From: Phytoactinopolyspora alkaliphila
Lineage (GTDB): Bacteria; Actinomycetota; Actinomycetes; Jiangellales; Jiangellaceae
Assembly: GCF_010550695.1 (NCBI RefSeq)
Contig: NZ_JAAGOB010000001.1
Span: 248,001-312,000 of the forward strand
Length of the DNA stretch: 64,000 nucleotides
Direction: 5' to 3'
Part shown: positions 1 to 64,000 of the stretch, piece by piece
Position numbering within the stretch: the first letter of the stretch is position 1
Layout: every line of letters begins with the position of its first letter
The notes under the pieces: model-generated
What the model saw: only the letters and a program-made list of their open reading frames with translations
Database searches by the model: none
What the model was told of the DNA's origin: nothing
Made by a program: the position numbers and the translations under genes

Positions 1-206
1 ACAACGACCGCACTCCCTACGTGGTGGCGACCTCGAGCGGGAACCAGACGGTCCAAGTGAATCAGCGCACGGGTGGTGGGGCGTGGCGTTCGGTCGGCAC
101 CTTCTCCATGACAGCCGGCGCGAAGCAGGTGGTGGGCGTCAGCAGGTGGACCTCCGGCGGCGGCTACGTGATCGCCGACGCCGTCCGAATCTCCCGTCTC
201 GCCTGA
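1..206 (+). CDS. Golvesin C-terminal-like domain protein, 3' end only
   Basis: The open frame enters from the left edge (codons in phase from base 3) and ends at a TGA at 204-206, so only about the last 67 residues are present. The visible peptide has the pattern of golvesin/Xly-type carbohydrate- or wall-binding domains: a TVQVNQR strand, a WRSVGTF strand and a GYVIADAVRI end, which is the usual C-terminus of such beta-sandwich modules on secreted hydrolases. The catalytic or N-terminal part lies outside the window, so the enzyme type cannot be given. A large hairpin follows the stop directly. Domain assignment is by pattern recall. Confidence 0.6.
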   Translation, partial: NDRTPYVVATSSGNQTVQVNQRTGGGAWRSVGTFSMTAGAKQVVGVSRWTSGGGYVIADAVRISRLA

Positions 207-211
207 CGCCG

Positions 212-283
212 CCCCTGGCATGGGTTAAGGTCGTTGGAAACGGACATTTCGCCCACGATTGCGACCCTAACCCATGCCAGGGG
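212..283. repeat. 22-bp inverted repeat with 28-nt loop
   Basis: Arms at 212-233 and 262-283 pair at 21 of 22 positions (one A/C mismatch), with a 28-nt loop. It lies 6 bases after the stop of the golvesin-domain gene and 18 bases before the uvrB promoter box, so it could serve as a terminator that shields uvrB, but there is no T-run. The arm length and loop size resemble the other two intergenic palindromes in this window (15180 and 61482). Confidence 0.75.
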
Positions 284-300
284 TCGGTAGTGAGGTGACG

Positions 301-323
301 TTGTCGGTGGGTGAGCATACGGT
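301..323 (+). promoter_or_regulatory. RecA-independent DNA-damage promoter (PafBC type) of uvrB
   Basis: TTGTCGGTG at 301-309, eight bases, then TACGGT at 318-323 match the mycobacterial RecA-NDp consensus TTGTCRGTG-N8-TANNNT exactly. The -10 box is followed by 7 bases and then the uvrB ATG at 331, so transcription should begin at or next to the A of the start codon, giving a leaderless mRNA. There is no Shine-Dalgarno sequence before this ATG, which agrees. PafBC control is inferred from the motif; no pafBC gene is in the window. Confidence 0.8.
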
Positions 324-330
324 TGTCGGT

Positions 331-2439
331 ATGCGCGCAAGTACCGACATCGTCCGACGTGACGCACCGTTCAAGGTCGTCAGTGACTGGGATCCCTCCG
401 GTGACCAGCCGCAGGCCATCGACGAGCTGGAGCGGCGCGTCCGCGCCGGTGAGGAGGACGTCGTCCTGCTCGGTGCCACCGGTACGGGAAAGAGCGCGAC
501 GACGGCCTGGCTGATCGAGCGGCTCCAGCGGCCCACCCTGGTGATGGCACCGAACAAAACGCTGGCGGCACAGCTGGCGAACGAGTTCCGCGATCTGCTG
601 CCCAACAACGCGGTCGAGTACTTCGTCTCGTACTACGACTACTACCAGCCCGAGGCCTACGTGCCGCAGACTGACACCTACATCGAGAAGGACTCGTCGA
701 TCAACGACGAGGTAGAGCGCCTTCGCCACTCCACCACCGGATCGTTGATGACCAGGCGGGACGTCGTCGTCGTCGCTACCGTTTCTTGCATCTACGGGCT
801 GGGAAATCCCCAGGAGTACGCCGACCGGATGGTGTGGCTACGGGTGGGGGAGGAGCGCAACCGCGAGGCGTTGTTGCGCCGGCTGGTGGAGATCCAGTAC
901 ACCCGCAATGATCAGAACTTCACGCGGGGTACGTTCCGGGTGCGCGGTGACACTCTGGAGATCATTCCCCAGTACGGGGAGCTCGCCGTGCGCGTCGAGT
1001 TCTTCGGCGACGAGGTCGAGAAGATCACCACGCTGCACCCGCTCACCGGCGAGGTCATCAGCGAAGAAGACCTGATGTACGTCTTCCCTGCCTCTCACTA
1101 TGTGGCGGCGCCGGAGACGCAGGAGCGCGCGTTGCACGGCATCGAGGAAGAGCTCGCGCAACGGCTCGCGGAGCTGGAGAAACAGAACAAGCTGCTGGAG
1201 GCGCAGCGGCTGCGGATGCGCACCACCTATGACCTGGAGATGATCCGCGAGGTCGGATTCACCTCCGGCATCGAGAATTACTCACGGCACTTCGACGGAC
1301 GCGCTCCGGGTTCGCCGCCCAACTGCCTGCTCGACTACTTCCCGGAAGACTTCCTGCTCGTCATCGACGAGTCCCACGTCACGGTTCCACAGATCGGCGG
1401 CATGTTCGAGGGCGACATGAGCCGGAAGCGCACCCTGGTGGAACACGGGTTCCGGCTGCCCAGCGCCATGGACAACCGGCCGCTGAAATGGGACGAGTTC
1501 CTCGAGCGGGTGGGCCAGAAGGTCTACCTGTCCGCCACACCGGGACCCTATGAGCTGGGTAAGGGCGACGGCGTGGTCGAGCAGATCATCCGGCCTACCG
1601 GCCTGATCGACCCGGAGGTCGTCGTCAAGCCGACCAAGGGCCAGATCGACGATCTCATGCACGAGATCAACTCCCGCTCCGCTCGCCACGAGCGCGTGCT
1701 GGTCACCACCCTGACGAAGAAGATGGCCGAAGATCTCACCGACTACCTGCTCGAGCACGGCGTGCGGGTCCGGTATCTCCACAGCGAGGTAGACACGCTG
1801 CGCCGGGTGGAGCTGCTGCGCGAGCTGCGGCTGGGTGAGTTCGACGTCCTCGTGGGGATCAACCTGCTTCGTGAGGGCCTCGACCTGCCCGAGGTATCAC
1901 TGGTCAGCATCCTGGACGCGGACAAGGAAGGCTTCCTGCGTTCAGGCACGTCGCTCATCCAGACCATCGGCCGGGCGGCGCGTAACGTCTCCGGCCAGGT
2001 GCACATGTACGCGGACACCATGACGCCGTCGATGCAGAACGCCATCGACGAGACGAACCGCCGGCGGGAACGCCAGATCGCCTACAACACCGAACACGGC
2101 ATCGACCCGACGCCCCTGCGCAAGCGGATCGGGGACATCACCGAGATGCTCGCCCGCGAGGATGCCGACACCGACGAGCTGATCGGCGGCTCGGGGCGGG
2201 CGGCCAGCCGAGGCAAGTCACCGGTGCCGGGCCTGGGAAGCAGCGCCGAGACCGGCCGGCATGCGGCGGAGCTCGCGGGCATGCCGTCTGCCGACCTCGC
2301 GGAGTTGATCAGGCAACTTTCCGAGCAGATGCACAACGCGGCGGCCGAGCTGCAGTTCGAGCTGGCGGCCAGGTTGCGTGACGAGATCGCGGAGCTGAAG
2401 AAGGAGCTGCGAGGCATGCACGAGGCAGGCGTGAAGTAG
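331..2439 (+). CDS. uvrB: Excinuclease ABC subunit B
   Basis: UvrB, 702 residues, is the DNA-damage verification helicase of nucleotide excision repair; it is loaded by UvrA and recruits UvrC. Visible are the Walker A motif GATGTGKS near residue 48, the aromatic beta-hairpin [12 protein letters not shown] near residue 101 that is inserted between strands, the DESH box near residue 346, helicase motifs through [11 protein letters not shown] and QTIGRAARN, and a C-terminal UVR motif ([11 protein letters not shown]) that contacts UvrC. The frame is open back to 274, but ATG 331 is chosen because it gives the family N-terminus and sits 7 bases after a -10 box. uvrA lies 2.8 kb downstream and uvrC 13 kb downstream. 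Confidence 0.97.
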
Positions 2440-2473
2440 GCCGGCTGCGTGGGTGTGGAATACTGGACCGGAC

Positions 2474-2582
2474 GTGGAGGGGAGTAATCCCTAAGCGGTG
2501 GCATCGTCATCACGGACAGCCCTCGGCGGGGGCTCCCGGTGCCTCCGGTCCGGTGCATCGGGCGGAAGAGACCTCCGGAAAT
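2474..2582 (+). promoter_or_regulatory. yybP-ykoY family manganese riboswitch
   Basis: The leader between uvrB and terC contains the GGAGGGGAGTA element (2476-2486), the ATCGTCATCACGGACAGCC segment (2503 on), the CTCCCGGTGCCTCCGGT segment (2533 on) and the GGGCGGAAGAGACCTCC element (2560-2576). The outer GGAGG and CCTCC can close helix P1 while the two conserved internal loops face each other, the layout of the yybP-ykoY Mn2+ riboswitch. This RNA family is well known upstream of TerC/Alx-type exporters, which is exactly the downstream gene. A covariance search (Rfam RF00080) would settle it. Confidence 0.82.
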
Positions 2583-2626
2583 GCGCGCTCCCTGCGCTGT
2601 GCTGACCGGAGAGGATCTCTACGTTC

Positions 2627-3664
2627 GTGCTGGATCTACCTGCCTGGTTCGAAGTCGGAACCCTTGTCGTCCTGACGCTCCTGCTCATCGCCGACCTGCT
2701 CATCGTCACCCGCCGCCCGCACGCGCCCTCGATGCGCGAAGCCAGCGGATGGGTGTCGTTCTATGTGGGGCTCGCTGTCCTCTTCGGCATCCTGATGTGG
2801 GTGGTGGGCGGCGCACAGGCATCCGGCGAGTTCTTTGCCGGGTGGCTGACCGAGTACAGCCTCAGCGTCGACAACCTGTTCGTCTTCGTGATCATCATGA
2901 GTCAGTTCCGGGTGCCGAGGAAGTATCAGCAATCCGTGCTGATGTTTGGGATCCTGCTGGCGATCGTGATGCGCGGGATCTTCATCCTGCTCGGCGCCCT
3001 GGCCATCAACCAGTTCGCCTGGGTGTTCTACATCTTCGGCGCCTTCCTGATCTACACCGCGGTCAAGCTCGCCCAGCAGCAGGTCACACATGAGGAACAC
3101 GAGGAGAGCTACGACAACGCGTTCATCCGGAAGGTGAGCAAGCGGCTGCGGATGAGCAACGACTACGACGGCGTCAAGCTGCGTACCCGCGTGGACGGCC
3201 GCAAGCTCTTCACTCCGATGCTGATCGTCTTCCTGGCCATCGGCTCCGCGGACCTGCTGTTCGCGGTCGACTCGATCCCGGCCATCTTCGGCATCACCCA
3301 GGAAATGTTCATCGTCTTCACCGCGAACGTCTTCGCCCTGATGGGACTGCGGCAGCTCTACTTCCTGCTCGGCGGGCTTCTCGAACGGCTCGTGTACCTG
3401 ACCGCCGGGCTGTCGGTGATCCTCGCGTTCATCGGCGTCAAACTGGTGCTGCACGCGCTGCACGAGAACAACTTGCCGTTCCTCAACGGTGGCGAGCCCT
3501 TGCACGTGCCCGAGGTGCCGATCTGGTTCTCGTTGCTCTTCATCGTCACCACCCTGGTCGTCACCACGACGGCAAGCCTGCTCAAGACGCGCCGAGACCT
3601 GCGCCGCGTCGGCGGAGCCGAGAAGGTCGAGGCCGATCTACCCACCGGCGGCCCGCACTCGTAG
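2627..3664 (+). CDS. TerC family integral membrane protein (probable Mn2+ exporter)
   Basis: This 345-residue polytopic protein is a TerC/Alx family member; relatives export manganese and were first named for tellurite resistance. About eight to nine hydrophobic helices are visible. The conserved acidic motifs in membrane segments, EYSLSVDNLFVF near residue 80 and SADLLFAVDSIPAIFG near residue 207, are the family signature. A hydrophilic loop rich in Glu, His, Lys and Arg separates the two halves. The GTG at 2627 is preceded by GAGAGGA about 11 bases upstream, rather far. The riboswitch just upstream strongly supports Mn2+ as the controlling ion. Mn2+ export is inference from family and regulator. 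Confidence 0.9.
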   Translation: MLDLPAWFEVGTLVVLTLLLIADLLIVTRRPHAPSMREASGWVSFYVGLAVLFGILMWVVGGAQASGEFFAGWLTEYSLSVDNLFVFVIIMSQFRVPRKYQQSVLMFGILLAIVMRGIFILLGALAINQFAWVFYIFGAFLIYTAVKLAQQQVTHEEHEESYDNAFIRKVSKRLRMSNDYDGVKLRTRVDGRKLFTPMLIVFLAIGSADLLFAVDSIPAIFGITQEMFIVFTANVFALMGLRQLYFLLGGLLERLVYLTAGLSVILAFIGVKLVLHALHENNLPFLNGGEPLHVPEVPIWFSLLFIVTTLVVTTTASLLKTRRDLRRVGGAEKVEADLPTGGPHS

Positions 3665-3687
3665 TTCGCGGCACGATGCCGGGTGGA

Positions 3688-4344
3688 TCACCAGCCGCGA
3701 GCGCGCCAGTCGGCGAGGTGGGGACGTTCCCGGCCGAGGGTGGTGTCGTCGCCGTGGCCGGGGTACACCCACGTCTCGTCCGGTAGCAGGTCGAACAGTT
3801 TGCGCTCGACGCCGTCCAGCAGCGACGCGAAGTCCTCGGACGAGGTCGTCTTGCCGACACCGCCGGGAAACAGGGCGTCACCGGTCCAGAGATGCGGAGG
3901 TCCCGTCGGGTCGTCGTACAGGAGCGCGATGCTGCCGGGCGTATGCCCGGCCAGATGGATCACCGCCAGCTCGCACGAGCCGAACCGGACTCGCTCCCCG
4001 TCGCGCACCGGCTCCGCCACGGGCACGGCGATTCCAGGAGCGTCATCAGGGTGCGCGACGGTGGCCGCTCCGGTGGCCCGCGCGACGTCGTCGAGCGCAC
4101 TCCAATGGTCCCGGTGCCGGTGCGTGGTGACGATACGCACCAGGGGGCCTTCGCCGCAGGTGGTGAGAATGCGGTCCGGCTCAGCCGCGGCGTCGATCAG
4201 CAGTTCCTCGCCGGTCTGGCGGCACCGCAGCACGTAGGCGTTGTTGTCCCAGCTTCCACCCACCGACATCTTGTTGATGATGAGGTGGCTCAGCTCGCGG
4301 ACCGCCGGCGGCCCGCCGGGGGAGACATGCCCGTGATAGGTCAT
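3688..4344 (-). CDS. MBL-fold metallo-hydrolase (glyoxalase II-like)
   Basis: A 218-residue metallo-beta-lactamase-fold protein. The zinc ligand motif THRHRDHW (a variant of HxHxDH) is near residue 74; further ligands appear in HLAGHTPGS, the Asp in WTGDALFPG, and the His in YPGHGDDT near the C-terminus. Size and spacing suit a small thioester hydrolase such as glyoxalase II. The stop of the upstream DinB-like gene overlaps this ATG by four bases, so the two are co-translated. In mycothiol-using bacteria such an enzyme beside a mycothiol-dependent isomerase suggests a mycothiol conjugate as substrate, but that is inference. Confidence 0.85.
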   Translation of the reverse strand: MTYHGHVSPGGPPAVRELSHLIINKMSVGGSWDNNAYVLRCRQTGEELLIDAAAEPDRILTTCGEGPLVRIVTTHRHRDHWSALDDVARATGAATVAHPDDAPGIAVPVAEPVRDGERVRFGSCELAVIHLAGHTPGSIALLYDDPTGPPHLWTGDALFPGGVGKTTSSEDFASLLDGVERKLFDLLPDETWVYPGHGDDTTLGRERPHLADWRARGW

Positions 4345-5087
4345 GGCAACCAGGCGGGCAGGCGCGGGAGGGCATCGGTGGGCGATACCTGCAGGTCTTC
4401 ACCGGTGGAGCGGCCGACCAGCCAGGCGAGAACCGAGCGGGCCGAGCCCTTGACCGTGACCTGATCGCCCGATCCGATCCGTGCTGCGGCGCCGTCGATC
4501 ACCATGGTGAAGCTCGGGACGTCGTCGCGCTGGCCGAAGCCGCGGACCGTCTCGGCCAAGGCACGCCGGACGAAGAACTCCGGCCAGTGGCCCGGCGTGT
4601 ACCCGGCGGCGAGATCGACGTGGTGGATCTCGACCTCGAGCAACCGCATCCACAGTGTGCGGCGGGCGGGCACGGTCCGGCCCGATCCGCCGGGTCCGGT
4701 GCGTACCTCCCGGGTCCATGCGTCGGCGGGCAGATCGGTGACCGCGGCGGCGAACCTGCTCGACGAGGCGCCGAGGTCGGCGATCTGCTCCTCCAGCGGG
4801 CGGGAGGCTCCGGCGACGATCTCCCGGTCGCGGGAGTCCCGGCTCGGATACATCAGTGCTTCCTTGCCGGTCCGTGCCCACGTGAGCAGGTTGGTGAGCG
4901 CGTCCGCGTTGCGCGCCAGGTGCGTGATCACGTGTCCCCGCGTCCAGCCCGGGCATAAGCTCGGGGCGGCGAGCGTTTCACCGTCGAGGGCGCCGGCCGT
5001 CGCGATGAGGCGTTCGGTCGCAGCGGTCACCGGGCCGGTGGATTCCTCGTTGTCGGTCTCGTGGGTCCTGGATGACATGGAAGGCAC
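4341..5087 (-). CDS. Mycothiol-dependent maleylpyruvate isomerase family protein (DinB-like)
   Basis: A 248-residue protein of the MDMPI family (DinB/YfiT-like four-helix bundle). The N-terminal motif CPGWTRGHVITHLARNADAL (residues about 45-64) supplies metal-binding His residues and LEVEIHHVDLAAGY near residue 150 supplies the others, the divalent metal triad of these enzymes. A C-terminal MDMPI_C-like section covers residues 165-248. Members use mycothiol as cofactor or substrate. It is transcribed away from uvrA and overlaps the MBL gene downstream. ATG 5087 is used; ATG 5078 is equally possible. The exact substrate is unknown. Confidence 0.85.
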   Translation of the reverse strand: MPSMSSRTHETDNEESTGPVTAATERLIATAGALDGETLAAPSLCPGWTRGHVITHLARNADALTNLLTWARTGKEALMYPSRDSRDREIVAGASRPLEEQIADLGASSSRFAAAVTDLPADAWTREVRTGPGGSGRTVPARRTLWMRLLEVEIHHVDLAAGYTPGHWPEFFVRRALAETVRGFGQRDDVPSFTMVIDGAAARIGSGDQVTVKGSARSVLAWLVGRSTGEDLQVSPTDALPRLPAWLP

Positions 5088-5126
5088 GGCCCGAATCTAC
5101 CTGGGACGACGTCACTGTGGCCAACC

Positions 5127-5149
5127 TTGTCGGTGATGGCGCCTACTAT
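5127..5149 (+). promoter_or_regulatory. RecA-independent DNA-damage promoter (PafBC type) of uvrA
   Basis: TTGTCGGTG at 5127-5135, eight bases, and TACTAT at 5144-5149 match TTGTCRGTG-N8-TANNNT at every constrained position. The -10 box ends 62 bases before the uvrA ATG, leaving a leader of roughly 55 bases, unlike the uvrB and uvrC copies. No palindromic LexA box (GAAC-N4-GTTC) is visible in this intergenic space. Confidence 0.8.
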
Positions 5150-5211
5150 GCGTGTGGTGCGCCTTGTGCGCGCGGAGAATGTGCTGATTCGACGAAAGAG
5201 CCGGGCTGCTG

Positions 5212-8076
5212 ATGACCGATCGGACCACCACCTATGCCGGTGACCGCCTCGTGGTGCGAGGCGCGCGCGAGCACAACCTCAAGGACGTCTCGCTCGATCT
5301 GCCACGAGACTCCATCATCGTCTTCACCGGCCTGTCCGGCTCCGGCAAGTCAAGTCTCGCATTCGACACGATCTTTGCCGAAGGACAGCGCCGGTACGTC
5401 GAGTCCCTGTCGGCCTATGCGCGGCAGTTCCTCGGCCAGATGGACAAGCCGGACGTCGACTTCATCGAAGGGCTCTCGCCGGCGGTCTCCATCGACCAGA
5501 AGTCCACGTCCCGCAACCCCCGCTCCACGGTCGGGACCATCACCGAGGTCTACGACTATCTGCGTCTGCTCTACGCGCGGGCCGGTCACCCGCACTGCCC
5601 GGAGTGCGGGCGGCCCATCGGCCGGCAGACGCCGCAGTCGATCGTCGACCGGGTCCTGGAGCTCGAGGAGGGCAGCCGGTTCCAGGTGCTTGCACCGGTG
5701 GTCCGTGAGCGCAAGGGCGAGTACGCCGACCTGTTCCGCACTCTCCAGTCACAGGGATACTCGCGGGCCCGGGTGGACGGCACCGTCTATCAGCTGACCG
5801 ATGTGCCCAAACTGAAGAAACAGGAGAAGCACACCATCGAGGTGGTGGTGGACCGGCTGACCGTGAAGTCGTCGTCGCTGCGCAGGCTCACCGACTCGGT
5901 GGAGACTGCGCTGCGGCTCTCCGGCGGCCTGGTGACGCTGGACTTCGTCGACCTTCCGGAGTCCGACGAGAATCGCGAGCGGGTGTTCTCCGAGCATCTG
6001 TACTGCCCCTACGACGAGCTTTCCTTCGAGGAGCTGGAACCGCGTACCTTCTCCTTCAACTCTCCGTTCGGAGCGTGCCCGGAGTGCTCCGGCCTCGGCA
6101 CCCGCATGGAGGTGGACGAGGAGCTCGCGGTGCCGGACCCCTCGGCCACGCTCGATGACGGGGCGCTCGCGCCGTGGGCGCCGGGGCACAGTACCGAGTA
6201 CTTCGGCCGGCTGGTGACTGCTCTGGCGGAAACCATCGGTTTCCGCACCGACACACCCTTCGAGAAGCTGCCCAAGAAGGCACGCGATGCCCTCCTGCAC
6301 GGCTACGGACAGCAGGTACACGTCCGCTACAAGAACCGGTACGGCCGCGAGCGCTCCTACTACACGTCGTACGAAGGCGTGATCCCGTGGGTACGGCGCC
6401 GCTACGCGGAAGCTGAGTCCGACACCAGCCGCGAGCGGTTCGAGGGGTTCATGCGTGAGGTCCCCTGTCCCGCGTGCAAGGGCGCCAGGCTCAAGCCCGT
6501 CGTCCTCGCCGTGACGCTCGGTGGGCGGAGCATCGCCGAGGTGGCGGCGATGCCCATCGGCGAGTGCGCGGCGTTCCTGCGTCAGCTCGAGCTGTCCGAG
6601 CGAGAGCAGCAGATCGCCGCGCGAGTACTCAAAGAGGTCAACGAGCGGCTGCAATTCCTCGTCGACGTCGGACTGCACTACCTCAGCCTCGACCGGGCGG
6701 CTGCCACGCTCGCCGGCGGGGAGGCACAGCGCATCCGGCTCGCCACGCAGATCGGTTCAGGCCTGGTCGGCGTGCTCTACGTTCTCGACGAACCGTCCAT
6801 CGGCTTGCATCAACGGGACAACCACCGGCTGATCGACACCCTCGTCCGGCTCCGTGACCTGGGAAACACGCTGATCGTGGTCGAGCATGACGAAGACACC
6901 ATCCGCACCGCGGACTGGGTGGTCGACATCGGGCCCGGCGCCGGCGAACACGGCGGCCAGGTGGTCGTCAGCGGAACCGTCGACGAGCTGCTGCAAGACC
7001 CCGGATCCATCACCGGTGAGTACCTGTCCGGCAAGCGCGCCATCGAGATCCCGACGGTCAGGCGGCCGCCCACCAAGGGAAAGGCCCTCACGGTTGTCGG
7101 AGCCCGCGAGCACAATCTGCGGGGCGTGGACGTCTCGTTCCCCCTCGGCTGCTTCGTCGCGGTCACGGGCGTCAGCGGCTCGGGAAAGTCGACGCTGGTC
7201 AACGACATCCTGTACACGTCCCTCGCCCGGGAGATCTACGGGGCGAAGGCGGTTCCGGGCCGGCATCGGCGCATCGACGGCATGGGCCTGGTGGACAAGG
7301 TCGTGCACGTCGACCAGTCACCTATCGGGCGTACCCCGCGAAGCAACCCGGCCACGTACACGGGAGTCTTCGACCACGTCCGCAAGCTCTTCGCCGAGAC
7401 CCAGGAGGCGAAGATCCGGGGCTACCAGCCGGGACGCTTCTCCTTCAACGTCAAGGGCGGCCGGTGCGAGGCGTGCAGCGGAGACGGCACCATCAAGATC
7501 GAGATGAACTTCCTGCCCGACGTCTACGTTCCGTGCGAGGTGTGCCACGGCGCTCGGTACAACCGGGAGACCCTCGAGGTGCATTACAAGGGCAAGACCA
7601 TCTCCGAGGTGCTGGAGATGCCGATCGAGGAAGCAGTGGAGTTCTTCGAGCCGGTTCAGCGCATCTCCCGGCACCTGCGGACTCTGGTGGACGTGGGTCT
7701 GGGATACGTCCGTCTCGGGCAGCCGGCGCCCACGCTGTCCGGTGGCGAGGCTCAGCGAGTCAAGCTCGCCGCGGAACTGCAGAAGCGCTCCACCGGCCGG
7801 ACCATCTACGTGCTGGACGAACCGACCACAGGCCTGCACTTCGAGGACATCCGCAAGCTGATCGGGGTGCTGCAGGGGCTCGTGGACAAGGGCAACACGG
7901 TGGTGGTCATCGAGCACAACCTCGATGTCATCAAGACGGCCGACTGGATCATCGACATGGGTCCCGAAGGGGGTACCGGCGGCGGCACAGTGGTCGCCAC
8001 CGGCACGCCGGAGCAGGTCGCGGAGATCGACGCGTCGCACACGGGAACGTTCCTGCGCAACATCCTGAACCGGTGA
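5212..8076 (+). CDS. uvrA: Excinuclease ABC subunit A
   Basis: UvrA, 954 residues, is the damage-sensing ATPase that loads UvrB. It has two ABC modules: Walker [10 protein letters not shown] near residue 39 and GVSGSGKST near 653, with LSGGEAQR-type signatures near 502 and 845 and Walker B LDEPSIGL and LDEPTTGL. Zinc-binding Cys pairs are visible (CPEC near 129, CPEC near 288, CPACKG near 420, and the CEACSGDG...CEVCHG module near 752-780 typical of the damage-contacting zinc finger). Full length and intact. It follows the damage-type promoter at 5127; the divergent neighbour is the DinB-like gene. Confidence 0.98.
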
Positions 8077-8080
8077 ACGA

Positions 8081-8162
8081 CGACGGCCAGGCGCCGAGTG
8101 CCTGGCCGTCGCCCGTTCAGGCGAACATGATGCGGGCCCGTTTCCGAACGGCGCGGCCCGCA
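8081..8162. terminator. Pair of hairpins between convergent genes
   Basis: CGACGGCCAGGC (8081-8092) pairs perfectly with GCCTGGCCGTCG (8100-8111) four bases after the uvrA stop. A second hairpin pairs TGCGGGCC (8131-8138) with GGCCCGCA (8155-8162). They sit between uvrA and the convergent membrane gene and can stop transcription from both sides. Neither has a T-run, which is common for actinobacterial terminators. Confidence 0.7.
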
Positions 8163-8174
8163 CCTGTCACCGCC

Positions 8175-8945
8175 TCAGAAGCGCGGGGGCTCGTCGTCGG
8201 CGCCCGCGCCCCGGCCCGGGCCTGTGGCGGAGGTGGCGTCACCCAGGACGTCCCCGTCCGGTCCCGGTTGCGGAGCGAGCTTGGCCCACCACTGCTGCGC
8301 GGTCTTGATCCCGCCCACACCGAACGCGATCGTGGCGGCCACCAGGACCGACAGCGGCAGATACTGCAGGAGGGTGTTCTCCACCTTGTCCGTGACCGAC
8401 GGCGCGAAGTTCAGGGTGTCGAACGCCGCCAGGAACCCGATCACGAGCACGCCGATCCGGACCGCGGTGCTCACCCAAGCCATGTTGCGGCTCTCGGCGA
8501 ACGGCCTGACCACGCCGGCGGCCCAGTTGGCGATGGCCGCCGCCACGAACAACACCAGTAGCGCGATCGCCACGAGCGGCAGGTAGGCGATCAGGTCGGT
8601 GAGAAGCTGGGTGAGCTGGTCGATTCCCAGCACCTCGGCGCTGATCTGGATAAAGATCAGGAAGATGAGGAAGTAGGCGATCTGGCCGACCAGTCGCACA
8701 CCGGACGTGCCAGCTTGCTGCAACAACGTCTCCAAGCCTGCGGCCTCGGTGATTCGGCCCGCACCTACCTTCTCCAGCACTGCTATGAGCAGGCGGCGGA
8801 TCAGTTTGGCGATCCAGTGTCCCACCAGCAGGATGAGAAGTGCCACGATCAGGCGTGGCACCGCTTCACCCACATCGCGGCCGAGCTCGGTGAACGAGTC
8901 GGAGAGTTCATCGACGAAATTGGTACTCGCCACGGGGACGTACAT
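8175..8945 (-). CDS. Conserved TM-helix (MscS-like, CmpX type) membrane protein
   Basis: A 256-residue protein with about four to five hydrophobic helices. It carries two copies of the conserved TM-helix unit (PF05552 type): VPRLIVALLILLVGHWIAKL followed by RRLLIAVLEKVGAG in the N-terminal third, and a second ALLVLFVAAAIANWAAGVV unit in the middle, plus IAFGVGGIKTAQQWW near the C-terminus. Such proteins are grouped with mechanosensitive-channel-like CmpX proteins but lack the MscS beta domain here. The last 25 residues are hydrophilic. A GGAGGA sequence precedes the ATG. Function is unproven; a role in envelope stress or ion leak is a guess. Confidence 0.78.
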   Translation of the reverse strand: MYVPVASTNFVDELSDSFTELGRDVGEAVPRLIVALLILLVGHWIAKLIRRLLIAVLEKVGAGRITEAAGLETLLQQAGTSGVRLVGQIAYFLIFLIFIQISAEVLGIDQLTQLLTDLIAYLPLVAIALLVLFVAAAIANWAAGVVRPFAESRNMAWVSTAVRIGVLVIGFLAAFDTLNFAPSVTDKVENTLLQYLPLSVLVAATIAFGVGGIKTAQQWWAKLAPQPGPDGDVLGDATSATGPGRGAGADDEPPRF

Positions 8946-8991
8946 CTATTCCTCCAATGTGAGACGAACCGCGTTCCCTCAATTCGAGGAT

Positions 8992-9020
8992 ATAGTTCCT
9001 GGAGTAATGACACCTGTCAA
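8992..9020 (-). promoter_or_regulatory. Promoter of the TM-helix protein gene in an AT-rich spacer
   Basis: On the minus strand a perfect TTGACA (9020-9015) is followed after 17 bases by AACTAT (8997-8992); TATATC at 8994-8989 is an alternative -10 with a 20-base spacer. It lies about 50 bases before the ATG at 8945. The 217-base spacer 8946-9162 is clearly richer in A and T than its surroundings and holds no gene I can support. Confidence 0.5.
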
Positions 9021-9162
9021 TTCGTTGGATCAGTGCCGTATTTGCCGCATGGATTGTCGGAAATCGTCAATATATTCCGAAATATGTATTGGCTGACCAG
9101 GTAGTTTGGGCACTGACATCGAGGCGCTGACGTCAATCCAGAAACGTCGGGAATGTGGCGGA

Positions 9163-10208
9163 CTACGCCGACTCGCGAATGACCAGAGTAGTGTCCAGGA
9201 CGGCCGATGAGTCCGGAGGAATCTGTTCGGAGATATGCGCGACGAGCATCCGGGCCATGGCTTTGCCCATCTCTTCAATGGGCTGGTGCACGGTGGTCAA
9301 TGCCGGTTCGGTCTGGCGAGCGACGCTTGTGTCGTCGAATCCGACGACGGCCACGTCGTCGGGGACGTGCCGGCCGCTGTCCCGGAGCGCGCGCAAAGCG
9401 CCGGCGGCCATCAGGTCCGCGGCGATGAACACGGCGTCGATGTCCGGCCGGCGGCTCAGCAGGAGCTTCATCGCCGTCTTGCCGCTGTCGTAGCTGAAGT
9501 CGCCGTACGCGATCAGGTCGGGCTCGTTGAGCAGGCCGTGGCCTACGCGGGCCTCGTGGTATCCGTCGAGGCGGGCGAGCCCGGCCCCCATGTCCTGGGG
9601 CCCGGCGATGGTGGCGATGACTCGTCGCCCGGCGGAGTACAGATGCTCGACCGCACGGCGCGCTCCGCCGGCGTTGTCCACGTCGACGAACCGGCCGGCC
9701 GCGACCCCTGGGCGGGTGAGGCGAGCGGGGCGGCCACCGAGGACGAGCGGCAGGCCCCGCTGTTCGACCAGGCCGGGCAGGGGATCGGCATCATGCAGGG
9801 ACAGCAGCATGACACCGTCGACGTGCTGGGGGGTCAGGTGCCGCTCCACCCGCTCGCGTTCGGCTGCGGACTGAGCCATCGCCAGCCACAGCTGCAACGG
9901 CGTGTCCACCAGCGCTGAACTGATGCCACGCACGATGCCGGCGAAGAACGGCTCCCCGAACAGCCGTTCCTCCGACTCGGAGACGACGAGGGCGACGGCG
10001 TCGGTACGCCGGGTCACCAGAGAGCGGGCGGCGAGGTTCGGAACGTATCCGAGCTCGGCGATGGCCTGCTCCACCGCTGCCTTGGCCGCTGGGCTGACCT
10101 GGGTCGATCCGTTGATAACCCGGGACACTGTGCCGCGGCCCACACCGGCGCGGGCAGCCACCTTCTCCAACGTGGGACGGCCGTCCGTGCGGGTCGATCT
10201 GCTGGTGC

Positions 10209-10212
<4 letters not shown>
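9163..10212 (-). CDS. LacI family transcriptional regulator
   Basis: A 349-residue LacI/GalR repressor. The N-terminal helix-turn-helix reads [20 protein letters not shown] near residue 13, followed by the hinge-region [10 protein letters not shown], which inserts into the minor groove, and a periplasmic-binding-protein-like sugar domain to the end. The frame is open back to 10356, but the GTG at 10212 overlaps the glucosidase stop (GTGA) and gives the normal LacI N-terminus. It is the last gene of the binding-protein, permease, glucosidase operon; the two palindromes at 15088 and 15142 with central CG are its likely operators. The inducer is presumably a beta-glucoside or its hydrolysis product. 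Confidence 0.93.
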
Positions 10213-11659
<1,447 letters not shown>

Positions 11660-11663
<4 letters not shown>

Positions 11664-12565
11664 TCCTTGACCGATCCTTCCATGATGCCGCTGATGATCT
11701 GCCTGCCGAACACCACGAACACCACGAGCAGTGGCAGCATCGCCAGCGCCGTACTGGCGAAGACCATGGCGTAGTCGGTCGTGTAGTGCGCCGCTGAAAT
11801 GATCTTGATCGACAGCTGGACGGTGGGGTTGTTCGGTGTGAGCACCACGAACGGCCAGATGAACTCGTTCCACTGCAGCATGAAGGTGAGCAGGCCGAGG
11901 ACCGCACAGGCCGGCCGCAGGGCCGGGAGCACGAGGTGCCAATAGATGCGCCAGGTGGAACAGCCGTCGATCCGGCCCGCCTCGATCAGCTCGTCGCTGA
12001 CCGCCGCCACGGCGTACTGGCGCATGAGAAACACGCCGAATCCGTTGACCAGGAACGGCACGATCACCGCCTGTAGGGAGTCGGTCCAGTCCAGCGCCAT
12101 CATGATCAAGTAGAGCGGGACGATGGCGAGTTGCGTCGGCACCATCATCGTGGCGACGATGAAGAGCATCAGAGCGTTCCGGCCGCGGAATCTCAGCTTG
12201 GCGAAGGCGAAGCCGGCCAGCGAGGAGAAGAAGATCACGGAGATCGTGATCACTCCGGCGACGATGGCCGAGTTGAGCATCCCTTTCAGGAAGATGCCGT
12301 TCTCCGCGTCGATTACCCGGGAGACGTTCTCGCTGAACTCACCGCCGGGCAGCAGGGGAGGCGGGATCTGGTAAGCCGACTGGCTGTCGCGCGTCGCCAT
12401 GATGAACGCCCAGATGATGGGGAAGACGGAGAGGACCATCCCGATGACCAGGGCGAAATACGTCAGCGGGCTGGCTTCCCACAGTCGGCTCCCGACGCCG
12501 CGCCGGGGACGTCGCCCGCCGCGGTGTACCTGAGCTGGCCGTTCGAGCGTCGACTGGACGGTCAC
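11660..12565 (-). CDS. Sugar ABC transporter permease (MalG/CUT1 type)
   Basis: A 301-residue inner-membrane permease with six predicted helices. The EAA loop contacting the ATPase is seen as [20 protein letters not shown] near residue 200, typical of MalG-like CUT1 permeases. The start is the GTG at 12565, preceded by GGAGGAG at a good distance; the stop of the partner permease is two bases away. It pairs with the permease at 12568-13638 and the lipoprotein at 13662. No ATPase gene is in the operon, so a shared MsiK-type ATPase from elsewhere must energise it, as is usual in this phylum. Confidence 0.92.
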
Positions 12566-12567
12566 GT

Positions 12568-13638
12568 CTACTCCTCCGTGGTCCGGATCGACCGGCGCAC
12601 GAGGGTGAAGTTCACCAGTGCGACCAGGATGATGACGAGGAACAGGATCAGCGAGATCGCGGCGCCGTAGCCGACGTTGAACGTGCCGCTGAAGGTCCGC
12701 TCGTAGATGTACATGGCGACGGTCTGGGACTCCCGGCCGGAGCCGCCCTGGATCCGTCCGTAGTTGAACACCAGGGGCTCGGTGAACAGTTGCATGCCGC
12801 CGATGGTCGACAGGATGACCGTGAACAGGATGCTGGGCTTGATCAGGGGGACCGTGATCGTCCAGAACTGCCGCCACGGCCGGGCGCCGTCGATGGCGGC
12901 GGCCTCGTACAGGGTCCGCGGAATGGCCTGCATGGCGGCGAGGTAGATCAGGGCGTTGTACCCGGTCCACCGCCAGTCCACCATGGCCGAGATGGCTGCC
13001 CAGGACGGCAGCCGTTCGTTGCGCCAGTTGAACTCGCCGACACCGATCACGTCGAGGAGGTACCGTGCCAGCCCGTAACGCTCGGCGAAGATGAACCCGA
13101 AGACGATCCCCACAGCCACGAGCGAGGTGGTGTAGGGCGCCAGGATGCCCATGCGGAACATGGTGCGGGCGCGCAGCTGCCGGTTCAGCAGGTTCGCGAT
13201 GATCAGCGCGAGGACGAGCTGCGGCACGGTGGCCATGACGAAGATGCCGAACGTGTTGCGCAGCGAGTTCCAGAAGAGTGCGTCGCCAAACAGCCGGGTG
13301 TAATTGTCCAGCCCGATGAACCCCTGGTTCCCGGCGAGGAGCGTCCAGTCGAACAAGGACGCGTAGACCGTATAGCCAATGGGGAACGCACCGAAGATGC
13401 CGAACAAGATGAAGAACGGCGCGATGAAGACGTACGGTGCAGCCTTGATCTCGAATCGCCCCAAGCGGACGAGACGGGTGCGGCGAGGAAAGCGCGGCGC
13501 CGGACGGGAGGCGCCGGACGTACCGCCGGGGCGCGATGGTGTCTCTCGCTCGGGTGGAGACCCTACATGTGTGGTCAACTGCGTGAGCCCTTCTGCGACG
13601 GTGGCCGCGGGTGCGGTGCCGCTGTCAGCCGGCGCCAC
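12568..13638 (-). CDS. Sugar ABC transporter permease (MalF/CUT1 type)
   Basis: A permease of up to 356 residues. An N-terminal hydrophilic stretch of about 60 residues is followed by six membrane helices beginning PYVFIAPFFILFGIFGAFP; the EAA motif is LYEAAAIDGARPWRQFWTIT near residue 245. The start is uncertain: GTG 13638 has a poor ribosome site, while a TTG near 13580 is preceded by AGAAGGG. It forms the heterodimeric channel with the downstream permease and receives sugar from the lipoprotein encoded just upstream. Confidence 0.9.
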   Translation of the reverse strand: MAPADSGTAPAATVAEGLTQLTTHVGSPPERETPSRPGGTSGASRPAPRFPRRTRLVRLGRFEIKAAPYVFIAPFFILFGIFGAFPIGYTVYASLFDWTLLAGNQGFIGLDNYTRLFGDALFWNSLRNTFGIFVMATVPQLVLALIIANLLNRQLRARTMFRMGILAPYTTSLVAVGIVFGFIFAERYGLARYLLDVIGVGEFNWRNERLPSWAAISAMVDWRWTGYNALIYLAAMQAIPRTLYEAAAIDGARPWRQFWTITVPLIKPSILFTVILSTIGGMQLFTEPLVFNYGRIQGGSGRESQTVAMYIYERTFSGTFNVGYGAAISLILFLVIILVALVNFTLVRRSIRTTEE

Positions 13639-13661
13639 CGCACCCGTGTGGTCAGGAACCG

Positions 13662-15005
13662 CTACTGGAGCGTCTCCGCTTCGCCGACGGCCGACTGGAA
13701 CGCGTCGTCGGAGGACTCGGTGCCGGCTTCTGCTCGCTGCATTGCGGGCTCGAACACGTTCTCCCAGGTCTGCTGGTGCAGTGCGCCCAGGTGAATCGGC
13801 TCGAGCTCGGTCACCGTGGCGGCCATGATCTCGCCGACCGGAGCATCCCGGAAATACGGGTTGGTGGTTTCGGTGAACCGGGGGTCGCTCAACCCTTCGA
13901 GACTGGACGGCATGCCGCCCATCGCCTCGAACGCGTGCAACTGGCCATCCGGGCTCGTCAGGAACTTGGCCAGCTCGTAGGCCTCCTGCGGGTGTTCGGT
14001 CTGTGCTGGAACGCCCAGGTAGGATCCGCCCCAGTTTCCGGCCCCGCCAGGGATGGACGCGACGTCCCAGGCGCCTGCGTGAGCGTCACCGGCACGGTCC
14101 TCGATAGCGCCGGTCATCCAGGACGGGCACGGCCGCGTGGCAAAGTCGGACGCCTGGAAGCCGGCCGTCCACTCGTCGCTCCACGTGATGAGCCCTGCGG
14201 TGAGATCCTCCTCCGCCAGGTTCAGCCCGAAGTCCCAGGCCTCGCGGAACACCGGATTGGTGTCGCCGATGAACTGGCCGTCGGTGTCGTAGAAGAACAC
14301 GTCGGAGTTCTGCATCACGTACGGCTGCACGACGCCCGTGGCCGAGTCGAGCCAGGCCGCGTCGGCGCCGCTGTCCCGGAACTGGCGTCCGGCCTCGAGG
14401 TAGTCGTCCCACGTGGGCCACAGCGCGGAGACTTCCTCGCGGTCCGAAGGAAGCCCCGCCTCCTCGAACAGGTCCGCCCGATAGCACATCGCCAGGCCAC
14501 CGACGTCGGTGCCGAGGCCGATCAGCCGGCCGTCCTCGGTGATGCCCCGCTCCCACTTCCAGTCGAGGTAGACGCCTTCGAGTTCCTCGGCGCCGTACTC
14601 GAACAGGTCGAGGAAGCCGTCCGGGTTCTCGATGTACTGAAGCAGGATTCCTTCTTCGAGGCCGACGACGTCGCCGGCGCCGCTGCCCGCCGCTATCCAC
14701 TGGGCGAGCTGTGGCGCGAAGTCGCGCAGCTCTCCCATCCGCTGATGATCAACAGTGATATGTGGGTTGAGCTCCTCAAACTCCTCGATGGCGGCGTCGT
14801 AGCCGAAGTCGCCGAACGTCTGCAGAACCAGCGTGACGGCTTCAGCTTGCTCGTTCTCCTGAGGTGTGTCGTCGTCCTCGGCGACGGTGTCGTTCGTGCC
14901 GGGGCCGTCGCCGGTGTTCGTGTCGTCGTCGCCGCCGCAGGCTGCGACCAGCAGTGCGGCGGTGCCGAGGACGATCATGCGTGTGCGGATCGTTCCAACG
15001 CTCAT
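13662..15005 (-). CDS. Sugar ABC transporter substrate-binding lipoprotein
   Basis: A 447-residue family 1 solute-binding protein. The first 23 residues form a lipoprotein signal (hydrophobic core IVLGTAALLVA, lipobox VAAC) followed by an acidic Asp/Thr/Glu-rich linker, then a two-lobed binding domain. It is the first gene of the five-gene operon and captures the sugar outside the membrane. The downstream GH1 enzyme points to cellobiose or another beta-glucoside; this is inference. Two LacI-type operators lie 83-150 bases upstream of its start. Confidence 0.93.
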   Translation of the reverse strand: MSVGTIRTRMIVLGTAALLVAACGGDDDTNTGDGPGTNDTVAEDDDTPQENEQAEAVTLVLQTFGDFGYDAAIEEFEELNPHITVDHQRMGELRDFAPQLAQWIAAGSGAGDVVGLEEGILLQYIENPDGFLDLFEYGAEELEGVYLDWKWERGITEDGRLIGLGTDVGGLAMCYRADLFEEAGLPSDREEVSALWPTWDDYLEAGRQFRDSGADAAWLDSATGVVQPYVMQNSDVFFYDTDGQFIGDTNPVFREAWDFGLNLAEEDLTAGLITWSDEWTAGFQASDFATRPCPSWMTGAIEDRAGDAHAGAWDVASIPGGAGNWGGSYLGVPAQTEHPQEAYELAKFLTSPDGQLHAFEAMGGMPSSLEGLSDPRFTETTNPYFRDAPVGEIMAATVTELEPIHLGALHQQTWENVFEPAMQRAEAGTESSDDAFQSAVGEAETLQ

Positions 15006-15087
15006 CCTGACCCTCCAGGTCGTCGTGGGTGTAGACGTGCGGGAGATGTGGCTCCGTCTTCGACCGGACGTGTGCTAGGTCACTGTC

Positions 15088-15099
15088 GGGAGCGCTCCC
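15088..15099 (-). promoter_or_regulatory. LacI-family operator, proximal copy
   Basis: GGGAGCGCTCCC is a perfect 12-base palindrome with the central CG step typical of LacI/GalR operators. It lies 83 bases upstream of the lipoprotein start codon and about 55 bases (centre to centre) from a second near-identical copy. Confidence 0.75.
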
Positions 15100-15141
15100 A
15101 CACACCGTGCTCGAGTGTTTTCAAGTAATCAAGATCGAGCG

Positions 15142-15155
15142 TGGGAGCGTTCCCA
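15142..15155 (-). promoter_or_regulatory. LacI-family operator, distal copy
   Basis: TGGGAGCGTTCCCA is palindromic apart from the central step and shares GGGAGCG-TCCC with the proximal copy. Spacing of about five helical turns puts both sites on roughly the same face of the helix, which suits cooperative or looping repression of the glucoside operon. Confidence 0.72.
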
Positions 15156-15179
15156 AATTGTTACACGGTCCCGATGCCT

Positions 15180-15235
15180 CCATGATCATTGGCGATCCTG
15201 TACCTGGACGGGTCTGCGGAGGCCAATGATCATGG
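15180..15235. repeat. Intergenic palindrome with CATGATCATT arms
   Basis: CCATGATCATTGGC (15180-15193) pairs perfectly over 14 bases with GCCAATGATCATGG (15222-15235) around a 28-base loop. It lies between two divergent promoters (sugar operon and uvrC), so a terminator role is unlikely. The AATGATCATG core recurs in the palindrome at 61482. Confidence 0.75.
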
Positions 15236-15264
15236 GGACGTGGCTGTCTCGGGGCTCTCGGGAC

Positions 15265-15287
15265 GTGTCGGTGCGACCTCATAGGGT
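15265..15287 (+). promoter_or_regulatory. RecA-independent DNA-damage promoter (PafBC type) of uvrC
   Basis: GTGTCGGTG at 15265-15273, eight bases, and TAGGGT at 15282-15287 match the TTGTCRGTG-N8-TANNNT consensus except for the first T. Six bases separate the -10 box from the GTG start of uvrC, so the transcript should begin on the start codon. Confidence 0.75.
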
Positions 15288-15293
15288 TGTCTT

Positions 15294-17333
15294 GTGGCCG
15301 ATCCGTCGACGTACCGTCCTTCCCCTGGCTCCATTCCCGTCGAGCCCGGGGTCTACCGGTTCAGTGACGCGTCGGGCCGGGTGGTCTACGTCGGGAAGGC
15401 GAAGAACCTGCGAACTCGCCTGTCCTCGTATTTCCAGGATCTCGCCGCGCTGCACCCGCGGACGCTGGCGATGGTCACCACGGCGGCGACGGTGGAATGG
15501 ACGGTGGTCCGCACCGAGGTCGAAGCCCTTCAGCTCGAATATTCCTGGATCAAGGAGTTCGACCCGCGGTTCAATGTCCGTTATCGGGACGACAAGTCCT
15601 ATCCTTACCTGGCGGTCACCCTCAACGAGGAATATCCGCGGGCGCTGGTCATGCGCGGAGCCAAGAAGCGGGGGGTGCGGTACTTCGGTCCGTACGCGCA
15701 CGCATGGGCCATCCGCGAGACCCTGGACCAGCTCCTGCGTGTCTTTCCGGTGCGCAGCTGCTCCAAAGGGGTGTTCAACCGGTCCCGCCAGATCGGCCGG
15801 CCGTGCCTGCTGGGCTACATCGGCAAGTGCTCGGCGCCCTGCGTGCAGCGCGTCAGCGCCGACGAGCACCGGGACATCGTCGACGATCTCGTGGCCTTCC
15901 TCGAAGGCAAGACCACCACGTACGTCAAGCGGCTGGAGCGGGAAATGAAGGCCGCTGCCACCGAACTCGACTTCGAGCGAGCGGCCCGGCTGCGCGACGA
16001 CATCGCCGCACTGGAACGTGCCATGGAAGCCAACGCGGTGGTTCTGGGTGACGGCACGGACGCGGACGTCGTGGCGCTGGCGGACGACCCGCTGGAGGTG
16101 GCCATCCAGGTCTTCTACGTCCGGGGTGGGCGAGTCCGGGGGCAGCGCGGCTGGGTGGCGGACAAGGCGGAGGATTCCACACCCGGTGAGCTCGTCGAAC
16201 GCTTCCTCCTCCAGCTGTACGGGGAGTCCGGCGGAGAGTCCGTGCCGCGCGAGATCCTGGTGCCGGCCTTGCCCGAGGACCACGACGAGGCCGAGGCGCT
16301 GACCGAACTGCTGAGCGAGCTTCGCGGCGGCCGGGTCGAGCTCCGGATCCCGCAGCGGGGAGACAAGCGGTCGCTCCTGGAGACCGTGACCCGCAACGCC
16401 GCCCACACTCTGCGGCTGCACAAGTCGAAACGCGCCAGCGATCTCACCACCCGCAACCGGGCGCTTGAGGAGATTCAGGTAGCGCTCGAGCTGGACGAGT
16501 CGCCGCTGCGGATCGAGTGCTACGACATCTCCAACCTGGCCGGTACGGAAGTAGTCGGATCGATGGTGGTGTTCGAGGACGGCCTGGCCCGCAAGGGGGA
16601 GTACCGCAAGTTCGCCGTGCGCGGTTCCGAGGGCTCGGACGATGTCTCTGCCATCCGGGAGGTGCTTCGCCGGCGTTTCCGCCGTCGCGACGACGCTGAG
16701 GCACCCGCAGCAGGGACAGACCCAGGCGAGGGGCCGGACGCCGTAGACGCTCCGGATACGGGTCCGATGCCGGACGGGGCGGTCGACGACGCAGCCGGGC
16801 GGGGCCCCCGACGGGTCGACCCGGAGACCGGCCGCGTGCGCAGATTCGCCTACGCGCCGGGACTGGTCGTGGTCGACGGCGGCCAGCCGCAGGTCAACGC
16901 TGCCAGGCAGGCGATGGACGAGTCGGGAGTACCCGACATCCCGGTGGTCGGCCTCGCGAAGCGTCTTGAGGAGGTCTGGTTGCCGGACACCGACCACCCG
17001 GTGATCTTGCCTCGCACTAGCGAAGGTCTTTACCTGCTCCAACGCGTCCGAGACGAGGCGCACCGGTTCGCCATCACCTTCCACCGTAAACGCAGGTCCA
17101 AGTCGATGACCGACAGCGTGCTGGACGACGTTCCGGGCCTGGGGCCGGCGAGGCGGAAGGCGCTCCTTGCCCACTTCGGCTCGTTGAAGAAGCTGCGCGC
17201 GGCGAGCCCGGAGGAGATCGCACAGGTCAAGGGGATCGGGCCGGCATTGGCCGCCTCGGTGGCGGGTGTGCTGGCCAGCAAGCGGCCCGGCGCCGCTGTC
17301 AACACCGCAACCGGTGAGATCATGGAGTCCTGA
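15294..17333 (+). CDS. uvrC: Excinuclease ABC subunit C
   Basis: UvrC, 679 residues, makes both incisions in nucleotide excision repair. The N-terminal GIY-YIG nuclease reads PGVYRF...[13 protein letters not shown] (residues about 18-45); a UVR motif ([15 protein letters not shown]) near 222 binds UvrB; the RNase H-like second nuclease contains [10 protein letters not shown] near 406 and [13 protein letters not shown] near 523; tandem helix-hairpin-helix motifs ([25 protein letters not shown]) lie at the C-terminus. An acidic Pro/Asp/Gly-rich insertion of about 50 residues near 465-515 is lineage-specific. The GTG start has no ribosome site, consistent with leaderless mRNA. Confidence 0.97.
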
Positions 17334-17354
17334 GCCCTGGACCGCGTCGTGACA

Positions 17355-17421
17355 CCGGGTTTCGGCCCGGCCGGTCGGTTGGCGCTTTCGGTGTGCCGAA
17401 ATCCCTCGGCCAAGCTAGATT
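17355..17421 (+). promoter_or_regulatory. uvrC-rapZ spacer: two small hairpins and a -10 box
   Basis: CCGGG/CCCGG (17355-17359 with 17366-17370) and TTTCGG/CCGAAA (17386-17391 with 17396-17401) form two short hairpins after the uvrC stop. TAGATT at 17416-17421 is a good -10 hexamer with no clear -35 at the right distance; transcription would start near 17428, just ahead of a 26-codon ORF and then rapZ. Confidence 0.4.
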
Positions 17422-17440
17422 CGAGGGCTGAGGAGACGAG

Positions 17441-17521
17441 ATGAGCTGTGTGGTCGAGTGCGCTTCGCTGATCAGGCGCCTTCCGTCGCCCGCTGCGAAG
17501 AAGCGGGTGGATCGCTGGTGA
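17441..17521 (+). CDS. Possible 26-residue leader ORF upstream of rapZ
   Basis: ATG at 17441 is preceded by GAGGAG at five bases and opens a 26-codon frame ending in TGA at 17519-17521, 29 bases before the rapZ ATG. The peptide starts MSCVVECASL and ends KKRVDRW; it has two Cys and a basic C-terminal half. It would be the first ORF on a transcript from the -10 box at 17416. No family is recognised. It may be a leader peptide that tunes rapZ, or a chance frame; the ribosome site is the main support. Confidence 0.35.
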   Translation: MSCVVECASLIRRLPSPAAKKRVDRW

Positions 17522-17550
17522 TCATCGGAGACAACGGGGGAGGAAACGCG

Positions 17551-18444
17551 ATGACTGAGGCCTCGCTGCCTGACAGCAAGGACGAACGGGCGATGCCGGA
17601 GGTTCTCCTCGTCACGGGGATGTCCGGGGCGGGAAAGACGGCCGCCGCGGCCGCCTTGGACGACCTGGGCTGGTTCGTGGTCGACAATCTTCCGCCGTCC
17701 CTGCTCATGGACCTGATCTCGACGGTCAGCAAGGACGACGCCACGCGCAGGGTCGCGGTTGTGGCCGACGTCCGCGGCGGTGTCTTCTTCGGCGAGCTGC
17801 GTGGCGCCCTGGAGGAGATGGCCACGGACGGTGTCCGGCCGATAGTGCTGTTCCTGGAGGCCAGTGACGAGGTACTGGTGCGGCGCTTCGAATCGGCGCG
17901 CCGGCCGCACCCGCTCCAGGGTCGAGGCCGGGTGGTCGAGGCCATCGACCGCGAACGCGAGGAGCTCTCTTCCCTGCGAGTTGCCGCCGACATGGTGATC
18001 GACACCTCGTTGCTCAATGTGCACGAGTTCGCGGCACGGCTGCGGACCGCCTTCGCCGGCGAGGAGATCGGTCTGCGGGCCGTCATCGTCTCGTTCGGGT
18101 TCAAGTACGGTCTCCCGGTCGACGCCGACCTGGTGGCGGACATGCGTTTCCTGCCCAACCCGCACTGGGTCGCCGAGCTGCAGCCGCAGACCGGCCAGGA
18201 CACGGCGGTCAGCGAGTACGTGCTCAAGCAACCGGGCGCCGCCGACTTCCTGGACCGCTACAGCGATCTCGTCGGTGTCGTCTCGGAGGGCTACCTGCGA
18301 GAAGGCAAACGCTTCATCACCCTGGGCATCGGCTGTACCGGGGGCAAGCACCGCAGCGTGGCGATGAGCGAGGCACTGGCGGCCCGCTTGCGTGAGCAGG
18401 GCATCGAGACCCTCGTCGTCCACCGTGACCTTGGCCGCGAATGA
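17551..18444 (+). CDS. rapZ: RNase adapter RapZ / nucleotide-binding protein
   Basis: A 297-residue RapZ (YvcJ) family P-loop protein. Walker A GMSGAGKT lies near residue 25, WFVVDNLPP follows, and the conserved C-terminal FKYGLP and GIGCTGGKHRSV segments are present. In E. coli RapZ controls glmS mRNA and senses glucosamine-6-phosphate; in Gram-positives it binds nucleotides and affects development. The frame is open to 17458, but ATG 17551 has GGGGGAGG at seven bases and gives the usual N-terminus. Its stop overlaps yvcK by four bases, part of the conserved rapZ-yvcK-whiA cluster. Confidence 0.95.
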   Translation: MTEASLPDSKDERAMPEVLLVTGMSGAGKTAAAAALDDLGWFVVDNLPPSLLMDLISTVSKDDATRRVAVVADVRGGVFFGELRGALEEMATDGVRPIVLFLEASDEVLVRRFESARRPHPLQGRGRVVEAIDREREELSSLRVAADMVIDTSLLNVHEFAARLRTAFAGEEIGLRAVIVSFGFKYGLPVDADLVADMRFLPNPHWVAELQPQTGQDTAVSEYVLKQPGAADFLDRYSDLVGVVSEGYLREGKRFITLGIGCTGGKHRSVAMSEALAARLREQGIETLVVHRDLGRE

Positions 18445-19439
18445 CGGTTCACCTCGCGGAGCCGGGGGTCCTGGCCGGACCGAAGGTCGTGGCGCTGGGT
18501 GGCGGGCACGGACTTGCCGCGTCCCTGTCCGCCCTGCGGCGCATGGCGGGCCGGTTGACCGCCGTGGTGACGGTCGCGGACGACGGCGGATCCAGCGGCC
18601 GGCTCCGCCGGGAGCTCGGGGTGCTTCCGCCGGGCGATCTGCGGATGGCGCTGGCCGCCCTCTGCGGCGACGACGAGTGGGGGCGGACCTGGGCGCGAGT
18701 GCTGCAACACCGGTTCGACAGCGGCGGTGAGTTGCACAACCACGCCTCGGGGAACCTGCTGATCGTAGCGCTGTGGGATCTGCTCGGCGGGCATGTGGAA
18801 GGCCTGGACTGGGTGGCGCGGCTGTTGGGCGCCCAGGGCCGGGTGCTACCGATGGCTTTGGTTCCCATGAACATCGAGGCGCTGGTCGGCAGTTCGCGTC
18901 GCTCGCCGGCAGGTGCGAGGGAGATCCGCACCGTGTCCGGTCAGCACGCCGTGGCGACGGTCGACGGTGACGTGGTGGCGGTGAGCCTGAGCCCCCCTGA
19001 CCCGCCGGCATGTCCCGAGGTGATCGACGCCATCGGGGAGGCCGACTGGGTGGTCATGGGGCCGGGATCCTGGTTCAGCAGCGTGATTCCGCACTTGCTG
19101 GTCCCTCAGCTGCGCGAGGCGTTGGTCACCACGTCTGCCTTGCGTGCGGTCACCCTGAACCTGTCGCCCGAGGGCGGTGAGACGACGAACTTCACGCCGG
19201 AAATGCATTTGGAGGTGCTCGGTGCCTATGCTCCGGAGTTACGCATCGACGTGGTCATCGCAGACAGTGGATCGGTGCCCGACGAGCCGTTGCTTCGCCG
19301 GGTCGCCAATGAGATGGGCGCGGAACTCGTGGTGACCGACGTGGCCGCGCGAGACGGCTCGGCACGACATGACTCGCAACTCTTGGGTTGGGCGTTCGCC
19401 CGGACCCTCGGACGTGGAAGGATCGGCCCATGGCGATGA
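18441..19439 (+). CDS. yvcK: YvcK/CofD-like gluconeogenesis factor
   Basis: A 332-residue protein of the CofD/YvcK family. [19 protein letters not shown] near residue 18 and [18 protein letters not shown] near residue 45 are the nucleotide-sugar binding segments; [13 protein letters not shown] near 95 and [15 protein letters not shown] near 205 are also conserved. Bacillus YvcK binds UDP-sugars, is a PASTA-kinase substrate and is needed for envelope growth on gluconeogenic carbon; mycobacterial CuvA is the equivalent. Start overlaps the rapZ stop (ATGA); the last codons overlap whiA. Confidence 0.93.
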
Positions 19440-20410
19440 CGGCATCGGTAAAGGACGAGCTGGCTCGCCTCGACGTGACCAAGACATGCTGCCGCAAGGC
19501 GGAGGTGTCGGCTCTGCTGCGGTTCGCCGGCGGGCTCCACCTCGTGAGCGGGAAGATCGTCATCGAGGCCGAGCTTGATACGGGAATTGCGGCGCGGCGG
19601 CTCCGGCGTGACCTGGCGGACGTGTTCGGGCACGAGAGCGAGCTCGCGACGGTGCAGGCGGGAGGCTTGCGCCGGGGCACGGGGTTCATGGTCCGCGTGT
19701 CCCACGACGGTGAGCATCTCGCCCGGCAAGCGGGCTTGATCGACGCGAGTGGACGGCCGGTGCGGGGCTTGCCGCCGCAGGTGGTCAACGGCGCGGTCTG
19801 CGACGCGGAGGCGGCGTGGCGCGGGGCGTTCCTGGCGCACGGGTCGTTGACCGAGCCGGGGCGTTCGTCGTCGCTGGAGGTGACCTGCCCAGGGCCTGAG
19901 TCCGCGCTGGCGCTCGTGGGGTCGGCCCGGCGGATCGGTATACAGGCGAAGGCCCGGGATGTGCGTGGCACCGACCGCGTCGTCGTTCGCGACGGTGAGG
20001 CCATCGGCGCGCTGCTGACCAGGATCGGCGCTCACGACAGCGTCCTGGCCTGGGAGGAGCGGCGGATGCGCCGCGAAGTGCGGGCCACGGCCAACCGGCT
20101 GGCGAACTTCGACGACGCCAACCTGCGCCGCTCGGCTCGAGCGGCGGTCGCCGCTGGAGCGCGCGTCGAGCGGGCTCTGGACATTCTCGGTGACGACGTC
20201 CCCGAGCACCTGCGCTTCGCAGGCGAGCTGAGGCTGAAGCACAAGCAGGCAAGCCTGGAGGAGCTCGGCCAGCTGGCGGAACCGGCGATGACCAAGGACG
20301 CCATCGCGGGACGGATCCGCAGGCTGCTCGCGATGGCCGATCGCAAGGCGGCGGACCTCGGGATTCCCGGCACCGACGCCAACCTCACCTCGGACATGCT
20401 TGCCCCATGA
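19430..20410 (+). CDS. whiA: Sporulation/DNA-binding regulator WhiA
   Basis: WhiA, 326 residues, combines an N-terminal degenerate LAGLIDADG homing-endonuclease-like domain (residues about 20-200, with [16 protein letters not shown] in the middle) and a C-terminal helix-turn-helix ([25 protein letters not shown] near 275-300). In Streptomyces it acts with WhiB to control septation genes; it also occurs in non-sporulating actinobacteria. The ATG at 19430 overlaps the end of yvcK by ten bases and gives the family N-terminus [14 protein letters not shown]. Confidence 0.96.
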
Positions 20411-20426
20411 GCCGGCGGGGCGGCTG

Positions 20427-21218
20427 ATGCGCTCGCGAGCCGCGTCGCGCCGGCGAGCGGGCTGGGTCGTCGTCGTGCTGGGTGCGCTGACCGTGGTGAG
20501 TGCCTGTACGGCCGACGAGCCGGATGCATCCACCGCCGCGAGCCGGGAGGCGGCCAGCACATCCGGGGGAACCGCCACGCAACGGCCAGGTGAGTCGGGG
20601 GAGGCGTCCGCCGGGCCGGACGCTCCTGCGTCGAGGAAGGTCCAGGCGATTCTCGACTCGGTCCGCTTCGGCGAGCACGAGATCGGCCTGGCCGTCTCGG
20701 ACACCTACAAGCGGGAGTCCGGCCTCGACACGCCCACGGCGGCCTACTGCGGTGATGACGCTGACCCGGTCGACCAGTATCGAGTGGCGCGCTCCCAGCG
20801 GTGGTGGCTGAACGAGGAGTGGAGTGCGCGCGACCCCGGTGGATACACCGTCGGTGTCGAGGTGGTTCTCTACGCCCCGGGCACGGCCGCCGCAGCGATG
20901 GCTGTGTTCGAGGCGGTACCCGCGACATGTCCGGCAGCGGACTTTGCGAGCGGCTCGAGCGCGGCGTTCAGCCGCGGCGAGATTCCGCACGGTCTGCCGC
21001 CGGGCGCCTCGGCGCTACGGGACGACTGGACCTACGCGGACGGGACGCGGGCCACTGGGCGAATCATCGCGATCTCCGCGGGGGATGTCGTCGGCTACCT
21101 CTACATCCGGGGTAATGACGACGCCGTAGCTGGGCGGACGGATGAGCTCGCACGTACGCTGGCGGAAAAGATCACCGAAGCCGACGAGCTCATCCGGGCG
21201 GATCCAGAGCTTCCGTGA
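20427..21218 (+). CDS. Putative secreted lipoprotein of unknown function
   Basis: A 263-residue protein with an Arg-rich N-region, hydrophobic core VVVVLGALTVV and lipobox VSAC at about residue 30, so a diacylglycerol-anchored surface lipoprotein. A Ser/Thr/Gly/Ala-rich linker of about 45 residues is followed by a folded domain with YRVARSQRWWLNEEW, paired Cys (one in AYCGDD, one in TCPAAD) that may form a disulfide, and a C-terminal ARTLAEKI helix. It resembles PknH-sensor-like or sortase-associated actinobacterial lipoproteins only loosely; I do not recognise a family. It starts 16 bases after whiA and precedes the sigma-factor gene. Confidence 0.75.
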   Translation: MRSRAASRRRAGWVVVVLGALTVVSACTADEPDASTAASREAASTSGGTATQRPGESGEASAGPDAPASRKVQAILDSVRFGEHEIGLAVSDTYKRESGLDTPTAAYCGDDADPVDQYRVARSQRWWLNEEWSARDPGGYTVGVEVVLYAPGTAAAAMAVFEAVPATCPAADFASGSSAAFSRGEIPHGLPPGASALRDDWTYADGTRATGRIIAISAGDVVGYLYIRGNDDAVAGRTDELARTLAEKITEADELIRADPELP

Positions 21219-21296
21219 CGCAGACTGGAACATCGCCAGGCTGAGAAAGTTCGGATCCACCCGTACCCTTCTGGACAGCCGGCGCGATTACCTCAA

Positions 21297-21887
21297 TTGA
21301 GGTGGGTGCACCACAAGGGGAGGGCGACCACACTGTCCATTGGCGACGGATTCGAGGAGATGCTGCTCGCGGCACGCGCCGGTGCGCCGTGGGCTTTCGA
21401 GCGCCTGTACGCCGACCTCGCCCCAGCCGTCGCCGCTTATGCGCGGTTACAGGGTTCGCCGGAGCCCGAGGACCTGACCAGTGAAGTATTTCTCGGCGTC
21501 TTCGCCGGACTGGCATCGTTCGAAGGCACGGAGAGCAAGTTCCGGTCCTGGGTCTTCACCATCGCCCACCATCGGCTGGTGGACGAGCGTCGCCGATTGT
21601 CCCGCCGCTCCTTTGTGCCCACGGCCGACGCCGACGTCCTGGACCGGCCGGGAGGAAACGCCGAACAGGACGCGCTGGACAAGCTCGGCCGCCGGCGGGT
21701 CGAGGAACTGTGTGCGCAGCTGTCGGCCGACCAGCGCGCCGTGATGCTCCTTCGAATCGTCGGCGACCTCACCGTCGAGCAGGTGGCGACGGTTGTCGGG
21801 CGATCGCCCGGGGCCGTGAAGGGCCTGCAACGCCGGGCGCTCACCTCGCTGCGGAAGAAAGTCGCACCGGAAGGCGTACCCCTGTGA
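21297..21887 (+). CDS. ECF-type RNA polymerase sigma factor
   Basis: A sigma-70 family factor of up to 196 residues. Region 2 is EPEDLTSEVFLGVFAGLASF...FRSWVFTIAHHRLVDERRR; region 4 is LSADQRAVMLLRIVGDLTVEQVATVVGRS followed by GAVKGLQRRALTSLRKK, the -35-binding helix-turn-helix. The start is uncertain: the TTG at 21297 opens the frame, GTG 21306 is in frame, and the best ribosome site (AAGGGGAGG, 21317 on) would serve a CTG at 21333. Its TGA overlaps the next gene (GTGA), a membrane protein with an anti-sigma-like cytoplasmic head, so the pair probably forms a signalling module. Confidence 0.88.
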   Translation: MRWVHHKGRATTLSIGDGFEEMLLAARAGAPWAFERLYADLAPAVAAYARLQGSPEPEDLTSEVFLGVFAGLASFEGTESKFRSWVFTIAHHRLVDERRRLSRRSFVPTADADVLDRPGGNAEQDALDKLGRRRVEELCAQLSADQRAVMLLRIVGDLTVEQVATVVGRSPGAVKGLQRRALTSLRKKVAPEGVPL

Positions 21888-23098
21888 GGCGTTCCGGCGA
21901 TGACAAGAGTGAGATGTCCACTCCGCGCAGAATCGACGATCGCACCGCTGACGCCTTGTTCCACGGCGACCCGGTGCCGGCCGACCTGCGTCCTTTGGCC
22001 GATCTGATCGACGGGATCCGCGGCAACTACGACGAGTGGCCGGTCGCACCTAGCCGTGAGCTGACCGAGCGGATGGCGACGGGTGACTTCTCCGGCGTCG
22101 CCGTGATGCCGCCGCCGACAAGACGACGTGGTCGCGGCCTGCCCTCCCTGATCTCCCGGATGAACGTGCGCGCGCGGGTCATCGCAGGCGCCGCGATCGT
22201 CCTGACCGGCTTCAGCGGTGTCGCCGCAGCCGGCGGCCTGCCCGAGGTGGTGGAGGACCGGGTCCGTGACGTCATCGAGACGATCACGCCGATCACCTTC
22301 ACCGAACGGGTGGACTCCGGCGGACAAGACGGCAACGCTCCTGCGTCCGTGGTGCCCAGCCGGTCGCGTGGGGTGTTCCCGGGTACACCAGACGAGCACC
22401 CGGGCCGGGGTTCAGGCAAGCCGGACGAGCATCCGGGCAAGCCCGACGAGCACCCAGGTCAGGACTCGGGCAACCCGGACGAGCACCCAGGTCGCGGCTC
22501 GGGCAAGCCGGACGAGCACCCAGGTCGCGGCTCGGGCAAGCCGGACGAGAACCCGGGCAAGCCGGACGAGAACCCGGGCAAGCCGGACGAGAACCCGGGC
22601 AAGCCGGACGAGAACCCGGGCAAGCCCGACGAGAACCCGGGCAAGCCGGACGAGCACCCAGGTCGCGGCTCGGGCAAGCCGGACGAGAACCCGGGCAAGC
22701 CGGACGAGAACCCGGGCAAGCCCGACGAGAACCCGGGCAAGCCGGACGAGAACCCGGGCAAGCCCGACGAGAACCCGGGCAAGCCGGACGAGAACCCGGG
22801 CAAGCCCGACGAGAACCCGGGCAAGCCGGACGAGAACCCAGGTAAGCCGGAACAGAGTCCGGGTCAGGGCTCCGGCAAGCCTGAGGAGCATCCCGGTCAG
22901 GGCTCCGGCAAGCCTGAGGAGCATCCCGGTCAGGGCTCCGATAAGCCGGACGAGCATCCGGGTCAGGGCTCGGGCAAACCCGACCAGCCGCCCAGGGGCT
23001 CCGGGAAAGCCGACCGGCCCGAGGCCCAGCCGAACACCGACAAACGTCCAGACCACCCATCAGAGGCGGACAAAACCGCCCGCCCTCGCTCGAGGTAG
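21884..23098 (+). CDS. Membrane anti-sigma-like protein with Pro-rich repeat ectodomain
   Basis: About 404 residues from the GTG overlapping the sigma stop (ATG 21914 is the alternative). Residues 11-75 (RIDDRTADALFHGDPVPADLRPLADLI...) resemble the sigma-binding segment of RsdA-type anti-sigma factors; no zinc-binding HXXXCXXC is present. A single membrane helix (VIAGAAIVLTGFSGVAAAG, about residues 103-121) follows a basic RRRGRG run. The outside part is an extended Lys-Pro-Asp-Glu-Asn-Pro-Gly repeat region (from about residue 168) and a charged tail. It should hold the sigma factor at the membrane and span or touch the cell wall. The sigma-binding role is inferred from overlap and weak similarity. 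Confidence 0.72.
   Translation: MRRSGDDKSEMSTPRRIDDRTADALFHGDPVPADLRPLADLIDGIRGNYDEWPVAPSRELTERMATGDFSGVAVMPPPTRRRGRGLPSLISRMNVRARVIAGAAIVLTGFSGVAAAGGLPEVVEDRVRDVIETITPITFTERVDSGGQDGNAPASVVPSRSRGVFPGTPDEHPGRGSGKPDEHPGKPDEHPGQDSGNPDEHPGRGSGKPDEHPGRGSGKPDENPGKPDENPGKPDENPGKPDENPGKPDENPGKPDEHPGRGSGKPDENPGKPDENPGKPDENPGKPDENPGKPDENPGKPDENPGKPDENPGKPDENPGKPEQSPGQGSGKPEEHPGQGSGKPEEHPGQGSDKPDEHPGQGSGKPDQPPRGSGKADRPEAQPNTDKRPDHPSEADKTARPRSR
22385..23010 (+). repeat. 21-bp tandem coding repeat (KPDENPG) in the anti-sigma-like gene
   Basis: A 21-base unit encoding KPDENPG is repeated five times at 22538-22642 and eight times at 22676-22843, separated by one KPDEHPGRGSG unit; flanking 33-base variants (KPDEHPGRGSG, KPEEHPGQGSG) extend the array from 22385 to about 23010. 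Units differ mainly by alternating CCG and CCC at the Pro codon. The unit length is a multiple of three and contains no stop in several frames, so long spurious frames cover the array on both strands. Such arrays usually vary in copy number between strains. Confidence 0.93.
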
Positions 23099-23122
23099 AG
23101 CCTCGGCAGGGCGATACAGACG

Positions 23123-23198
23123 CCCGGCGCTTACAACCCACCCCTCAAGCGCCGGGTACAGGGAGCGGCTCCGGTTTTCCCCTTGTACCGGGGCCGCT
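23123..23198 (+). terminator. Two successive hairpins after the sigma/anti-sigma operon
   Basis: CCCGGCGCTT (23123-23132) pairs perfectly with AAGCGCCGGG (23147-23156). Just after it AGCGGCTCCGGT (23164-23175) pairs with ACCGGGGCCGCT (23187-23198), one G-U pair included, and is followed by a pyrimidine-rich run (TCCTCATCTCTTCTTCC). The second hairpin is the likelier terminator. Confidence 0.65.
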
Positions 23199-24545
<1,347 letters not shown>

Positions 24546-24564
24546 CACCGGGAGCCCTGTAACG

Positions 24565-25755
24565 ATGAGAACCATCGAGAGGCTGGGGGACCTGCGCGGC
24601 AAGCGCGTCCTCGTGCGTTCGGACCTCAACGTCCCACTCGACGGCGACACCATCACCGACGACGGACGGGTGCGAGCGTCGGTGACCACCATCCGGGAGC
24701 TGGCCGAGGCCGGCGCCCGGGTGGTGGTCACCGCTCACCTCGGGCGGCCGAAGGGTTCGCCGGAGCCGAAGTACTCGTTGGCGCCGGTGGCCAAGCGGTT
24801 GTCGGAGCTTCTCGGCGCGGACGTCGCGTTCGCCACCGACACGGTCGGTGAGAGCGCTCGCAAGACTGTCGCCGCTCTGAACGACGGCGACGTCGCGCTG
24901 CTGGAGAACGTCCGCTTCGACGCCAGGGAGACAAGTAAGGACGATGGTGAGCGGGGCTCGCTCGCGGACGAACTGGCCACGCTCGCCGACTACTTCGTCT
25001 CCGACGGCTTCGGAGTCGTGCATCGCAAGCAGGCCAGCGTCTACGACATCGCGCAACGGCTGCCACGTGCGGCCGGGCGCCTCGTCGAGGCTGAGTTCGA
25101 CGCGTTCCGCTCGGTGCTCGCGACGCCACGGCGCCCGTACGTCGTGGTTCTCGGCGGCTCCAAGGTCTCGGACAAGCTGGGCGTGATCGACAATCTGCTC
25201 GGCAAGGTGGACCGGCTGCTGATCGGTGGTGGCATGGCCTTCACGTTCCTCGCGGCTCGTGGGTACGAGGTGGGCGGATCGCTGCTCGAATCCGATCAGA
25301 TCGGCACAGTCCGTCAGTACCTGGAGAGGGCGGCACAGCGGGGGGTGGAGCTTGTGCTCCCCATCGACGTCGTGGTGTCCGCCGACATATCCGCGGACGC
25401 CGAGACGTCGGTCGTCGACGCTTCGGCTATACCCGCGGACCAGAAGGGACTCGACATCGGGCCGGCCACGGTGGAGTTGTTCCGCGGCAAGCTGTCCGAC
25501 GCGAAGACCGTCGTCTGGAACGGGCCGATGGGCGTGTTCGAGCTTGCGCCGTTCGCCGCCGGAACCACAGAGGTCGCCCGGGCGGTGTCCGACGTGGAAG
25601 GCACCAGCGTCGTCGGTGGCGGTGACTCCGCGGCCGCGGTGCGCAAGCTGGGGCTCGACGAGTCGGCGTTCACCCACATCTCGACCGGCGGCGGAGCTTC
25701 CCTCGAGTTGCTCGAGGGCAAGACCCTGCCCGGTCTCGCGGTATTGGAGGATTGA
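24565..25755 (+). CDS. pgk: Phosphoglycerate kinase
   Basis: A 396-residue PGK that transfers phosphate from 1,3-bisphosphoglycerate to ADP. Visible are the N-lobe [14 protein letters not shown] near residue 14, [10 protein letters not shown] near 55, the hinge segment [15 protein letters not shown] near 195, and the nucleotide loop [15 protein letters not shown] near 352. It starts 19 bases after gap. Usual length. Confidence 0.97.
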
Positions 25756-25760
25756 GCTAG

Positions 25761-26546
25761 GTGGCGACCACGACGCGCCGTCCGCTGATGGCGGGCAACT
25801 GGAAGATGAACCAGAACCATCTCGAGGCTATCGGGCTGGTGCAGAAGCTGGCGTTCTCGCTCGACCAGGATGTCTTCGAAAAGGTCGAGGTGGCCGTGTT
25901 GCCGCCGTACACCGATCTGCGCTCGGTGCAGACGCTGGTCGACGGCGACAAACTGAGCATCGCCTACGGCGGGCAGGATGTGTCCGCGCATGACTCGGGC
26001 GCGTACACCGGCGAGATCTCCGGTGCGTTCCTGCGCAAGCTCGGCTGCTCCTACGTCGCCGTCGGCCACTCCGAACGCCGCCAGTACCACGCGGAGTCGG
26101 ATGAGCTGGTGAACGCGAAGGTGAAGGCCGCGTTGCGGCACGAGCTGACGCCCATCCTGTGCATCGGCGAGGGTCTGGACGTCCGGAAGGCCGGCGAACA
26201 CGTCAGCCACACGCTCGCTCAGCTCGACGGCGGCCTGAAGGGCCTGAGCGCCGAGCAGGCGGCGGCAGTCGTCGTGGCCTACGAGCCGGTGTGGGCCATT
26301 GGCACCGGTGAGGTGGCCACACCCGAGGACGCCCAGGAGATGGCGTCGGCCATTCGGGCCCGGCTGGCCGAGCTGTACTCGTCCGACGTGGCCGGGACAG
26401 TGCGAGTCCTGTACGGTGGTTCGGTCAAGGCGGCCAACGTTGGTCCGATCATGGATCAGCCCGACGTCGACGGCGCACTTGTGGGAGGCGCCAGCCTTGA
26501 TGCCGACGAGTTCGCCGCCATCTGCCGTTTCGACCGTTCGTCATGA
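25761..26546 (+). CDS. tpiA: Triosephosphate isomerase
   Basis: A 261-residue TIM barrel interconverting dihydroxyacetone phosphate and glyceraldehyde-3-phosphate. The catalytic Lys is in MAGNWKMN near residue 13, the electrophile His in VGHSERR near 100, the base Glu in [11 protein letters not shown] near 175, and the phosphate loop in [10 protein letters not shown] near 218. The GTG start lies five bases after the pgk stop. All active-site residues are present. Confidence 0.97.
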
Positions 26547-26558
26547 CCACGGTAGACT
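26529..26558 (+). promoter_or_regulatory. Candidate promoter for secG-rbpA
   Basis: TTCGAC (26529-26534) and TAGACT (26553-26558) are separated by 18 bases and overlap the end of tpiA; secG starts 49 bases downstream. This would let secG be expressed apart from the glycolytic genes. Confidence 0.45.
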
Positions 26559-26606
26559 GGCTGCCTGCTCGACCATCACTCGTTTCAACAAGGTGAGGCT
26601 CACGCT

Positions 26607-26831
26607 GTGAAGGTCATATTCGCGATTCTGCTCGTGATCACGAGCCTGCTCATGCTCGTGTTGATCCTCATGCACAAGGGCAAGGGCGGGGGCCTCTCCG
26701 ACATGTTCGGCGGCGGGGTTTCGGCCTCGGTCGGAGGCTCGTCCGTCGCTGAACGCAACCTGGACAGGCTGACCATCGCGGTCGGCCTGGTCTGGGTGTC
26801 GTGCATCGTGGCACTCGGGCTCATCGCGTGA
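26607..26831 (+). CDS. secG: Preprotein translocase subunit SecG
   Basis: A 74-residue SecG with two membrane helices, ILLVITSLLMLVLILMHKGK at the N-terminus and IAVGLVWVSCIVALGLIA at the C-terminus, joined by the Gly/Ser-rich GGLSDMFGGGV loop characteristic of the family. It is an accessory part of the SecYEG channel. Location between tpiA and rbpA is conserved in actinobacteria. Confidence 0.94.
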   Translation: MKVIFAILLVITSLLMLVLILMHKGKGGGLSDMFGGGVSASVGGSSVAERNLDRLTIAVGLVWVSCIVALGLIA

Positions 26832-26886
26832 CTTCCTAAGCGGTCCCAGGCGTTGAGCTGCCGAGAACTCAGGAAGGACTGACGAG

Positions 26887-27228
26887 GTGGCCGGTGGTAA
26901 TGCAATCCGGGGTAGCCGGGTCGGGGCCGGCCCCATGGGCGAGGACGAGCGCGGCGAGGCCGCGCCTCGGCGGCAAGTGCGATACTTCTGCGCGCACGGG
27001 CATGTGAGCTCACCGTACTTCTCGGTGGACGCTGAGGTCCCGAACTCCTGGGACTGCACGCGCTGCGGCATGCCCGCGAGCCAGGACGAGCAGAACCCTC
27101 CGCCGTCGCCTCGTGTCGAGCCGTATAAGACCCATCTTGCCTACGTCAAGGAACGGCGCACGGACGAGGATGGAGCGGCCATCCTGGAAGAGGCGCTCGC
27201 CGCGCTCCGCCAGCGACGCCGCTTGTAA
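26887..27228 (+). CDS. rbpA: RNA polymerase-binding protein RbpA
   Basis: A 113-residue RbpA, an actinobacterial protein that binds the principal sigma factor and RNA polymerase and stabilises open complexes. The core has YFCAHGHVSSPYFSVDAEVP followed by a WDCTRCGMPA zinc-ribbon-like pair of Cys; the C-terminal sigma-interaction helix includes THLAYVKERRTDEDGAAILEEAL. The N-terminal MAGGNAIRGSRVGAGPMGE tail is also typical. GTG start 55 bases after secG; a strong terminator follows. Confidence 0.96.
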   Translation: MAGGNAIRGSRVGAGPMGEDERGEAAPRRQVRYFCAHGHVSSPYFSVDAEVPNSWDCTRCGMPASQDEQNPPPSPRVEPYKTHLAYVKERRTDEDGAAILEEALAALRQRRRL

Positions 27229-27276
27229 CACCGCTTCGCCGAACCTGGCGATAAGCCACGCCAGAACCAGCTCAGG

Positions 27277-27308
27277 ACCGGGGCGCCCGCAAGGGCGTCC
27301 CGGTTTTT
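27277..27308 (+). terminator. Rho-independent terminator after rbpA
   Basis: ACCGGGGCGCCC (27277-27288), GCAA loop, GGGCGTCCCGGT (27293-27304), then a run of T to 27308. Twelve-pair GC-rich stem with one G-U pair; the clearest intrinsic terminator in the window. Confidence 0.9.
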
Positions 27309-27341
27309 CGTGCACGCCGAAAAGTCATGAAGGAAGTTTAC

Positions 27342-27370
27342 TTGACCTTCGTGACAAGACGACGTAAGTT
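27342..27370 (+). promoter_or_regulatory. Promoter of the murR-like/murQ/ABC operon
   Basis: TTGACC (27342-27347), 17 bases, TAAGTT (27365-27370). The AT-rich stretch around it contains GAAGGAAGTTTACTTGACCTTC, an imperfect dyad with outer GAAGG/CCTTC arms that overlaps the -35 and may be the binding site of the RpiR regulator encoded just downstream. Confidence 0.6.
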
Positions 27371-27390
27371 TTCGTCATCTACTCACGAGG

Positions 27391-28281
27391 ATGGTGTCGA
27401 TGGCGGCTTCGAAGGGCACGTTGATCCGGATTCGCGGGCTTCTGCCGTCCCTGCATCCGGCTGAACGCCGGGTGGCTGAGGCGGTCCTGGCCGATCCGGG
27501 CGGTGTCGCGACCACGAGCATCACGGCTCTGGCCCGCGCGGGCGACACGTCGGAGGCCACGGTGGTCCGGTTCTGCCGCACCGCGGGCTTCTCCGGGTAC
27601 CCGGAGCTTCGCCTCGCCCTTGCCGTCGAGGCAGGCCGGAACGAGGCCAGCGGTGAGCGGCTCGTCGGAACGGATGTGGAACGGTCCGACACCCTGGAGC
27701 AGATCATCGGCAAGATTGTCACCGCGGACGAGCGGGCCATCAGGGACACGGCCGAAAGTCTGGACCGCGCGGCCCTCGCCGAGGTCGTGGAGGCGGTTGG
27801 ATCGGCCCGCCGTATCGATCTGTTCGGCGTCGGCACCTCAGGGCTGGTGATCGCCGACCTCGGTCTGAAGCTTCGCCGGATAGGCAGGATGGCATTCGCC
27901 TGGTCCGACGTGCGGGAGGCATTATCGGCTGCGGCCTTGATGTCGGAGCAGGACGTCGCGATCGGTGTGTCCTACACGGGCGCCACCAGCGACACGGTCG
28001 ATGCCCTGGCGGAGGCGAAGCGGCAGGGAGCCACCACCGTGGCGATCACCAACTTCGTCCGGTCACCGATCACCCGTGAAGCCGACCACGTGCTGACCAC
28101 GGCCTCCAGCGAAACGACGTTCCGGGTCGGCGCCACGGCGAGTCACCACGCGCAGCTGACGGTCGTGGACATCCTCTTCGTGGCGGTCGCGCAACGCTCG
28201 TACGACGACACGCTGCGTGCGCTCGAGGCGACATTCGATGCCGTCGGCCGTCGTGGCTACGGGGATTCCCGGTCGTCATGA
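27391..28281 (+). CDS. RpiR/MurR family transcriptional regulator with SIS domain
   Basis: A 296-residue regulator: an RpiR helix-turn-helix at residues about 10-80 (HPAERRVAEAVLADP, ITALARAGDTSEATVVRFCR) and a SIS sugar-phosphate domain from about 120 (VGTSGLVIADLGLKLRRIG, then IGVSYTGATSDTV). E. coli MurR senses MurNAc-6-phosphate and represses murQP; adjacency to murQ suggests the same ligand. ATG 27391 is listed, but ATG 27400 has the better-spaced AGG. The stop overlaps murQ (ATGA). Confidence 0.88.
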   Translation: MVSMAASKGTLIRIRGLLPSLHPAERRVAEAVLADPGGVATTSITALARAGDTSEATVVRFCRTAGFSGYPELRLALAVEAGRNEASGERLVGTDVERSDTLEQIIGKIVTADERAIRDTAESLDRAALAEVVEAVGSARRIDLFGVGTSGLVIADLGLKLRRIGRMAFAWSDVREALSAAALMSEQDVAIGVSYTGATSDTVDALAEAKRQGATTVAITNFVRSPITREADHVLTTASSETTFRVGATASHHAQLTVVDILFVAVAQRSYDDTLRALEATFDAVGRRGYGDSRSS

Positions 28282-29234
28282 GTGTCAACGTGGCCGATGA
28301 CCTCGTACCCACCGAAGCGCGTAATCCGCGCACTACCGACATCGACGTGCTACCCACGCTCGATCTCCTCCGCCGAATCAACGCCGAGGACGCAACCGTG
28401 CCCTCGCGAGTGGCGGCGGCGCTGCCGGCCTTGGCGGAACTGGTCGACGCTGCCACCCAGCGGTTCCGGGAGGGTGGCAGCGTGCACTACTTCGGCGCCG
28501 GCAGCTCTGGCCGGCTGGCCTCGCTGGACGTGGCGGAGTTGCCGCCCACCTACTCCGCTGATCCAGCACGGTTCGTGGTGCACCACGCCGGCGGCCAGGC
28601 AGCCTTGACCCACGCTGTCGAGGGCGCCGAGGACGACGTGGACGCCGGGGCTCAAGCCGCTGCCGGCCTGACCCGCGCCGACGTCGCGGTCGGTGTCGCG
28701 GCAAGCGGCCGGACCCCGTATGTCTCAGGGGCGCTCGGAGCGGCTCGCGCGGCCGGTGCCTTCACCGCCTTGATCAGCTCCAACCCTCGGGCCGAACTGG
28801 CCGCTCGGATCGACTGTCACGTGTGCGCGGCCACGGGACCCGAAGCGGTGGCCGGATCCACCCGGATGAAGGCCGGAACCGCAGCGAAGCTTCTGCTCAA
28901 CAGTTTCTCGACGGGACTGATGATCCGGCTCGGCAAGACGTACTCCAATCTCATGATCGATCTCTCGGCGAGCAACGCGAAGCTCCGGGCGCGCACAGTG
29001 GCAATCCTCGCCGAGGCCACTGGCCAGGATCGGCGGGTCTGTGCGCGTGCTCTGTCCGAAGCGGACGGCGAGCTGAGGACCGCCCTCGTGGCTCTGATCG
29101 CCTCGGTGAGGCCTGGCCAGGCCAGAGAAGCCTTACGGTCCGCCGGAGCGGACGTGCGCGCGGCCATCGCCGCGTGTATGGGCGGCGAGGACGCCGGCGC
29201 CCCATGGGCGGACGTGCAGAACCAAAACGGATGA
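28278..29234 (+). CDS. murQ: N-acetylmuramic acid 6-phosphate etherase
   Basis: A 318-residue MurQ, a SIS-domain lyase that splits MurNAc-6-phosphate to GlcNAc-6-phosphate and D-lactate in cell-wall recycling. Diagnostic segments are TEARNPRTTDIDVL at the N-terminus, HYFGAGSSGRLASLDVAELPPTY near residue 70 with the catalytic Glu, GVAASGRTPYVSGAL near 140, and ATGPEAVAGSTRMKAGTAAKLLLN near 195. Start overlaps the regulator stop. Downstream lies a sugar ABC importer, presumably for MurNAc or a muropeptide sugar. Confidence 0.96.
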   Translation: MSVNVADDLVPTEARNPRTTDIDVLPTLDLLRRINAEDATVPSRVAAALPALAELVDAATQRFREGGSVHYFGAGSSGRLASLDVAELPPTYSADPARFVVHHAGGQAALTHAVEGAEDDVDAGAQAAAGLTRADVAVGVAASGRTPYVSGALGAARAAGAFTALISSNPRAELAARIDCHVCAATGPEAVAGSTRMKAGTAAKLLLNSFSTGLMIRLGKTYSNLMIDLSASNAKLRARTVAILAEATGQDRRVCARALSEADGELRTALVALIASVRPGQAREALRSAGADVRAAIAACMGGEDAGAPWADVQNQNG

Positions 29235-29276
29235 ACCGGATACAGCACCACCCCACACAGCTCTCAAGGAGGATCG

Positions 29277-30581
29277 ATGCGCACGACGAGAAATGCGTTA
29301 TGGACGACCCTGATCGCGTCGCTTGTGCTGGTTGCAGCATGCGGCCAGGATGACGGAGGCGGCAGCACGGCCACCGAGGGAAACGACGCCGGCCAGGAGG
29401 CCGGCGAGTTCGAGGACGTGACTCTTGAGGTGTACAGCTGGCGTCCCGAGGACGCGGAAGGCTACCGGGCGATCTTCGACCAGTTCGAGGAGCTCCATCC
29501 CGGGATCACGGTGGAATTCTCTCCGTTCAGCTCGACGGACTACGACCAGATCTTGCAGAGTGCGCTTCAGTCCGGGAGCGGACCCGACATCGTGCAGATG
29601 CGTTCCTATGCGCGTGGCCGCCAGATCGCGGACCAGGGGTACCTCGAGCCGGTCGGTGACCTCGACGGACTCGGAACCTTCGACGACGAGTACCTCGACG
29701 CGGTCCGAGGCAGCGACGGAGAGGTCTACGGCGTGCCGCTGGCGTTGAATGCGGCCGTGACCCTGTACAACGTTGACGTCTTCGACGAGCACGGCGTGGA
29801 CGTTCCCACCACATGGCCTGAACTGCTGGACGCCGCGGAGGAGTTCGAGAGTGCGGGCGTCACCCCGGTGGCGCAGGCCGGAGATGCGGCGTACCTGCTG
29901 TCGCTGACGCACGCGGCCTTGGCCCCCGGCGCCTACGGTCCGGACTTCATCGACCAGATCCGCGCGGGTGAGACGGACTTCACCGCGCCCGAGTTCGAGG
30001 CGTCGATTCAGCGGATGGTCGACCTGGAGCCGTACTTCCCGCCGAATTTCGTGGGCATCTCCGACGACGAGGCGCGCGGCATGTTCGCCATGGGCGAGGC
30101 CGCGATGTACATCAACGGTGACTACCGCATCGCGCCGTTGCGTGAGCTCAACCCAGACCTGGAGATGGGGATCATCCCGGCGCTGCCGGACTCGTCGTCG
30201 GGTGAGGTGAAAGTCAGTACGTGGGTGGACGGTGCCTATGCAGCCCTGGCCGACTCGGAGAACGTCGAGGCCGCGCGTGCGCTGCTGGAGTTCATGAGCA
30301 GCCAGGAGTTCGGCCAGGCATTCACCGAGCAGTTCGCCCGCACCAGCCCGGTCCCGGGTACCCAGGCGGAGGACGAACTGATCCAGAGCCTGATCGACCT
30401 CAGTGATCAAGGCGCCGTGCCGACGCTGTTCCACATCGACCTCGCCGGCGGGCAGCCGGACACCAAGGAGGAGTTCGAGAACGCACTGCAGGGCATGTAT
30501 GTCGGCGCCATCGACGCGGACGAGGTCATCGAGACCGTCCAGACGTCGGCGGCGACGTGGTACGAGCCGTTCCAGCAGTGA
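29277..30581 (+). CDS. Sugar ABC transporter substrate-binding lipoprotein
   Basis: A 434-residue family 1 solute-binding lipoprotein. The signal peptide ends in VLVAAC with Cys at about residue 22, followed by an acidic Gly/Thr/Glu linker. The mature domain begins VTLEVYSWRPEDAEGYRAIF and carries typical SGPDIVQMRSYARGRQIADQG and YINGDYRIAPL segments. AGGAGG lies four bases before the ATG. Position directly after murQ indicates that the ligand is probably MurNAc or a related amino sugar; this is inference. Confidence 0.92.
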   Translation: MRTTRNALWTTLIASLVLVAACGQDDGGGSTATEGNDAGQEAGEFEDVTLEVYSWRPEDAEGYRAIFDQFEELHPGITVEFSPFSSTDYDQILQSALQSGSGPDIVQMRSYARGRQIADQGYLEPVGDLDGLGTFDDEYLDAVRGSDGEVYGVPLALNAAVTLYNVDVFDEHGVDVPTTWPELLDAAEEFESAGVTPVAQAGDAAYLLSLTHAALAPGAYGPDFIDQIRAGETDFTAPEFEASIQRMVDLEPYFPPNFVGISDDEARGMFAMGEAAMYINGDYRIAPLRELNPDLEMGIIPALPDSSSGEVKVSTWVDGAYAALADSENVEAARALLEFMSSQEFGQAFTEQFARTSPVPGTQAEDELIQSLIDLSDQGAVPTLFHIDLAGGQPDTKEEFENALQGMYVGAIDADEVIETVQTSAATWYEPFQQ

Positions 30582-30587
30582 CGGCCG

Positions 30588-31547
30588 ATGACGACCACAC
30601 GACTCGAGACGGAGCCACGCCCCAGAACGGGGCGCGGCTCCGCCCGCCGGGGGATGAGCTGGTGGGTGCACCTGTTCGTCATTCCCGCGCTGCTGGTGTA
30701 TGCGGTATTCGTCCTCTATCCGGTGATCCTGACGCTGTTCAACAGCTTCTTCGCCTTCGAAGGGCTCAAGCGCGGCGCGTGGATCGGCTTCGACAACTTC
30801 ACCGCGCTGTTCACCACGCCGCCGCTCGATACGCGGGTGTGGAATGCCCTCGGAAACAACATTCAGATCTTCGTGCTGTCGTTCGCGCTCCAATGCGTCG
30901 TGGGCTTTCTGGTGGCGTCGCTGCTGTACCAGTACCGTGGCGGCCGGGAGATCTTCAAGGCGGCCTACTTCCTTCCCCGCTTGCTCTCGCTGATCGTGAT
31001 CGGCTTTCTGTGGCAGATCATCTTCAGCCCGAACGTCGGTGCGCTGAACCAGTTCCTGGAGGCCGCCGGGCTCGGCGCGTTGGCGCAGAACTGGCTGGGC
31101 TCGCCGTCGACCGCCCTGTACACGGTCATCTTCGTCGAAGGGTGGTACCGGCTCGGGTTCAGCATCCTGGTCTTTCTCGCCAGCATGCAGGCCATCCCCG
31201 GCGCGATCTTCGAAGCGGCCCGACTCGACGGAGCGTCCCGTGTCCGCCTGCTCTGGTACTTCATGCTGCCGCTCACCCGGCCCGCGTGGATGATCCTAAC
31301 CGTGCTCACGTTCATCGCGTCGTTCGAGATGTTCGACCTGGTGTACGCCATGCAGGGAGTCACTGGCAGCCCGTTCTACTCCAGCGACACGCTCGGCCTG
31401 CTGTTCTACCGGCTGGCGTTCGGGGGAGAGGGAGGCACCGCGGCGATCGGGCTGGGCTCCGCGCTGGCGTTGATGCTCATCGTGGGCATGGCGCTGATCT
31501 CCGGGCTGATGGTGTTCTTCTTCACCCGCAAACGAGTGGAATGGTGA
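30588..31547 (+). CDS. Sugar ABC transporter permease (MalF/CUT1 type)
   Basis: A 319-residue permease with six predicted helices, from LFVIPALLVYAVFVLYPVIL near residue 30 to ALISGLMVFFF near the end. The EAA loop reads IFEAARLDGASRVRLLWYFM near residue 205. Starts six bases after the binding-protein stop and is followed seven bases later by the second permease. No ATPase gene is in the cluster. Confidence 0.93.
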   Translation: MTTTRLETEPRPRTGRGSARRGMSWWVHLFVIPALLVYAVFVLYPVILTLFNSFFAFEGLKRGAWIGFDNFTALFTTPPLDTRVWNALGNNIQIFVLSFALQCVVGFLVASLLYQYRGGREIFKAAYFLPRLLSLIVIGFLWQIIFSPNVGALNQFLEAAGLGALAQNWLGSPSTALYTVIFVEGWYRLGFSILVFLASMQAIPGAIFEAARLDGASRVRLLWYFMLPLTRPAWMILTVLTFIASFEMFDLVYAMQGVTGSPFYSSDTLGLLFYRLAFGGEGGTAAIGLGSALALMLIVGMALISGLMVFFFTRKRVEW

Positions 31548-31554
31548 GCCGCCG

Positions 31555-32445
31555 ATGCTGACGACTACCACGACCACCGGCGTCGTGGGGCGTGGCCACC
31601 AGGGCGCGAAACGCACCCGTGGCAATGTCCGGCGCAGGATGCCCGCCATGCTCTCGTACGCCGTACTGGTCCTCTTCGCGATCATCGAGATGTATCCGAT
31701 CTTCCTGATGGTCGCGAACTCCCTCCGCGACGACCTCGACATCCTGTCGAATCCGCTCGGGCTGCCGACCCAGCCGCAGTTCGGCAACTATGCCGAGATC
31801 TGGGAGCGCAGCAACTTTCCCGCCTATTTCGGCAACAGCGTGTACGTCACCGGGGTCGGCGTCGTCGTCCTGCTGCTGATCTCGTCGATGGCGGCGTTCT
31901 ACCTGGCCCGATTCTCATTCAGGTGGAACAAGGCGCTGCTCATGGTTTTCATGCTAGGGCTGACGCTCCCGCTGAAGCTGGCCGTCGTTCCTCTGTTCAT
32001 GCTCATGCAGTCCCTGGATCTGCTCGACACCCGCAATGGGCTGATCCTGGTGCTGATCGCCGAGCGGCTGTCGTTCGCGATCTTCGTCCTCTACGGCTTC
32101 TTCGTCACGCTGCCCCGTGACATCGAGGAGGCGGCGCTGGTCGACGGCGCCAACGTCTGGCAGGTGTACTGGCGAGTGGCGATGCCCGTGATGCGGCCTG
32201 CCCTGGCCACCGTGGCGATCGTCAGCATTGTCGGCATGTGGAACGAGTTCTTCTTTCCACTGGTGTTCATCCGCAGCGACGAGTTGCGGACGATCCCACT
32301 CGGCATGCTCACGATCGTGGGCGAGTTCAGCACCGAATGGGCACTGTTGTTCGCTGGCCTGACGCTGTCGTCGGTGCCCATGATCATCGCTTTCGTGGTT
32401 CTGGCACGCCAGTTCATGGAAGGACTGACGGAGGGAATCAGGTGA
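31555..32445 (+). CDS. Sugar ABC transporter permease (MalG/CUT1 type)
   Basis: A 296-residue permease with six helices; the EAA motif is IEEAALVDGANVWQVYWRVA near residue 187 and the family-typical AFYLARFSFRWNKALLM precedes it. It pairs with the upstream permease. The TGA overlaps the GTG of the HAD gene, so the hydrolase is translationally coupled to the importer. Confidence 0.93.
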   Translation: MLTTTTTTGVVGRGHQGAKRTRGNVRRRMPAMLSYAVLVLFAIIEMYPIFLMVANSLRDDLDILSNPLGLPTQPQFGNYAEIWERSNFPAYFGNSVYVTGVGVVVLLLISSMAAFYLARFSFRWNKALLMVFMLGLTLPLKLAVVPLFMLMQSLDLLDTRNGLILVLIAERLSFAIFVLYGFFVTLPRDIEEAALVDGANVWQVYWRVAMPVMRPALATVAIVSIVGMWNEFFFPLVFIRSDELRTIPLGMLTIVGEFSTEWALLFAGLTLSSVPMIIAFVVLARQFMEGLTEGIR

Positions 32446-33242
32446 CGCCACGTTCGGCCCGCACGATCACGTTCGACCTGGACGACACGTTGATCCGCAA
32501 CGCGTTCAGCAGGTGGGTGATCCCGGAGATCGCCGAGAACCTCGCCAACGGCAGACAGAAGACGGACGTCGCCCGGTCGCTGCATATGCGCCATCGGCGT
32601 GCGCTGGAGCGCGGAGACGCCGTGACGGCGTACGACTGGCAGGTCCATACCGACGCCCTCGCCGAGGAGTCCGGTCTGGCCGCGGGAACCGTCGATGTCG
32701 CGGCAGTGGTGCGGCGCCACGCCGTGCCGGACAAGGTCCGGCTCTTGCACGACAAGACGATTCCCGTCCTGCGGGAGCTGCGCGACGGCGGGTGGCGGGT
32801 GGCGATCCTGACCAATGGCTTCCGCGTCTACCAGGAGCCCGTACTGCGGGCCACCGGCCTGTGGGAAGAGGTGGACGAGGTGTTCACCACGGACGATCTC
32901 GGATGGGCGAAGCCGGATCGGCGGGCTTTCGCCGCCGCGTTCGGCGGCGCGTCCACCACGGTGCATGTGGGAGACCGGATCGACCACGACATTCAAGGTG
33001 CCCGGCGCGCCGCGGCGACGAGTGTGCTGATGCGCCGCGACGCACCGTTCGTGGGCCGCACGGCCGGCCTCGACGCGGACCAGCTGGCCGTCATGCGCGC
33101 GTATCTGGTCAAGTCTGCCGCCGCACAGCGCGCGGCGGTCGCGGACGATGTCGCCGCCGAGCTGCTGCCGGATGCGGTGGTCGCGGACATCGTCGATCTT
33201 CCGCCGATCCTCGACGAGCTCGGAGAGGAGGCAACGCGGTAG
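32442..33242 (+). CDS. HAD family hydrolase linked to the MurNAc cluster
   Basis: A 266-residue haloacid dehalogenase-type phosphatase: motif I FDLDDTL with the nucleophile Asp at about residue 11, motif II ILTNG near 125, motif III Lys in GWAKPDRR near 154 and motif IV HVGDRIDHDIQGARRAAA near 177. The helical cap lies between motifs I and II. The last 60 residues are an Ala-rich extension. Translational overlap with the importer suggests it acts on a sugar phosphate of this pathway; some HAD proteins (MupP) dephosphorylate MurNAc-6-phosphate, but sequence alone does not show that here. Confidence 0.85.
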   Translation: MTPRSARTITFDLDDTLIRNAFSRWVIPEIAENLANGRQKTDVARSLHMRHRRALERGDAVTAYDWQVHTDALAEESGLAAGTVDVAAVVRRHAVPDKVRLLHDKTIPVLRELRDGGWRVAILTNGFRVYQEPVLRATGLWEEVDEVFTTDDLGWAKPDRRAFAAAFGGASTTVHVGDRIDHDIQGARRAAATSVLMRRDAPFVGRTAGLDADQLAVMRAYLVKSAAAQRAAVADDVAAELLPDAVVADIVDLPPILDELGEEATR

Positions 33243-33330
33243 CGGTGTCGCCGGGCTAGTCGCCTTCCGCGTCCCCGCCAGCTCAGCTTGAGGTCACTCC
33301 ATCCCTGTACGCACGGTGTAAGGAGCAGCA

Positions 33331-34281
33331 ATGAAGCAGACTCTGCGTCGGCTCGTCGTACCAGCAGTTGCCGCTGTCATGACGATGTCGGCGGTGATGT
33401 ACGCGAACGCCGGCACCGAGGAGGCGGACTCAGCGGTGTCCGCGTCCGGGCCGAAAGACATGGCCTTGCGCGTCATGTCCTACAACATCGGTCAGGCGCG
33501 TGGTCTCGACGGTGACGTGAGCGTTCATCGCGTGGCGCACCGGATCGCCGAGAGCGGAGCCGAGGTGGTGGCGCTGCAGGAGGTGGACGTGCATTGGAGC
33601 ACGCGCAGCGACCTGCGCGACCAGGCAGCCGAGCTCGCTGACCTGCTGGGAATGCACATGTACTTCGCACCGATCTACAGCTTCGAGCCGGACTACGATC
33701 CGGAGAATCCCAACGGTGACGACAACATCCCGGCTCCGCCCGGCGCGACCCAGCGGGCGTTCGGGCTGGCGATCTTGAGCGAGTATCCGATCGTGGCGGC
33801 GCAGAACCACGAACTGACCCGAATGGTGGGCCGGGGGCCCGACCGTGGCCAGGTGAAGCCGATTCCGGGCTTCGCTGACGTGACGGTGAACGTCAAGGGC
33901 GCTCACGTGCGCGTGTTCAGCTCCCATCTGCAAGCCGGCGCGACCCAGCTCGCCACCGAGATCCGCACCACTCAAGTGGCCGAGATCATGGAGATCATCG
34001 GCGACGAGCCGGCGAAAACCATTCTGATGGGGGACCTGAACGGTGCGGTCGAGCCGGACAGCCCGGTCTACCGGCCGGAGATCCTGCCGCTGTTCGGCGT
34101 CCTCGACGATGCCTGGGAGATGGGGGAGGGCGACGGCCACACGTTCCGTGCCGGCAATCCTGATCGGCGCATCGACTTCGTCCTGGCCAGCTCGGACGTG
34201 GTGGTGAACTCTGCTGAGGTGTTGGCGCTCGACGCGTCGGATCACCTCCCGGTGGTTGCCGACGTGACGCTACGAAAGTAG
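33331..34281 (+). CDS. Secreted endonuclease/exonuclease/phosphatase family protein, copy 1
   Basis: A 316-residue EEP-fold (DNase I/sphingomyelinase-like) metallo-hydrolase with a Sec signal (basic start, AVAAVMTMSAVMYANA core). Catalytic motifs are present: Asn in VMSYNIGQARG, Glu in VALQEVDVHW near residue 87, SSHLQ, GDLNG near 232, and the C-terminal DASDHLPVV with the His. The substrate could be nucleic acid, inositol phosphate or phospholipid. AAGGAG precedes the ATG. It is the first of three tandem paralogues and is close to copy 2 over almost the whole catalytic domain. Confidence 0.88.
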   Translation: MKQTLRRLVVPAVAAVMTMSAVMYANAGTEEADSAVSASGPKDMALRVMSYNIGQARGLDGDVSVHRVAHRIAESGAEVVALQEVDVHWSTRSDLRDQAAELADLLGMHMYFAPIYSFEPDYDPENPNGDDNIPAPPGATQRAFGLAILSEYPIVAAQNHELTRMVGRGPDRGQVKPIPGFADVTVNVKGAHVRVFSSHLQAGATQLATEIRTTQVAEIMEIIGDEPAKTILMGDLNGAVEPDSPVYRPEILPLFGVLDDAWEMGEGDGHTFRAGNPDRRIDFVLASSDVVVNSAEVLALDASDHLPVVADVTLRK

Positions 34282-34443
34282 GACAGCTGTTGGGTGATCG
34301 CCATGGCGGCCGGCATGCTCTGGTGCGTGCCAGCCGTCCTGGCGGTCACCCGCGTCGCATGCCGATCGGTGACGAATCACCGAGGAGATGGCGGCGGACG
34401 TTGCGGAGGTTCATCGCGGGGGTTCATTCGAGAGGAGCAGCAC

Positions 34444-35367
34444 ATGAATGGTGTTCTGCGTCGACTGGCCCTGGCGGCCGTCGTCGGATTGACGAGCGCA
34501 TCGGCGTTACTCGCGAGCGCGGGTGCCCAGGACGGCGCTCCGTCGTCGAAGGATGTCTCTTTGCGGGTGATGTCCTACAACATTCAGCACGCCCGCGGTG
34601 TCGATGGTGATGTGAGTGTCCACCGGGTGGCGCATCGGATCGCTGAGAGCGGCGCCGATGTGGTGGCGCTGCAGGAGGTGGATGTGCATTGGAGCACGCG
34701 CAGCGACCTCCGGGATCAGGCTTCTGAGCTGGCCGACCTGCTGGGGATGCACATGTACTTCGCACCGATCTACAGCTTCGAGCCGGGTTACGATCCGGAG
34801 AACCCCGGTGGTGAGGGCAGTGTTCCTGCGCCGCCTGGCGCTGAGCAGCGGGCGTTCGGGCTGGCGGTGTTGAGCACGTATCCGATCGTGTCGGCCACCA
34901 ATCACGAGTTGACGCGGTCGGTGGGGCGCGGCCCGGATCGTGGCGAGGTAAAGCCAATTCCGGGATTCGCGGATGTGACGGTGAATGTGAGGGGGACACG
35001 GGTACGTGTGTTCAGCTCGCACTTGCAATCCGGTGACTCCGAGCAGGCAGCCGCCATTCGCACGGCCCAGGTGGCTGAAATGTTGGAGATCGTGGGCGAG
35101 GACCCGATCAGGACCATCCTGATGGGTGACCTCAACGACGATCGATCCTGGGTGTACGGCACCCTCGACCCGCTCTTCGACGTGCTCGACGACGGTTGGG
35201 AGCGCGCCGGACACGGCGATGGGCGCACCGCTTACCTGCCTGAGCCGGACCGGCGGATCGACTACGTCCTGACCAGCCCCGACATCGGGGTGACTTCGGT
35301 GGAAGTGTTGTTGAGCGACGCCTCGGATCACCTACCCGTGGTTGCAGACCTTGTGGTCCGGCGCTGA
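34444..35367 (+). CDS. Secreted endonuclease/exonuclease/phosphatase family protein, copy 2
   Basis: A 307-residue paralogue of copy 1, sharing long identical segments such as GDVSVHRVAHRIAESGA and GMHMYFAPIYSFEP. The signal peptide is LALAAVVGLTSASALLASAGA. Motifs VALQEVDVHW, SSHLQ, GDLND and DASDHLPVV are intact. The frame is open to 34294, but ATG 34444 directly follows GAGAGGAGCAG, a ribosome site also kept before copy 3. The 162-base gap between copies 1 and 2 holds no other gene. Confidence 0.88.
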   Translation: MNGVLRRLALAAVVGLTSASALLASAGAQDGAPSSKDVSLRVMSYNIQHARGVDGDVSVHRVAHRIAESGADVVALQEVDVHWSTRSDLRDQASELADLLGMHMYFAPIYSFEPGYDPENPGGEGSVPAPPGAEQRAFGLAVLSTYPIVSATNHELTRSVGRGPDRGEVKPIPGFADVTVNVRGTRVRVFSSHLQSGDSEQAAAIRTAQVAEMLEIVGEDPIRTILMGDLNDDRSWVYGTLDPLFDVLDDGWERAGHGDGRTAYLPEPDRRIDYVLTSPDIGVTSVEVLLSDASDHLPVVADLVVRR

Positions 35368-35401
35368 TCGGTGCGCACATCTCGTTCGAGAGGAGCAGTA
35401 C

Positions 35402-36454
35402 GTGAATCGTCTTCTGTATCGACTCGCCGTTATCGCTTTCGCTATCACGATGAGCGCGTCCGCGGTGGTGCACACGGCCACTGATTCGAGTGTCGAGGAT
35501 CCGGTCGTGTCGATGGTTGGGGCCGCACTGCCCACCGAGGGCGTCGAGACCCGGGCAATGCAGGCCAGCCAGACAACGGCGGCGACAGCACAGGTCAAGG
35601 TGATCACCTACAACCTCTGTGGGGCCGCCAGCCATTGCGCCAACCCTGGCGAGATCGTCAACCGCACCGGCTACCTGATCGACGAGGTGCTGGCCTACGA
35701 CGCCGACGTGGTCATGCTGACCGAAGTGTGTTATTTGCAGTATGCCCATATCCGGGACCAGCTGGTCGCCAAGGGATATGACCACAAGTGGGCCGCCAGT
35801 CGCCCACAGGTGGCGAACTGCACCCCGCCCGGCGGGAACACCGCTGATCTGGCCGCGCAGAACGCGCTGCGGTTCGGCAACGTGATCCTTGCGAAGAGCA
35901 GCCTCACCAACCGTGAGGAGATCAGGCTGACCGAGACCAATTACGGCACGGCGGCCATCAGCAAGGCGTTGTGTGCCGATGCCGGGATTCCTGGGCTGGG
36001 ACAAGGAAAGGTCCGGGCGTGCGTGGCCCATCCTCGTGCGGGCAAGACCGGACCCGCCGCACGGGCTCGCTGGGACGAGCTGACCGCCTGGGCAGCCGAG
36101 GTGGACCGGTATCTTCACGGCAATGATCAGCTGGTGATCCTCGGTGGTGACTTCAACGCCGAACCGGGTGACCGGGAGCTGGACCCGTTCTACGCTCTTG
36201 ACGGTATCGGCGAGTTCATTGAGCTCGACATGACCGACTCGGCGGCGTTCACCCCCGGCTGCACAAGTCAGCAGGCGACGCGGTGCCGTTCCGGCGCGCC
36301 CACGTTCATCCACCCGACCGACGGCCCGAAGAAGCTCGACTACATCTTCTTCTCGTCGTCCCATGTGAACGATTTCGGTGCCGGGGTCAGGCCCATCGGC
36401 CCGAACTCGGATCATCACCTGTTCCGCGGCTGGGCGAATGTGACCGTGAACTGA
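35402..36454 (+). CDS. Secreted endonuclease/exonuclease/phosphatase family protein, copy 3 (divergent)
   Basis: A 350-residue, more distant paralogue. GTG 35402 follows the same TTCGAGAGGAGCAG ribosome-site sequence as copy 2. After a signal peptide (AVIAFAITMSASAVVHTA) the catalytic domain starts VKVITYNLCG; the metal Glu is in VVMLTEVC, further motifs are GGDFNAEPGD near residue 252 and NSDHHLF at the C-terminus. Unlike copies 1 and 2 it carries about eight Cys (CGAASHC, NCTPP, ALCADAG, RACVAH, PGCTSQQATRC), which would form disulfides outside the cell. The strand switches directly after it. Confidence 0.86.
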   Translation: MNRLLYRLAVIAFAITMSASAVVHTATDSSVEDPVVSMVGAALPTEGVETRAMQASQTTAATAQVKVITYNLCGAASHCANPGEIVNRTGYLIDEVLAYDADVVMLTEVCYLQYAHIRDQLVAKGYDHKWAASRPQVANCTPPGGNTADLAAQNALRFGNVILAKSSLTNREEIRLTETNYGTAAISKALCADAGIPGLGQGKVRACVAHPRAGKTGPAARARWDELTAWAAEVDRYLHGNDQLVILGGDFNAEPGDRELDPFYALDGIGEFIELDMTDSAAFTPGCTSQQATRCRSGAPTFIHPTDGPKKLDYIFFSSSHVNDFGAGVRPIGPNSDHHLFRGWANVTVN

Positions 36455-36476
36455 CGCACCGCTCGGCGGGAACGGG

Positions 36477-36644
36477 CTACCTACCGCGGGCGCGGGCGAA
36501 AGCCTTCTTCGGCACCTTGGTGATGAAGAGGAAGCGCCTCTTGCTCTCCCGCCGGGCGAAACCGGTGTCGGTGAGGCGCTTCAGGACCACGGGGCACAGC
36601 TTGCACCGGGGCGTGCTTCGGCAGCACTTCTTCTTCGCCTTCAC
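36477..36644 (-). CDS. Small basic Cys-rich actinobacterial protein (55 residues)
   Basis: Reading from GTG 36644 to TAG 36477 gives a 55-residue basic protein, too short for many gene finders. It starts MKAKKKCCRSTPRCKLCPVV, continues LKRLTDTG and ends KKAFARARGR. The CC-X5-C-X2-C arrangement and a Lys/Arg-rich body recall a small uncharacterised family I associate with actinobacteria (KKKCCxSxPRCKxCPVV pattern); metal or nucleic-acid binding is a reasonable guess. GAGG lies three bases before the GTG; an in-frame GTG at 36653 is an alternative. It lies just downstream of pgl on the same strand. Confidence 0.72.
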   Translation of the reverse strand: MKAKKKCCRSTPRCKLCPVVLKRLTDTGFARRESKRRFLFITKVPKKAFARARGR

Positions 36645-36720
36645 CGACCTCACAGTGAATGATAGGTCAGCTGGGCAGGCCGCAGGCGGATCGACGACCC
36701 ACCACTTCTGATGGAGGACT

Positions 36721-37503
36721 CTAGGCGGTGGCGCGACGGTCCAGGCCCGGCGGAAGCTCGGACGCCGCGCCCTGGTCGAGAAGCCACATGGTGGCGTGCC
36801 GGCCGGTAGCGCCCGCCGCGGGTATTTGGGTGGGACCGGCTCCGGACAAGGCCATCCGCACGGCCGCGGCCTTGTCCTCGCCTGCCACGGTCAGCCAGAC
36901 CTCTGCGGCGGAGCGAATGCTGGGTAAGGTCAAGCTGATCCGCGTGGGCGGCGGCTTGGGCGAGCCGTGCACAGCGACGGCAGCACGCTCTTCCTCGTAC
37001 AACGCGGGGAACTCCGGGAACAACGACGCCACGTGGCCGTCCGGGCCGACGCCGAGCATCAGCACGTCGAACTCCGGCACATCGCTGTCCGCGCTGGGCT
37101 GCGCGGCCGCTGCCAGGGACGCGCGGTAGGCTTCCGCGGCGCGCTGCGGATCGCCGGCGAACTCGCCGTCGTCCGCGGGCATCGGGTGCACCCGTGCCGG
37201 CTCGATCGGCACGTGGTCCAGCAGCGCGTCCCGCGCTTGCGTCTCGTTGCGCTCCGGATCACCCGGAGGCAGGAAACGCTCGTCGCCCCACCAGATATCG
37301 ACGCGCGGCCAGTCGATGGCCGAGTGGGCGGGGGAGCGGCGGACGGCGGCGAGCATGGCGGTGCCGATCCGCCCGCCGGTGAGCACCACCGAGGCGTGCC
37401 CGCGGGCTGCCTGGGCGTCGACGACACGGGTGATCAGCCGAGCGGCTGCCGCCTCGGCCAGGACGTCGGGATCCCGATGAATGATCACAGAAGTCGAGCT
37501 CAT
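36721..37503 (-). CDS. pgl: 6-phosphogluconolactonase
   Basis: A 260-residue DevB-type lactonase that hydrolyses 6-phosphoglucono-delta-lactone in the oxidative pentose phosphate pathway. VVLTGGRIGTAMLAAV near residue 40, VDIWWGDERFLPPGDPERNE near 68 and LMLGVGPDGHVASLFPEFP near 148 are the family motifs. The ATG overlaps the opcA stop by four bases. Final enzyme gene of the tkt-to-pgl operon. Confidence 0.95.
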   Translation of the reverse strand: MSSTSVIIHRDPDVLAEAAAARLITRVVDAQAARGHASVVLTGGRIGTAMLAAVRRSPAHSAIDWPRVDIWWGDERFLPPGDPERNETQARDALLDHVPIEPARVHPMPADDGEFAGDPQRAAEAYRASLAAAAQPSADSDVPEFDVLMLGVGPDGHVASLFPEFPALYEEERAAVAVHGSPKPPPTRISLTLPSIRSAAEVWLTVAGEDKAAAVRMALSGAGPTQIPAAGATGRHATMWLLDQGAASELPPGLDRRATA

Positions 37504-38456
37504 CGCTTCGCCTTGACTTTCGTCCGGGTGACCTTGCCGGTCTCGCGTTGCAGTTCCAGCCCGGTGGCCAGGACATCACCGTAGACGTCGTCGGGGTCCA
37601 GCCGGCGCAGTTCCTCGGCGAGACACTCGCCCTCCGTCCGCCGTGGCAGGGAGACCTTCCGGTCAACCCGGCCCGGCACGCTGAGCACGGCGACATCGTC
37701 GTCCGGGCGCTCAATGCTGATGGGCCCCGACGCGCGCTCCAGGCGCACGCTGAGCATGCCTTCCACGCCGCTGGCCTTGGTCCTGGTGACCGGGCAGCGC
37801 AGGGTAAGGGACAGCCACCCCGCGAGCAGGTCAGCGCTCGGGTTGTCCGGCCCGCCGACGACGCGCACCGCGGTCACTTCTTCGTGCGGCGGCTGGTCCA
37901 GCGCTGCCGCGAGCAATGCCCGCCAGAGCGTCAGCCGGGTCCAGGACAGGTCGGTGTCGCCTGGGCGATGGCTGGCCACCCGGTCCTGCAGCGCGGCCAG
38001 GGGCCGTTTGCACGCCGCCGCGTCGGTGATCCGGCGCTGGGCCAGCGTTCCGACCGGATCCTCGGCGGGAACCTCCGGCGCCTCGGCCGGCCACCACGCG
38101 ACGATGGGCGCGTCGGGCAGGAGCAGCGGCACCACCACGGAGACAGGATGAGCGGTCAGCGGGCCGAAGGTGCGCAGCACGATCACCTCGCTCGCTCCGG
38201 CATCGCCCCCGACCCTGATCTGCGCGTCGAGCCGGGTCGAGCCGCGGGAGGTGCCGCGAATCACCGCGATGATCCTGCACGGATGCTCGTGACTTGCGTG
38301 ATTCGCTGACGCGATCGCGCTTTCGGCGTGTTCCTCATCGGTGACCAGAACGAGCGTCAGCACCCGGCCGAGGGTCACCGCACCATGCTTCTCCCGCAGA
38401 TCGACCAGGCGTTTGCCGACGTCGCTCGCGGTGGTGGTGGGCAGATCGATGATCAC
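37500..38456 (-). CDS. opcA: Glucose-6-phosphate dehydrogenase assembly protein OpcA
   Basis: A 318-residue OpcA, the partner needed for activity of G6PDH in actinobacteria and cyanobacteria and a redox-sensing point in the latter. Seen are the N-terminal LVDLREKHGAVTLGRVLTLVLV, the central VVPLLLPDAPIVAWWPAEAPEVP near residue 110 and WTRLTLWRALLAAALDQPP near 175. The GTG at 38456 overlaps the zwf stop. The much longer open frame upstream (to 39494) is zwf read out of phase. Confidence 0.93.
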   Translation of the reverse strand: MIIDLPTTTASDVGKRLVDLREKHGAVTLGRVLTLVLVTDEEHAESAIASANHASHEHPCRIIAVIRGTSRGSTRLDAQIRVGGDAGASEVIVLRTFGPLTAHPVSVVVPLLLPDAPIVAWWPAEAPEVPAEDPVGTLAQRRITDAAACKRPLAALQDRVASHRPGDTDLSWTRLTLWRALLAAALDQPPHEEVTAVRVVGGPDNPSADLLAGWLSLTLRCPVTRTKASGVEGMLSVRLERASGPISIERPDDDVAVLSVPGRVDRKVSLPRRTEGECLAEELRRLDPDDVYGDVLATGLELQRETGKVTRTKVKAKR

Positions 38457-39982
38457 GGCATCCTCCAGGTGCGCCCGTCGCGGGCGAGCATCTCGTCGGC
38501 CGACGCCGGCCCCCAGCTGCCGGAGCCGTACGGCTCGGGCTTGCCATTGGCCGCCCAGAACTCCTCGATCGGATCGAGGATCTTCCACGACAGCTCGACT
38601 TCCTCGTGCCGCGGGAACAGAGGAGGATCTCCGAGCAGTACGTCGAGGATGAGCCGCTCGTAGGCTTCGGGACTCTCCTCGGTGAACGAGTAGCCGTAGC
38701 CGAAGTCCATGGTGACGTCGCGCACCTCCATCGCGGTGCCCGGTACCTTGGAACCGAACCTGATGGTGACGCCTTCGTCCGGCTGTACCCGGATCACCAG
38801 GGCGTTCTGCCCGAGCTCCTCGGTGGCCGTGGACTCGAACGGCAGGTGCGGCGCTCGCTTGAACACCACCGCGACCTCCGTGACCCGGCGGCCCAGGCGT
38901 TTGCCCGTGCGCAGATAGAAAGGCACCCCGGCCCAGCGGCGGGTGTCGATGTCGAGCCGGATCGCGGCGTAGGTCTCGGTGGTGGAGTCCGGCGCGATAC
39001 CGTCCTCCTCCAGGTAGCCGGGGACCTGGACACCGCCGGCCCAGCCCGCGGCGTATTGACCACGAGCGGTGTGCTCGCCCAGGTCCTGGGGCAGCCGGAC
39101 GGCGGAGAGCACCTTCTCCTTCTCCGCGCGCAGATCGGCGGCGTCGAACGACACCGGTTCCTCCATCGCCACCAGGGCCAGAAGCTGCAGGAGATGGTTC
39201 TGGATGACGTCCCGTGCGGCGCCGATACCGTCGTAGTAGCCGGCCCGCCCGCCGATGCCGATGTCCTCCGCCATGGTGATCTGGACGTGGTCCACGTAGT
39301 GGGCATTCCACATCGGTTCGAACATCTGGTTGGCGAAGCGCAGCGCCATGATGTTCTGGACGGTCTCCTTGCCCAGGTAGTGGTCGATGCGGAAAATCGA
39401 GTCGGCCGGGAAGATGTCCTCGACCACGGCGTTGAGCTCGCGTGCGCTGGCGAGGTCGTGGCCGAAAGGCTTCTCGATCACCACTCGCCGCCACTGGTCC
39501 TCGTTCTCGGGCTCCGCGAGTCCGGACCGGGCGAGCTGCTTGCAGACGACATCGAAGAACGACGGCGGGATGGACAGATAAAAGGCGTGGTTGCCGCCCG
39601 TACCCTGCTTCTCGTCCAGCTCCCGGACCGTGCGCTCCAGCTCGTCGAACGCGTTGTCGTCGGAGAAGTCACCCGGAACGAACCGGAAACCCTCGGAGAG
39701 CTGGCGCCAGGTGCCCTCGCTGAATGGCGTCCGGGCGTGCTGGCGGACGGCGTCGTGCACCTGCTTGCCGAAGTCCTGGTGTTCCCAGTCCCGGCGGGCG
39801 AACCCGACGAGCGAGAACCCGGGCGGGAGCAGCCCGCGGTTGGCCAGATCGTAGACGGCCGGCATGAGCTTGGTCCGGGCAAGGTCTCCAGTGACGCCGA
39901 AGATGACCAGGCTGGACGGCCCGGCGATCCTGGGTAGCCGCTTGTCGCGCTTATCTCGCAGCGGGTTGGCGTTCCACGTCAT
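38453..39982 (-). CDS. zwf: Glucose-6-phosphate 1-dehydrogenase
   Basis: A 509-residue G6PDH that oxidises glucose-6-phosphate with NADP+. The coenzyme loop GVTGDLARTKLMPAVYDLA is near residue 29 and the active-site segment RIDHYLGKETVQNIMALRFA near 198 carries the substrate Lys and His. Length is normal. ATG overlaps the pgi stop by four bases and the stop overlaps opcA. Confidence 0.97.
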   Translation of the reverse strand: MTWNANPLRDKRDKRLPRIAGPSSLVIFGVTGDLARTKLMPAVYDLANRGLLPPGFSLVGFARRDWEHQDFGKQVHDAVRQHARTPFSEGTWRQLSEGFRFVPGDFSDDNAFDELERTVRELDEKQGTGGNHAFYLSIPPSFFDVVCKQLARSGLAEPENEDQWRRVVIEKPFGHDLASARELNAVVEDIFPADSIFRIDHYLGKETVQNIMALRFANQMFEPMWNAHYVDHVQITMAEDIGIGGRAGYYDGIGAARDVIQNHLLQLLALVAMEEPVSFDAADLRAEKEKVLSAVRLPQDLGEHTARGQYAAGWAGGVQVPGYLEEDGIAPDSTTETYAAIRLDIDTRRWAGVPFYLRTGKRLGRRVTEVAVVFKRAPHLPFESTATEELGQNALVIRVQPDEGVTIRFGSKVPGTAMEVRDVTMDFGYGYSFTEESPEAYERLILDVLLGDPPLFPRHEEVELSWKILDPIEEFWAANGKPEPYGSGSWGPASADEMLARDGRTWRMP

Positions 39983-41622
39983 GACAGGACCTCGCGCAAC
40001 CGCTGGATCCCCGACACCCGGTCGGTCAGATGCAGCCGGAGCACCGGCCGCCCGTGATCTGCCAGTACTTGAGCGTCGCCCGCAGCTTGCGCCGCGATGA
40101 GCCGGCCGAACGTGAACGGGCGATCCGGTATGTCAAGGTCTTCTGAGACCGCGCCGGTGACCTGAAGGAACACTCCCTGGGCAGGCCCGCCCTTGTGGTA
40201 TTGGCCGGTGGAGTGCAGGAACCGCGGACCCCAGCCGAACGTGGTGGGACGGCCCGTGCGGCGACTGAGCGGTACGCGCACCTGCGCGAGCCCGGAGTCC
40301 TCGCCCTCCCGGTCCAGATACGCCATCACCGCCAGGTAGCCGCCGTTGTCGAGCTGGCTCAGCAGCGACTGCACGGCGCCCTCGAGTGAGCTCACGCCGT
40401 CCAGCAGACCCGCTGATCCGCGCACCTCGACGCCGTCGTCCACGAACGTGGCCGGCTCCGGTTCCGGAGTGGCATCCAGCATTCCGCGGGCGGCGACCTT
40501 GGCGCTCTCGACGTCCGGCTGGTCGAACGGGTTGATGCCCAGCAGCCTGCCGGCGACCGCCGTCGCGTACTCCCAGAGCAGGAACTGCGCTGCAAGCGGC
40601 CCGGTGACGGTGATGCCGGCGACCAAGGGGGAGGCCGCCATCACGTCGCTGACCGGGGCGCTGAGCCGCGCCGGCAAGACGTCCGCCGGTGGGTGGTCGA
40701 TCTCGGGGTCGCCGGACTCGGCGGCGATCGGCAGGACGCCGGTGCCGAGCTTGCCGGTCGACTCCGCGATGAGCTGTTCGGCCCAGTCCGGGAAACCGGC
40801 CAGGCCGGAGCCGGCATTGGCGATGGCGATCTTGTCGCGGGCCCGTCCGGGCGTGGAGCCGGCCGCGTCCTGCGTCCCGTCGTGATCGCCGCTCATGGCG
40901 GCCGCGAGCACCAGGGCGGGATTGTCGGGTGAATCCTGCGCCAGGAGATCGGCGACCGCGGCGGCCTCGTCGAGCAGGCCGGCGATGTCCGCGCCGGCAA
41001 GCCCGCTCGGGACGAGGCCGAACGCGGTGAGTGCGGAATACCGGCCTCCGACGTTCGGATCGGCCAGGAAGAGCCCCCGGTAGCCGGACTTCTCCGCGTG
41101 CTCCGCCAGGGCGGAGCCGGGATCGGTCACGGCGACCATACGCGAGGCGGCGTCGATACCGGCGGCCGTGAACGCCGCCTCGAAGACCCTGCGCTGGCTG
41201 TCGGTCTCGACGGTGCTTCCCGACTTGCTGGAAACCACCAGAACCGTGCGCTCGAGCCGGTCCGCCAGCGCCCTGCGCACCGGCGCCGGATCGGTGGTGT
41301 CCAGCACCGTCAGCTCCACACCCGCCGTGCGAGTGATCACCTCGGGGGCGAGCGACGATCCGCCCATCCCCGCCAGGACGATGCGGTCCAGCCCCTCGGC
41401 GCGCAGCTCGGCGTACAGTGCCTCGATCTGAGCGAGCAGCGGCCGCGAAGTCTCGTGCAGATCTGTCCAGCCGAGCCGGATGGACGCCTCGGACTCGGCA
41501 TCGGGACCCCACAGCGTGGCGTCCTTCGCGCTGATCCGGGACGCCACGCGGTCGGCGACGAGCCGATCCACGACGGCCGCCACGTCGACACCGTGCGGTG
41601 TCACGGTCAGCTCACTCGTCAC
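39979..41622 (-). CDS. pgi: Glucose-6-phosphate isomerase
   Basis: A 547-residue phosphoglucose isomerase with SIS-type halves, of the actinobacterial type found inside the pentose phosphate operon. IVLAGMGGSSLAPEVI near residue 81 and VLVVSSKSGSTVETDSQ near 130 bind the sugar phosphate; VRVPLSRRTGRPTTFGWGPRFLHSTGQYHKGG near 455 is also conserved. The GTG start at 41622 overlaps the stop of a 31-codon ORF rather than that of tal. It links glycolysis to the flanking pathway genes. Confidence 0.93.
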   Translation of the reverse strand: MTSELTVTPHGVDVAAVVDRLVADRVASRISAKDATLWGPDAESEASIRLGWTDLHETSRPLLAQIEALYAELRAEGLDRIVLAGMGGSSLAPEVITRTAGVELTVLDTTDPAPVRRALADRLERTVLVVSSKSGSTVETDSQRRVFEAAFTAAGIDAASRMVAVTDPGSALAEHAEKSGYRGLFLADPNVGGRYSALTAFGLVPSGLAGADIAGLLDEAAAVADLLAQDSPDNPALVLAAAMSGDHDGTQDAAGSTPGRARDKIAIANAGSGLAGFPDWAEQLIAESTGKLGTGVLPIAAESGDPEIDHPPADVLPARLSAPVSDVMAASPLVAGITVTGPLAAQFLLWEYATAVAGRLLGINPFDQPDVESAKVAARGMLDATPEPEPATFVDDGVEVRGSAGLLDGVSSLEGAVQSLLSQLDNGGYLAVMAYLDREGEDSGLAQVRVPLSRRTGRPTTFGWGPRFLHSTGQYHKGGPAQGVFLQVTGAVSEDLDIPDRPFTFGRLIAAQAAGDAQVLADHGRPVLRLHLTDRVSGIQRLREVLS

Positions 41623-41727
41623 TTCGCCGCCTCCACTCTCATGGTCGCGCTCAGTTCCTCGTTCGCTGCGCGGACGACCTCCTCCGTCGGCCAGCCGCTT
41701 CGCTCACTCGTCACTTCGCCGCCTCCA
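41610..41727. repeat. 26-bp direct repeat at both ends of the tal-pgi spacer
   Basis: GCTCACTCGTCACTTCGCCGCCTCCA occurs perfectly at 41610-41635 and at 41702-41727, an offset of 92 bases. Each copy holds a stop codon overlapping a GTG start on the minus strand. The offset is not a multiple of three. Confidence 0.95.
41619..41714 (-). CDS. Possible 31-residue ORF bridging tal and pgi
   Basis: A GTG at 41714 overlaps the tal TGA and opens a 31-codon frame whose own TGA (41621-41619) overlaps the pgi GTG. It reads [20 protein letters not shown] at the start and ends MRVEAAK. Both junctions have the same sequence (26-bp direct repeat), so the frame begins with the same codons as pgi (MTSE) and ends like tal (EAAK). 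It may be translated simply as a coupling bridge, or it may be the trace of a small tandem duplication. Confidence 0.4.
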
Positions 41728-42841
41728 GCTTCCCCGCCACCGACTCCAGCAGCTCGTTCCAGCTCGACTCGAACTTCTCGACGCCTTCGTCCTCGAGCGT
41801 CCGGCTGACGTCTGCCAGGTCGACGCCGGCGGACTCGAGCGCGGCGAACGTCTGCCGGGCGTCGTCCAGGTTCGGCCGGATCGTGTCGCCGGTGACGACT
41901 CCGTGGTCCGCCACCGCTTCGAGCGTCGACTCGGGCATGGTGTTGACCGTATCGGGTGCGACGAGCTGATCGACGTACATCGTGTCGGGATACGACGGGT
42001 TCTTCGTGGATGTCGACGCCCACAGCGGCCGCTGCCGCTTGGCTCCCGCCGCCTCGAGCCGTCGCCAGCGGTCGGCGGCGATGACTTCTTCGTACGCGGC
42101 GTACGCGAGTCGCGCGTTGGCCACGGCCGCCTTCCCGCGCAAGGCGAGCGCCTCGTCGGTGCCGATGGAGTCGAGACGCTTGTCCACCTCGGCGTCAACC
42201 CGGCTGACGAAGAACGAGGCCACCGACGCGGTGCCGTCCAGCGACTCACCGGCTTCGAGGCGCTGCTCCAAGCCCGTCTGGTAGGCGTCCATCACCTCGT
42301 GGTACCGCTCGATCGAGAAGATCAGCGTGACGTTGACGCTGATGCCCGCGGCGATGGTCGAGGTGATGGCGGGCAGCCCGGCCCGAGTGGCCGGGATCTT
42401 GATGAAGATGTTCGGCCGGTCCACGAGGCTCCATAGATCCCGTGCCTGTGCCGTGGTCGCGTCTGTCTCGTGTGCCAGCCGCGGGTCGACCTCGATGGAC
42501 ACCCGGCCGTCGAGTCCGCCGGTGCGTTCCACCACCGGGGCCAGCAGATCAGCCGCCGCGCGGACGTCGTTGCTGGTGAAGTCGCGCACGGCTGCTTCCG
42601 CGTCCGACCCTTGCCGGGCATGTCTGCGCAGATCGTCGTCGTACAAGCTGCTCTTGCTGATCGCGGCCTGGAAGATCGACGGGTTGGTCGTGACACCCAC
42701 CACCTCCCTGGTGTCCACGAGCTCCTGCAGGTTTCCCGTGGTGAGCCGGTCTCGGGAGAGGTCGTCGAGCCAGACGGCGACACCCTCAGCGGACAGTTTG
42801 GCCAGTGGGCTGTTCTCAGCGGTCATCGGTACTGCCTCCAA
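41711..42841 (-). CDS. tal: Transaldolase
   Basis: A 376-residue transaldolase that moves a dihydroxyacetone unit between sugar phosphates; it is the longer actinobacterial type. [11 protein letters not shown] near residue 18, [14 protein letters not shown] near 48, [13 protein letters not shown] near 113 and [16 protein letters not shown] near 140 with the Schiff-base Lys are visible. The stop overlaps the small bridging ORF. Starts 48 bases after the tkt stop. Confidence 0.96.
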
Positions 42842-42889
42842 TATCGAATCTGTTGCGCCCGGCCGCTACGTCTCAGCGTGCCGCGCAGG

Positions 42890-45001
42890 TCAGCGGGTGG
42901 CGTCGATGGATTCCCTGGCGGCGGCGACGACAGCCTCCGGCGTGAGGCCGAACTCCCGGAACAGAACCTTGTAGTCCGCCGACGCGCCGAAGTGCTCGAG
43001 ACTCACCGCGCGCCCGGCGTCACCCAGATAGCGGTACCAGCTCATCGCCACCCCCGCCTCGATCGACACCCGGGCCTTCACATCGGGCGGAAGGACCGAC
43101 GCCTTGTACTCGTCGTCCTGGGCTTCGAACCATTCGTGAGAGGGGAAGGAAACCACACGGGTGGGGATACCCTCCGACTGCAACTCATCACGGGCCTCGA
43201 CGGCAATCTGGACCTCGGAACCACTCGCCATCACAATAACCTGGGGCTTCACGGCCTGGCCGGCGGACTCGGCCTCGGCGAAGACGTACGCGCCCTTGCT
43301 GGTAAGATCCGCCGACCCGTACCTGGACCGGTCGTAGACGGGCACGTTCTGCCGGGTCAGCGCGATGCCGGCCGGACGGTCGTTGTGCTCGAGGATGGTG
43401 CGCCAAGCCACGGCGGTCTCGTTGGCGTCGGCGGGCCGCACCACGTCGAGGCCCGGGATGGCCCGCAGCGCCGATAGGTGCTCCACGGGCTGGTGCGTGG
43501 GGCCGTCCTCACCGAGACCGATCGAGTCGTGCGTCCACACGAAGGTCACCGGAATCTGCTGCAGCGCCGCCAGCCGCACGGCGGCTCGCTGGTAGTCGCT
43601 GAAGACCAGGAACGTCGCCGCGTACGGACGAGTCAGGCCGTTCAGGGCGATGCCGTTGGCGATCAGGCCGGCCGCGAACTCGCGGATACCGAAGTGCAGG
43701 GTGCGCCCATAGGGGTGACCTGGGAACATCTCGCTGGAGCGCTTCACGGGCAGGAAGCTCGGCTCGCCGTTGATGGTGGTGTTGTTGGAGCCGGCCAGGT
43801 CGGCGGATCCGCCCCAGAGCTCCGGAAGCACCGGCGCGATCGCATTGAGTACCTTGCCGGACGCGGCGCGCGTGGCGATGCCCTTCTTGGACGGCTCGAA
43901 CTCGGGGAGCGCGTCGGTCCAGCCGTCCGGCAACGCATGGTCGGTGAGCCGGTCCAGCAGGGCGGCGCGGTCGGGGTTCGCCTCCCGCCAGGCGGTGTAG
44001 CGCTCGTCCCACTCGGCACGCAGCTTCTCGCCGCGCTCGAGCGCGGACCGTGTGTGGGCGATGACGTCATCGGACACGTCGAAGGTCTTGTCCGGGTCGG
44101 CGCCGAGGATCCGTTTGGTCGCGGCGACCTCCTCCGCGCCCAGGGCAGAGCCGTGGATGGCGCCGGTGTTCTGCTTGTTCGGTGCGGGCCATCCGATCGT
44201 GGTCCGCACGGCGATGAACGACGGCCGGTCTGTCACCTCGCGTGCGGCGGTCAGCGCCTCGAAGATCGCCTGCGGGTCCTCGCGGTACTCGCCTCCAGCG
44301 GTGAAGTCGACCACCTGTGTGTGCCAGCCGTACGCCTCGTATCGGGCGACTGTGTCCTCGGTGAAGGCGATGTTGGTGTCGTCCTCGATGGAGATCTTGT
44401 TGTCGTCCCACATCACGATGAGGTTGCCGAGCTCCTGGGTGCCGGCGAGCGAGCTGGCCTCGCTCGAGACGCCCTCCTGGAGATCACCGTCGGAAGCGAT
44501 GACGTAGATGTGATGGTCGAAGACGCTCTCGCCCGGGGCGGCATCGGGATCGAGGAGGCCGCGCACGCGGCGTGCGGCGAAGGCGAGCCCGACGGCTGAG
44601 CCGAAGCCCGAGCCCAAGGGGCCGGTGGTGACCTCGACGCCCTCGGTGTGGTGGAACTCCGGATGGCCCGGTGTCCGCGAGCCCCAGGTCCGGAACGACT
44701 TGAGGTCGTCGAGCGAGAGCGGGTATCCCGCCAGGTACAGCTGAATGTACTGCGTGAGGCTGCTGTGGCCGGCGGAGAGGACGAACCGGTCCCGGCCCAG
44801 CCACAGGGGATCGGAGGGGTCGTGCCGCAGCACGCGCTGATACAGCGTGTAGGCGACTGGAGCGAGACTCATCGCGGTACCGGGATGGCCGTTGCCCGCC
44901 TTCTCGACGGCGTCCATGGCGAGAAGCCGGACGGTGTCCACCGCGCGGTCGTCGAGCTCGGACCACTCCATGCCTGCGGCGTGGGCGTCTGTCGTGTTCA
45001 C
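42890..45001 (-). CDS. tkt: Transketolase
   Basis: A 703-residue thiamine-diphosphate enzyme that transfers two-carbon units. AGNGHPGTAMSLAP near residue 35, GPLGSGFGSAVGLA near 127, the ThDP/Mg2+ motif SDGDLQEGVSSEA near 168, and the pyrimidine domain THDSIGLGEDGPTHQP near 490 are all intact. The start is the GTG at 45001. It heads the six-gene pentose phosphate operon and is divergent from ctaB. Confidence 0.97.
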   Translation of the reverse strand: MNTTDAHAAGMEWSELDDRAVDTVRLLAMDAVEKAGNGHPGTAMSLAPVAYTLYQRVLRHDPSDPLWLGRDRFVLSAGHSSLTQYIQLYLAGYPLSLDDLKSFRTWGSRTPGHPEFHHTEGVEVTTGPLGSGFGSAVGLAFAARRVRGLLDPDAAPGESVFDHHIYVIASDGDLQEGVSSEASSLAGTQELGNLIVMWDDNKISIEDDTNIAFTEDTVARYEAYGWHTQVVDFTAGGEYREDPQAIFEALTAAREVTDRPSFIAVRTTIGWPAPNKQNTGAIHGSALGAEEVAATKRILGADPDKTFDVSDDVIAHTRSALERGEKLRAEWDERYTAWREANPDRAALLDRLTDHALPDGWTDALPEFEPSKKGIATRAASGKVLNAIAPVLPELWGGSADLAGSNNTTINGEPSFLPVKRSSEMFPGHPYGRTLHFGIREFAAGLIANGIALNGLTRPYAATFLVFSDYQRAAVRLAALQQIPVTFVWTHDSIGLGEDGPTHQPVEHLSALRAIPGLDVVRPADANETAVAWRTILEHNDRPAGIALTRQNVPVYDRSRYGSADLTSKGAYVFAEAESAGQAVKPQVIVMASGSEVQIAVEARDELQSEGIPTRVVSFPSHEWFEAQDDEYKASVLPPDVKARVSIEAGVAMSWYRYLGDAGRAVSLEHFGASADYKVLFREFGLTPEAVVAAARESIDATR

Positions 45002-45217
45002 TGGCGTGTTGTCCCTTCACTACAGCCGTGGATGTCGGCCACTGCGCGATACCGAGGTCCCGCGTGCGCCTCACGGGTCATGATGCCGAGCCTAGTGTCG
45101 ACCCCCGACGGCGCGCCCGGTGCGGTCACTCACATGACTGCACCGTTAGACTCAACAGGCAACTCGTGGCGGATGATTCCGCATCGCCCTGTACGCCCTA
45201 CCACACTGAGGATGATT
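45002..45217. other. Divergent spacer between tkt and ctaB
   Basis: About 215 bases without a gene. TAGACT (45147-45152) is a candidate -10 for ctaB, and on the minus strand TAGGCT near 45094-45089 is a candidate for tkt. Neither has a convincing -35. Confidence 0.4.
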
Positions 45218-46162
45218 GTGACGGCCGTGGAGCACCAGCGCGCCGAGGCGCCACGTGTCTTGGACCGGCCACCCGGCTGGCGCCACGTGGTGGGTGCGTA
45301 CATTTCACTGATGAAGCTCCGGGTCGTTGAGCTTCTCCTGGTCACCACCTTGCCGGCCATGGTGCTCGCCCAGCGTGGGCTGCCTCCGCTCGGGCTGGCA
45401 CTGGTGACGCTGGGTGGCGGGACGCTTGCCGCGGGCAGCGCGCACGCGTTCAATCAGGTGCTGGAACGCGACATCGACGCCGTGATGCACCGCACCCGCA
45501 GGCGTCCGGTGGCCACCGCCCTGGTCTCACCCGCCGCTGGCTTCGCATTCGCGTCTGTCCTGCTGGTGATCTCGGTCACCATGATGGTGGTGTGGGTCAA
45601 TCCGCTCGCAGCCATCCTCACCGCCGCGGCGAACCTGTTCTACGTCCTCGTCTATACGGTGTTGCTCAAGCGGCGGACCACTCAGAACATCGTGTGGGGC
45701 GGTGTCGCGGGATGTTTGCCCACGCTGATCGGCTGGTCGGCGGTCACCGGGAGTCTCGGCTGGCCTCCGGTGCTGCTCTTCCTCATCGTATTCTTCTGGA
45801 CGCCGCCGCACTACTGGCCACTGGCCATGCGCTATCGGGAGGACTACGAACGGGCGGGCATCCCGATGCTGCCGGTGCGAGCGTCCGCACGCACCGTGGC
45901 CGGGCAGATCCTCGCGTACTCGTGGGCCATGGTCGCCACGTCGGTGGTGCTGTGGCCGGTGGCGAGCCTCGGATGGATCTACGCGCTCGGGGCCGTCGTC
46001 GGCGCCGTCTGGTTCCTGCTCGAGGCGCACAGGCTCTACGCCCGTGCTCGCCAGGATCCCGGTGGTGCGGGCCTGAAGGCCATGCGCGTGTTCCACGGCT
46101 CCATCACGTACCTGACCATCGTCTTCGTCGCGGTCATGGCCGACGTGCTGCTCCTCGGCTGA
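45218..46162 (+). CDS. ctaB: Protoheme IX farnesyltransferase
   Basis: A 314-residue UbiA-family membrane enzyme that farnesylates heme b to heme O for the aa3 terminal oxidase. About eight to nine helices are visible. The prenyl diphosphate-Mg2+ motif is NQVLERDIDAVMHRTRRRPV near residue 85, the second Asp motif lies in WTPPHYWPLAMRYREDYERAGIPMLP near 200. GTG 45218 is preferred because GAGG is six bases upstream; ATG 45212 is too close to it. ctaA, the next enzyme, lies 8 kb away. Confidence 0.94.
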   Translation: MTAVEHQRAEAPRVLDRPPGWRHVVGAYISLMKLRVVELLLVTTLPAMVLAQRGLPPLGLALVTLGGGTLAAGSAHAFNQVLERDIDAVMHRTRRRPVATALVSPAAGFAFASVLLVISVTMMVVWVNPLAAILTAAANLFYVLVYTVLLKRRTTQNIVWGGVAGCLPTLIGWSAVTGSLGWPPVLLFLIVFFWTPPHYWPLAMRYREDYERAGIPMLPVRASARTVAGQILAYSWAMVATSVVLWPVASLGWIYALGAVVGAVWFLLEAHRLYARARQDPGGAGLKAMRVFHGSITYLTIVFVAVMADVLLLG

Positions 46163-46163
46163 G

Positions 46164-46203
46164 CCGTCAAGGCTCCCTGCCACGCGCTTTGGCCCCCTGA
46201 CGG
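46164..46203 (+). terminator. Weak hairpin after ctaB
   Basis: CCGTCA (46164-46169) pairs with TGACGG (46198-46203) and the next bases AGG/CCC partly extend the stem. It starts one base after the ctaB stop; there is no T-run. Confidence 0.35.
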
Positions 46204-46232
46204 TCAGCTCGCACCGCGCTGACCAGTGGGAT

Positions 46233-46263
46233 TTGAGTCTCCAGCGACTGGAGGGTTTAGGGT
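46233..46263 (+). promoter_or_regulatory. MerR-type promoter with 19-bp spacer
   Basis: TTGAGT (46233-46238) and TAGGGT (46258-46263) are 19 bases apart, the over-long spacing that MerR proteins correct by twisting DNA. The spacer holds the dyad CTCCAG-CGA-CTGGAG (46239-46253), the usual form of MerR-family operators. The regulator gene starts about 25 bases downstream, so autoregulation is expected. Confidence 0.8.
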
Positions 46264-46285
46264 GGATCGCGTGAATGAGGACGGC

Positions 46286-47230
46286 ATGTGGCTGACCATC
46301 GGTGACGCGTCGAAGCGCACGGGGCTGCCGGTCAAGACCATCCGGTACTACGCCGACATCGGTCTCGTGCCGTCCACCGAAAGGTCCCCGGCGGGCTACC
46401 GCCTCTACGACGCCGCCACGATCGCGCGTCTCGACCTGGTGCGGACGTTGCGGGACCTCGACTTCGACCTTGGATCGATCCGGGCGTTGCTGGAGAAGAG
46501 CACGTCACTGCCTGAACTTGCCGCGCACCATGCGGGAGCGCTCGACGCGCAGATCCGCATCCTGAGCGCCCGGCGGTCGGTGTTGCGAGCCGTGGCTCAG
46601 CTGGGGATCGACAGCGAGGAGGAATTGATGATGATGAACAGGCTCGCGCGGTTGTCGGCAGAGGAACGCCAGCGGATCCTCGATGAGTACTTCGACGAGA
46701 CCTTCGAGGGGCTGGACATCGATCCGCAGTTCGTCGCGATGTCGCGCTCAGTCCGGGTGGATCTGCCCGAAGACCCGAGCCCGGCGCAGGTCGAGGCATG
46801 GATTGAGCTCGCTGAGCTGGTGCTGGATCCGGAGTACCGTGCCCGGGTCAGGCAGATGGCAAGAGCCGCGCACGACGCCCGGAGCGCCGGGGACACGCGC
46901 GCCGGCTCTGCTGCCAGCCAGCAAGAGCTGTTCGCGCGTGTCGTCGCCGCCGTGGAGCCGTTGCGATCGGCGGGCGTCGACCCAGCCTCCGGATCGGTTC
47001 GGGCCGTGGTGGACGAGCTGGCCGCGGCGTTCGCCGCCGCGGGCCTGGTCGCCGACGACGCCGGATTCCGGCGGAAACTGGCCGATCAGATCACCATGTT
47101 CTCCGATCGCCGGGTGGAACGATTCTGGGAGCTCGTCGGTCTGGTGAACGGATGGCCCCAGCGACCGCAGTCCAATGCGGTCGTGAACATGGAGTGGTTC
47201 GCCGAGGCGCTCCGCGCCAGCATCACGTGA
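46286..47230 (+). CDS. MerR family transcriptional regulator
   Basis: A 314-residue regulator. The winged helix reads LTIGDASKRTGLPVKTIRYYADIGLVPSTER, followed by GYRLYDAATIARLDLVRTLRDLDFDLGSIRALL and a dimerisation coiled coil to about residue 115. The long C-terminal helical part (about 200 residues) without Cys clusters suggests binding of an organic ligand, as in TipA- or BmrR-like sensors. ATG 46286 is preceded by GAGGA at five bases; GTG 46271 would be nearly leaderless. It converges on the exporter operon downstream, which it may control. Confidence 0.88.
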   Translation: MWLTIGDASKRTGLPVKTIRYYADIGLVPSTERSPAGYRLYDAATIARLDLVRTLRDLDFDLGSIRALLEKSTSLPELAAHHAGALDAQIRILSARRSVLRAVAQLGIDSEEELMMMNRLARLSAEERQRILDEYFDETFEGLDIDPQFVAMSRSVRVDLPEDPSPAQVEAWIELAELVLDPEYRARVRQMARAAHDARSAGDTRAGSAASQQELFARVVAAVEPLRSAGVDPASGSVRAVVDELAAAFAAAGLVADDAGFRRKLADQITMFSDRRVERFWELVGLVNGWPQRPQSNAVVNMEWFAEALRASIT

Positions 47231-47303
47231 CGCGCCGGCTCGGTTGCGCGGCCCGGACAGGCCAGTCTCGCTCTGGTCGCGTCCGGGCCTCAGCCCTTTC
47301 TCG

Positions 47304-48131
47304 TCAGCGTTGTCCGGTGGCGCGCCGCCGGTAGACGTGGGTGGCAAGCACTCCGAACACCACGAGGAACCCGGCCGACCAGACCAGCGTGGCGGTCACG
47401 GACTCCGCGACCGGGCCGCCGAGCAGCAGCCCACGGGAGGCCTCCATCGCGTGCGTCATGGGATTCACGTCGACCCACGCCTGCAACCAGCCGGGCATGG
47501 TTTCCTTCGGCGCCACCATGTCGGTGCCGAAGGTCAGCGGGAATATGCCCAGAAAGGCGACCGAGGTCACCACCGTCTCCTGCCGGATCGCCACGCCGAT
47601 GAGCACGGTGAGCCAGCTCAGGCAGAACCCCAGCGTGATTCCGAGGGCGGACGCGCCGATCGCGGAGACCAGGCTGGTCTCCACCCGGAACCCCATCGCG
47701 TAAGCGACGGCGAAGACGGTGACCACGGCGACGACATAGCGGACCGCGTCGCCCAGCACCGAGCCGATCAGCGGCGCGGATCGGCTGATCGGCAGGCTGC
47801 GGAACCGGTCGAACACGCCCTTCTTGATGTCGATGCTGATATTGAGGCCGGTCGCGAGCAGACCGGCCAGCACCGTCGTCATGATCAGGATGCCGGGGAA
47901 CACGTACTGCAAGTATTCGCTGGTGGAACCAGCGACGGCCCCGCCGAACAGGTAGACGAACATCAGCAGGAACACGACCGGCAGCAGGAGGGCGTCGATG
48001 AGTTCACCGGGGTTTCTCCGGGTCTTGACCAGGCTGCGGCGAGCCAGGATGAGACTGTGCCGGGCGTTGCGCCATGGGTCTGCCGGCCGGCCGGCGGTCT
48101 CCGTGCTGTGGTGCGTCGATGTCTCGATCAT
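47304..48131 (-). CDS. ABC-2 type drug exporter permease (DrrB-like)
   Basis: A 275-residue permease with six predicted helices. LVKTRRNPGELIDALLLPVVF near residue 34, the conserved ABC-2 signature around DIKKGVFDRFRSLPISRSAP near 105, and MPGWLQAWVDVNPMTHAMEA near 220 are typical of DrrB/antibiotic exporters. The start overlaps the ATPase stop by four bases. With the ATPase it would export a hydrophobic compound. Confidence 0.9.
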   Translation of the reverse strand: MIETSTHHSTETAGRPADPWRNARHSLILARRSLVKTRRNPGELIDALLLPVVFLLMFVYLFGGAVAGSTSEYLQYVFPGILIMTTVLAGLLATGLNISIDIKKGVFDRFRSLPISRSAPLIGSVLGDAVRYVVAVVTVFAVAYAMGFRVETSLVSAIGASALGITLGFCLSWLTVLIGVAIRQETVVTSVAFLGIFPLTFGTDMVAPKETMPGWLQAWVDVNPMTHAMEASRGLLLGGPVAESVTATLVWSAGFLVVFGVLATHVYRRRATGQR

Positions 48132-49090
48132 GCGGCTTCTCCTTCCTGTGTGCCGTTCTCCGCGGTCCGGCCGACCAGCGTGAGGAAGACCTCGTCGAGG
48201 CTGGGCAGGCGCAGCGACAGCTCCGCGGACTCGATCCCGGCTCGGTCAAGGTGACGCACGACGTCGGTGAACTGTGTGTCAGCGTCGACAGTGACGGTGA
48301 GGACCTCTCGGCTCGCCGTCCGCGGTTCGTGACCCGCTACGCCCCGCAGAATGGCGGCGACCTCGGCGATCCGGGACGACTGCTTGGGGCGGACGACGAC
48401 GGTCTGCCGGCCGACCAGGCGCTTGAGCTCCGGTGGTGACCCCCGGGCGATCACCCGGCCTTGGTCGATCACCGAGATCTCGTCGGCCAGGGCATCGGCT
48501 TCCTCCATGTACTGCGTGGTCAGCAGGACGGTGTCGCCCCGGTCGGCGATGGACCTGACCATGCGCCACAGCTCCTCTCGCTTACCGGGGTCCAGCCCCG
48601 TGGTCGGCTCGTCGAGAAACACGACGCCGGGACGCCCGATCAGGCTCGCCGCCAGGTCGAGCCGCCGCCGCATACCGCCGGAGTACGTGCGCACCCGCAA
48701 CGCGCCGGCGTCGGTGAGGTCGAACTCGTCCAGCAGCTCCCTGGCGCGTGCGGCCGCCTCGGCTTTCGGGGCATCCAGGAGCCGCCCGAACATCACCAGG
48801 TTCTCCTCTCCGGTGAGGTCCTCGTCCAGTGAGGCGAACTGGCCAGTCAGGCTGATCCGGCGGCGTACCTCGTCGGCGTCGCGGACGACATCGCGGCCGA
48901 GCACGCTCGCTCGTCCCGCGTCCGGCCGGAGCAGTGTGGCGAGAATCCGGATGACCGTGGTCTTTCCGGCCCCGTTCGGTCCGAGGACGCCATAGATCTG
49001 GCCGGGGCGCACGGCCAGATCGACGCCATCGACGGCGCGTGTCGAGCCGAACGTCTTGACCAGGCCCTCGGTCTCGATGGCGAGCGTCAT
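48128..49090 (-). CDS. ABC exporter ATPase (DrrA-like)
   Basis: A 320-residue ATPase: Walker A GPNGAGKTT near residue 38, signature YSGGMRRRLDLAASLIGRP near 137, Walker [14 protein letters not shown] near 156, and the H-loop equivalent LLTTQYMEEA near 190 (the usual switch His is Gln, normal for the DrrA group). The C-terminal DUF4162-like domain of about 80 residues follows, ending RLPSLDEVFLTLVG. Both ends overlap neighbours by four bases. Confidence 0.93.
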   Translation of the reverse strand: MTLAIETEGLVKTFGSTRAVDGVDLAVRPGQIYGVLGPNGAGKTTVIRILATLLRPDAGRASVLGRDVVRDADEVRRRISLTGQFASLDEDLTGEENLVMFGRLLDAPKAEAAARARELLDEFDLTDAGALRVRTYSGGMRRRLDLAASLIGRPGVVFLDEPTTGLDPGKREELWRMVRSIADRGDTVLLTTQYMEEADALADEISVIDQGRVIARGSPPELKRLVGRQTVVVRPKQSSRIAEVAAILRGVAGHEPRTASREVLTVTVDADTQFTDVVRHLDRAGIESAELSLRLPSLDEVFLTLVGRTAENGTQEGEAA

Positions 49091-50472
49091 CGCCGGTCTC
49101 CTTCCGTGGCGGGCGCGATGTTGTGGTTGGTGCGGAAGACGTTCGCCGGATCCCAGTCGCGCTTCAGTTCCGCCAGGCGGCGGTAGTTCTGCTCGGTGTA
49201 GGCGCTTCTCGTTCGTGCCGGATCACCGAGGAAGTTGAGGAACGATCCGCCCGTGGCGTGCGGGCGCACTTGGGAGATGAAGGTGTCGAGTGCGGCGCTG
49301 CCGGCCGCAAGCTGGTCGACGTCGCCCGCCATGGCCGTGGCGATGACGGAGAAGGGGGCGTCACGATGGCCGGCGGGTCCCGGTTCGCCGCTGGGCCGGG
49401 CCATGGCGCCACCCCAGTGGCGAAGCTCCACCGCTGCCACTGGTGCGTGCACGGTGCCGGCCATCGCGGAGAAGACCGTGTCGGGCAGGTCGTCGAGCAG
49501 CTCGAAACGCTGATCGACCGCGGCAGGCGGGTGTGGCGGTCCGCTCAGCGCGGCGCTCGCCTCGGCGAAGGCCAGCTCGCTCATGCCGTCGAGCAACGGT
49601 GGCCCGGCCACGTCGAGCAGCGCCGACAGGTGCTTGCGAGCCCGGCGGGCCTCGGCGAGGCAGAACGCGCGGACCCCCAGAACTGGGCGGCCCCGCACCG
49701 GCTCGGGCACCTGTGGCGCGTCGGGCATGCGCATCACCATCAGCGCGGTGCTGAGTTCGACCGGCTCGTCCAGCGCCCAGTCCCGGTAGTACGCCAGCAC
49801 GTGGGCCGCGCGTTCGGCGTCGACGAAGGCCATGCCGGCGAGCACCTGGCTCACCGGGAAGAGACGGAACTCCAGGGACGTCACCACGCCGAAGTTTCCG
49901 CTCCCTCCGCGCAGCGCCCAGTGGAGGTCCGGGTGTTCTCGCGCGCTCACCTGGACGACCCGGCCGTCACTGGTGACGAGCTCGGCCCCTACCAGTGCGT
50001 CGGCGGCGAAACCGTGCGTGCGGGAGAGGAATCCGGCGCCGCCACCCAAGGTGTACCCGGTCACGCCGACGGAGAGCGTCCCAGACAACGGCGCCAGACC
50101 GAACGGCGCCGCTGCGGCGACGACGTCGGACCAGCGCGCGCCGGGGCCCGTGACGGCGGTGCGACCGGCCGGGTCCACCTCCACGGAGTTCATGCGCGCC
50201 GTCTTCAGCAGCAGCCCTCCATCGGCGGGGACGTAGGTTCCGTGCCCGGTGGACTGGACGGCGAACGGCAATCCGTGTTCCCGGGCGGTCACGACGGCAC
50301 GCTGGATGTCGTCGGCGGTGGTGGCCTCGGCGACGACTGCGGGATAGGGATCGACGGTGCGATGCCAGGAGATCCGTTCCGCGTCATACCGGTCGTCTCC
50401 GGGCACGTGTACCGGTCCGTGGAACCCGGCGCGCAGCGTGTCGGCGGCTCGGGCGGTCGTGGACAAGCTCAT
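49087..50472 (-). CDS. FAD-binding oxidoreductase (BBE/VAO family)
   Basis: A 461-residue flavoprotein. The FAD PCMH domain spans about residues 35-205; the site VQSTGHGTYVP near residue 66 supplies the His that usually bonds covalently to FAD, while the second, Cys-type linkage motif is absent (GYTLGGGAGFLSRTHGF). GALRGGSGNFGVVTSLEFRL-like sequence (ALRGGSGNFGVV) is conserved and the C-terminus has the berberine-bridge segment YTEQNYRRLAELKRDWDPANVFR. ATG 50472 is preceded by AGGAGG. Being the first gene of an operon with a drug-type exporter, it may modify or detoxify the exported molecule; this is inference. Confidence 0.9.
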   Translation of the reverse strand: MSLSTTARAADTLRAGFHGPVHVPGDDRYDAERISWHRTVDPYPAVVAEATTADDIQRAVVTAREHGLPFAVQSTGHGTYVPADGGLLLKTARMNSVEVDPAGRTAVTGPGARWSDVVAAAAPFGLAPLSGTLSVGVTGYTLGGGAGFLSRTHGFAADALVGAELVTSDGRVVQVSAREHPDLHWALRGGSGNFGVVTSLEFRLFPVSQVLAGMAFVDAERAAHVLAYYRDWALDEPVELSTALMVMRMPDAPQVPEPVRGRPVLGVRAFCLAEARRARKHLSALLDVAGPPLLDGMSELAFAEASAALSGPPHPPAAVDQRFELLDDLPDTVFSAMAGTVHAPVAAVELRHWGGAMARPSGEPGPAGHRDAPFSVIATAMAGDVDQLAAGSAALDTFISQVRPHATGGSFLNFLGDPARTRSAYTEQNYRRLAELKRDWDPANVFRTNHNIAPATEGDRR

Positions 50473-50686
50473 GTCTAGTGCCTCCTGAAGGTTCGGCGCC
50501 TTGTGGTCCAGCGCCGTGGTTCTCGATGGTGCCGGCTGGAAGCGCTCTGCGTCGTCGCACGTGAGGAGGCATTCCGACGTACTGACGCGGGAGCAGCGGC
50601 CGGACGTACTACTCCCTGGGACGTAGCAAGGACTGTCTCCACGGGGAGGAGGCCTTGATGAGTCGCTGGCGTTTACGCTGTCTGCC
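50473..50686. other. Divergent spacer between oxidoreductase and kinase genes
   Basis: 214 bases without a supportable gene. The ribosome site of the oxidoreductase is visible on the minus strand; no clear promoter pair stands out on either strand. Confidence 0.35.
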
Positions 50687-51454
50687 ATGGGTGTTCAGCG
50701 CGGTGTCAAGGCCTTCCTCGTGACCGGCTGGGCGTTGTCCGCGATCGGGATGGCCGCGGCCTATGCCCAGTGGCGCGCCTACGTGCGTGAGGTCGAAGAG
50801 CGTGCCGCCGAAGCCGAGCGGACCAGAGACGAGGCCGCGATGCGGCGGGCCGGCGAGGAGCGGCTGCGGATCGCCCGCGAGCTGCACGACTCTCTCACCC
50901 ACAACATCTCCATCATCAAGGTCCAGGCCGGTGTCGCCGTTCACCTGGCGAACAAGCGCGGTGAACATGTCCCAGAGGCGCTCGTGGCCATTCAGGAAGC
51001 CAGCCGGGAGGCGGTGCGGGAATTGCGCGCCACGCTTGACGTGCTCAGGAGTGACGACGAGTCGACGAGCACGTTGCGGCGCCTCGATGAGCTGGTCGAA
51101 CGAGCCCGCTCGGCCGGTGTACCGGTGGATGTCACCGTCACGGGGGACGGCCGCAGGCTGCCCGCCGATGTCGATCTCGCCGCGTACCGGATCATTCAGG
51201 AGGCGCTGACCAACGTGGCCCGGCATGCGGGGCCCGCGTCGGCGTCAGTGCTGGTGGGCTATGGCGACGACGAGCTGATCGTGCAGGTGGACGACGACGG
51301 CTCGGCCGCGGTCGAGAATCCGCCCTCACCGGGTGTGGGGCTGGCCGGAATGCGGGAGCGGGTGGATGCCCTGGGCGGGATGTTGTGCGCGGAGCCACGG
51401 CCGGCGGGCGGATTCCGGGTGCGGGCGAGACTACCCTTGTGCGCCGCGCCGTGA
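50687..51454 (+). CDS. Two-component sensor histidine kinase (NarL partner type, short)
   Basis: A 255-residue kinase of the HisKA_3 type. One N-terminal hydrophobic helix (AFLVTGWALSAIGMAAAYAQW) and a coiled-coil linker lead to RLRIARELHDSLTHNISIIK near residue 64 with the phosphorylated His, then an HATPase domain (AYRIIQEALTNVARHA near 167, VGLAGMRERVDALGG near 220). Most relatives have four to six helices; the sensing part here is reduced to a single helix. The response regulator GTG overlaps the stop. Confidence 0.92.
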   Translation: MGVQRGVKAFLVTGWALSAIGMAAAYAQWRAYVREVEERAAEAERTRDEAAMRRAGEERLRIARELHDSLTHNISIIKVQAGVAVHLANKRGEHVPEALVAIQEASREAVRELRATLDVLRSDDESTSTLRRLDELVERARSAGVPVDVTVTGDGRRLPADVDLAAYRIIQEALTNVARHAGPASASVLVGYGDDELIVQVDDDGSAAVENPPSPGVGLAGMRERVDALGGMLCAEPRPAGGFRVRARLPLCAAP

Positions 51455-52140
51455 CGGAGCAGGTGCGGATCGTGCTGGTGGACGACCAGCCGCTGATCAG
51501 AGGAGGCTTCCGGGCCCTGCTTGACGCCGAGGACGACCTCGTGGTGGTCGCGGAGGCGGCGAACGGGGAGGATGGTGTGGCGCTGATACGTCAGCACCGG
51601 CCGGATGTCGCGCTGATCGACATCCAGATGCCGGTGCTGACGGGCGTGGAGGCCACCCGGCAGATCGCCGGCGACCCAGCGCTGGGTGGAGTCCACGTGG
51701 TGATCCTGACGAACTACGGCATCGACGAGTACGTCTTCGAGGCGCTGCGAGCAGGTGCCAGCGGGTTTCTCGTCAAGGACATCGAGCCGGCCGACTTCCT
51801 GCGTGCTGTGCGTTCGGCCGCACGGGGTGACGCGCTGCTGTCGCCGGCCATCACCAGGAAGCTCATCAGTGAGTTCGTGGCCCGGCCGCCGGCGGCGCGG
51901 ACCGCAGCCGGCCTGGAGGCGCTGACCAACCGGGAGCGCGAAGTTGTGGCGCTCGTCGCCCGGGGCATGAGCAACGAGGAGATCGCCGAATGCATGGTCA
52001 TTAGTCCGCTGACCGCGAAGACGCACGTCAGCCGGGCGATGACGAAGCTAGCCGCCCGCGACCGCGCCCAGCTGGTCGTCTTCGCCTATGAGTCCGGACT
52101 GGTCGAACCCCGTGCCGGGAGATCCAGCCCGGCACAGTGA
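51451..52140 (+). CDS. LuxR/NarL family response regulator
   Basis: A 229-residue regulator. The receiver domain begins VRIVLVDDQPLIRGGFRALL; the phospho-acceptor Asp is in VALIDIQMPVLTG near residue 55 and the conserved Lys in FLVKDIEPADFL near 107. The LuxR helix-turn-helix covers LTNREREVVALVARGMSNEEIAECM and LTAKTHVSRAMTKL near residues 157-200. GTG 51451 overlaps the kinase stop. Targets are unknown; the divergent exporter operon is a plausible one. Confidence 0.93.
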   Translation: MTEQVRIVLVDDQPLIRGGFRALLDAEDDLVVVAEAANGEDGVALIRQHRPDVALIDIQMPVLTGVEATRQIAGDPALGGVHVVILTNYGIDEYVFEALRAGASGFLVKDIEPADFLRAVRSAARGDALLSPAITRKLISEFVARPPAARTAAGLEALTNREREVVALVARGMSNEEIAECMVISPLTAKTHVSRAMTKLAARDRAQLVVFAYESGLVEPRAGRSSPAQ

Positions 52141-52233
52141 TGGGCTGGACCGTCCCGGCCGGCGGCCCTGATTCGAGTCCAGCGTGGCAGGTTTCGGCAA
52201 CTGCGCACGTCACGGACCGGATCGTGCCCCGGA

Positions 52234-52452
52234 TCAGATGGGGCCGTCCAGGCGGTCGTCGCGATCGACGATCTCGGTGCGTCGTCCGCTGCGCATGGAG
52301 CTGACGATCATGGTCAAGATGATGCCTAGCGCACCTACGCCGGTGAGGATCCAGCCGATCATGCTGAGGTCGAAGTCGGAGAGGCGGTCGCGGACCCCGA
52401 GCGACAGAATCAATCCCACCGCGACGAGAAAGATGCCAAGACCGATGCCCAT
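52234..52452 (-). CDS. Small two-helix membrane protein (DUF6458-like)
   Basis: A 72-residue protein with two membrane helices: MGIGLGIFLVAVGLILSLGV at the N-terminus and MIGWILTGVGALGIILTMIV in the middle, then a charged tail RSGRRTEIVDRDDRLDGPI. This layout matches the small actinobacterial DUF6458 proteins. ATG 52452 follows GGGAGGA at six bases, so the upstream extension to 52494 is not used. Function unknown. Confidence 0.8.
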   Translation of the reverse strand: MGIGLGIFLVAVGLILSLGVRDRLSDFDLSMIGWILTGVGALGIILTMIVSSMRSGRRTEIVDRDDRLDGPI

Positions 52453-52577
52453 GTCGATTCCTCCCAGTAGTTGCCGTGTCTTGATCACGGTCAACGCCGC
52501 TCTTACCCCGGCTCGATGAGAACAAACCGCGTGGTCCGGCCTACGGGACGCCGTGCCGGAAGGTCACCGGGCGGGGA

Positions 52578-52595
52578 CCGGGCGACGACGCCCGG
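52578..52595 (-). terminator. Hairpin after the aldo/keto reductase gene
   Basis: CCGGGCG (52578-52584), ACGA loop, CGCCCGG (52589-52595), a perfect seven-pair stem two bases past the reductase stop on the minus strand. Confidence 0.6.
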
Positions 52596-52596
52596 A

Positions 52597-53589
52597 TCAA
52601 CGTGGCGCGAGGCTGTCGATGGCCGCGAGCTCGTCAGGGGAGAAGTCCAGCCGGCGCAGGGCCGCATGATTCTGTTCCAGCTGAGCCACCGAGCTGGCTC
52701 CGACGATCGCGGAGGACACGGTGGGCCGCCGCAACACCCACGCCAGGGCGAGTTGAGCCAGCGTCTGATGCCGGCTCGAGGCGATCTCGGCGAGCGCCCG
52801 CGCCTGTCGCAGGTACTCCTCGCTGATGGCACCGGCGTCGAGGAAGCGGCTGGTGGCCGCTCTGGAGCCGGCGGGGACATGTCCGTCCAGGTACCGGTCG
52901 GTCAGCATTCCCTGGGCCAGCGGGCTGAAGACGATGGCGCCCACGCCGAGCTCGTCGAGCGTGTCCGCCAGCCCGCTCTCGAGGCGGCGATCGAGCATCG
53001 AGTACTTGGGCTGGTGGATCAGGAGCGGGACACCCAAATCCTGGAGCGTGCGGGCGGCTTCGGTGCTCTGTTCGGGGGAATAGTTCGAGATCCCGGCGTA
53101 GAGCGCTTTGCCTTGCTGGACGGCAGTTGCCAGCGCGCCCATCGTCTCGGCGATCGGTGTCTCCGGATCCGGACGGTGGGAGTAGAAGATGTCGACGTAG
53201 TCGACGCCCAAGCGGGCGAGGCTCTGGTCCAGTGAGGCCAGAAGGTATTTCCGGGAGCCTCCGTCTCCGTACGGGCCCGGCCACATGTCGTAGCCGGCTT
53301 TTGACGAGATGAGGATCTCGTCCCGGTACGGCCGGAGATCCTGCTCGTATATCCGGCCGAAGTTGGTCTCTGCCGCGCCGTACGGAGGTCCGTAGTTATT
53401 GGCCAGATCGAAGTGGGTGATGCCCAGATCGAACGCACGGCGCACGATGTCGCGCTGGGCGTCGAGCGGGCGGTCGTCGCCGAAGTTGTGCCACAGGCCG
53501 AGCGAGAGAGCGGGCAAGCGCAGCCCGCTGTCACCCACGCGCCTGTACTCCATGTGGCCGTAACGACCGGTGTCGGGGGTGTAGATCAT
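52597..53589 (-). CDS. Aldo/keto reductase (L-glyceraldehyde-3-phosphate reductase type)
   Basis: A 330-residue NADPH-dependent reductase of the YghZ/MgrA group. Catalytic tetrad residues appear in THFDLANNYGPPYGAAE (Asp, Tyr) near residue 60, ILISSKAGYDMWPGPYGDGG (Lys) near 93 and YSHRPDPETP (His) near 135; the loop after the Lys is the mark of the YghZ group. The NADPH-binding end is SSAIVGASSVAQLEQN near 290. Members reduce L-glyceraldehyde-3-phosphate or methylglyoxal. Nine bases separate it from ctaA. Confidence 0.92.
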   Translation of the reverse strand: MIYTPDTGRYGHMEYRRVGDSGLRLPALSLGLWHNFGDDRPLDAQRDIVRRAFDLGITHFDLANNYGPPYGAAETNFGRIYEQDLRPYRDEILISSKAGYDMWPGPYGDGGSRKYLLASLDQSLARLGVDYVDIFYSHRPDPETPIAETMGALATAVQQGKALYAGISNYSPEQSTEAARTLQDLGVPLLIHQPKYSMLDRRLESGLADTLDELGVGAIVFSPLAQGMLTDRYLDGHVPAGSRAATSRFLDAGAISEEYLRQARALAEIASSRHQTLAQLALAWVLRRPTVSSAIVGASSVAQLEQNHAALRRLDFSPDELAAIDSLAPR

Positions 53590-53598
53590 GATCTCCTG

Positions 53599-54585
53599 TC
53601 ACGGGCGAGGTGTGGGCGTCCGATCCGGCGTCGTCGGAGTATTCCAGCGGGTGGCGTACCACGCGTCGACGGCCGCCATGATCATCAGTGCGGCACCGAC
53701 CATGTGCAGACCGACGAGCAGCTCGGGCAGCTCCAGCCGGTACTGGACGACGCCGATCAGGCCCTGCCCGAGTTCCACCACGAACAGCACGAGCGCGGCC
53801 TGAGCGCTGCGGCCGGGCGAGCCGGCGGCTCGCGCCGCGAAGTAGAGGCCGAGGGTGAGACCCATCAGGATCAGGACCGCGTCGGCGTGGATCTGGGTGA
53901 CGACGGCGACGTCGAGCCCGGTCCGCTTGGCGTCCGGGTCGCCCGCGTGCGGCCCGCTGCCGGTGACGACGGTGCCGAGGTAGACGGCGACGGCCGTGGC
54001 CACCAAGGTGAGGAGCCCGAGCCGCTCGAGCCAGGCATTGCCCACCCGTGGCGGCAACGCGCCCAGCGGCCGCTGGGCTCGCCGGACCAGGACGGTGGCC
54101 ACGCCCACGAGGACGGCGGAGACAAGGAAGTGGAACATCACCACCCAGGGATTGAGGTCCGTCCATACGGTGATGCCGCCGACGAACGCCTGAGCGGGGA
54201 TGACCGCCAGCAGGAAGACCGACGGAACCAGGAGATCCCTGCGCGGCCGTGCGGACGTGAATGTCCGGATCACGGCGAGGAGCATGGCCAAGGCCACGGC
54301 GCCGAGGACGAAGGTCAACAGCCGATTGCCGAACTCGATTGTTCCGTGGAGGCCCATCTCCGGTGTGGCAGTCAGAGAACCTTCGATGCAATGAGGCCAG
54401 TCCGGGCAGCCCAAACCGGAGTCGGTCAGCCGTACCGCTCCGCCGGTGACGATGATCCCCGACTGGGTGACGAGCGAGGCGTAGGCGAGCTTCCGGATCG
54501 CACCCTCCGAGGGAAGGGGCAGCCGCTGGAGACCGAACCGCGCCGTCCGCGGTGGCATAGCGGTGGGGCGGTCGGTCGTCGTCAC
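53599..54585 (-). CDS. ctaA: Heme A synthase
   Basis: A 328-residue COX15/CtaA membrane protein that oxidises heme O to heme A for cytochrome oxidase. About eight helices; conserved heme and active-site segments are SGIIVTGGAVRLTDSGLGCPDWPHCIEGSL (with the Cys pair and a Glu-bearing HGTIEFGNRLLTF helix, near residue 75), WVVMFHFLVSAVLVG near 140, QIHADAVLILMGLTLGLY near 230 and VGLHMVGAAL near 285. GTG 54585 lies six bases after a TACGAT box, so a leaderless start is likely; ATG 54558 is the alternative. Confidence 0.92.
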   Translation of the reverse strand: MTTTDRPTAMPPRTARFGLQRLPLPSEGAIRKLAYASLVTQSGIIVTGGAVRLTDSGLGCPDWPHCIEGSLTATPEMGLHGTIEFGNRLLTFVLGAVALAMLLAVIRTFTSARPRRDLLVPSVFLLAVIPAQAFVGGITVWTDLNPWVVMFHFLVSAVLVGVATVLVRRAQRPLGALPPRVGNAWLERLGLLTLVATAVAVYLGTVVTGSGPHAGDPDAKRTGLDVAVVTQIHADAVLILMGLTLGLYFAARAAGSPGRSAQAALVLFVVELGQGLIGVVQYRLELPELLVGLHMVGAALMIMAAVDAWYATRWNTPTTPDRTPTPRP

Positions 54586-54591
54586 CCGAAT

Positions 54592-54597
54592 ATCGTA
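54592..54597 (-). promoter_or_regulatory. -10 box of ctaA placed for a leaderless mRNA
   Basis: On the minus strand TACGAT is followed by six bases and then the GTG of ctaA. A matching -35 at normal distance is not clear, so support is only the -10 box and the absence of a ribosome site. Confidence 0.4.
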
Positions 54598-54622
54598 CGG
54601 CGCAGCCCCGGGCGCTACGCCG

Positions 54623-55381
54623 TCACTCCCAGCGGAACCATCGAGCGGCCGCGGCCATGCCGGCAGCGGCCCAGGCTGCCAGCACTCCCACCGCAGCCCA
54701 CGGCACCCCGGCGCCGTCGGCCAGCACCGCCCGCAGGCCCTCCGCGAGCGCGCCAGTGGGCGTCGCCGCCAGCACGGGCTGGAGGCCGTCGGGAAACTGC
54801 GACAGAGGTATGACGGCGCCGCCCAGCACCAGGAGCAGCAGATAGACCAGGTTGGCGGCCGCCAGCGTGGCCTCGGCACGTAGCGTGCCGGCCATCAGCA
54901 GGCCGAGCCCGGCGAATGCGAGGGTCCCGGCGACGACGAGGATCACCACCGCGAACACCGACCCGTGGGGTCGCCAGCCGAGCGCCATGCCCAGCCCGCC
55001 CACCAGCAGCACCTGCAGCGCTTCGATCACGAGCATGGTCAGCGCCTTGGACAGCAGCAACGACCAGCGGGGGAGCGGAGCGGCGGCCAGCCGCTTGAGC
55101 ACCCCGTAGCGGCGCTCGTATCCCGTGGCGATTGCCAGTGAGGTGAACGCGGTGGACATGACGGCGAGGGCGAGGATGCCCGGAACCAGGAAGTCGACGC
55201 GATCGTAGCCGTCGGTGTCGAAGACTGGAACCGCCGCGAGCAAGCCGAGGAGGAGGGCGGGAATGACAGCGGTGAGGAGTAGCTGCTCGCCGTTGCGCAG
55301 CAGCAGCCGGGTTTCGAACGCGGTCTGGGCGAGCAGCATGCGGGTGACGGGAGCTGCGCCGGGCGCCGGGGAGAACGTCAT
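54623..55381 (-). CDS. ABC-2 type exporter permease
   Basis: A 252-residue permease with six helices (LLLTAVIPALLLGLLAAVPV near residue 35 to the C-terminal VGVLAAWAAAGMAAAARWF). The ABC-2 signature region is TSLAIATGYERRYGVLKRLAAAPLPRW near residue 80. ATG 55381 overlaps the stop of its ATPase. Lies upstream of ctaA as in other actinobacteria, where an ABC-2 pair often accompanies ctaA/ctaB; a role in heme or oxidase assembly is speculative. Confidence 0.88.
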   Translation of the reverse strand: MTFSPAPGAAPVTRMLLAQTAFETRLLLRNGEQLLLTAVIPALLLGLLAAVPVFDTDGYDRVDFLVPGILALAVMSTAFTSLAIATGYERRYGVLKRLAAAPLPRWSLLLSKALTMLVIEALQVLLVGGLGMALGWRPHGSVFAVVILVVAGTLAFAGLGLLMAGTLRAEATLAAANLVYLLLLVLGGAVIPLSQFPDGLQPVLAATPTGALAEGLRAVLADGAGVPWAAVGVLAAWAAAGMAAAARWFRWE

Positions 55382-56301
55382 GCGTGCCGCCTCCCGGTGA
55401 GCTCGAGGAAGACGTCTTCGAGCGAGCGGCGCCCGATCTGCAGCTCCTCCGGCAGCACGTCGTGCGCGGCGCACCACGACGCGACCGTGGCCAGCAGTTG
55501 CGGGTTCACGGTACCGGCGACGAGATACCGTCCCGGCGCGGTCTCCCGCACCACCGCGTCCGGTGGCAGGGCGTCACCAAGCGTGGACAGGTTCAGCCGG
55601 GGCGGCCCGGTGAACTGGACCGTGGACTCGTCGCTGCTGGTGAGCTCGGCCGGGCTGCCGGTTGCCACCAGCCGGCCGTCGTCGATGATCGCGACCTGGT
55701 CCGCGATTCTCTCGGCCTCGTCGATCAGGTGAGTGGTGAGCACGACGGTGACGCCGTCGGCGCGCAACTGCGACAGCAGGTCCCAGATGGAGCGCCGCAT
55801 GGCGGGATCCACTCCGGAGGTGGGCTCGTCGAGAAAGACGAGCTCCGGGCGGCCGACCAAGGCGCACGCGAGGGCAAGCCGCTGCCTCTCCCCACCGGAC
55901 AGGCGCCGGACCGGGGTGCGCTCGGCATCGTGCAGGCCGAGCCATTCGATCAGCTGACCCGTCTCCAGGGGATGTGCGTACATCCGGGCCAGGTGGGTGA
56001 GCAGCTCACGTGGGCGTGCTCCCGGATACAGGCCCGCCCCTTCTTGCAGCATCACGCCCACCCGCGGGCGCAGCTCCCTAGCGTCGCGGTGCGGATCCAG
56101 ACCGAGGACCCGAACGCTTCCTCCGTCCGGGCGCCGGTATCCCTCGCAGCATTCGACGGTGGTGGTCTTGCCGGCGCCGTTGGGCCCCAGGACAGCGGTG
56201 ATGGCGCCCGGCGACACGACGAGGGAGAGCCCTGCCACGGCGGTGCGGCCTCCGTACCGCTTGACCAGGCCGTCGATCTCCACGGCGGGGGAAGAACTCA
56301 C
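55378..56301 (-). CDS. ABC-2 type exporter ATPase
   Basis: A 307-residue ATPase: Walker A GPNGAGKTTT near residue 40, signature LSGGERQRLALACALVGRP near 135, Walker B ELVFLDEPTSGVDP near 155 and switch His in VLTTHLIDEAERI near 190. A C-terminal domain of about 95 residues ends RRSLEDVFLELTGR. GTG 56301 gives the usual N-terminus SSSPAVEIDGLVKRYGG; the extension to 56418 is the end of the next gene. It pairs with the permease at 54623. Confidence 0.92.
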   Translation of the reverse strand: MSSSPAVEIDGLVKRYGGRTAVAGLSLVVSPGAITAVLGPNGAGKTTTVECCEGYRRPDGGSVRVLGLDPHRDARELRPRVGVMLQEGAGLYPGARPRELLTHLARMYAHPLETGQLIEWLGLHDAERTPVRRLSGGERQRLALACALVGRPELVFLDEPTSGVDPAMRRSIWDLLSQLRADGVTVVLTTHLIDEAERIADQVAIIDDGRLVATGSPAELTSSDESTVQFTGPPRLNLSTLGDALPPDAVVRETAPGRYLVAGTVNPQLLATVASWCAAHDVLPEELQIGRRSLEDVFLELTGRRHA

Positions 56302-56377
56302 ACGGCGAGTCTCGCACGCGTGTTCTCGCCGTACGCCTCCACCCATGCCAGAGTTCGGCGCGGTCACCGCGCGGTGG

Positions 56378-57073
56378 TCATGAGGGACCAGGCCTGCCGT
56401 ACACGTCCCACACGTCACGCGGGATCTGGTCGATCACGTGGTGCATCAATTCGAGACGGGGGACGAGGGCTTCGGCCTCCAATCGTCCTTTGACGTAGGA
56501 GATCATGGCATCACCGTCGATGCGCCATGCCCATGTGCCGGTGTCCATCAGCATACGGACCATGTCGGGATGCAGCACGCGGAACGCGTAGTCGTGGTCG
56601 TCGCTCTTCACCTTGAACCGCGTCTCGAACTCAGGGTCGCCGATCTCGACGCCGCCGAATCCGAAGGTCCGGGCCAGCCGGCCGCCCAGCACGCCCTCGG
56701 CGCCCAGGGAAATGGCGGGCAACGCGGCAGGCAGGGTGATCACCCAGACGCCATACCGATGAGTGGTGGTGCTCGTGGTCTGGCCGGTGCTGGTGGTGGT
56801 CGTATACGAGTACTCGAACGCCACGAACGGACGCCGCCGATGTGTTCCCGAGATGGCACTGCGGGCCTTCGCGCGCTTCCAATGGCCCCGAAACGGCGCG
56901 CCGTGCCAGCGTCCGGCGAGCCCGTCCTGGCGCTCGTCCCACTCCCAGCCGTGTTCGGCCGCGAGCGCCTGCAGGTCCTCCGTGCGGCGCTTGTTCGCCC
57001 CGTGCGCCGCGATACCAACGGTGATCGCGACGGCGAGCCCTCCGGCGATCAGCAAGGCGACCATGCTCTCCAT
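56378..57073 (-). CDS. Membrane-anchored protein of unknown function
   Basis: A 231-residue protein. One N-terminal membrane helix (VALLIAGGLAVAITVGIAAHG) is followed by a basic stretch, EDLQALAAEHGWEWDERQD, and then a beta-rich domain with FVAFEYSYTTTTSTGQ, YGVWVITLPA and FGFGGVEIGDPEFETRFKVKSDD. This resembles actinobacterial DUF3137-type proteins, but I am not sure of the family. ATG 57073 follows GGAGG at six bases. It is divergent from sufR and shares the 160-base control region with it. Confidence 0.7.
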   Translation of the reverse strand: MESMVALLIAGGLAVAITVGIAAHGANKRRTEDLQALAAEHGWEWDERQDGLAGRWHGAPFRGHWKRAKARSAISGTHRRRPFVAFEYSYTTTTSTGQTTSTTTHRYGVWVITLPAALPAISLGAEGVLGGRLARTFGFGGVEIGDPEFETRFKVKSDDHDYAFRVLHPDMVRMLMDTGTWAWRIDGDAMISYVKGRLEAEALVPRLELMHHVIDQIPRDVWDVYGRPGPS

Positions 57074-57143
57074 GTGCGTCCTCCATCCGGTTCGGGCCGG
57101 ATCAGTGGCCCAGGACCCGGCGCGCGAGCCTACCGCAATACCG

Positions 57144-57162
57144 TTAGGCAAGCCTCGCCTGC
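57144..57162. promoter_or_regulatory. Iron-box-like sequence between the membrane gene and sufR
   Basis: TTAGGCAAGCCTCGCCTGC agrees with the actinobacterial DtxR/IdeR iron box (TTAGGTTAGGCT(A/C)ACCTAA) at about 13 of 19 positions, with the TTAGG half intact. It lies 55 bases upstream of the sufR -35 and 71 bases before the divergent gene start. Fe-S assembly genes are sensible targets, but the right half is degenerate. Confidence 0.4.
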
Positions 57163-57198
57163 GTGATCGATGCCACGACGTGGTCTGCGGGCAGGGAT

Positions 57199-57227
57199 TT
57201 GTCTCGCGCCCGGAAAAAGAGCACGAT
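57199..57227 (+). promoter_or_regulatory. sufR promoter, leaderless
   Basis: TTGTCT (57199-57204), 17 bases, CACGAT (57222-57227), then six bases to GTG 57234. The distance places the transcription start on the start codon; no ribosome site is present. Confidence 0.55.
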
Positions 57228-57233
57228 GGTGTT

Positions 57234-57971
57234 GTGAAATACATGCATGCAGGATCTGCGGCGGCGGAGGACCACTCCGCCGTGCAGGATTCGCATGCGC
57301 GTACGCGTGAACGAGTCGCCCGGGCCATCCTGGAGAACGGCCCGTCCACAGCGGCGAAGCTCGGCGACCGGCTCGGCCTCACCCCGGCCGCCATCCGCCG
57401 GCATCTGGATGCGCTCTTGGCCGACGGCGTGATCGAGGCTCGTGAGGAACGTGTCTACGGACAGCGCGGGCGTGGCCGGCCGGCCAAGGTGTTCGTGCTG
57501 ACCGACGCGGGCCGGGACGAGTTCGAGCAGGCGTATGACGATCTCGCCGTCGGAGCGCTGCAGTTTCTCGCCGACACCGGGGGAGACGAACTGGTCACGG
57601 CGTTCGCCCGGCAGCGCGTCGCCGACCTGGAGAAGCGGTATCGTCCCCTCGTCGAAGCTGCGGCACCAGGTGAGCGCACTGCTGCGCTCGCCGCCGCGCT
57701 GACCGGTGACGGGTACGCCGCTTCGGCGGCGCAATCGCCGGTCACCGACGGTGATCAGCTGTGCCAGCACCACTGCCCGGTGGCGCACGTCGCCGAGCAG
57801 TTTCCACAACTGTGCGAGGCCGAGACCGAGGTATTCGCGCGGCTGCTGGGCACCCACGTCCAGCGGATCGCGACGATCGCCCACGGCGACGACGTCTGCA
57901 CCACACACGTGCCCCGAAGCACCGGAGAACCGGGGCCGCACACGGAAGACTCTGCGGAGAGGATCTCTTGA
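57234..57971 (+). CDS. sufR: SufR-type iron-sulfur repressor of the suf operon
   Basis: A 245-residue winged-helix protein. The DNA-binding part is [39 protein letters not shown] at residues about 27-65, with a wing ([13 protein letters not shown]). A C-terminal cluster-binding region has Cys177, Cys181 and Cys194 in CQHHCPVAH...LCEAE (C-X3-C-X12-C) and a fourth Cys222, matching the Fe-S-sensing repressors placed before sufB in actinobacteria. With the cluster bound it represses suf; on damage or iron lack it releases. GTG 57234 is chosen for the leaderless promoter; ATG 57243 is possible. sufB begins one base after the stop. Confidence 0.88.
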
Positions 57972-57972
57972 T

Positions 57973-59385
57973 ATGACCACTACAGCTCACCCGGAACTTG
58001 AGGGTCTGGGGCGTTACGAGTACGGCTGGGCCGACTCCGACGTCGCCGGTGCCACCGCGAAGCGCGGTCTGAACGAGAACGTCGTCCGGGAGATCTCTGC
58101 GCTGAAGAACGAGCCGGAGTGGATGCTCGACATCCGCCTCAAGGCCCTGAAGCTGTTCGAGAAGAAGCCGATGCCCAGCTGGGGCGCGGACCTTTCCACC
58201 ATCGACTTCGAGAACATCAAGTACTTCGTCCGGTCCACCGAGAAGCAGGCCGCGTCGTGGGAGGACCTGCCGGACGACATCAAGAACACCTACGACAAGC
58301 TCGGCATCCCGGAGGCGGAGAAGCAGCGCTTGGTCTCCGGTGTCGCGGCGCAGTACGAGTCCGAGGTCGTGTACCACCAGATCCAGGAGGACCTGGAGAA
58401 GCAGGGTGTCATCTTCCTCGACACCGACACCGCGCTGCGCGAGTACCCCGAGCTGTTCAAGGAGTACTTCGCCTCGGTGATCCCGGCCGGGGATAACAAG
58501 TTTTCCGCGCTGAACACGGCCGTCTGGTCGGGCGGAAGCTTCATCTACGTGCCGAAGGGTGTGCATGTCGACATCCCGCTGCAGGCCTACTTCCGCATCA
58601 ACACCGAGAACATGGGCCAGTTCGAGCGGACGCTGATCATCGTCGACGAGGATGCCTACGTCCACTACGTCGAGGGCTGCACCGCGCCGATCTACACGTC
58701 GGACTCGCTGCACAGCGCCGTTGTCGAGATCGTGGTGAAGAAGGGTGCACGCGCCCGGTACACCACCATCCAGAACTGGTCCAACAACGTGTACAACCTG
58801 GTGACGAAGCGGGCCACGGCGGCCGAAGGCGCCACCATGGAGTGGGTCGACGGCAACATCGGCTCGAAGATCACCATGAAGTACCCAGCCATCTACCTGA
58901 TGGGCGAGCACGCCAAGGGCGAGACCCTCTCCCTGGCGTTCGCAGGCGAGGGCCAGCACCAGGACTCGGGCGCGAAGATGGTTCACATGGCTCCGCACAC
59001 GTCCAGCTCCATCGTCTCCAAGTCGGTGGCCCGTGGCGGCGGCCGGACCTCGTACCGCGGCCTTGTCCAGGTCATGCCGCGCGCCACCACCAGCGCCAGC
59101 ACGGTGCTGTGTGACGCGCTCCTGGTCGACTCCATCTCGCGGTCGGACACGTATCCGTACGTGGACATCCGCAACGACGACGTGTCGATGGGCCACGAGG
59201 CCACCGTGTCCAAGGTCAGTGAAGAGCAGCTGTTCTACCTGACCAGCCGCGGGATCCCGGAGGACGAGGCGATGGCCATGATCGTCCGCGGGTTCATCGA
59301 GCCGATCGCTCGCGAGCTGCCGATGGAGTACGCCCTCGAGTTGAACCGGCTGATCGAGCTGCAGATGGAAGGCGCGGTCGGCTGA
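57973..59385 (+). CDS. sufB: Fe-S cluster assembly protein SufB
   Basis: A 470-residue SufB scaffold of the SufBCD complex. The N-terminal [30 protein letters not shown], the middle [33 protein letters not shown] near residue 177, EGCTAP near 235, and the C-terminal [26 protein letters not shown] are diagnostic; the cluster-related Cys in [20 protein letters not shown] near 380 is present. No intein interrupts it, unlike some mycobacterial SufB genes. Confidence 0.97.
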
Positions 59386-59439
59386 CCTACCCGCGCCGAT
59401 CCTTCGTTCGAGCACATTCGAGATGAACCCGAGGAGCAG

Positions 59440-60660
59440 ATGAGCACCGCCACCGATACGCCGGCTCAGCACGGCCTGGCCGCCCACTCGCACGGCGCCG
59501 GCACGGAGCCGGACGGCCGCACCAAGGGCGCGCTGGACAGATTCGCCTCGTTCGACGTCGAGGCTCACCCGGTCCCGCGGGGCCGGGAGGAGGACTGGCG
59601 GTTCACGCCGATGAACCGCCTGCGTGGCCTGCACGACGACGCACCTCTCGACGGCAGCGACTACACCGTCCAGGTCGACGCGGATCCGCGGGTCACTGCG
59701 GCCAGCATCGGCGCGGACGACACCCGCAAGGGCACCTCCACGTATGTTCCGGTGGACCGACCCAGCGCTCGTGCCTGGGCGTCGGCCGAGAAGATCTTCG
59801 CCGTGGACATCCCGCGCGACGAGGTGATCGAGCAGCCGGTCGTGATCCGGCTGACCGGAACGTCGGCGGAGCGTGGCGCCGCCGCGCATCTCGTGGTGAC
59901 GGCGGGACGGCACAGTAAGTCCGTCGTGGTCATCGAGTACGACGGCTCGTCGTCGTTCGTCGAGAACGTCGAGGTCGTGGCCGAGGACGGAGCAGAGCTG
60001 ACCGTTGTCGCCGTTCAGGACTGGGCCGACGACGCCGTGCACCTCGCGCACCACCACGTGCACGTCGGTCGGGACGCCACGGTCAAGCATGCCGTGATCA
60101 CGTTCGGCGGCGATCTCGTGCGCACCGGTACCACCCTGAACTATGCCGGGCCAGGTGGCAGTGCAACGCTGCTCGGCCTGTACTACGTCGACGCCGGTCA
60201 GCACATCGAGAACCGGCTCGTCGTCGACCACAACACCCCCAACGCCACCAGCGATGTCGAGTACAAGGGCGCGCTGCAGGGCAAGAAAGCGCACGCGGTC
60301 TGGATCGGCGACGTGCTGATCCGCAAGGAAGCCCTCGGGATCAACACCTACGAGCTCAACCGCAATCTGGTGCTCACCGACGGCGCGCGCGCCGACTCGG
60401 TGCCGAACCTGGAGATCGAGACCGGCGAGATCGAGGGCGCCGGGCACGCCAGCGCCACCGGCCGGTTCGACGACGAGCAGCTGTTCTACCTGCAGGCCCG
60501 CGGCATCCCCGCCGACATCGCACGCAAGCTCGTCGTACGCGGCTTCTTCGCCTCGCTGATCAATCGGATCGGTGTTCCGGAGATCACTGAACGCCTGATG
60601 ACGACGGTCGAGCGGGAGCTGGCCGTGGTCGAGGCGATGACCGCTGACGACGGCGCCTGA
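59440..60660 (+). CDS. sufD: Fe-S cluster assembly protein SufD
   Basis: A 406-residue SufD, partner of SufB and SufC in cluster assembly and iron acquisition. The N-terminus has PRGREEDWRFTPMNRLRG near residue 47; the beta-helix region includes HHVHVGRDATVKHAVITFGGDLVRT near 205 and the C-terminal DDEQLFYLQARGIPADIARKLVVRGFF matches SufB/SufD ends, with the His in TPNATSDVEYKGALQGKKAHAVWIG-type core near 265-285. GAGGAGCAG precedes the ATG, 54 bases after sufB. Confidence 0.95.
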   Translation: MSTATDTPAQHGLAAHSHGAGTEPDGRTKGALDRFASFDVEAHPVPRGREEDWRFTPMNRLRGLHDDAPLDGSDYTVQVDADPRVTAASIGADDTRKGTSTYVPVDRPSARAWASAEKIFAVDIPRDEVIEQPVVIRLTGTSAERGAAAHLVVTAGRHSKSVVVIEYDGSSSFVENVEVVAEDGAELTVVAVQDWADDAVHLAHHHVHVGRDATVKHAVITFGGDLVRTGTTLNYAGPGGSATLLGLYYVDAGQHIENRLVVDHNTPNATSDVEYKGALQGKKAHAVWIGDVLIRKEALGINTYELNRNLVLTDGARADSVPNLEIETGEIEGAGHASATGRFDDEQLFYLQARGIPADIARKLVVRGFFASLINRIGVPEITERLMTTVERELAVVEAMTADDGA

Positions 60661-60706
60661 TCACCACCTTTACGTATACACAGTCGAAGTGAGGCATGAG
60701 CAAGCG

Positions 60707-61465
60707 ATGAGCACTCTTGAGATCCGGGACCTGCACGTCTCCGTGGAGGCGGACAACGGTCCGGTGCAGATCCTGCACGGCGTCAACCTGACCGTGAGCA
60801 GCGGCGAGACCCACGCGATCATGGGTCCCAACGGCTCCGGCAAGTCCACTCTGGCCTACGCCTTGTCCGGGCACCCGAAGTACACCGTCACATCGGGCAC
60901 CGTCACGCTCGACGGCGAGGACCTCCTGGACATGAGCGTGGACGAGCGGGCTCGAGTCGGGCTGTTCCTCGCCATGCAGTACCCGGTCGAGGTGCCGGGC
61001 GTCTCGGTGTCCAACTTCCTGCGGACCGCCAAGACCGCTATCGACGGCGAGGCGCCGAAGCTGCGGACGTGGGTGAAGGACGTCAAGCAGGCGATGGCCG
61101 ATCTGCGCATCGACCCGGAGTTCGCCGAGCGCGACCTCAACACCGGGTTCTCCGGCGGTGAGAAGAAGCGGCACGAGATCCTTCAGCTGGAGCTGCTCCA
61201 GCCGAAGTTCGCCGTGCTGGACGAGACCGACTCCGGCCTGGACATCGATGCGCTGCGCATCGTCTCCGACGGCGTCAACCGGTTCAGCGCCAACGGTGAC
61301 AAGGGCGTGCTCTTGATCACGCACTACACCCGGATTCTGCGCTACATCAAGCCGGACCACGTGCACGTGTTCGTGGGCGGCAAGATCGCCGAAGAAGGCG
61401 GCGCCGAGCTGGCCGAGAAGCTGGAAGAGAAGGGGTACGTCGACTACGTCGGCGCCTCTGCCTAA
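60707..61465 (+). CDS. sufC: Fe-S cluster assembly ATPase SufC
   Basis: A 252-residue ABC-type ATPase that drives shape changes in SufB-SufD. Walker A GPNGSGKSTL near residue 40, the Q-loop FLAMQYPVEVPGVSVSNFL near 85, signature FSGGEKKRHEILQ near 148, Walker B KFAVLDETDSGLD near 170 and switch His in LITHYTRIL near 207 are all typical of SufC. ATG 60707 gives the normal N-terminus (MSTLEIRDLHV); a GTG at 60689 in frame has the AGG nearer. Confidence 0.96.
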   Translation: MSTLEIRDLHVSVEADNGPVQILHGVNLTVSSGETHAIMGPNGSGKSTLAYALSGHPKYTVTSGTVTLDGEDLLDMSVDERARVGLFLAMQYPVEVPGVSVSNFLRTAKTAIDGEAPKLRTWVKDVKQAMADLRIDPEFAERDLNTGFSGGEKKRHEILQLELLQPKFAVLDETDSGLDIDALRIVSDGVNRFSANGDKGVLLITHYTRILRYIKPDHVHVFVGGKIAEEGGAELAEKLEEKGYVDYVGASA

Positions 61466-61481
61466 CCAGAACCATTCCCCA

Positions 61482-61567
61482 AATGATCATGTTAACTATG
61501 TTTTCTCGTGCGATACCAGGCCTGCAGGCATGGTGAAGCACGAGAAAACATGGTTTACATGATCATT
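61482..61567. repeat. 30-bp inverted repeat between sufC and sufS
   Basis: Arms 61482-61511 and 61538-61567 pair at 28 of 30 positions (one mismatch and one G-U pair), with a 26-base loop that itself holds GCCTGCAGGC (61520-61529). Both ends are AATGATCATG/CATGATCATT, shared with the palindrome at 15180. The arms are AT-rich compared with the genes around them. It sits inside the suf operon, 16 bases after sufC and 22 bases before the sufS GTG. Confidence 0.92.
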
Positions 61568-61589
61568 CAGGTGTAGCGAGGAGGTTGAC

Positions 61590-62858
61590 GTGGCGGAGCA
61601 GATGCCGAGCCCGCTGGACGTGGACCGGGTGCGCAAGGACTTCCCGATTCTGGAGCGGCGACTCGCCGGGGATCGGGCCCTGGTGTACCTGGACTCGGCG
61701 AACACGTCCCAGAAGCCGCGGCCGGTACTCGACGCTCTGACCGAGCACTACGAGCGGCACAACGCCAACGTCGCCCGCGCCGTGCACCAGCTCGGCGAGG
61801 AGGCCACCTCCGCGTACGAGGGCGCCAGAGACAAGATCGCCGCCTTCATCGGCGCCCCCACCCGCTCGGAGGTGCTCTTCACAAAGAATGCCTCCGAGGC
61901 GTTGAACCTGGTGGCGAACACGATGGCCAGCGGGCTGGCGGAGGATCCGCGCTACCGGCTCGAACCGGGCGACGAGATCGTCATCACCGAGATGGAGCAC
62001 CACTCCAACATCGTGCCGTGGCAACTCGCCGCCCGGCGTACCGGCGCGACGCTGCGGTGGTTCGGGCTCACCGAGGACGGCCGGCTGGACATCGCGGGAC
62101 TCCGGGAGCTGATCAACCCGCGCACCAAGATCGTCTCGCTGGTGCACCAGTCCAACATCCTCGGGACGGTCAATCCGGTCGCCCACGTCGTCGAGCGTGC
62201 CCGCGAGGTCGGCGCGCTCGTGCTGCTGGACGGGGCTCAGTCTGTTCCGCACATGCCGGTGGACGTGACCGAGCTGGGCGTCGACCTGCTGGCGTTCACC
62301 GGGCACAAGCTCTGCGGACCGACCGGCATCGGAGTCCTGTGGGGGCGCGGCGAGGTCCTCGACGGGTTGCCGCCGTTCCTGGGCGGCGGCGAGATGATCG
62401 AGACCGTGGCGATGGACGGCTCCACCTTCGCCCCGATTCCGCACAAGTTCGAGGCGGGCACGCCGCCCATCGCTCAGGCCGTGGGTCTGGGTGCGGCGGT
62501 CGACTATCTGACCGGCCTGGGGATGACGAGCGTGCGCGAGCACGACCGCGCGATCACGGCATATGCGCTGGACCGCCTGCACGGCGTGGACGGGGTGAGC
62601 GTCATCGGGCCGGATTCGATGGTGGACCGCGGTGCCACGGTCTCGTTCACGGTCGACGGCATCCACCCCCACGACGTCGGGCAGGTGCTCGACGAGCAGG
62701 GGGTGGCCGTCCGGGTGGGGCACCACTGCGCGCGCCCGGTGTGCGTGCGCTACGGAATACCGGCGACCACTCGAGCGTCGTTCTACCTGTACACGACCAA
62801 TGCCGAAATCGACGCGCTCGTGGACGGCATCGAACAGGTGAAGAGGTTCTTCGGGTGA
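61590..62858 (+). CDS. sufS: Cysteine desulfurase SufS
   Basis: A 422-residue group II PLP-dependent desulfurase that takes sulfur from L-cysteine. Lys240 in FTGHKLCGPTGIGVLWG binds PLP and Cys380 in VRVGHHCARPVC carries the persulfide; EMEHHSNIVPWQ near residue 132 and DGAQSVPHMPVDV near 213 are also conserved. GTG 61590 follows GAGGAGG. Its stop overlaps sufU, its sulfur acceptor. Confidence 0.96.
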   Translation: MAEQMPSPLDVDRVRKDFPILERRLAGDRALVYLDSANTSQKPRPVLDALTEHYERHNANVARAVHQLGEEATSAYEGARDKIAAFIGAPTRSEVLFTKNASEALNLVANTMASGLAEDPRYRLEPGDEIVITEMEHHSNIVPWQLAARRTGATLRWFGLTEDGRLDIAGLRELINPRTKIVSLVHQSNILGTVNPVAHVVERAREVGALVLLDGAQSVPHMPVDVTELGVDLLAFTGHKLCGPTGIGVLWGRGEVLDGLPPFLGGGEMIETVAMDGSTFAPIPHKFEAGTPPIAQAVGLGAAVDYLTGLGMTSVREHDRAITAYALDRLHGVDGVSVIGPDSMVDRGATVSFTVDGIHPHDVGQVLDEQGVAVRVGHHCARPVCVRYGIPATTRASFYLYTTNAEIDALVDGIEQVKRFFG

Positions 62859-63295
62859 GCGAGTCCCTGTACCAGGAGATCATCCTGGACCATTACAAGA
62901 ACCCGCACGGGCGCGGGCTGCGGGAGCCGTTCGACGCCGAGGCTCATCACGTCAATCCCACGTGCGGTGACGAGATCACGGTCCGGGTGGCCTTGGACGG
63001 TGAGAAGGTGGCCGACGTCTCCTTCGACGGCCAGGGCTGCTCCATCAGCCAGGCTTCGGCGAGTGTCCTGCACGAGTTGCTCACGGGTGGCACGGTGAGC
63101 CGGGCACGCGATGTCGAGGCCGCGTTCGTCGAGCTGATGCAGGGTAAGGGACAGGTGGAGCCGGACGAGGACGTGCTCGGTGACGGCATCGCCTTCGCCG
63201 GCGTGGCCCGCTACCCGGCACGCGTGAAATGCGCCCTGCTGTCCTGGATGGCGTTCAAGGATGCGGTGAACCGAGCACAGGCTGAGGAGTTGTGA
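62855..63295 (+). CDS. sufU: Fe-S assembly sulfurtransferase SufU
   Basis: A 146-residue SufU, the zinc-dependent sulfurtransferase that accepts persulfide from SufS in Gram-positives. The start LYQEIILDHYKNPHGRG and the ligands Cys37 and Asp39 (NPTCGDE), Cys62 (GQGCSIS) and Cys126 (VKCALLSW) are all in place; the insertion between the second and third Cys separates SufU from IscU. GTG overlaps the sufS stop. The open frame upstream is sufS out of phase. Confidence 0.95.
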   Translation: MSESLYQEIILDHYKNPHGRGLREPFDAEAHHVNPTCGDEITVRVALDGEKVADVSFDGQGCSISQASASVLHELLTGGTVSRARDVEAAFVELMQGKGQVEPDEDVLGDGIAFAGVARYPARVKCALLSWMAFKDAVNRAQAEEL

Positions 63296-63297
63296 GT

Positions 63298-63615
63298 ATG
63301 ACGACCACTGTCGACTTAGAGGATCTGAAAGAGGCGTTGCGTGACGTCGTCGACCCCGAGCTGGGGATCAACGTCGTCGACCTCGGTCTCATCTACGGGG
63401 TCAGTGTCGACGACGACGGTGTCGCCACAATCGACATGACGTTGACCAGCGCGGCATGTCCGCTGACCGATGTGATCGAAGAGCAGGCGAATTCCGCCAC
63501 CGAGGGACTGGTCAACGGGCTCAAGATCAACTGGGTCTGGATGCCGCCCTGGGGACCGGACAAGATCACCGACGAGGGGCGGGAACAGCTACGCGCCCTG
63601 GGCTTCAACGTATGA
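63298..63615 (+). CDS. DUF59/MIP18 family Fe-S assembly protein (SufT-like)
   Basis: A 105-residue MIP18/DUF59 protein. LKEALRDVVDPELGINVVDLGLIYGV near the N-terminus and LTSAACPLTDVIEEQ with the reactive Cys near residue 58 are the family marks; the end is WMPPWGPDKITDEGREQLRALGF. In many actinobacteria it closes the suf operon and aids Fe-S protein maturation. ATG 63298 has GAGGAG at eight bases; GTG 63292 overlaps the sufU stop. Its stop overlaps the next gene. Confidence 0.92.
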   Translation: MTTTVDLEDLKEALRDVVDPELGINVVDLGLIYGVSVDDDGVATIDMTLTSAACPLTDVIEEQANSATEGLVNGLKINWVWMPPWGPDKITDEGREQLRALGFNV

Positions 63616-64000
63616 GCCAGGCCCCGTCCGCCGTGGTCTTCGACTTCGGCGGAGTGCTCGTCGACTGGAACCCTCGGTATCTCTACCGCAAGCTGCTGTC
63701 GAACGACGCCGAGGTCGAGCGCTTCCTGAGCGAGGTGACGACCCCGGAGTGGAACCTCGAGCAGGACCGGGGCCGGCCGTGGTCCGAGGCGGTGGCCACG
63801 CTCACTGCCCAGTTTCCTGAGCACCGTGAGCTGATCGTGGCCTACCACGAGCGCTGGGCGGAGACGATAGGTGGCCAGATCGACGGCACGGTTCAAATTC
63901 TGACCGAGCTGCGGGACGCCGGTGTGGCGTTGTACGGACTCACCAACTGGTCGGCGGAGACGTTCCCGATCGCCAGAGAGCGTTTCGAGTGGCTGTCCTG
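63612..64000 (+). CDS. HAD family hydrolase, 5' part, cut by the window edge
   Basis: The ATG at 63612 overlaps the DUF59 stop (ATGA) and the frame stays open to the right edge, giving about 129 residues. Motif I VVFDFGGVLVDWNPRYLY has the nucleophile Asp at residue 11 (the second Asp of the usual DxD is replaced by Gly, common in this subfamily), the cap includes TTPEWNLEQDRGRPWSEAV, and motif II LYGLTNWSAETFP is near residue 112. This looks like the 2-haloacid dehalogenase/epoxide hydrolase-like HAD-IA group. The role, and any link to the suf operon beyond overlap, is unknown. Confidence 0.88.
   Translation, partial: MSQAPSAVVFDFGGVLVDWNPRYLYRKLLSNDAEVERFLSEVTTPEWNLEQDRGRPWSEAVATLTAQFPEHRELIVAYHERWAETIGGQIDGTVQILTELRDAGVALYGLTNWSAETFPIARERFEWLS

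Follow-up and report, generated by a model that had tools for sequence, protein, structure and literature searches.

REP-like repeats are known mostly together with RAYT transposases, and MITEs are short, carry terminal inverted repeats and contain no gene. In the available portions of a REP survey (PMC3733652), families tagged by GTAG or CGTC carry the tag at one end, and REPs can lie inside palindromes, GC-rich ones included, as with CCGSSCC(n3,4)GGSSCGG in T. roseum; the terms 'actinobacteria' and 'actinomycet' are absent from its main text. IS1272 of Staphylococcus, which codes for its transposase, replaces inverted repeats without target duplication, as the available part of its report describes (PMC5678879).

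The repeat analyzed here resembles REPs and REPINs in being short, palindromic, present in many copies and mostly intergenic (16 of 132 copies overlap an ORF), and in being built of two inverted repeats able to form one hairpin. It differs from the REPIN/RAYT system, as set out in the accessible text of PMC3116915, in the absence of PF01797 from 18/18 genomes, in carrying TGATCA at both ends and in its fixed lengths of 86 or about 54 bp. The tagged REPs in the portions of PMC3733652 used here are likewise dispersed palindromes, some families lying within other palindromes; their tag stands at one end, whereas TGATCA stands on both sides here. The likeness to IS1272, going by the same part of PMC5678879, lies in the lack of target duplication and in targets that are inverted repeats of unrelated sequence, inverted flanks being strong here in one genome only (G004); unlike our element, IS1272 codes for a transposase; it is reported to replace its target repeat, and PF05598 is absent from the genome studied here. 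Titles and abstract openings among the matches listed from the open PMC subset contained no description of such TGATCA-bracketed elements.

The element was located in a window of 64,000 nucleotides, the whole stretch of Phytoactinopolyspora alkaliphila DNA that we analyzed, where an inverted-repeat search returned two 43-nt arms, 86% complementary and with a spacer of 0, between sufC and sufS (Table 1). GCCTGCAGGC forms the center of the element, and its GC content is 42% against 67.5% for the window. The palindrome reported in the original prediction is therefore real, being a near-perfect 86-bp inverted repeat with a very stable fold: as RNA, the element and its short flanks reached -57.7 kcal/mol compared with -24.4 kcal/mol for shuffles (z -9.9). 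The 30-bp stem proposed at the same time was an underestimate, as the stem spans nearly all 86 bp. The element is separated from the sufC stop by 16 nt and from the sufS start by 22 nt, so that the AGGAGG sequence stays free of the hairpin. Terminator prediction across the element gave no U-tract terminator, and comparison with known RNA families (E up to 10) returned just two miRNA models, far under their thresholds. An attenuator or RNase site, as raised in the original prediction, is a candidate role for the hairpin, which could reduce read-through or block 3'-to-5' decay. At window positions 212-283 there is a further strong inverted repeat, whose 22-bp arms are separated by 28 nt.

Table 1. 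Positions of the palindromic elements, their parts and the adjoining suf genes in the window.
Feature	Position	Strand	Basis
Type A palindromic element, 86 bp, two 43-bp arms	61482..61567		Inverted repeat, fold, multicopy pattern
Type A element plus three flanking bases per side (C-N-R on one, Y-N-G on the other)	61479..61570		Flank composition
Left TGATCA bracket	61484..61489		TGATCA pair 76 bp apart, start to start
Right TGATCA bracket	61560..61565		TGATCA pair 76 bp apart, start to start
Species-specific 8-base box, left arm, TAACTATG (commonest in the same genome: AAACCATG)	61493..61500	+	Box comparison
Species-specific 8-base box, right arm, AAACCATG on the minus strand	61549..61556	-	Box comparison
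sufC, mechanical ORF, stop TAA at 61463-61465	60689..61465	+	TIGR01978
sufS (SufS family cysteine desulfurase)	61590..62858	+	TIGR01979
AGGAGG, probable Shine-Dalgarno sequence of sufS, beyond the element	61579..61584	+	Sequence
Type B palindrome, 54 bp, TGATCA pair 44 bp apart (15183, 15227)	15181..15234		Inverted repeat and TGATCA pair search

The ten-base string AATGATCATG, which had been judged unlikely to recur in paired form by chance, occurs four times in the window against 0.02 expected. A genome-wide count, set beforehand to refute the idea if it found no other copies, yielded 179 occurrences, and its reversed control 0. With the sufC-sufS element as query and E up to 10, BLAST gave at least 80 matches, which lie in both orientations; of 84 candidates, 40 were scored. 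We defined this family, type A, by the pattern AATGATCAYGT-N64-ACRTGATCATT, tolerating at most 2 mismatches in its end boxes. The pattern detected 60 copies in the P. alkaliphila genome and was positive in 17/22 family genomes, with a reversed control of 0; four congeners held 80, 44, 6 and 0 copies, and the remaining 17 family genomes between 0 and 82. Among the matches listed, named records with type A belonged to Phytoactinopolyspora, Jiangella, Actinopolymorpha alba, a Jiangellales MAG and a Sporichthyaceae MAG.

The length of type A is nearly invariant: in a search that allowed 82-90 bp, 132 of the 135 unique copies with flanks measured 86 bp, two measured 85 and one 84. Mean identity among the P. 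alkaliphila copies was 92%. Alignment of 147 copies, in which AATGATCAYGT was fixed by the pattern and the rest was free, revealed an arm that runs from C-N-R-AATGATCAYGT through an 8-base box and a spacer to TCACCAKG near the center; three positions out from the element, C is the base in 100% of the P. alkaliphila flanks and 86% of the others. A profile search of the fetched loci produced 176 non-overlapping matches, 151 of them full by the pattern; the other 25, which include one-cap copies, point-changed copies and copies cut by insertions, were excluded from the length and arm counts. One-cap copies, with TGATCA kept at one end, were observed in several genomes (L030, L061, L062, L064, L068, L071, L077, L103, L119, and L120), and several of them end at model position 83-84 or its mirror.

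Where many copies were compared, the 8-base box is species-specific. Once a mislabelled G009 copy was removed from the P. alkaliphila set, the box AAACCATG was found in 62/68 arms of P. alkaliphila, GAAGTRGG in 51/56 of P. halotolerans, TTGGTACG in 25/28 of P. halophila, and TCAGCASG in 47/48 of J. asiatica; no box dominated among the 4 copies of P. endophytica or the 5 of the set labelled anatolica. The arms stay paired. Among 23 representatives, 85.8% of cells pair, compared with 30-43% in slid registers, and changes on both sides numbered 148 against 59.6 in shuffles, none of 500 shuffles reaching 148, although relatedness inflates these counts. Cells changed on one side in the same set numbered just 24, which suggests that symmetry at the DNA level or joint replacement of the arms fits better than selection on an RNA stem.

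The element is thus multicopy and constant in length, differs in sequence between species, lies near gene 3' ends, lacks target duplications and is present at some orthologous sites only. Our best reading of the finding is a REPIN-like class of TGATCA-bracketed repeats with no RAYT found in 18 genomes. More specifically, the element is probably a small non-autonomous mobile palindrome of fixed length, with inverted arms that open on TGATCA and subfamilies that share bracket and spacing but differ inside, moved by an enzyme acting in trans and inserted at gene-end palindromes. Such an enzyme would recognize the TGATCA-capped arms and would insert the element at GC-rich palindromes, probably terminator-like, near stop codons; once inserted, the element would act as a strong hairpin on both strands, and in suf the insertion would have added such a hairpin between sufC and sufS. 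The REP/MITE-like option of the original prediction stands with regard to dispersal (about 60 copies, subfamilies in relatives, presence and absence at orthologous sites), but neither a RAYT (18 genomes) nor a target duplication accompanies it. Fixed-length palindromes without a RAYT found, with up to 188 pattern matches per genome, would point to another spreading route for short DNA and to a supply of hairpins at the gene ends of actinomycetes; how such an insertion can land within a core operon and persist is illustrated by the sufC-sufS copy. A more far-reaching proposal, which we hold only tentatively, is an undescribed actinobacterial mobile class of two sizes (44/76), moved by a non-RAYT enzyme that reads structure; it would enter the tips of GC-rich gene-end hairpins, supply or cap bidirectional terminators, and have arms that co-evolve with the enzyme in each species.

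Most copies stand a short distance 3' of a stop codon. Gene context was assigned with a simple custom ORF picker. On this basis the 132 type A copies comprised 47 convergent, 58 tandem and 11 divergent positions and 16 overlapping an ORF; the 370 element-free gaps of at least 20 bp in the same loci, taken with relatives' short loci left out and overlapping loci counted repeatedly, comprised 69 convergent, 203 tandem and 98 divergent ones. The median distance from element to stop codon was 10 nt in convergent and 16 nt in tandem pairs, the latter with a median of 61.5 nt to the downstream start, and in 11/58 tandem copies the stop codon lies within the element's own cap. Type B, the shorter relative described below, shares this preference and was distributed as 14 convergent, 18 tandem, 2 divergent and 2 overlapping copies in G004, and as 4, 4, 1 and 2, respectively, in P. 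alkaliphila.

This placement, within tens of bases of stops and often filling convergent spacers, could also reflect bidirectional 3'-end hairpins maintained by the host as terminators or mRNA-stabilizing structures, selected and homogenized by gene conversion and not by transposition. Strong folding, arm pairing maintained by changes on both sides, and occupation of the suf site in several species by copies that differ in sequence all agree with such hairpins. Nevertheless, we consider this explanation unlikely: the stable hairpin 3' of a stop codon expected of an intrinsic terminator is there, but the U-tract after the stem is not; type A counts range from 0 to 82 across the family genomes; the ratio of 148 two-sided to 24 one-sided changes suggests symmetry of DNA, not of RNA; and several orthologous gene ends have no element.

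Comparison of the sufC-sufS spacer among relatives, as had been suggested at the outset, disclosed full copies in P. alkaliphila, G001 and G005, copies with one cap missing in P. halotolerans (G002) and P. endophytica (G003), and none in G004. The suf copies of different genomes differ in their box, which matches the genome's common box in P. alkaliphila (one consensus and one variant box) and in P. halotolerans (for G001 there is one other copy for comparison, for G005 none). Two more sites are shared, namely L113 with P. halophila L197 and L111 with P. halotolerans L221, and all copies there carry the box type of their own genome, as does the P. halotolerans copy at the site shared by L143 and L153. 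A site can therefore persist while its sequence is replaced or homogenized. Some shared sites, suf included, suggest that copies are retained for long periods and do not move freely. There are also orthologous sites with an element in one species and none in the other (L058, L052, L067, and L175), and at two sites type A in one species faces type B in another (P. alkaliphila L267 with J. asiatica L131, and G004 L243 with P. halophila L209), with flanks 72-84% identical; such pairs are few and come mostly from loci fetched for holding an element. No clean empty site at the nucleotide level was seen among the relatives, which are too diverged. In G004, one identical core occurs in 19/48 elements of spacing 43/44 at unrelated loci, a sequence pattern that points to recent spread.

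With regard to insertion, direct repeats at the element borders stayed at the shuffled level in 7/7 sets covering 189 copies (sets of at least 14 copies). Inverted flanks gave a clear signal in G004, whose copies often lie within inverted repeats particular to their locus and where the paired run beyond the CATGATC cap averaged 6.72 nt compared with 3.87 nt in shuffles (z 12, 36 copies) and the longest inverted flank reached 17 nt (L254). No excess run beyond the cap over shuffles was detected for the type B copies of P. alkaliphila; runs about one base above shuffles were obtained for its type A copies (3.35 vs. 2.32) and for A. alba (2.24 vs. 1.39). A second count, run from TGATCA outwards against 500 shuffles and so taking in two bases of the cap along with the CCC/GGG that is commonly conserved, placed flanks of at least 6 nt in 25/48 G004 copies (shuffled mean 14.8, highest 20) and flanks of at least 9 nt in 19/48. 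By the same count, flanks of at least 6 nt were present in 11/36 type A copies of P. alkaliphila (shuffled mean 4.9, highest 11) and 5/15 of its 44 class (shuffled mean 1.0, highest 4), with no clear excess in P. halotolerans (19/28, mean 18.2), J. asiatica (4/25, 3.4), P. halophila (2/14, 2.2) or A. alba (2/25, 1.3). Only G004 thus has a strong signal of inverted flanks, and complementary flanks were rejected as a general rule, which holds for G004 and fails in most type A sets.

Ordinary terminators were rejected as the source of the inverted flanks, as stems in element-free convergent spacers were modestly above shuffles in G004 (6.74 vs. 5.04, n 54, two of which are type B variants or remnants) and in P. 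alkaliphila (6.27 vs. 5.09, n 45). In A. alba these stems were much longer (7.9 vs. 4.5 shuffled, n 22), suggesting that ordinary terminators are plentiful there. Young copies may enter palindromes at their tips where these already exist, or the palindromes may be created by insertion.

The element could alternatively belong to the ordinary MITEs of a DDE insertion sequence with its autonomous copy outside the parts examined, given its terminal inverted repeats, its homogeneous copies and the TG...CA that forms the outer ends of the TGATCA-to-TGATCA unit. We regard this as improbable. Direct duplication does not rise above shuffles, length is constant across genera, no autonomous partner appeared in the loci examined, and the ISL3 and IS30 copies beside or inside elements, judged by eye, have other ends and appear to have inserted later. 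In this respect, an ISL3-type end adjoins the outer edge of the element at four contig starts (L019, L028, L032, and L034, with PF01610 for the L034 fragment only), and an IS30-type sequence splits the element near its center at the P. alkaliphila contig ends L104 and L107 (NF033563 for the L107 fragment only), with the apparent other end of the IS30-type insertion at contig starts L001 and L114. These contacts look like target choice by the ISL3- and IS30-type elements.

A search for a mobilizing enzyme in 18 of the 22 family genomes (all but G007, G010, G012, and G016) found the RAYT/Y1 transposase domain PF01797 in 0/18, the positive control being found in 5/14 named genomes; this absence ruled against RAYT/REP mobilization. 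The IS1272 transposase presumably carries the IS1182-type domain PF05598, and IS1182-type mobilization was also rejected, as that domain is absent from 11/13 genomes, P. alkaliphila (G000) and G004 included, and present in G002 and G015. Among protein clusters common to at least 3 genomes, no recurrent neighboring transposase was recognized by eye, and neither a gene between the arms nor an autonomous element with the same ends was seen within the loci and stretches examined. A phage or plasmid origin was dismissed for lack of matches in phage and plasmid searches; a looser viral pattern hit 2 contigs, where the span was 84 and 80 bp rather than 82, which we took as chance.

The mobile palindrome that we favor has a shorter relative in the same window. 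The original prediction had linked the sufC-sufS palindrome to one at 15180-15235, and this kinship holds insofar as the two share the 10-mer and a TGATCA pair; however, the 10-mer lies in the opposite orientation, the length is 54 bp and the interior is another, so that the second palindrome represents a sister subfamily, type B, and not a copy. From start to start, the TGATCA sites are 76 bp apart in type A and 44 bp in type B. The type B pattern CATGATCATTG-N28-38-CAATGATCATG matched 12 times in P. alkaliphila, 36 times in G004, 12 times in G001 and 0 times in the other 19/22 family genomes. Genome G004 has 0 type A copies by pattern, and its bare 76 pattern gives 2 matches; a third type, TGATCATGAACAC..., is present there in 5 copies within the 400 kb sampled. 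Two GGGAGCGYTCCC-like sites precede the type B palindrome at window positions 15088-15154, and we take them to resemble LacI-type (CebR) operators.

In long stretches of three genomes, spacings of 43/44 and 76 account for almost all of the strongest palindromic TGATCA pairs. Across 400 kb of G004 and 464 kb of P. alkaliphila, window included, TGATCA pairs with a palindrome score of at least 0.85 stand at 44 or 76 only, save one trivial 6-bp overlap, and weaker pairs (score 0.6-0.8) at 13, 15, 18, 21, 43, 44, and 46. In a 400-kb sample of G014, made of 20 stretches of which two were picked around known type A copies, pairs scoring above 0.7 stand at 43, 44, and 76, plus two at 18. The bare pattern TGATCA-N38-TGATCA matched in 21/22 family genomes, with 2-188 matches each and a reversed control of 0; these matches are not all palindromic, as G017 contributes a repeated sequence that is no palindrome and other genomes contribute weak matches. 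A rough off-spacing control (49, with 14 fixed bases rather than 12) matched once in each of 3/22 genomes. Over 296 genomes of the class, a set that contains the 22 of the family, spacing 44 was recovered in 62 (reversed control 1 match in one genome) and spacing 76 in 59 (reversed control 2 matches in one genome). Outside the family most genomes gave 0-2 matches and a few gave many, such as G048 (23, spacing 44), G133 (21, spacing 76) and G256 (12, spacing 76), so the TGATCA-bracketed class is patchy across Actinomycetes. The copies listed for G168 and G256 have the span and the TGATCACGT ends of type A.

Binding sites of a chromosome-organizing or regulatory protein, with the 44/76 spacings placing TGATCA sites on about the same helix face, are an unlikely explanation, although a protein-binding palindrome was among the options of the original prediction: the spacings do differ by 32 bp, or about three helical turns, the boxes are symmetric, the spacers between arms differ in some genomes and variants in G133, of another family, have further internal TGATCA sites, but sister species have very different copy numbers, down to 0 type A in G004 (bare pattern 2), and the divergent spacers in which regulators usually act are depleted.

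Several variants of the bracket were also observed. In G050, of another family, direct and not inverted repeats of TGATCATGCAATCCCGCCACCC surround the 44 and 76 spacings. The G011 copies (L323-L333) follow TGATCAGGTGAC-N26-GTCACCTGATCA with the 44 spacing, have interiors that differ from copy to copy and often lie farther from gene ends. In G133 and G029 the elements measure 82 bp, and each end is a small palindrome that contains a second TGATCA-like site, giving up to four sites per element.
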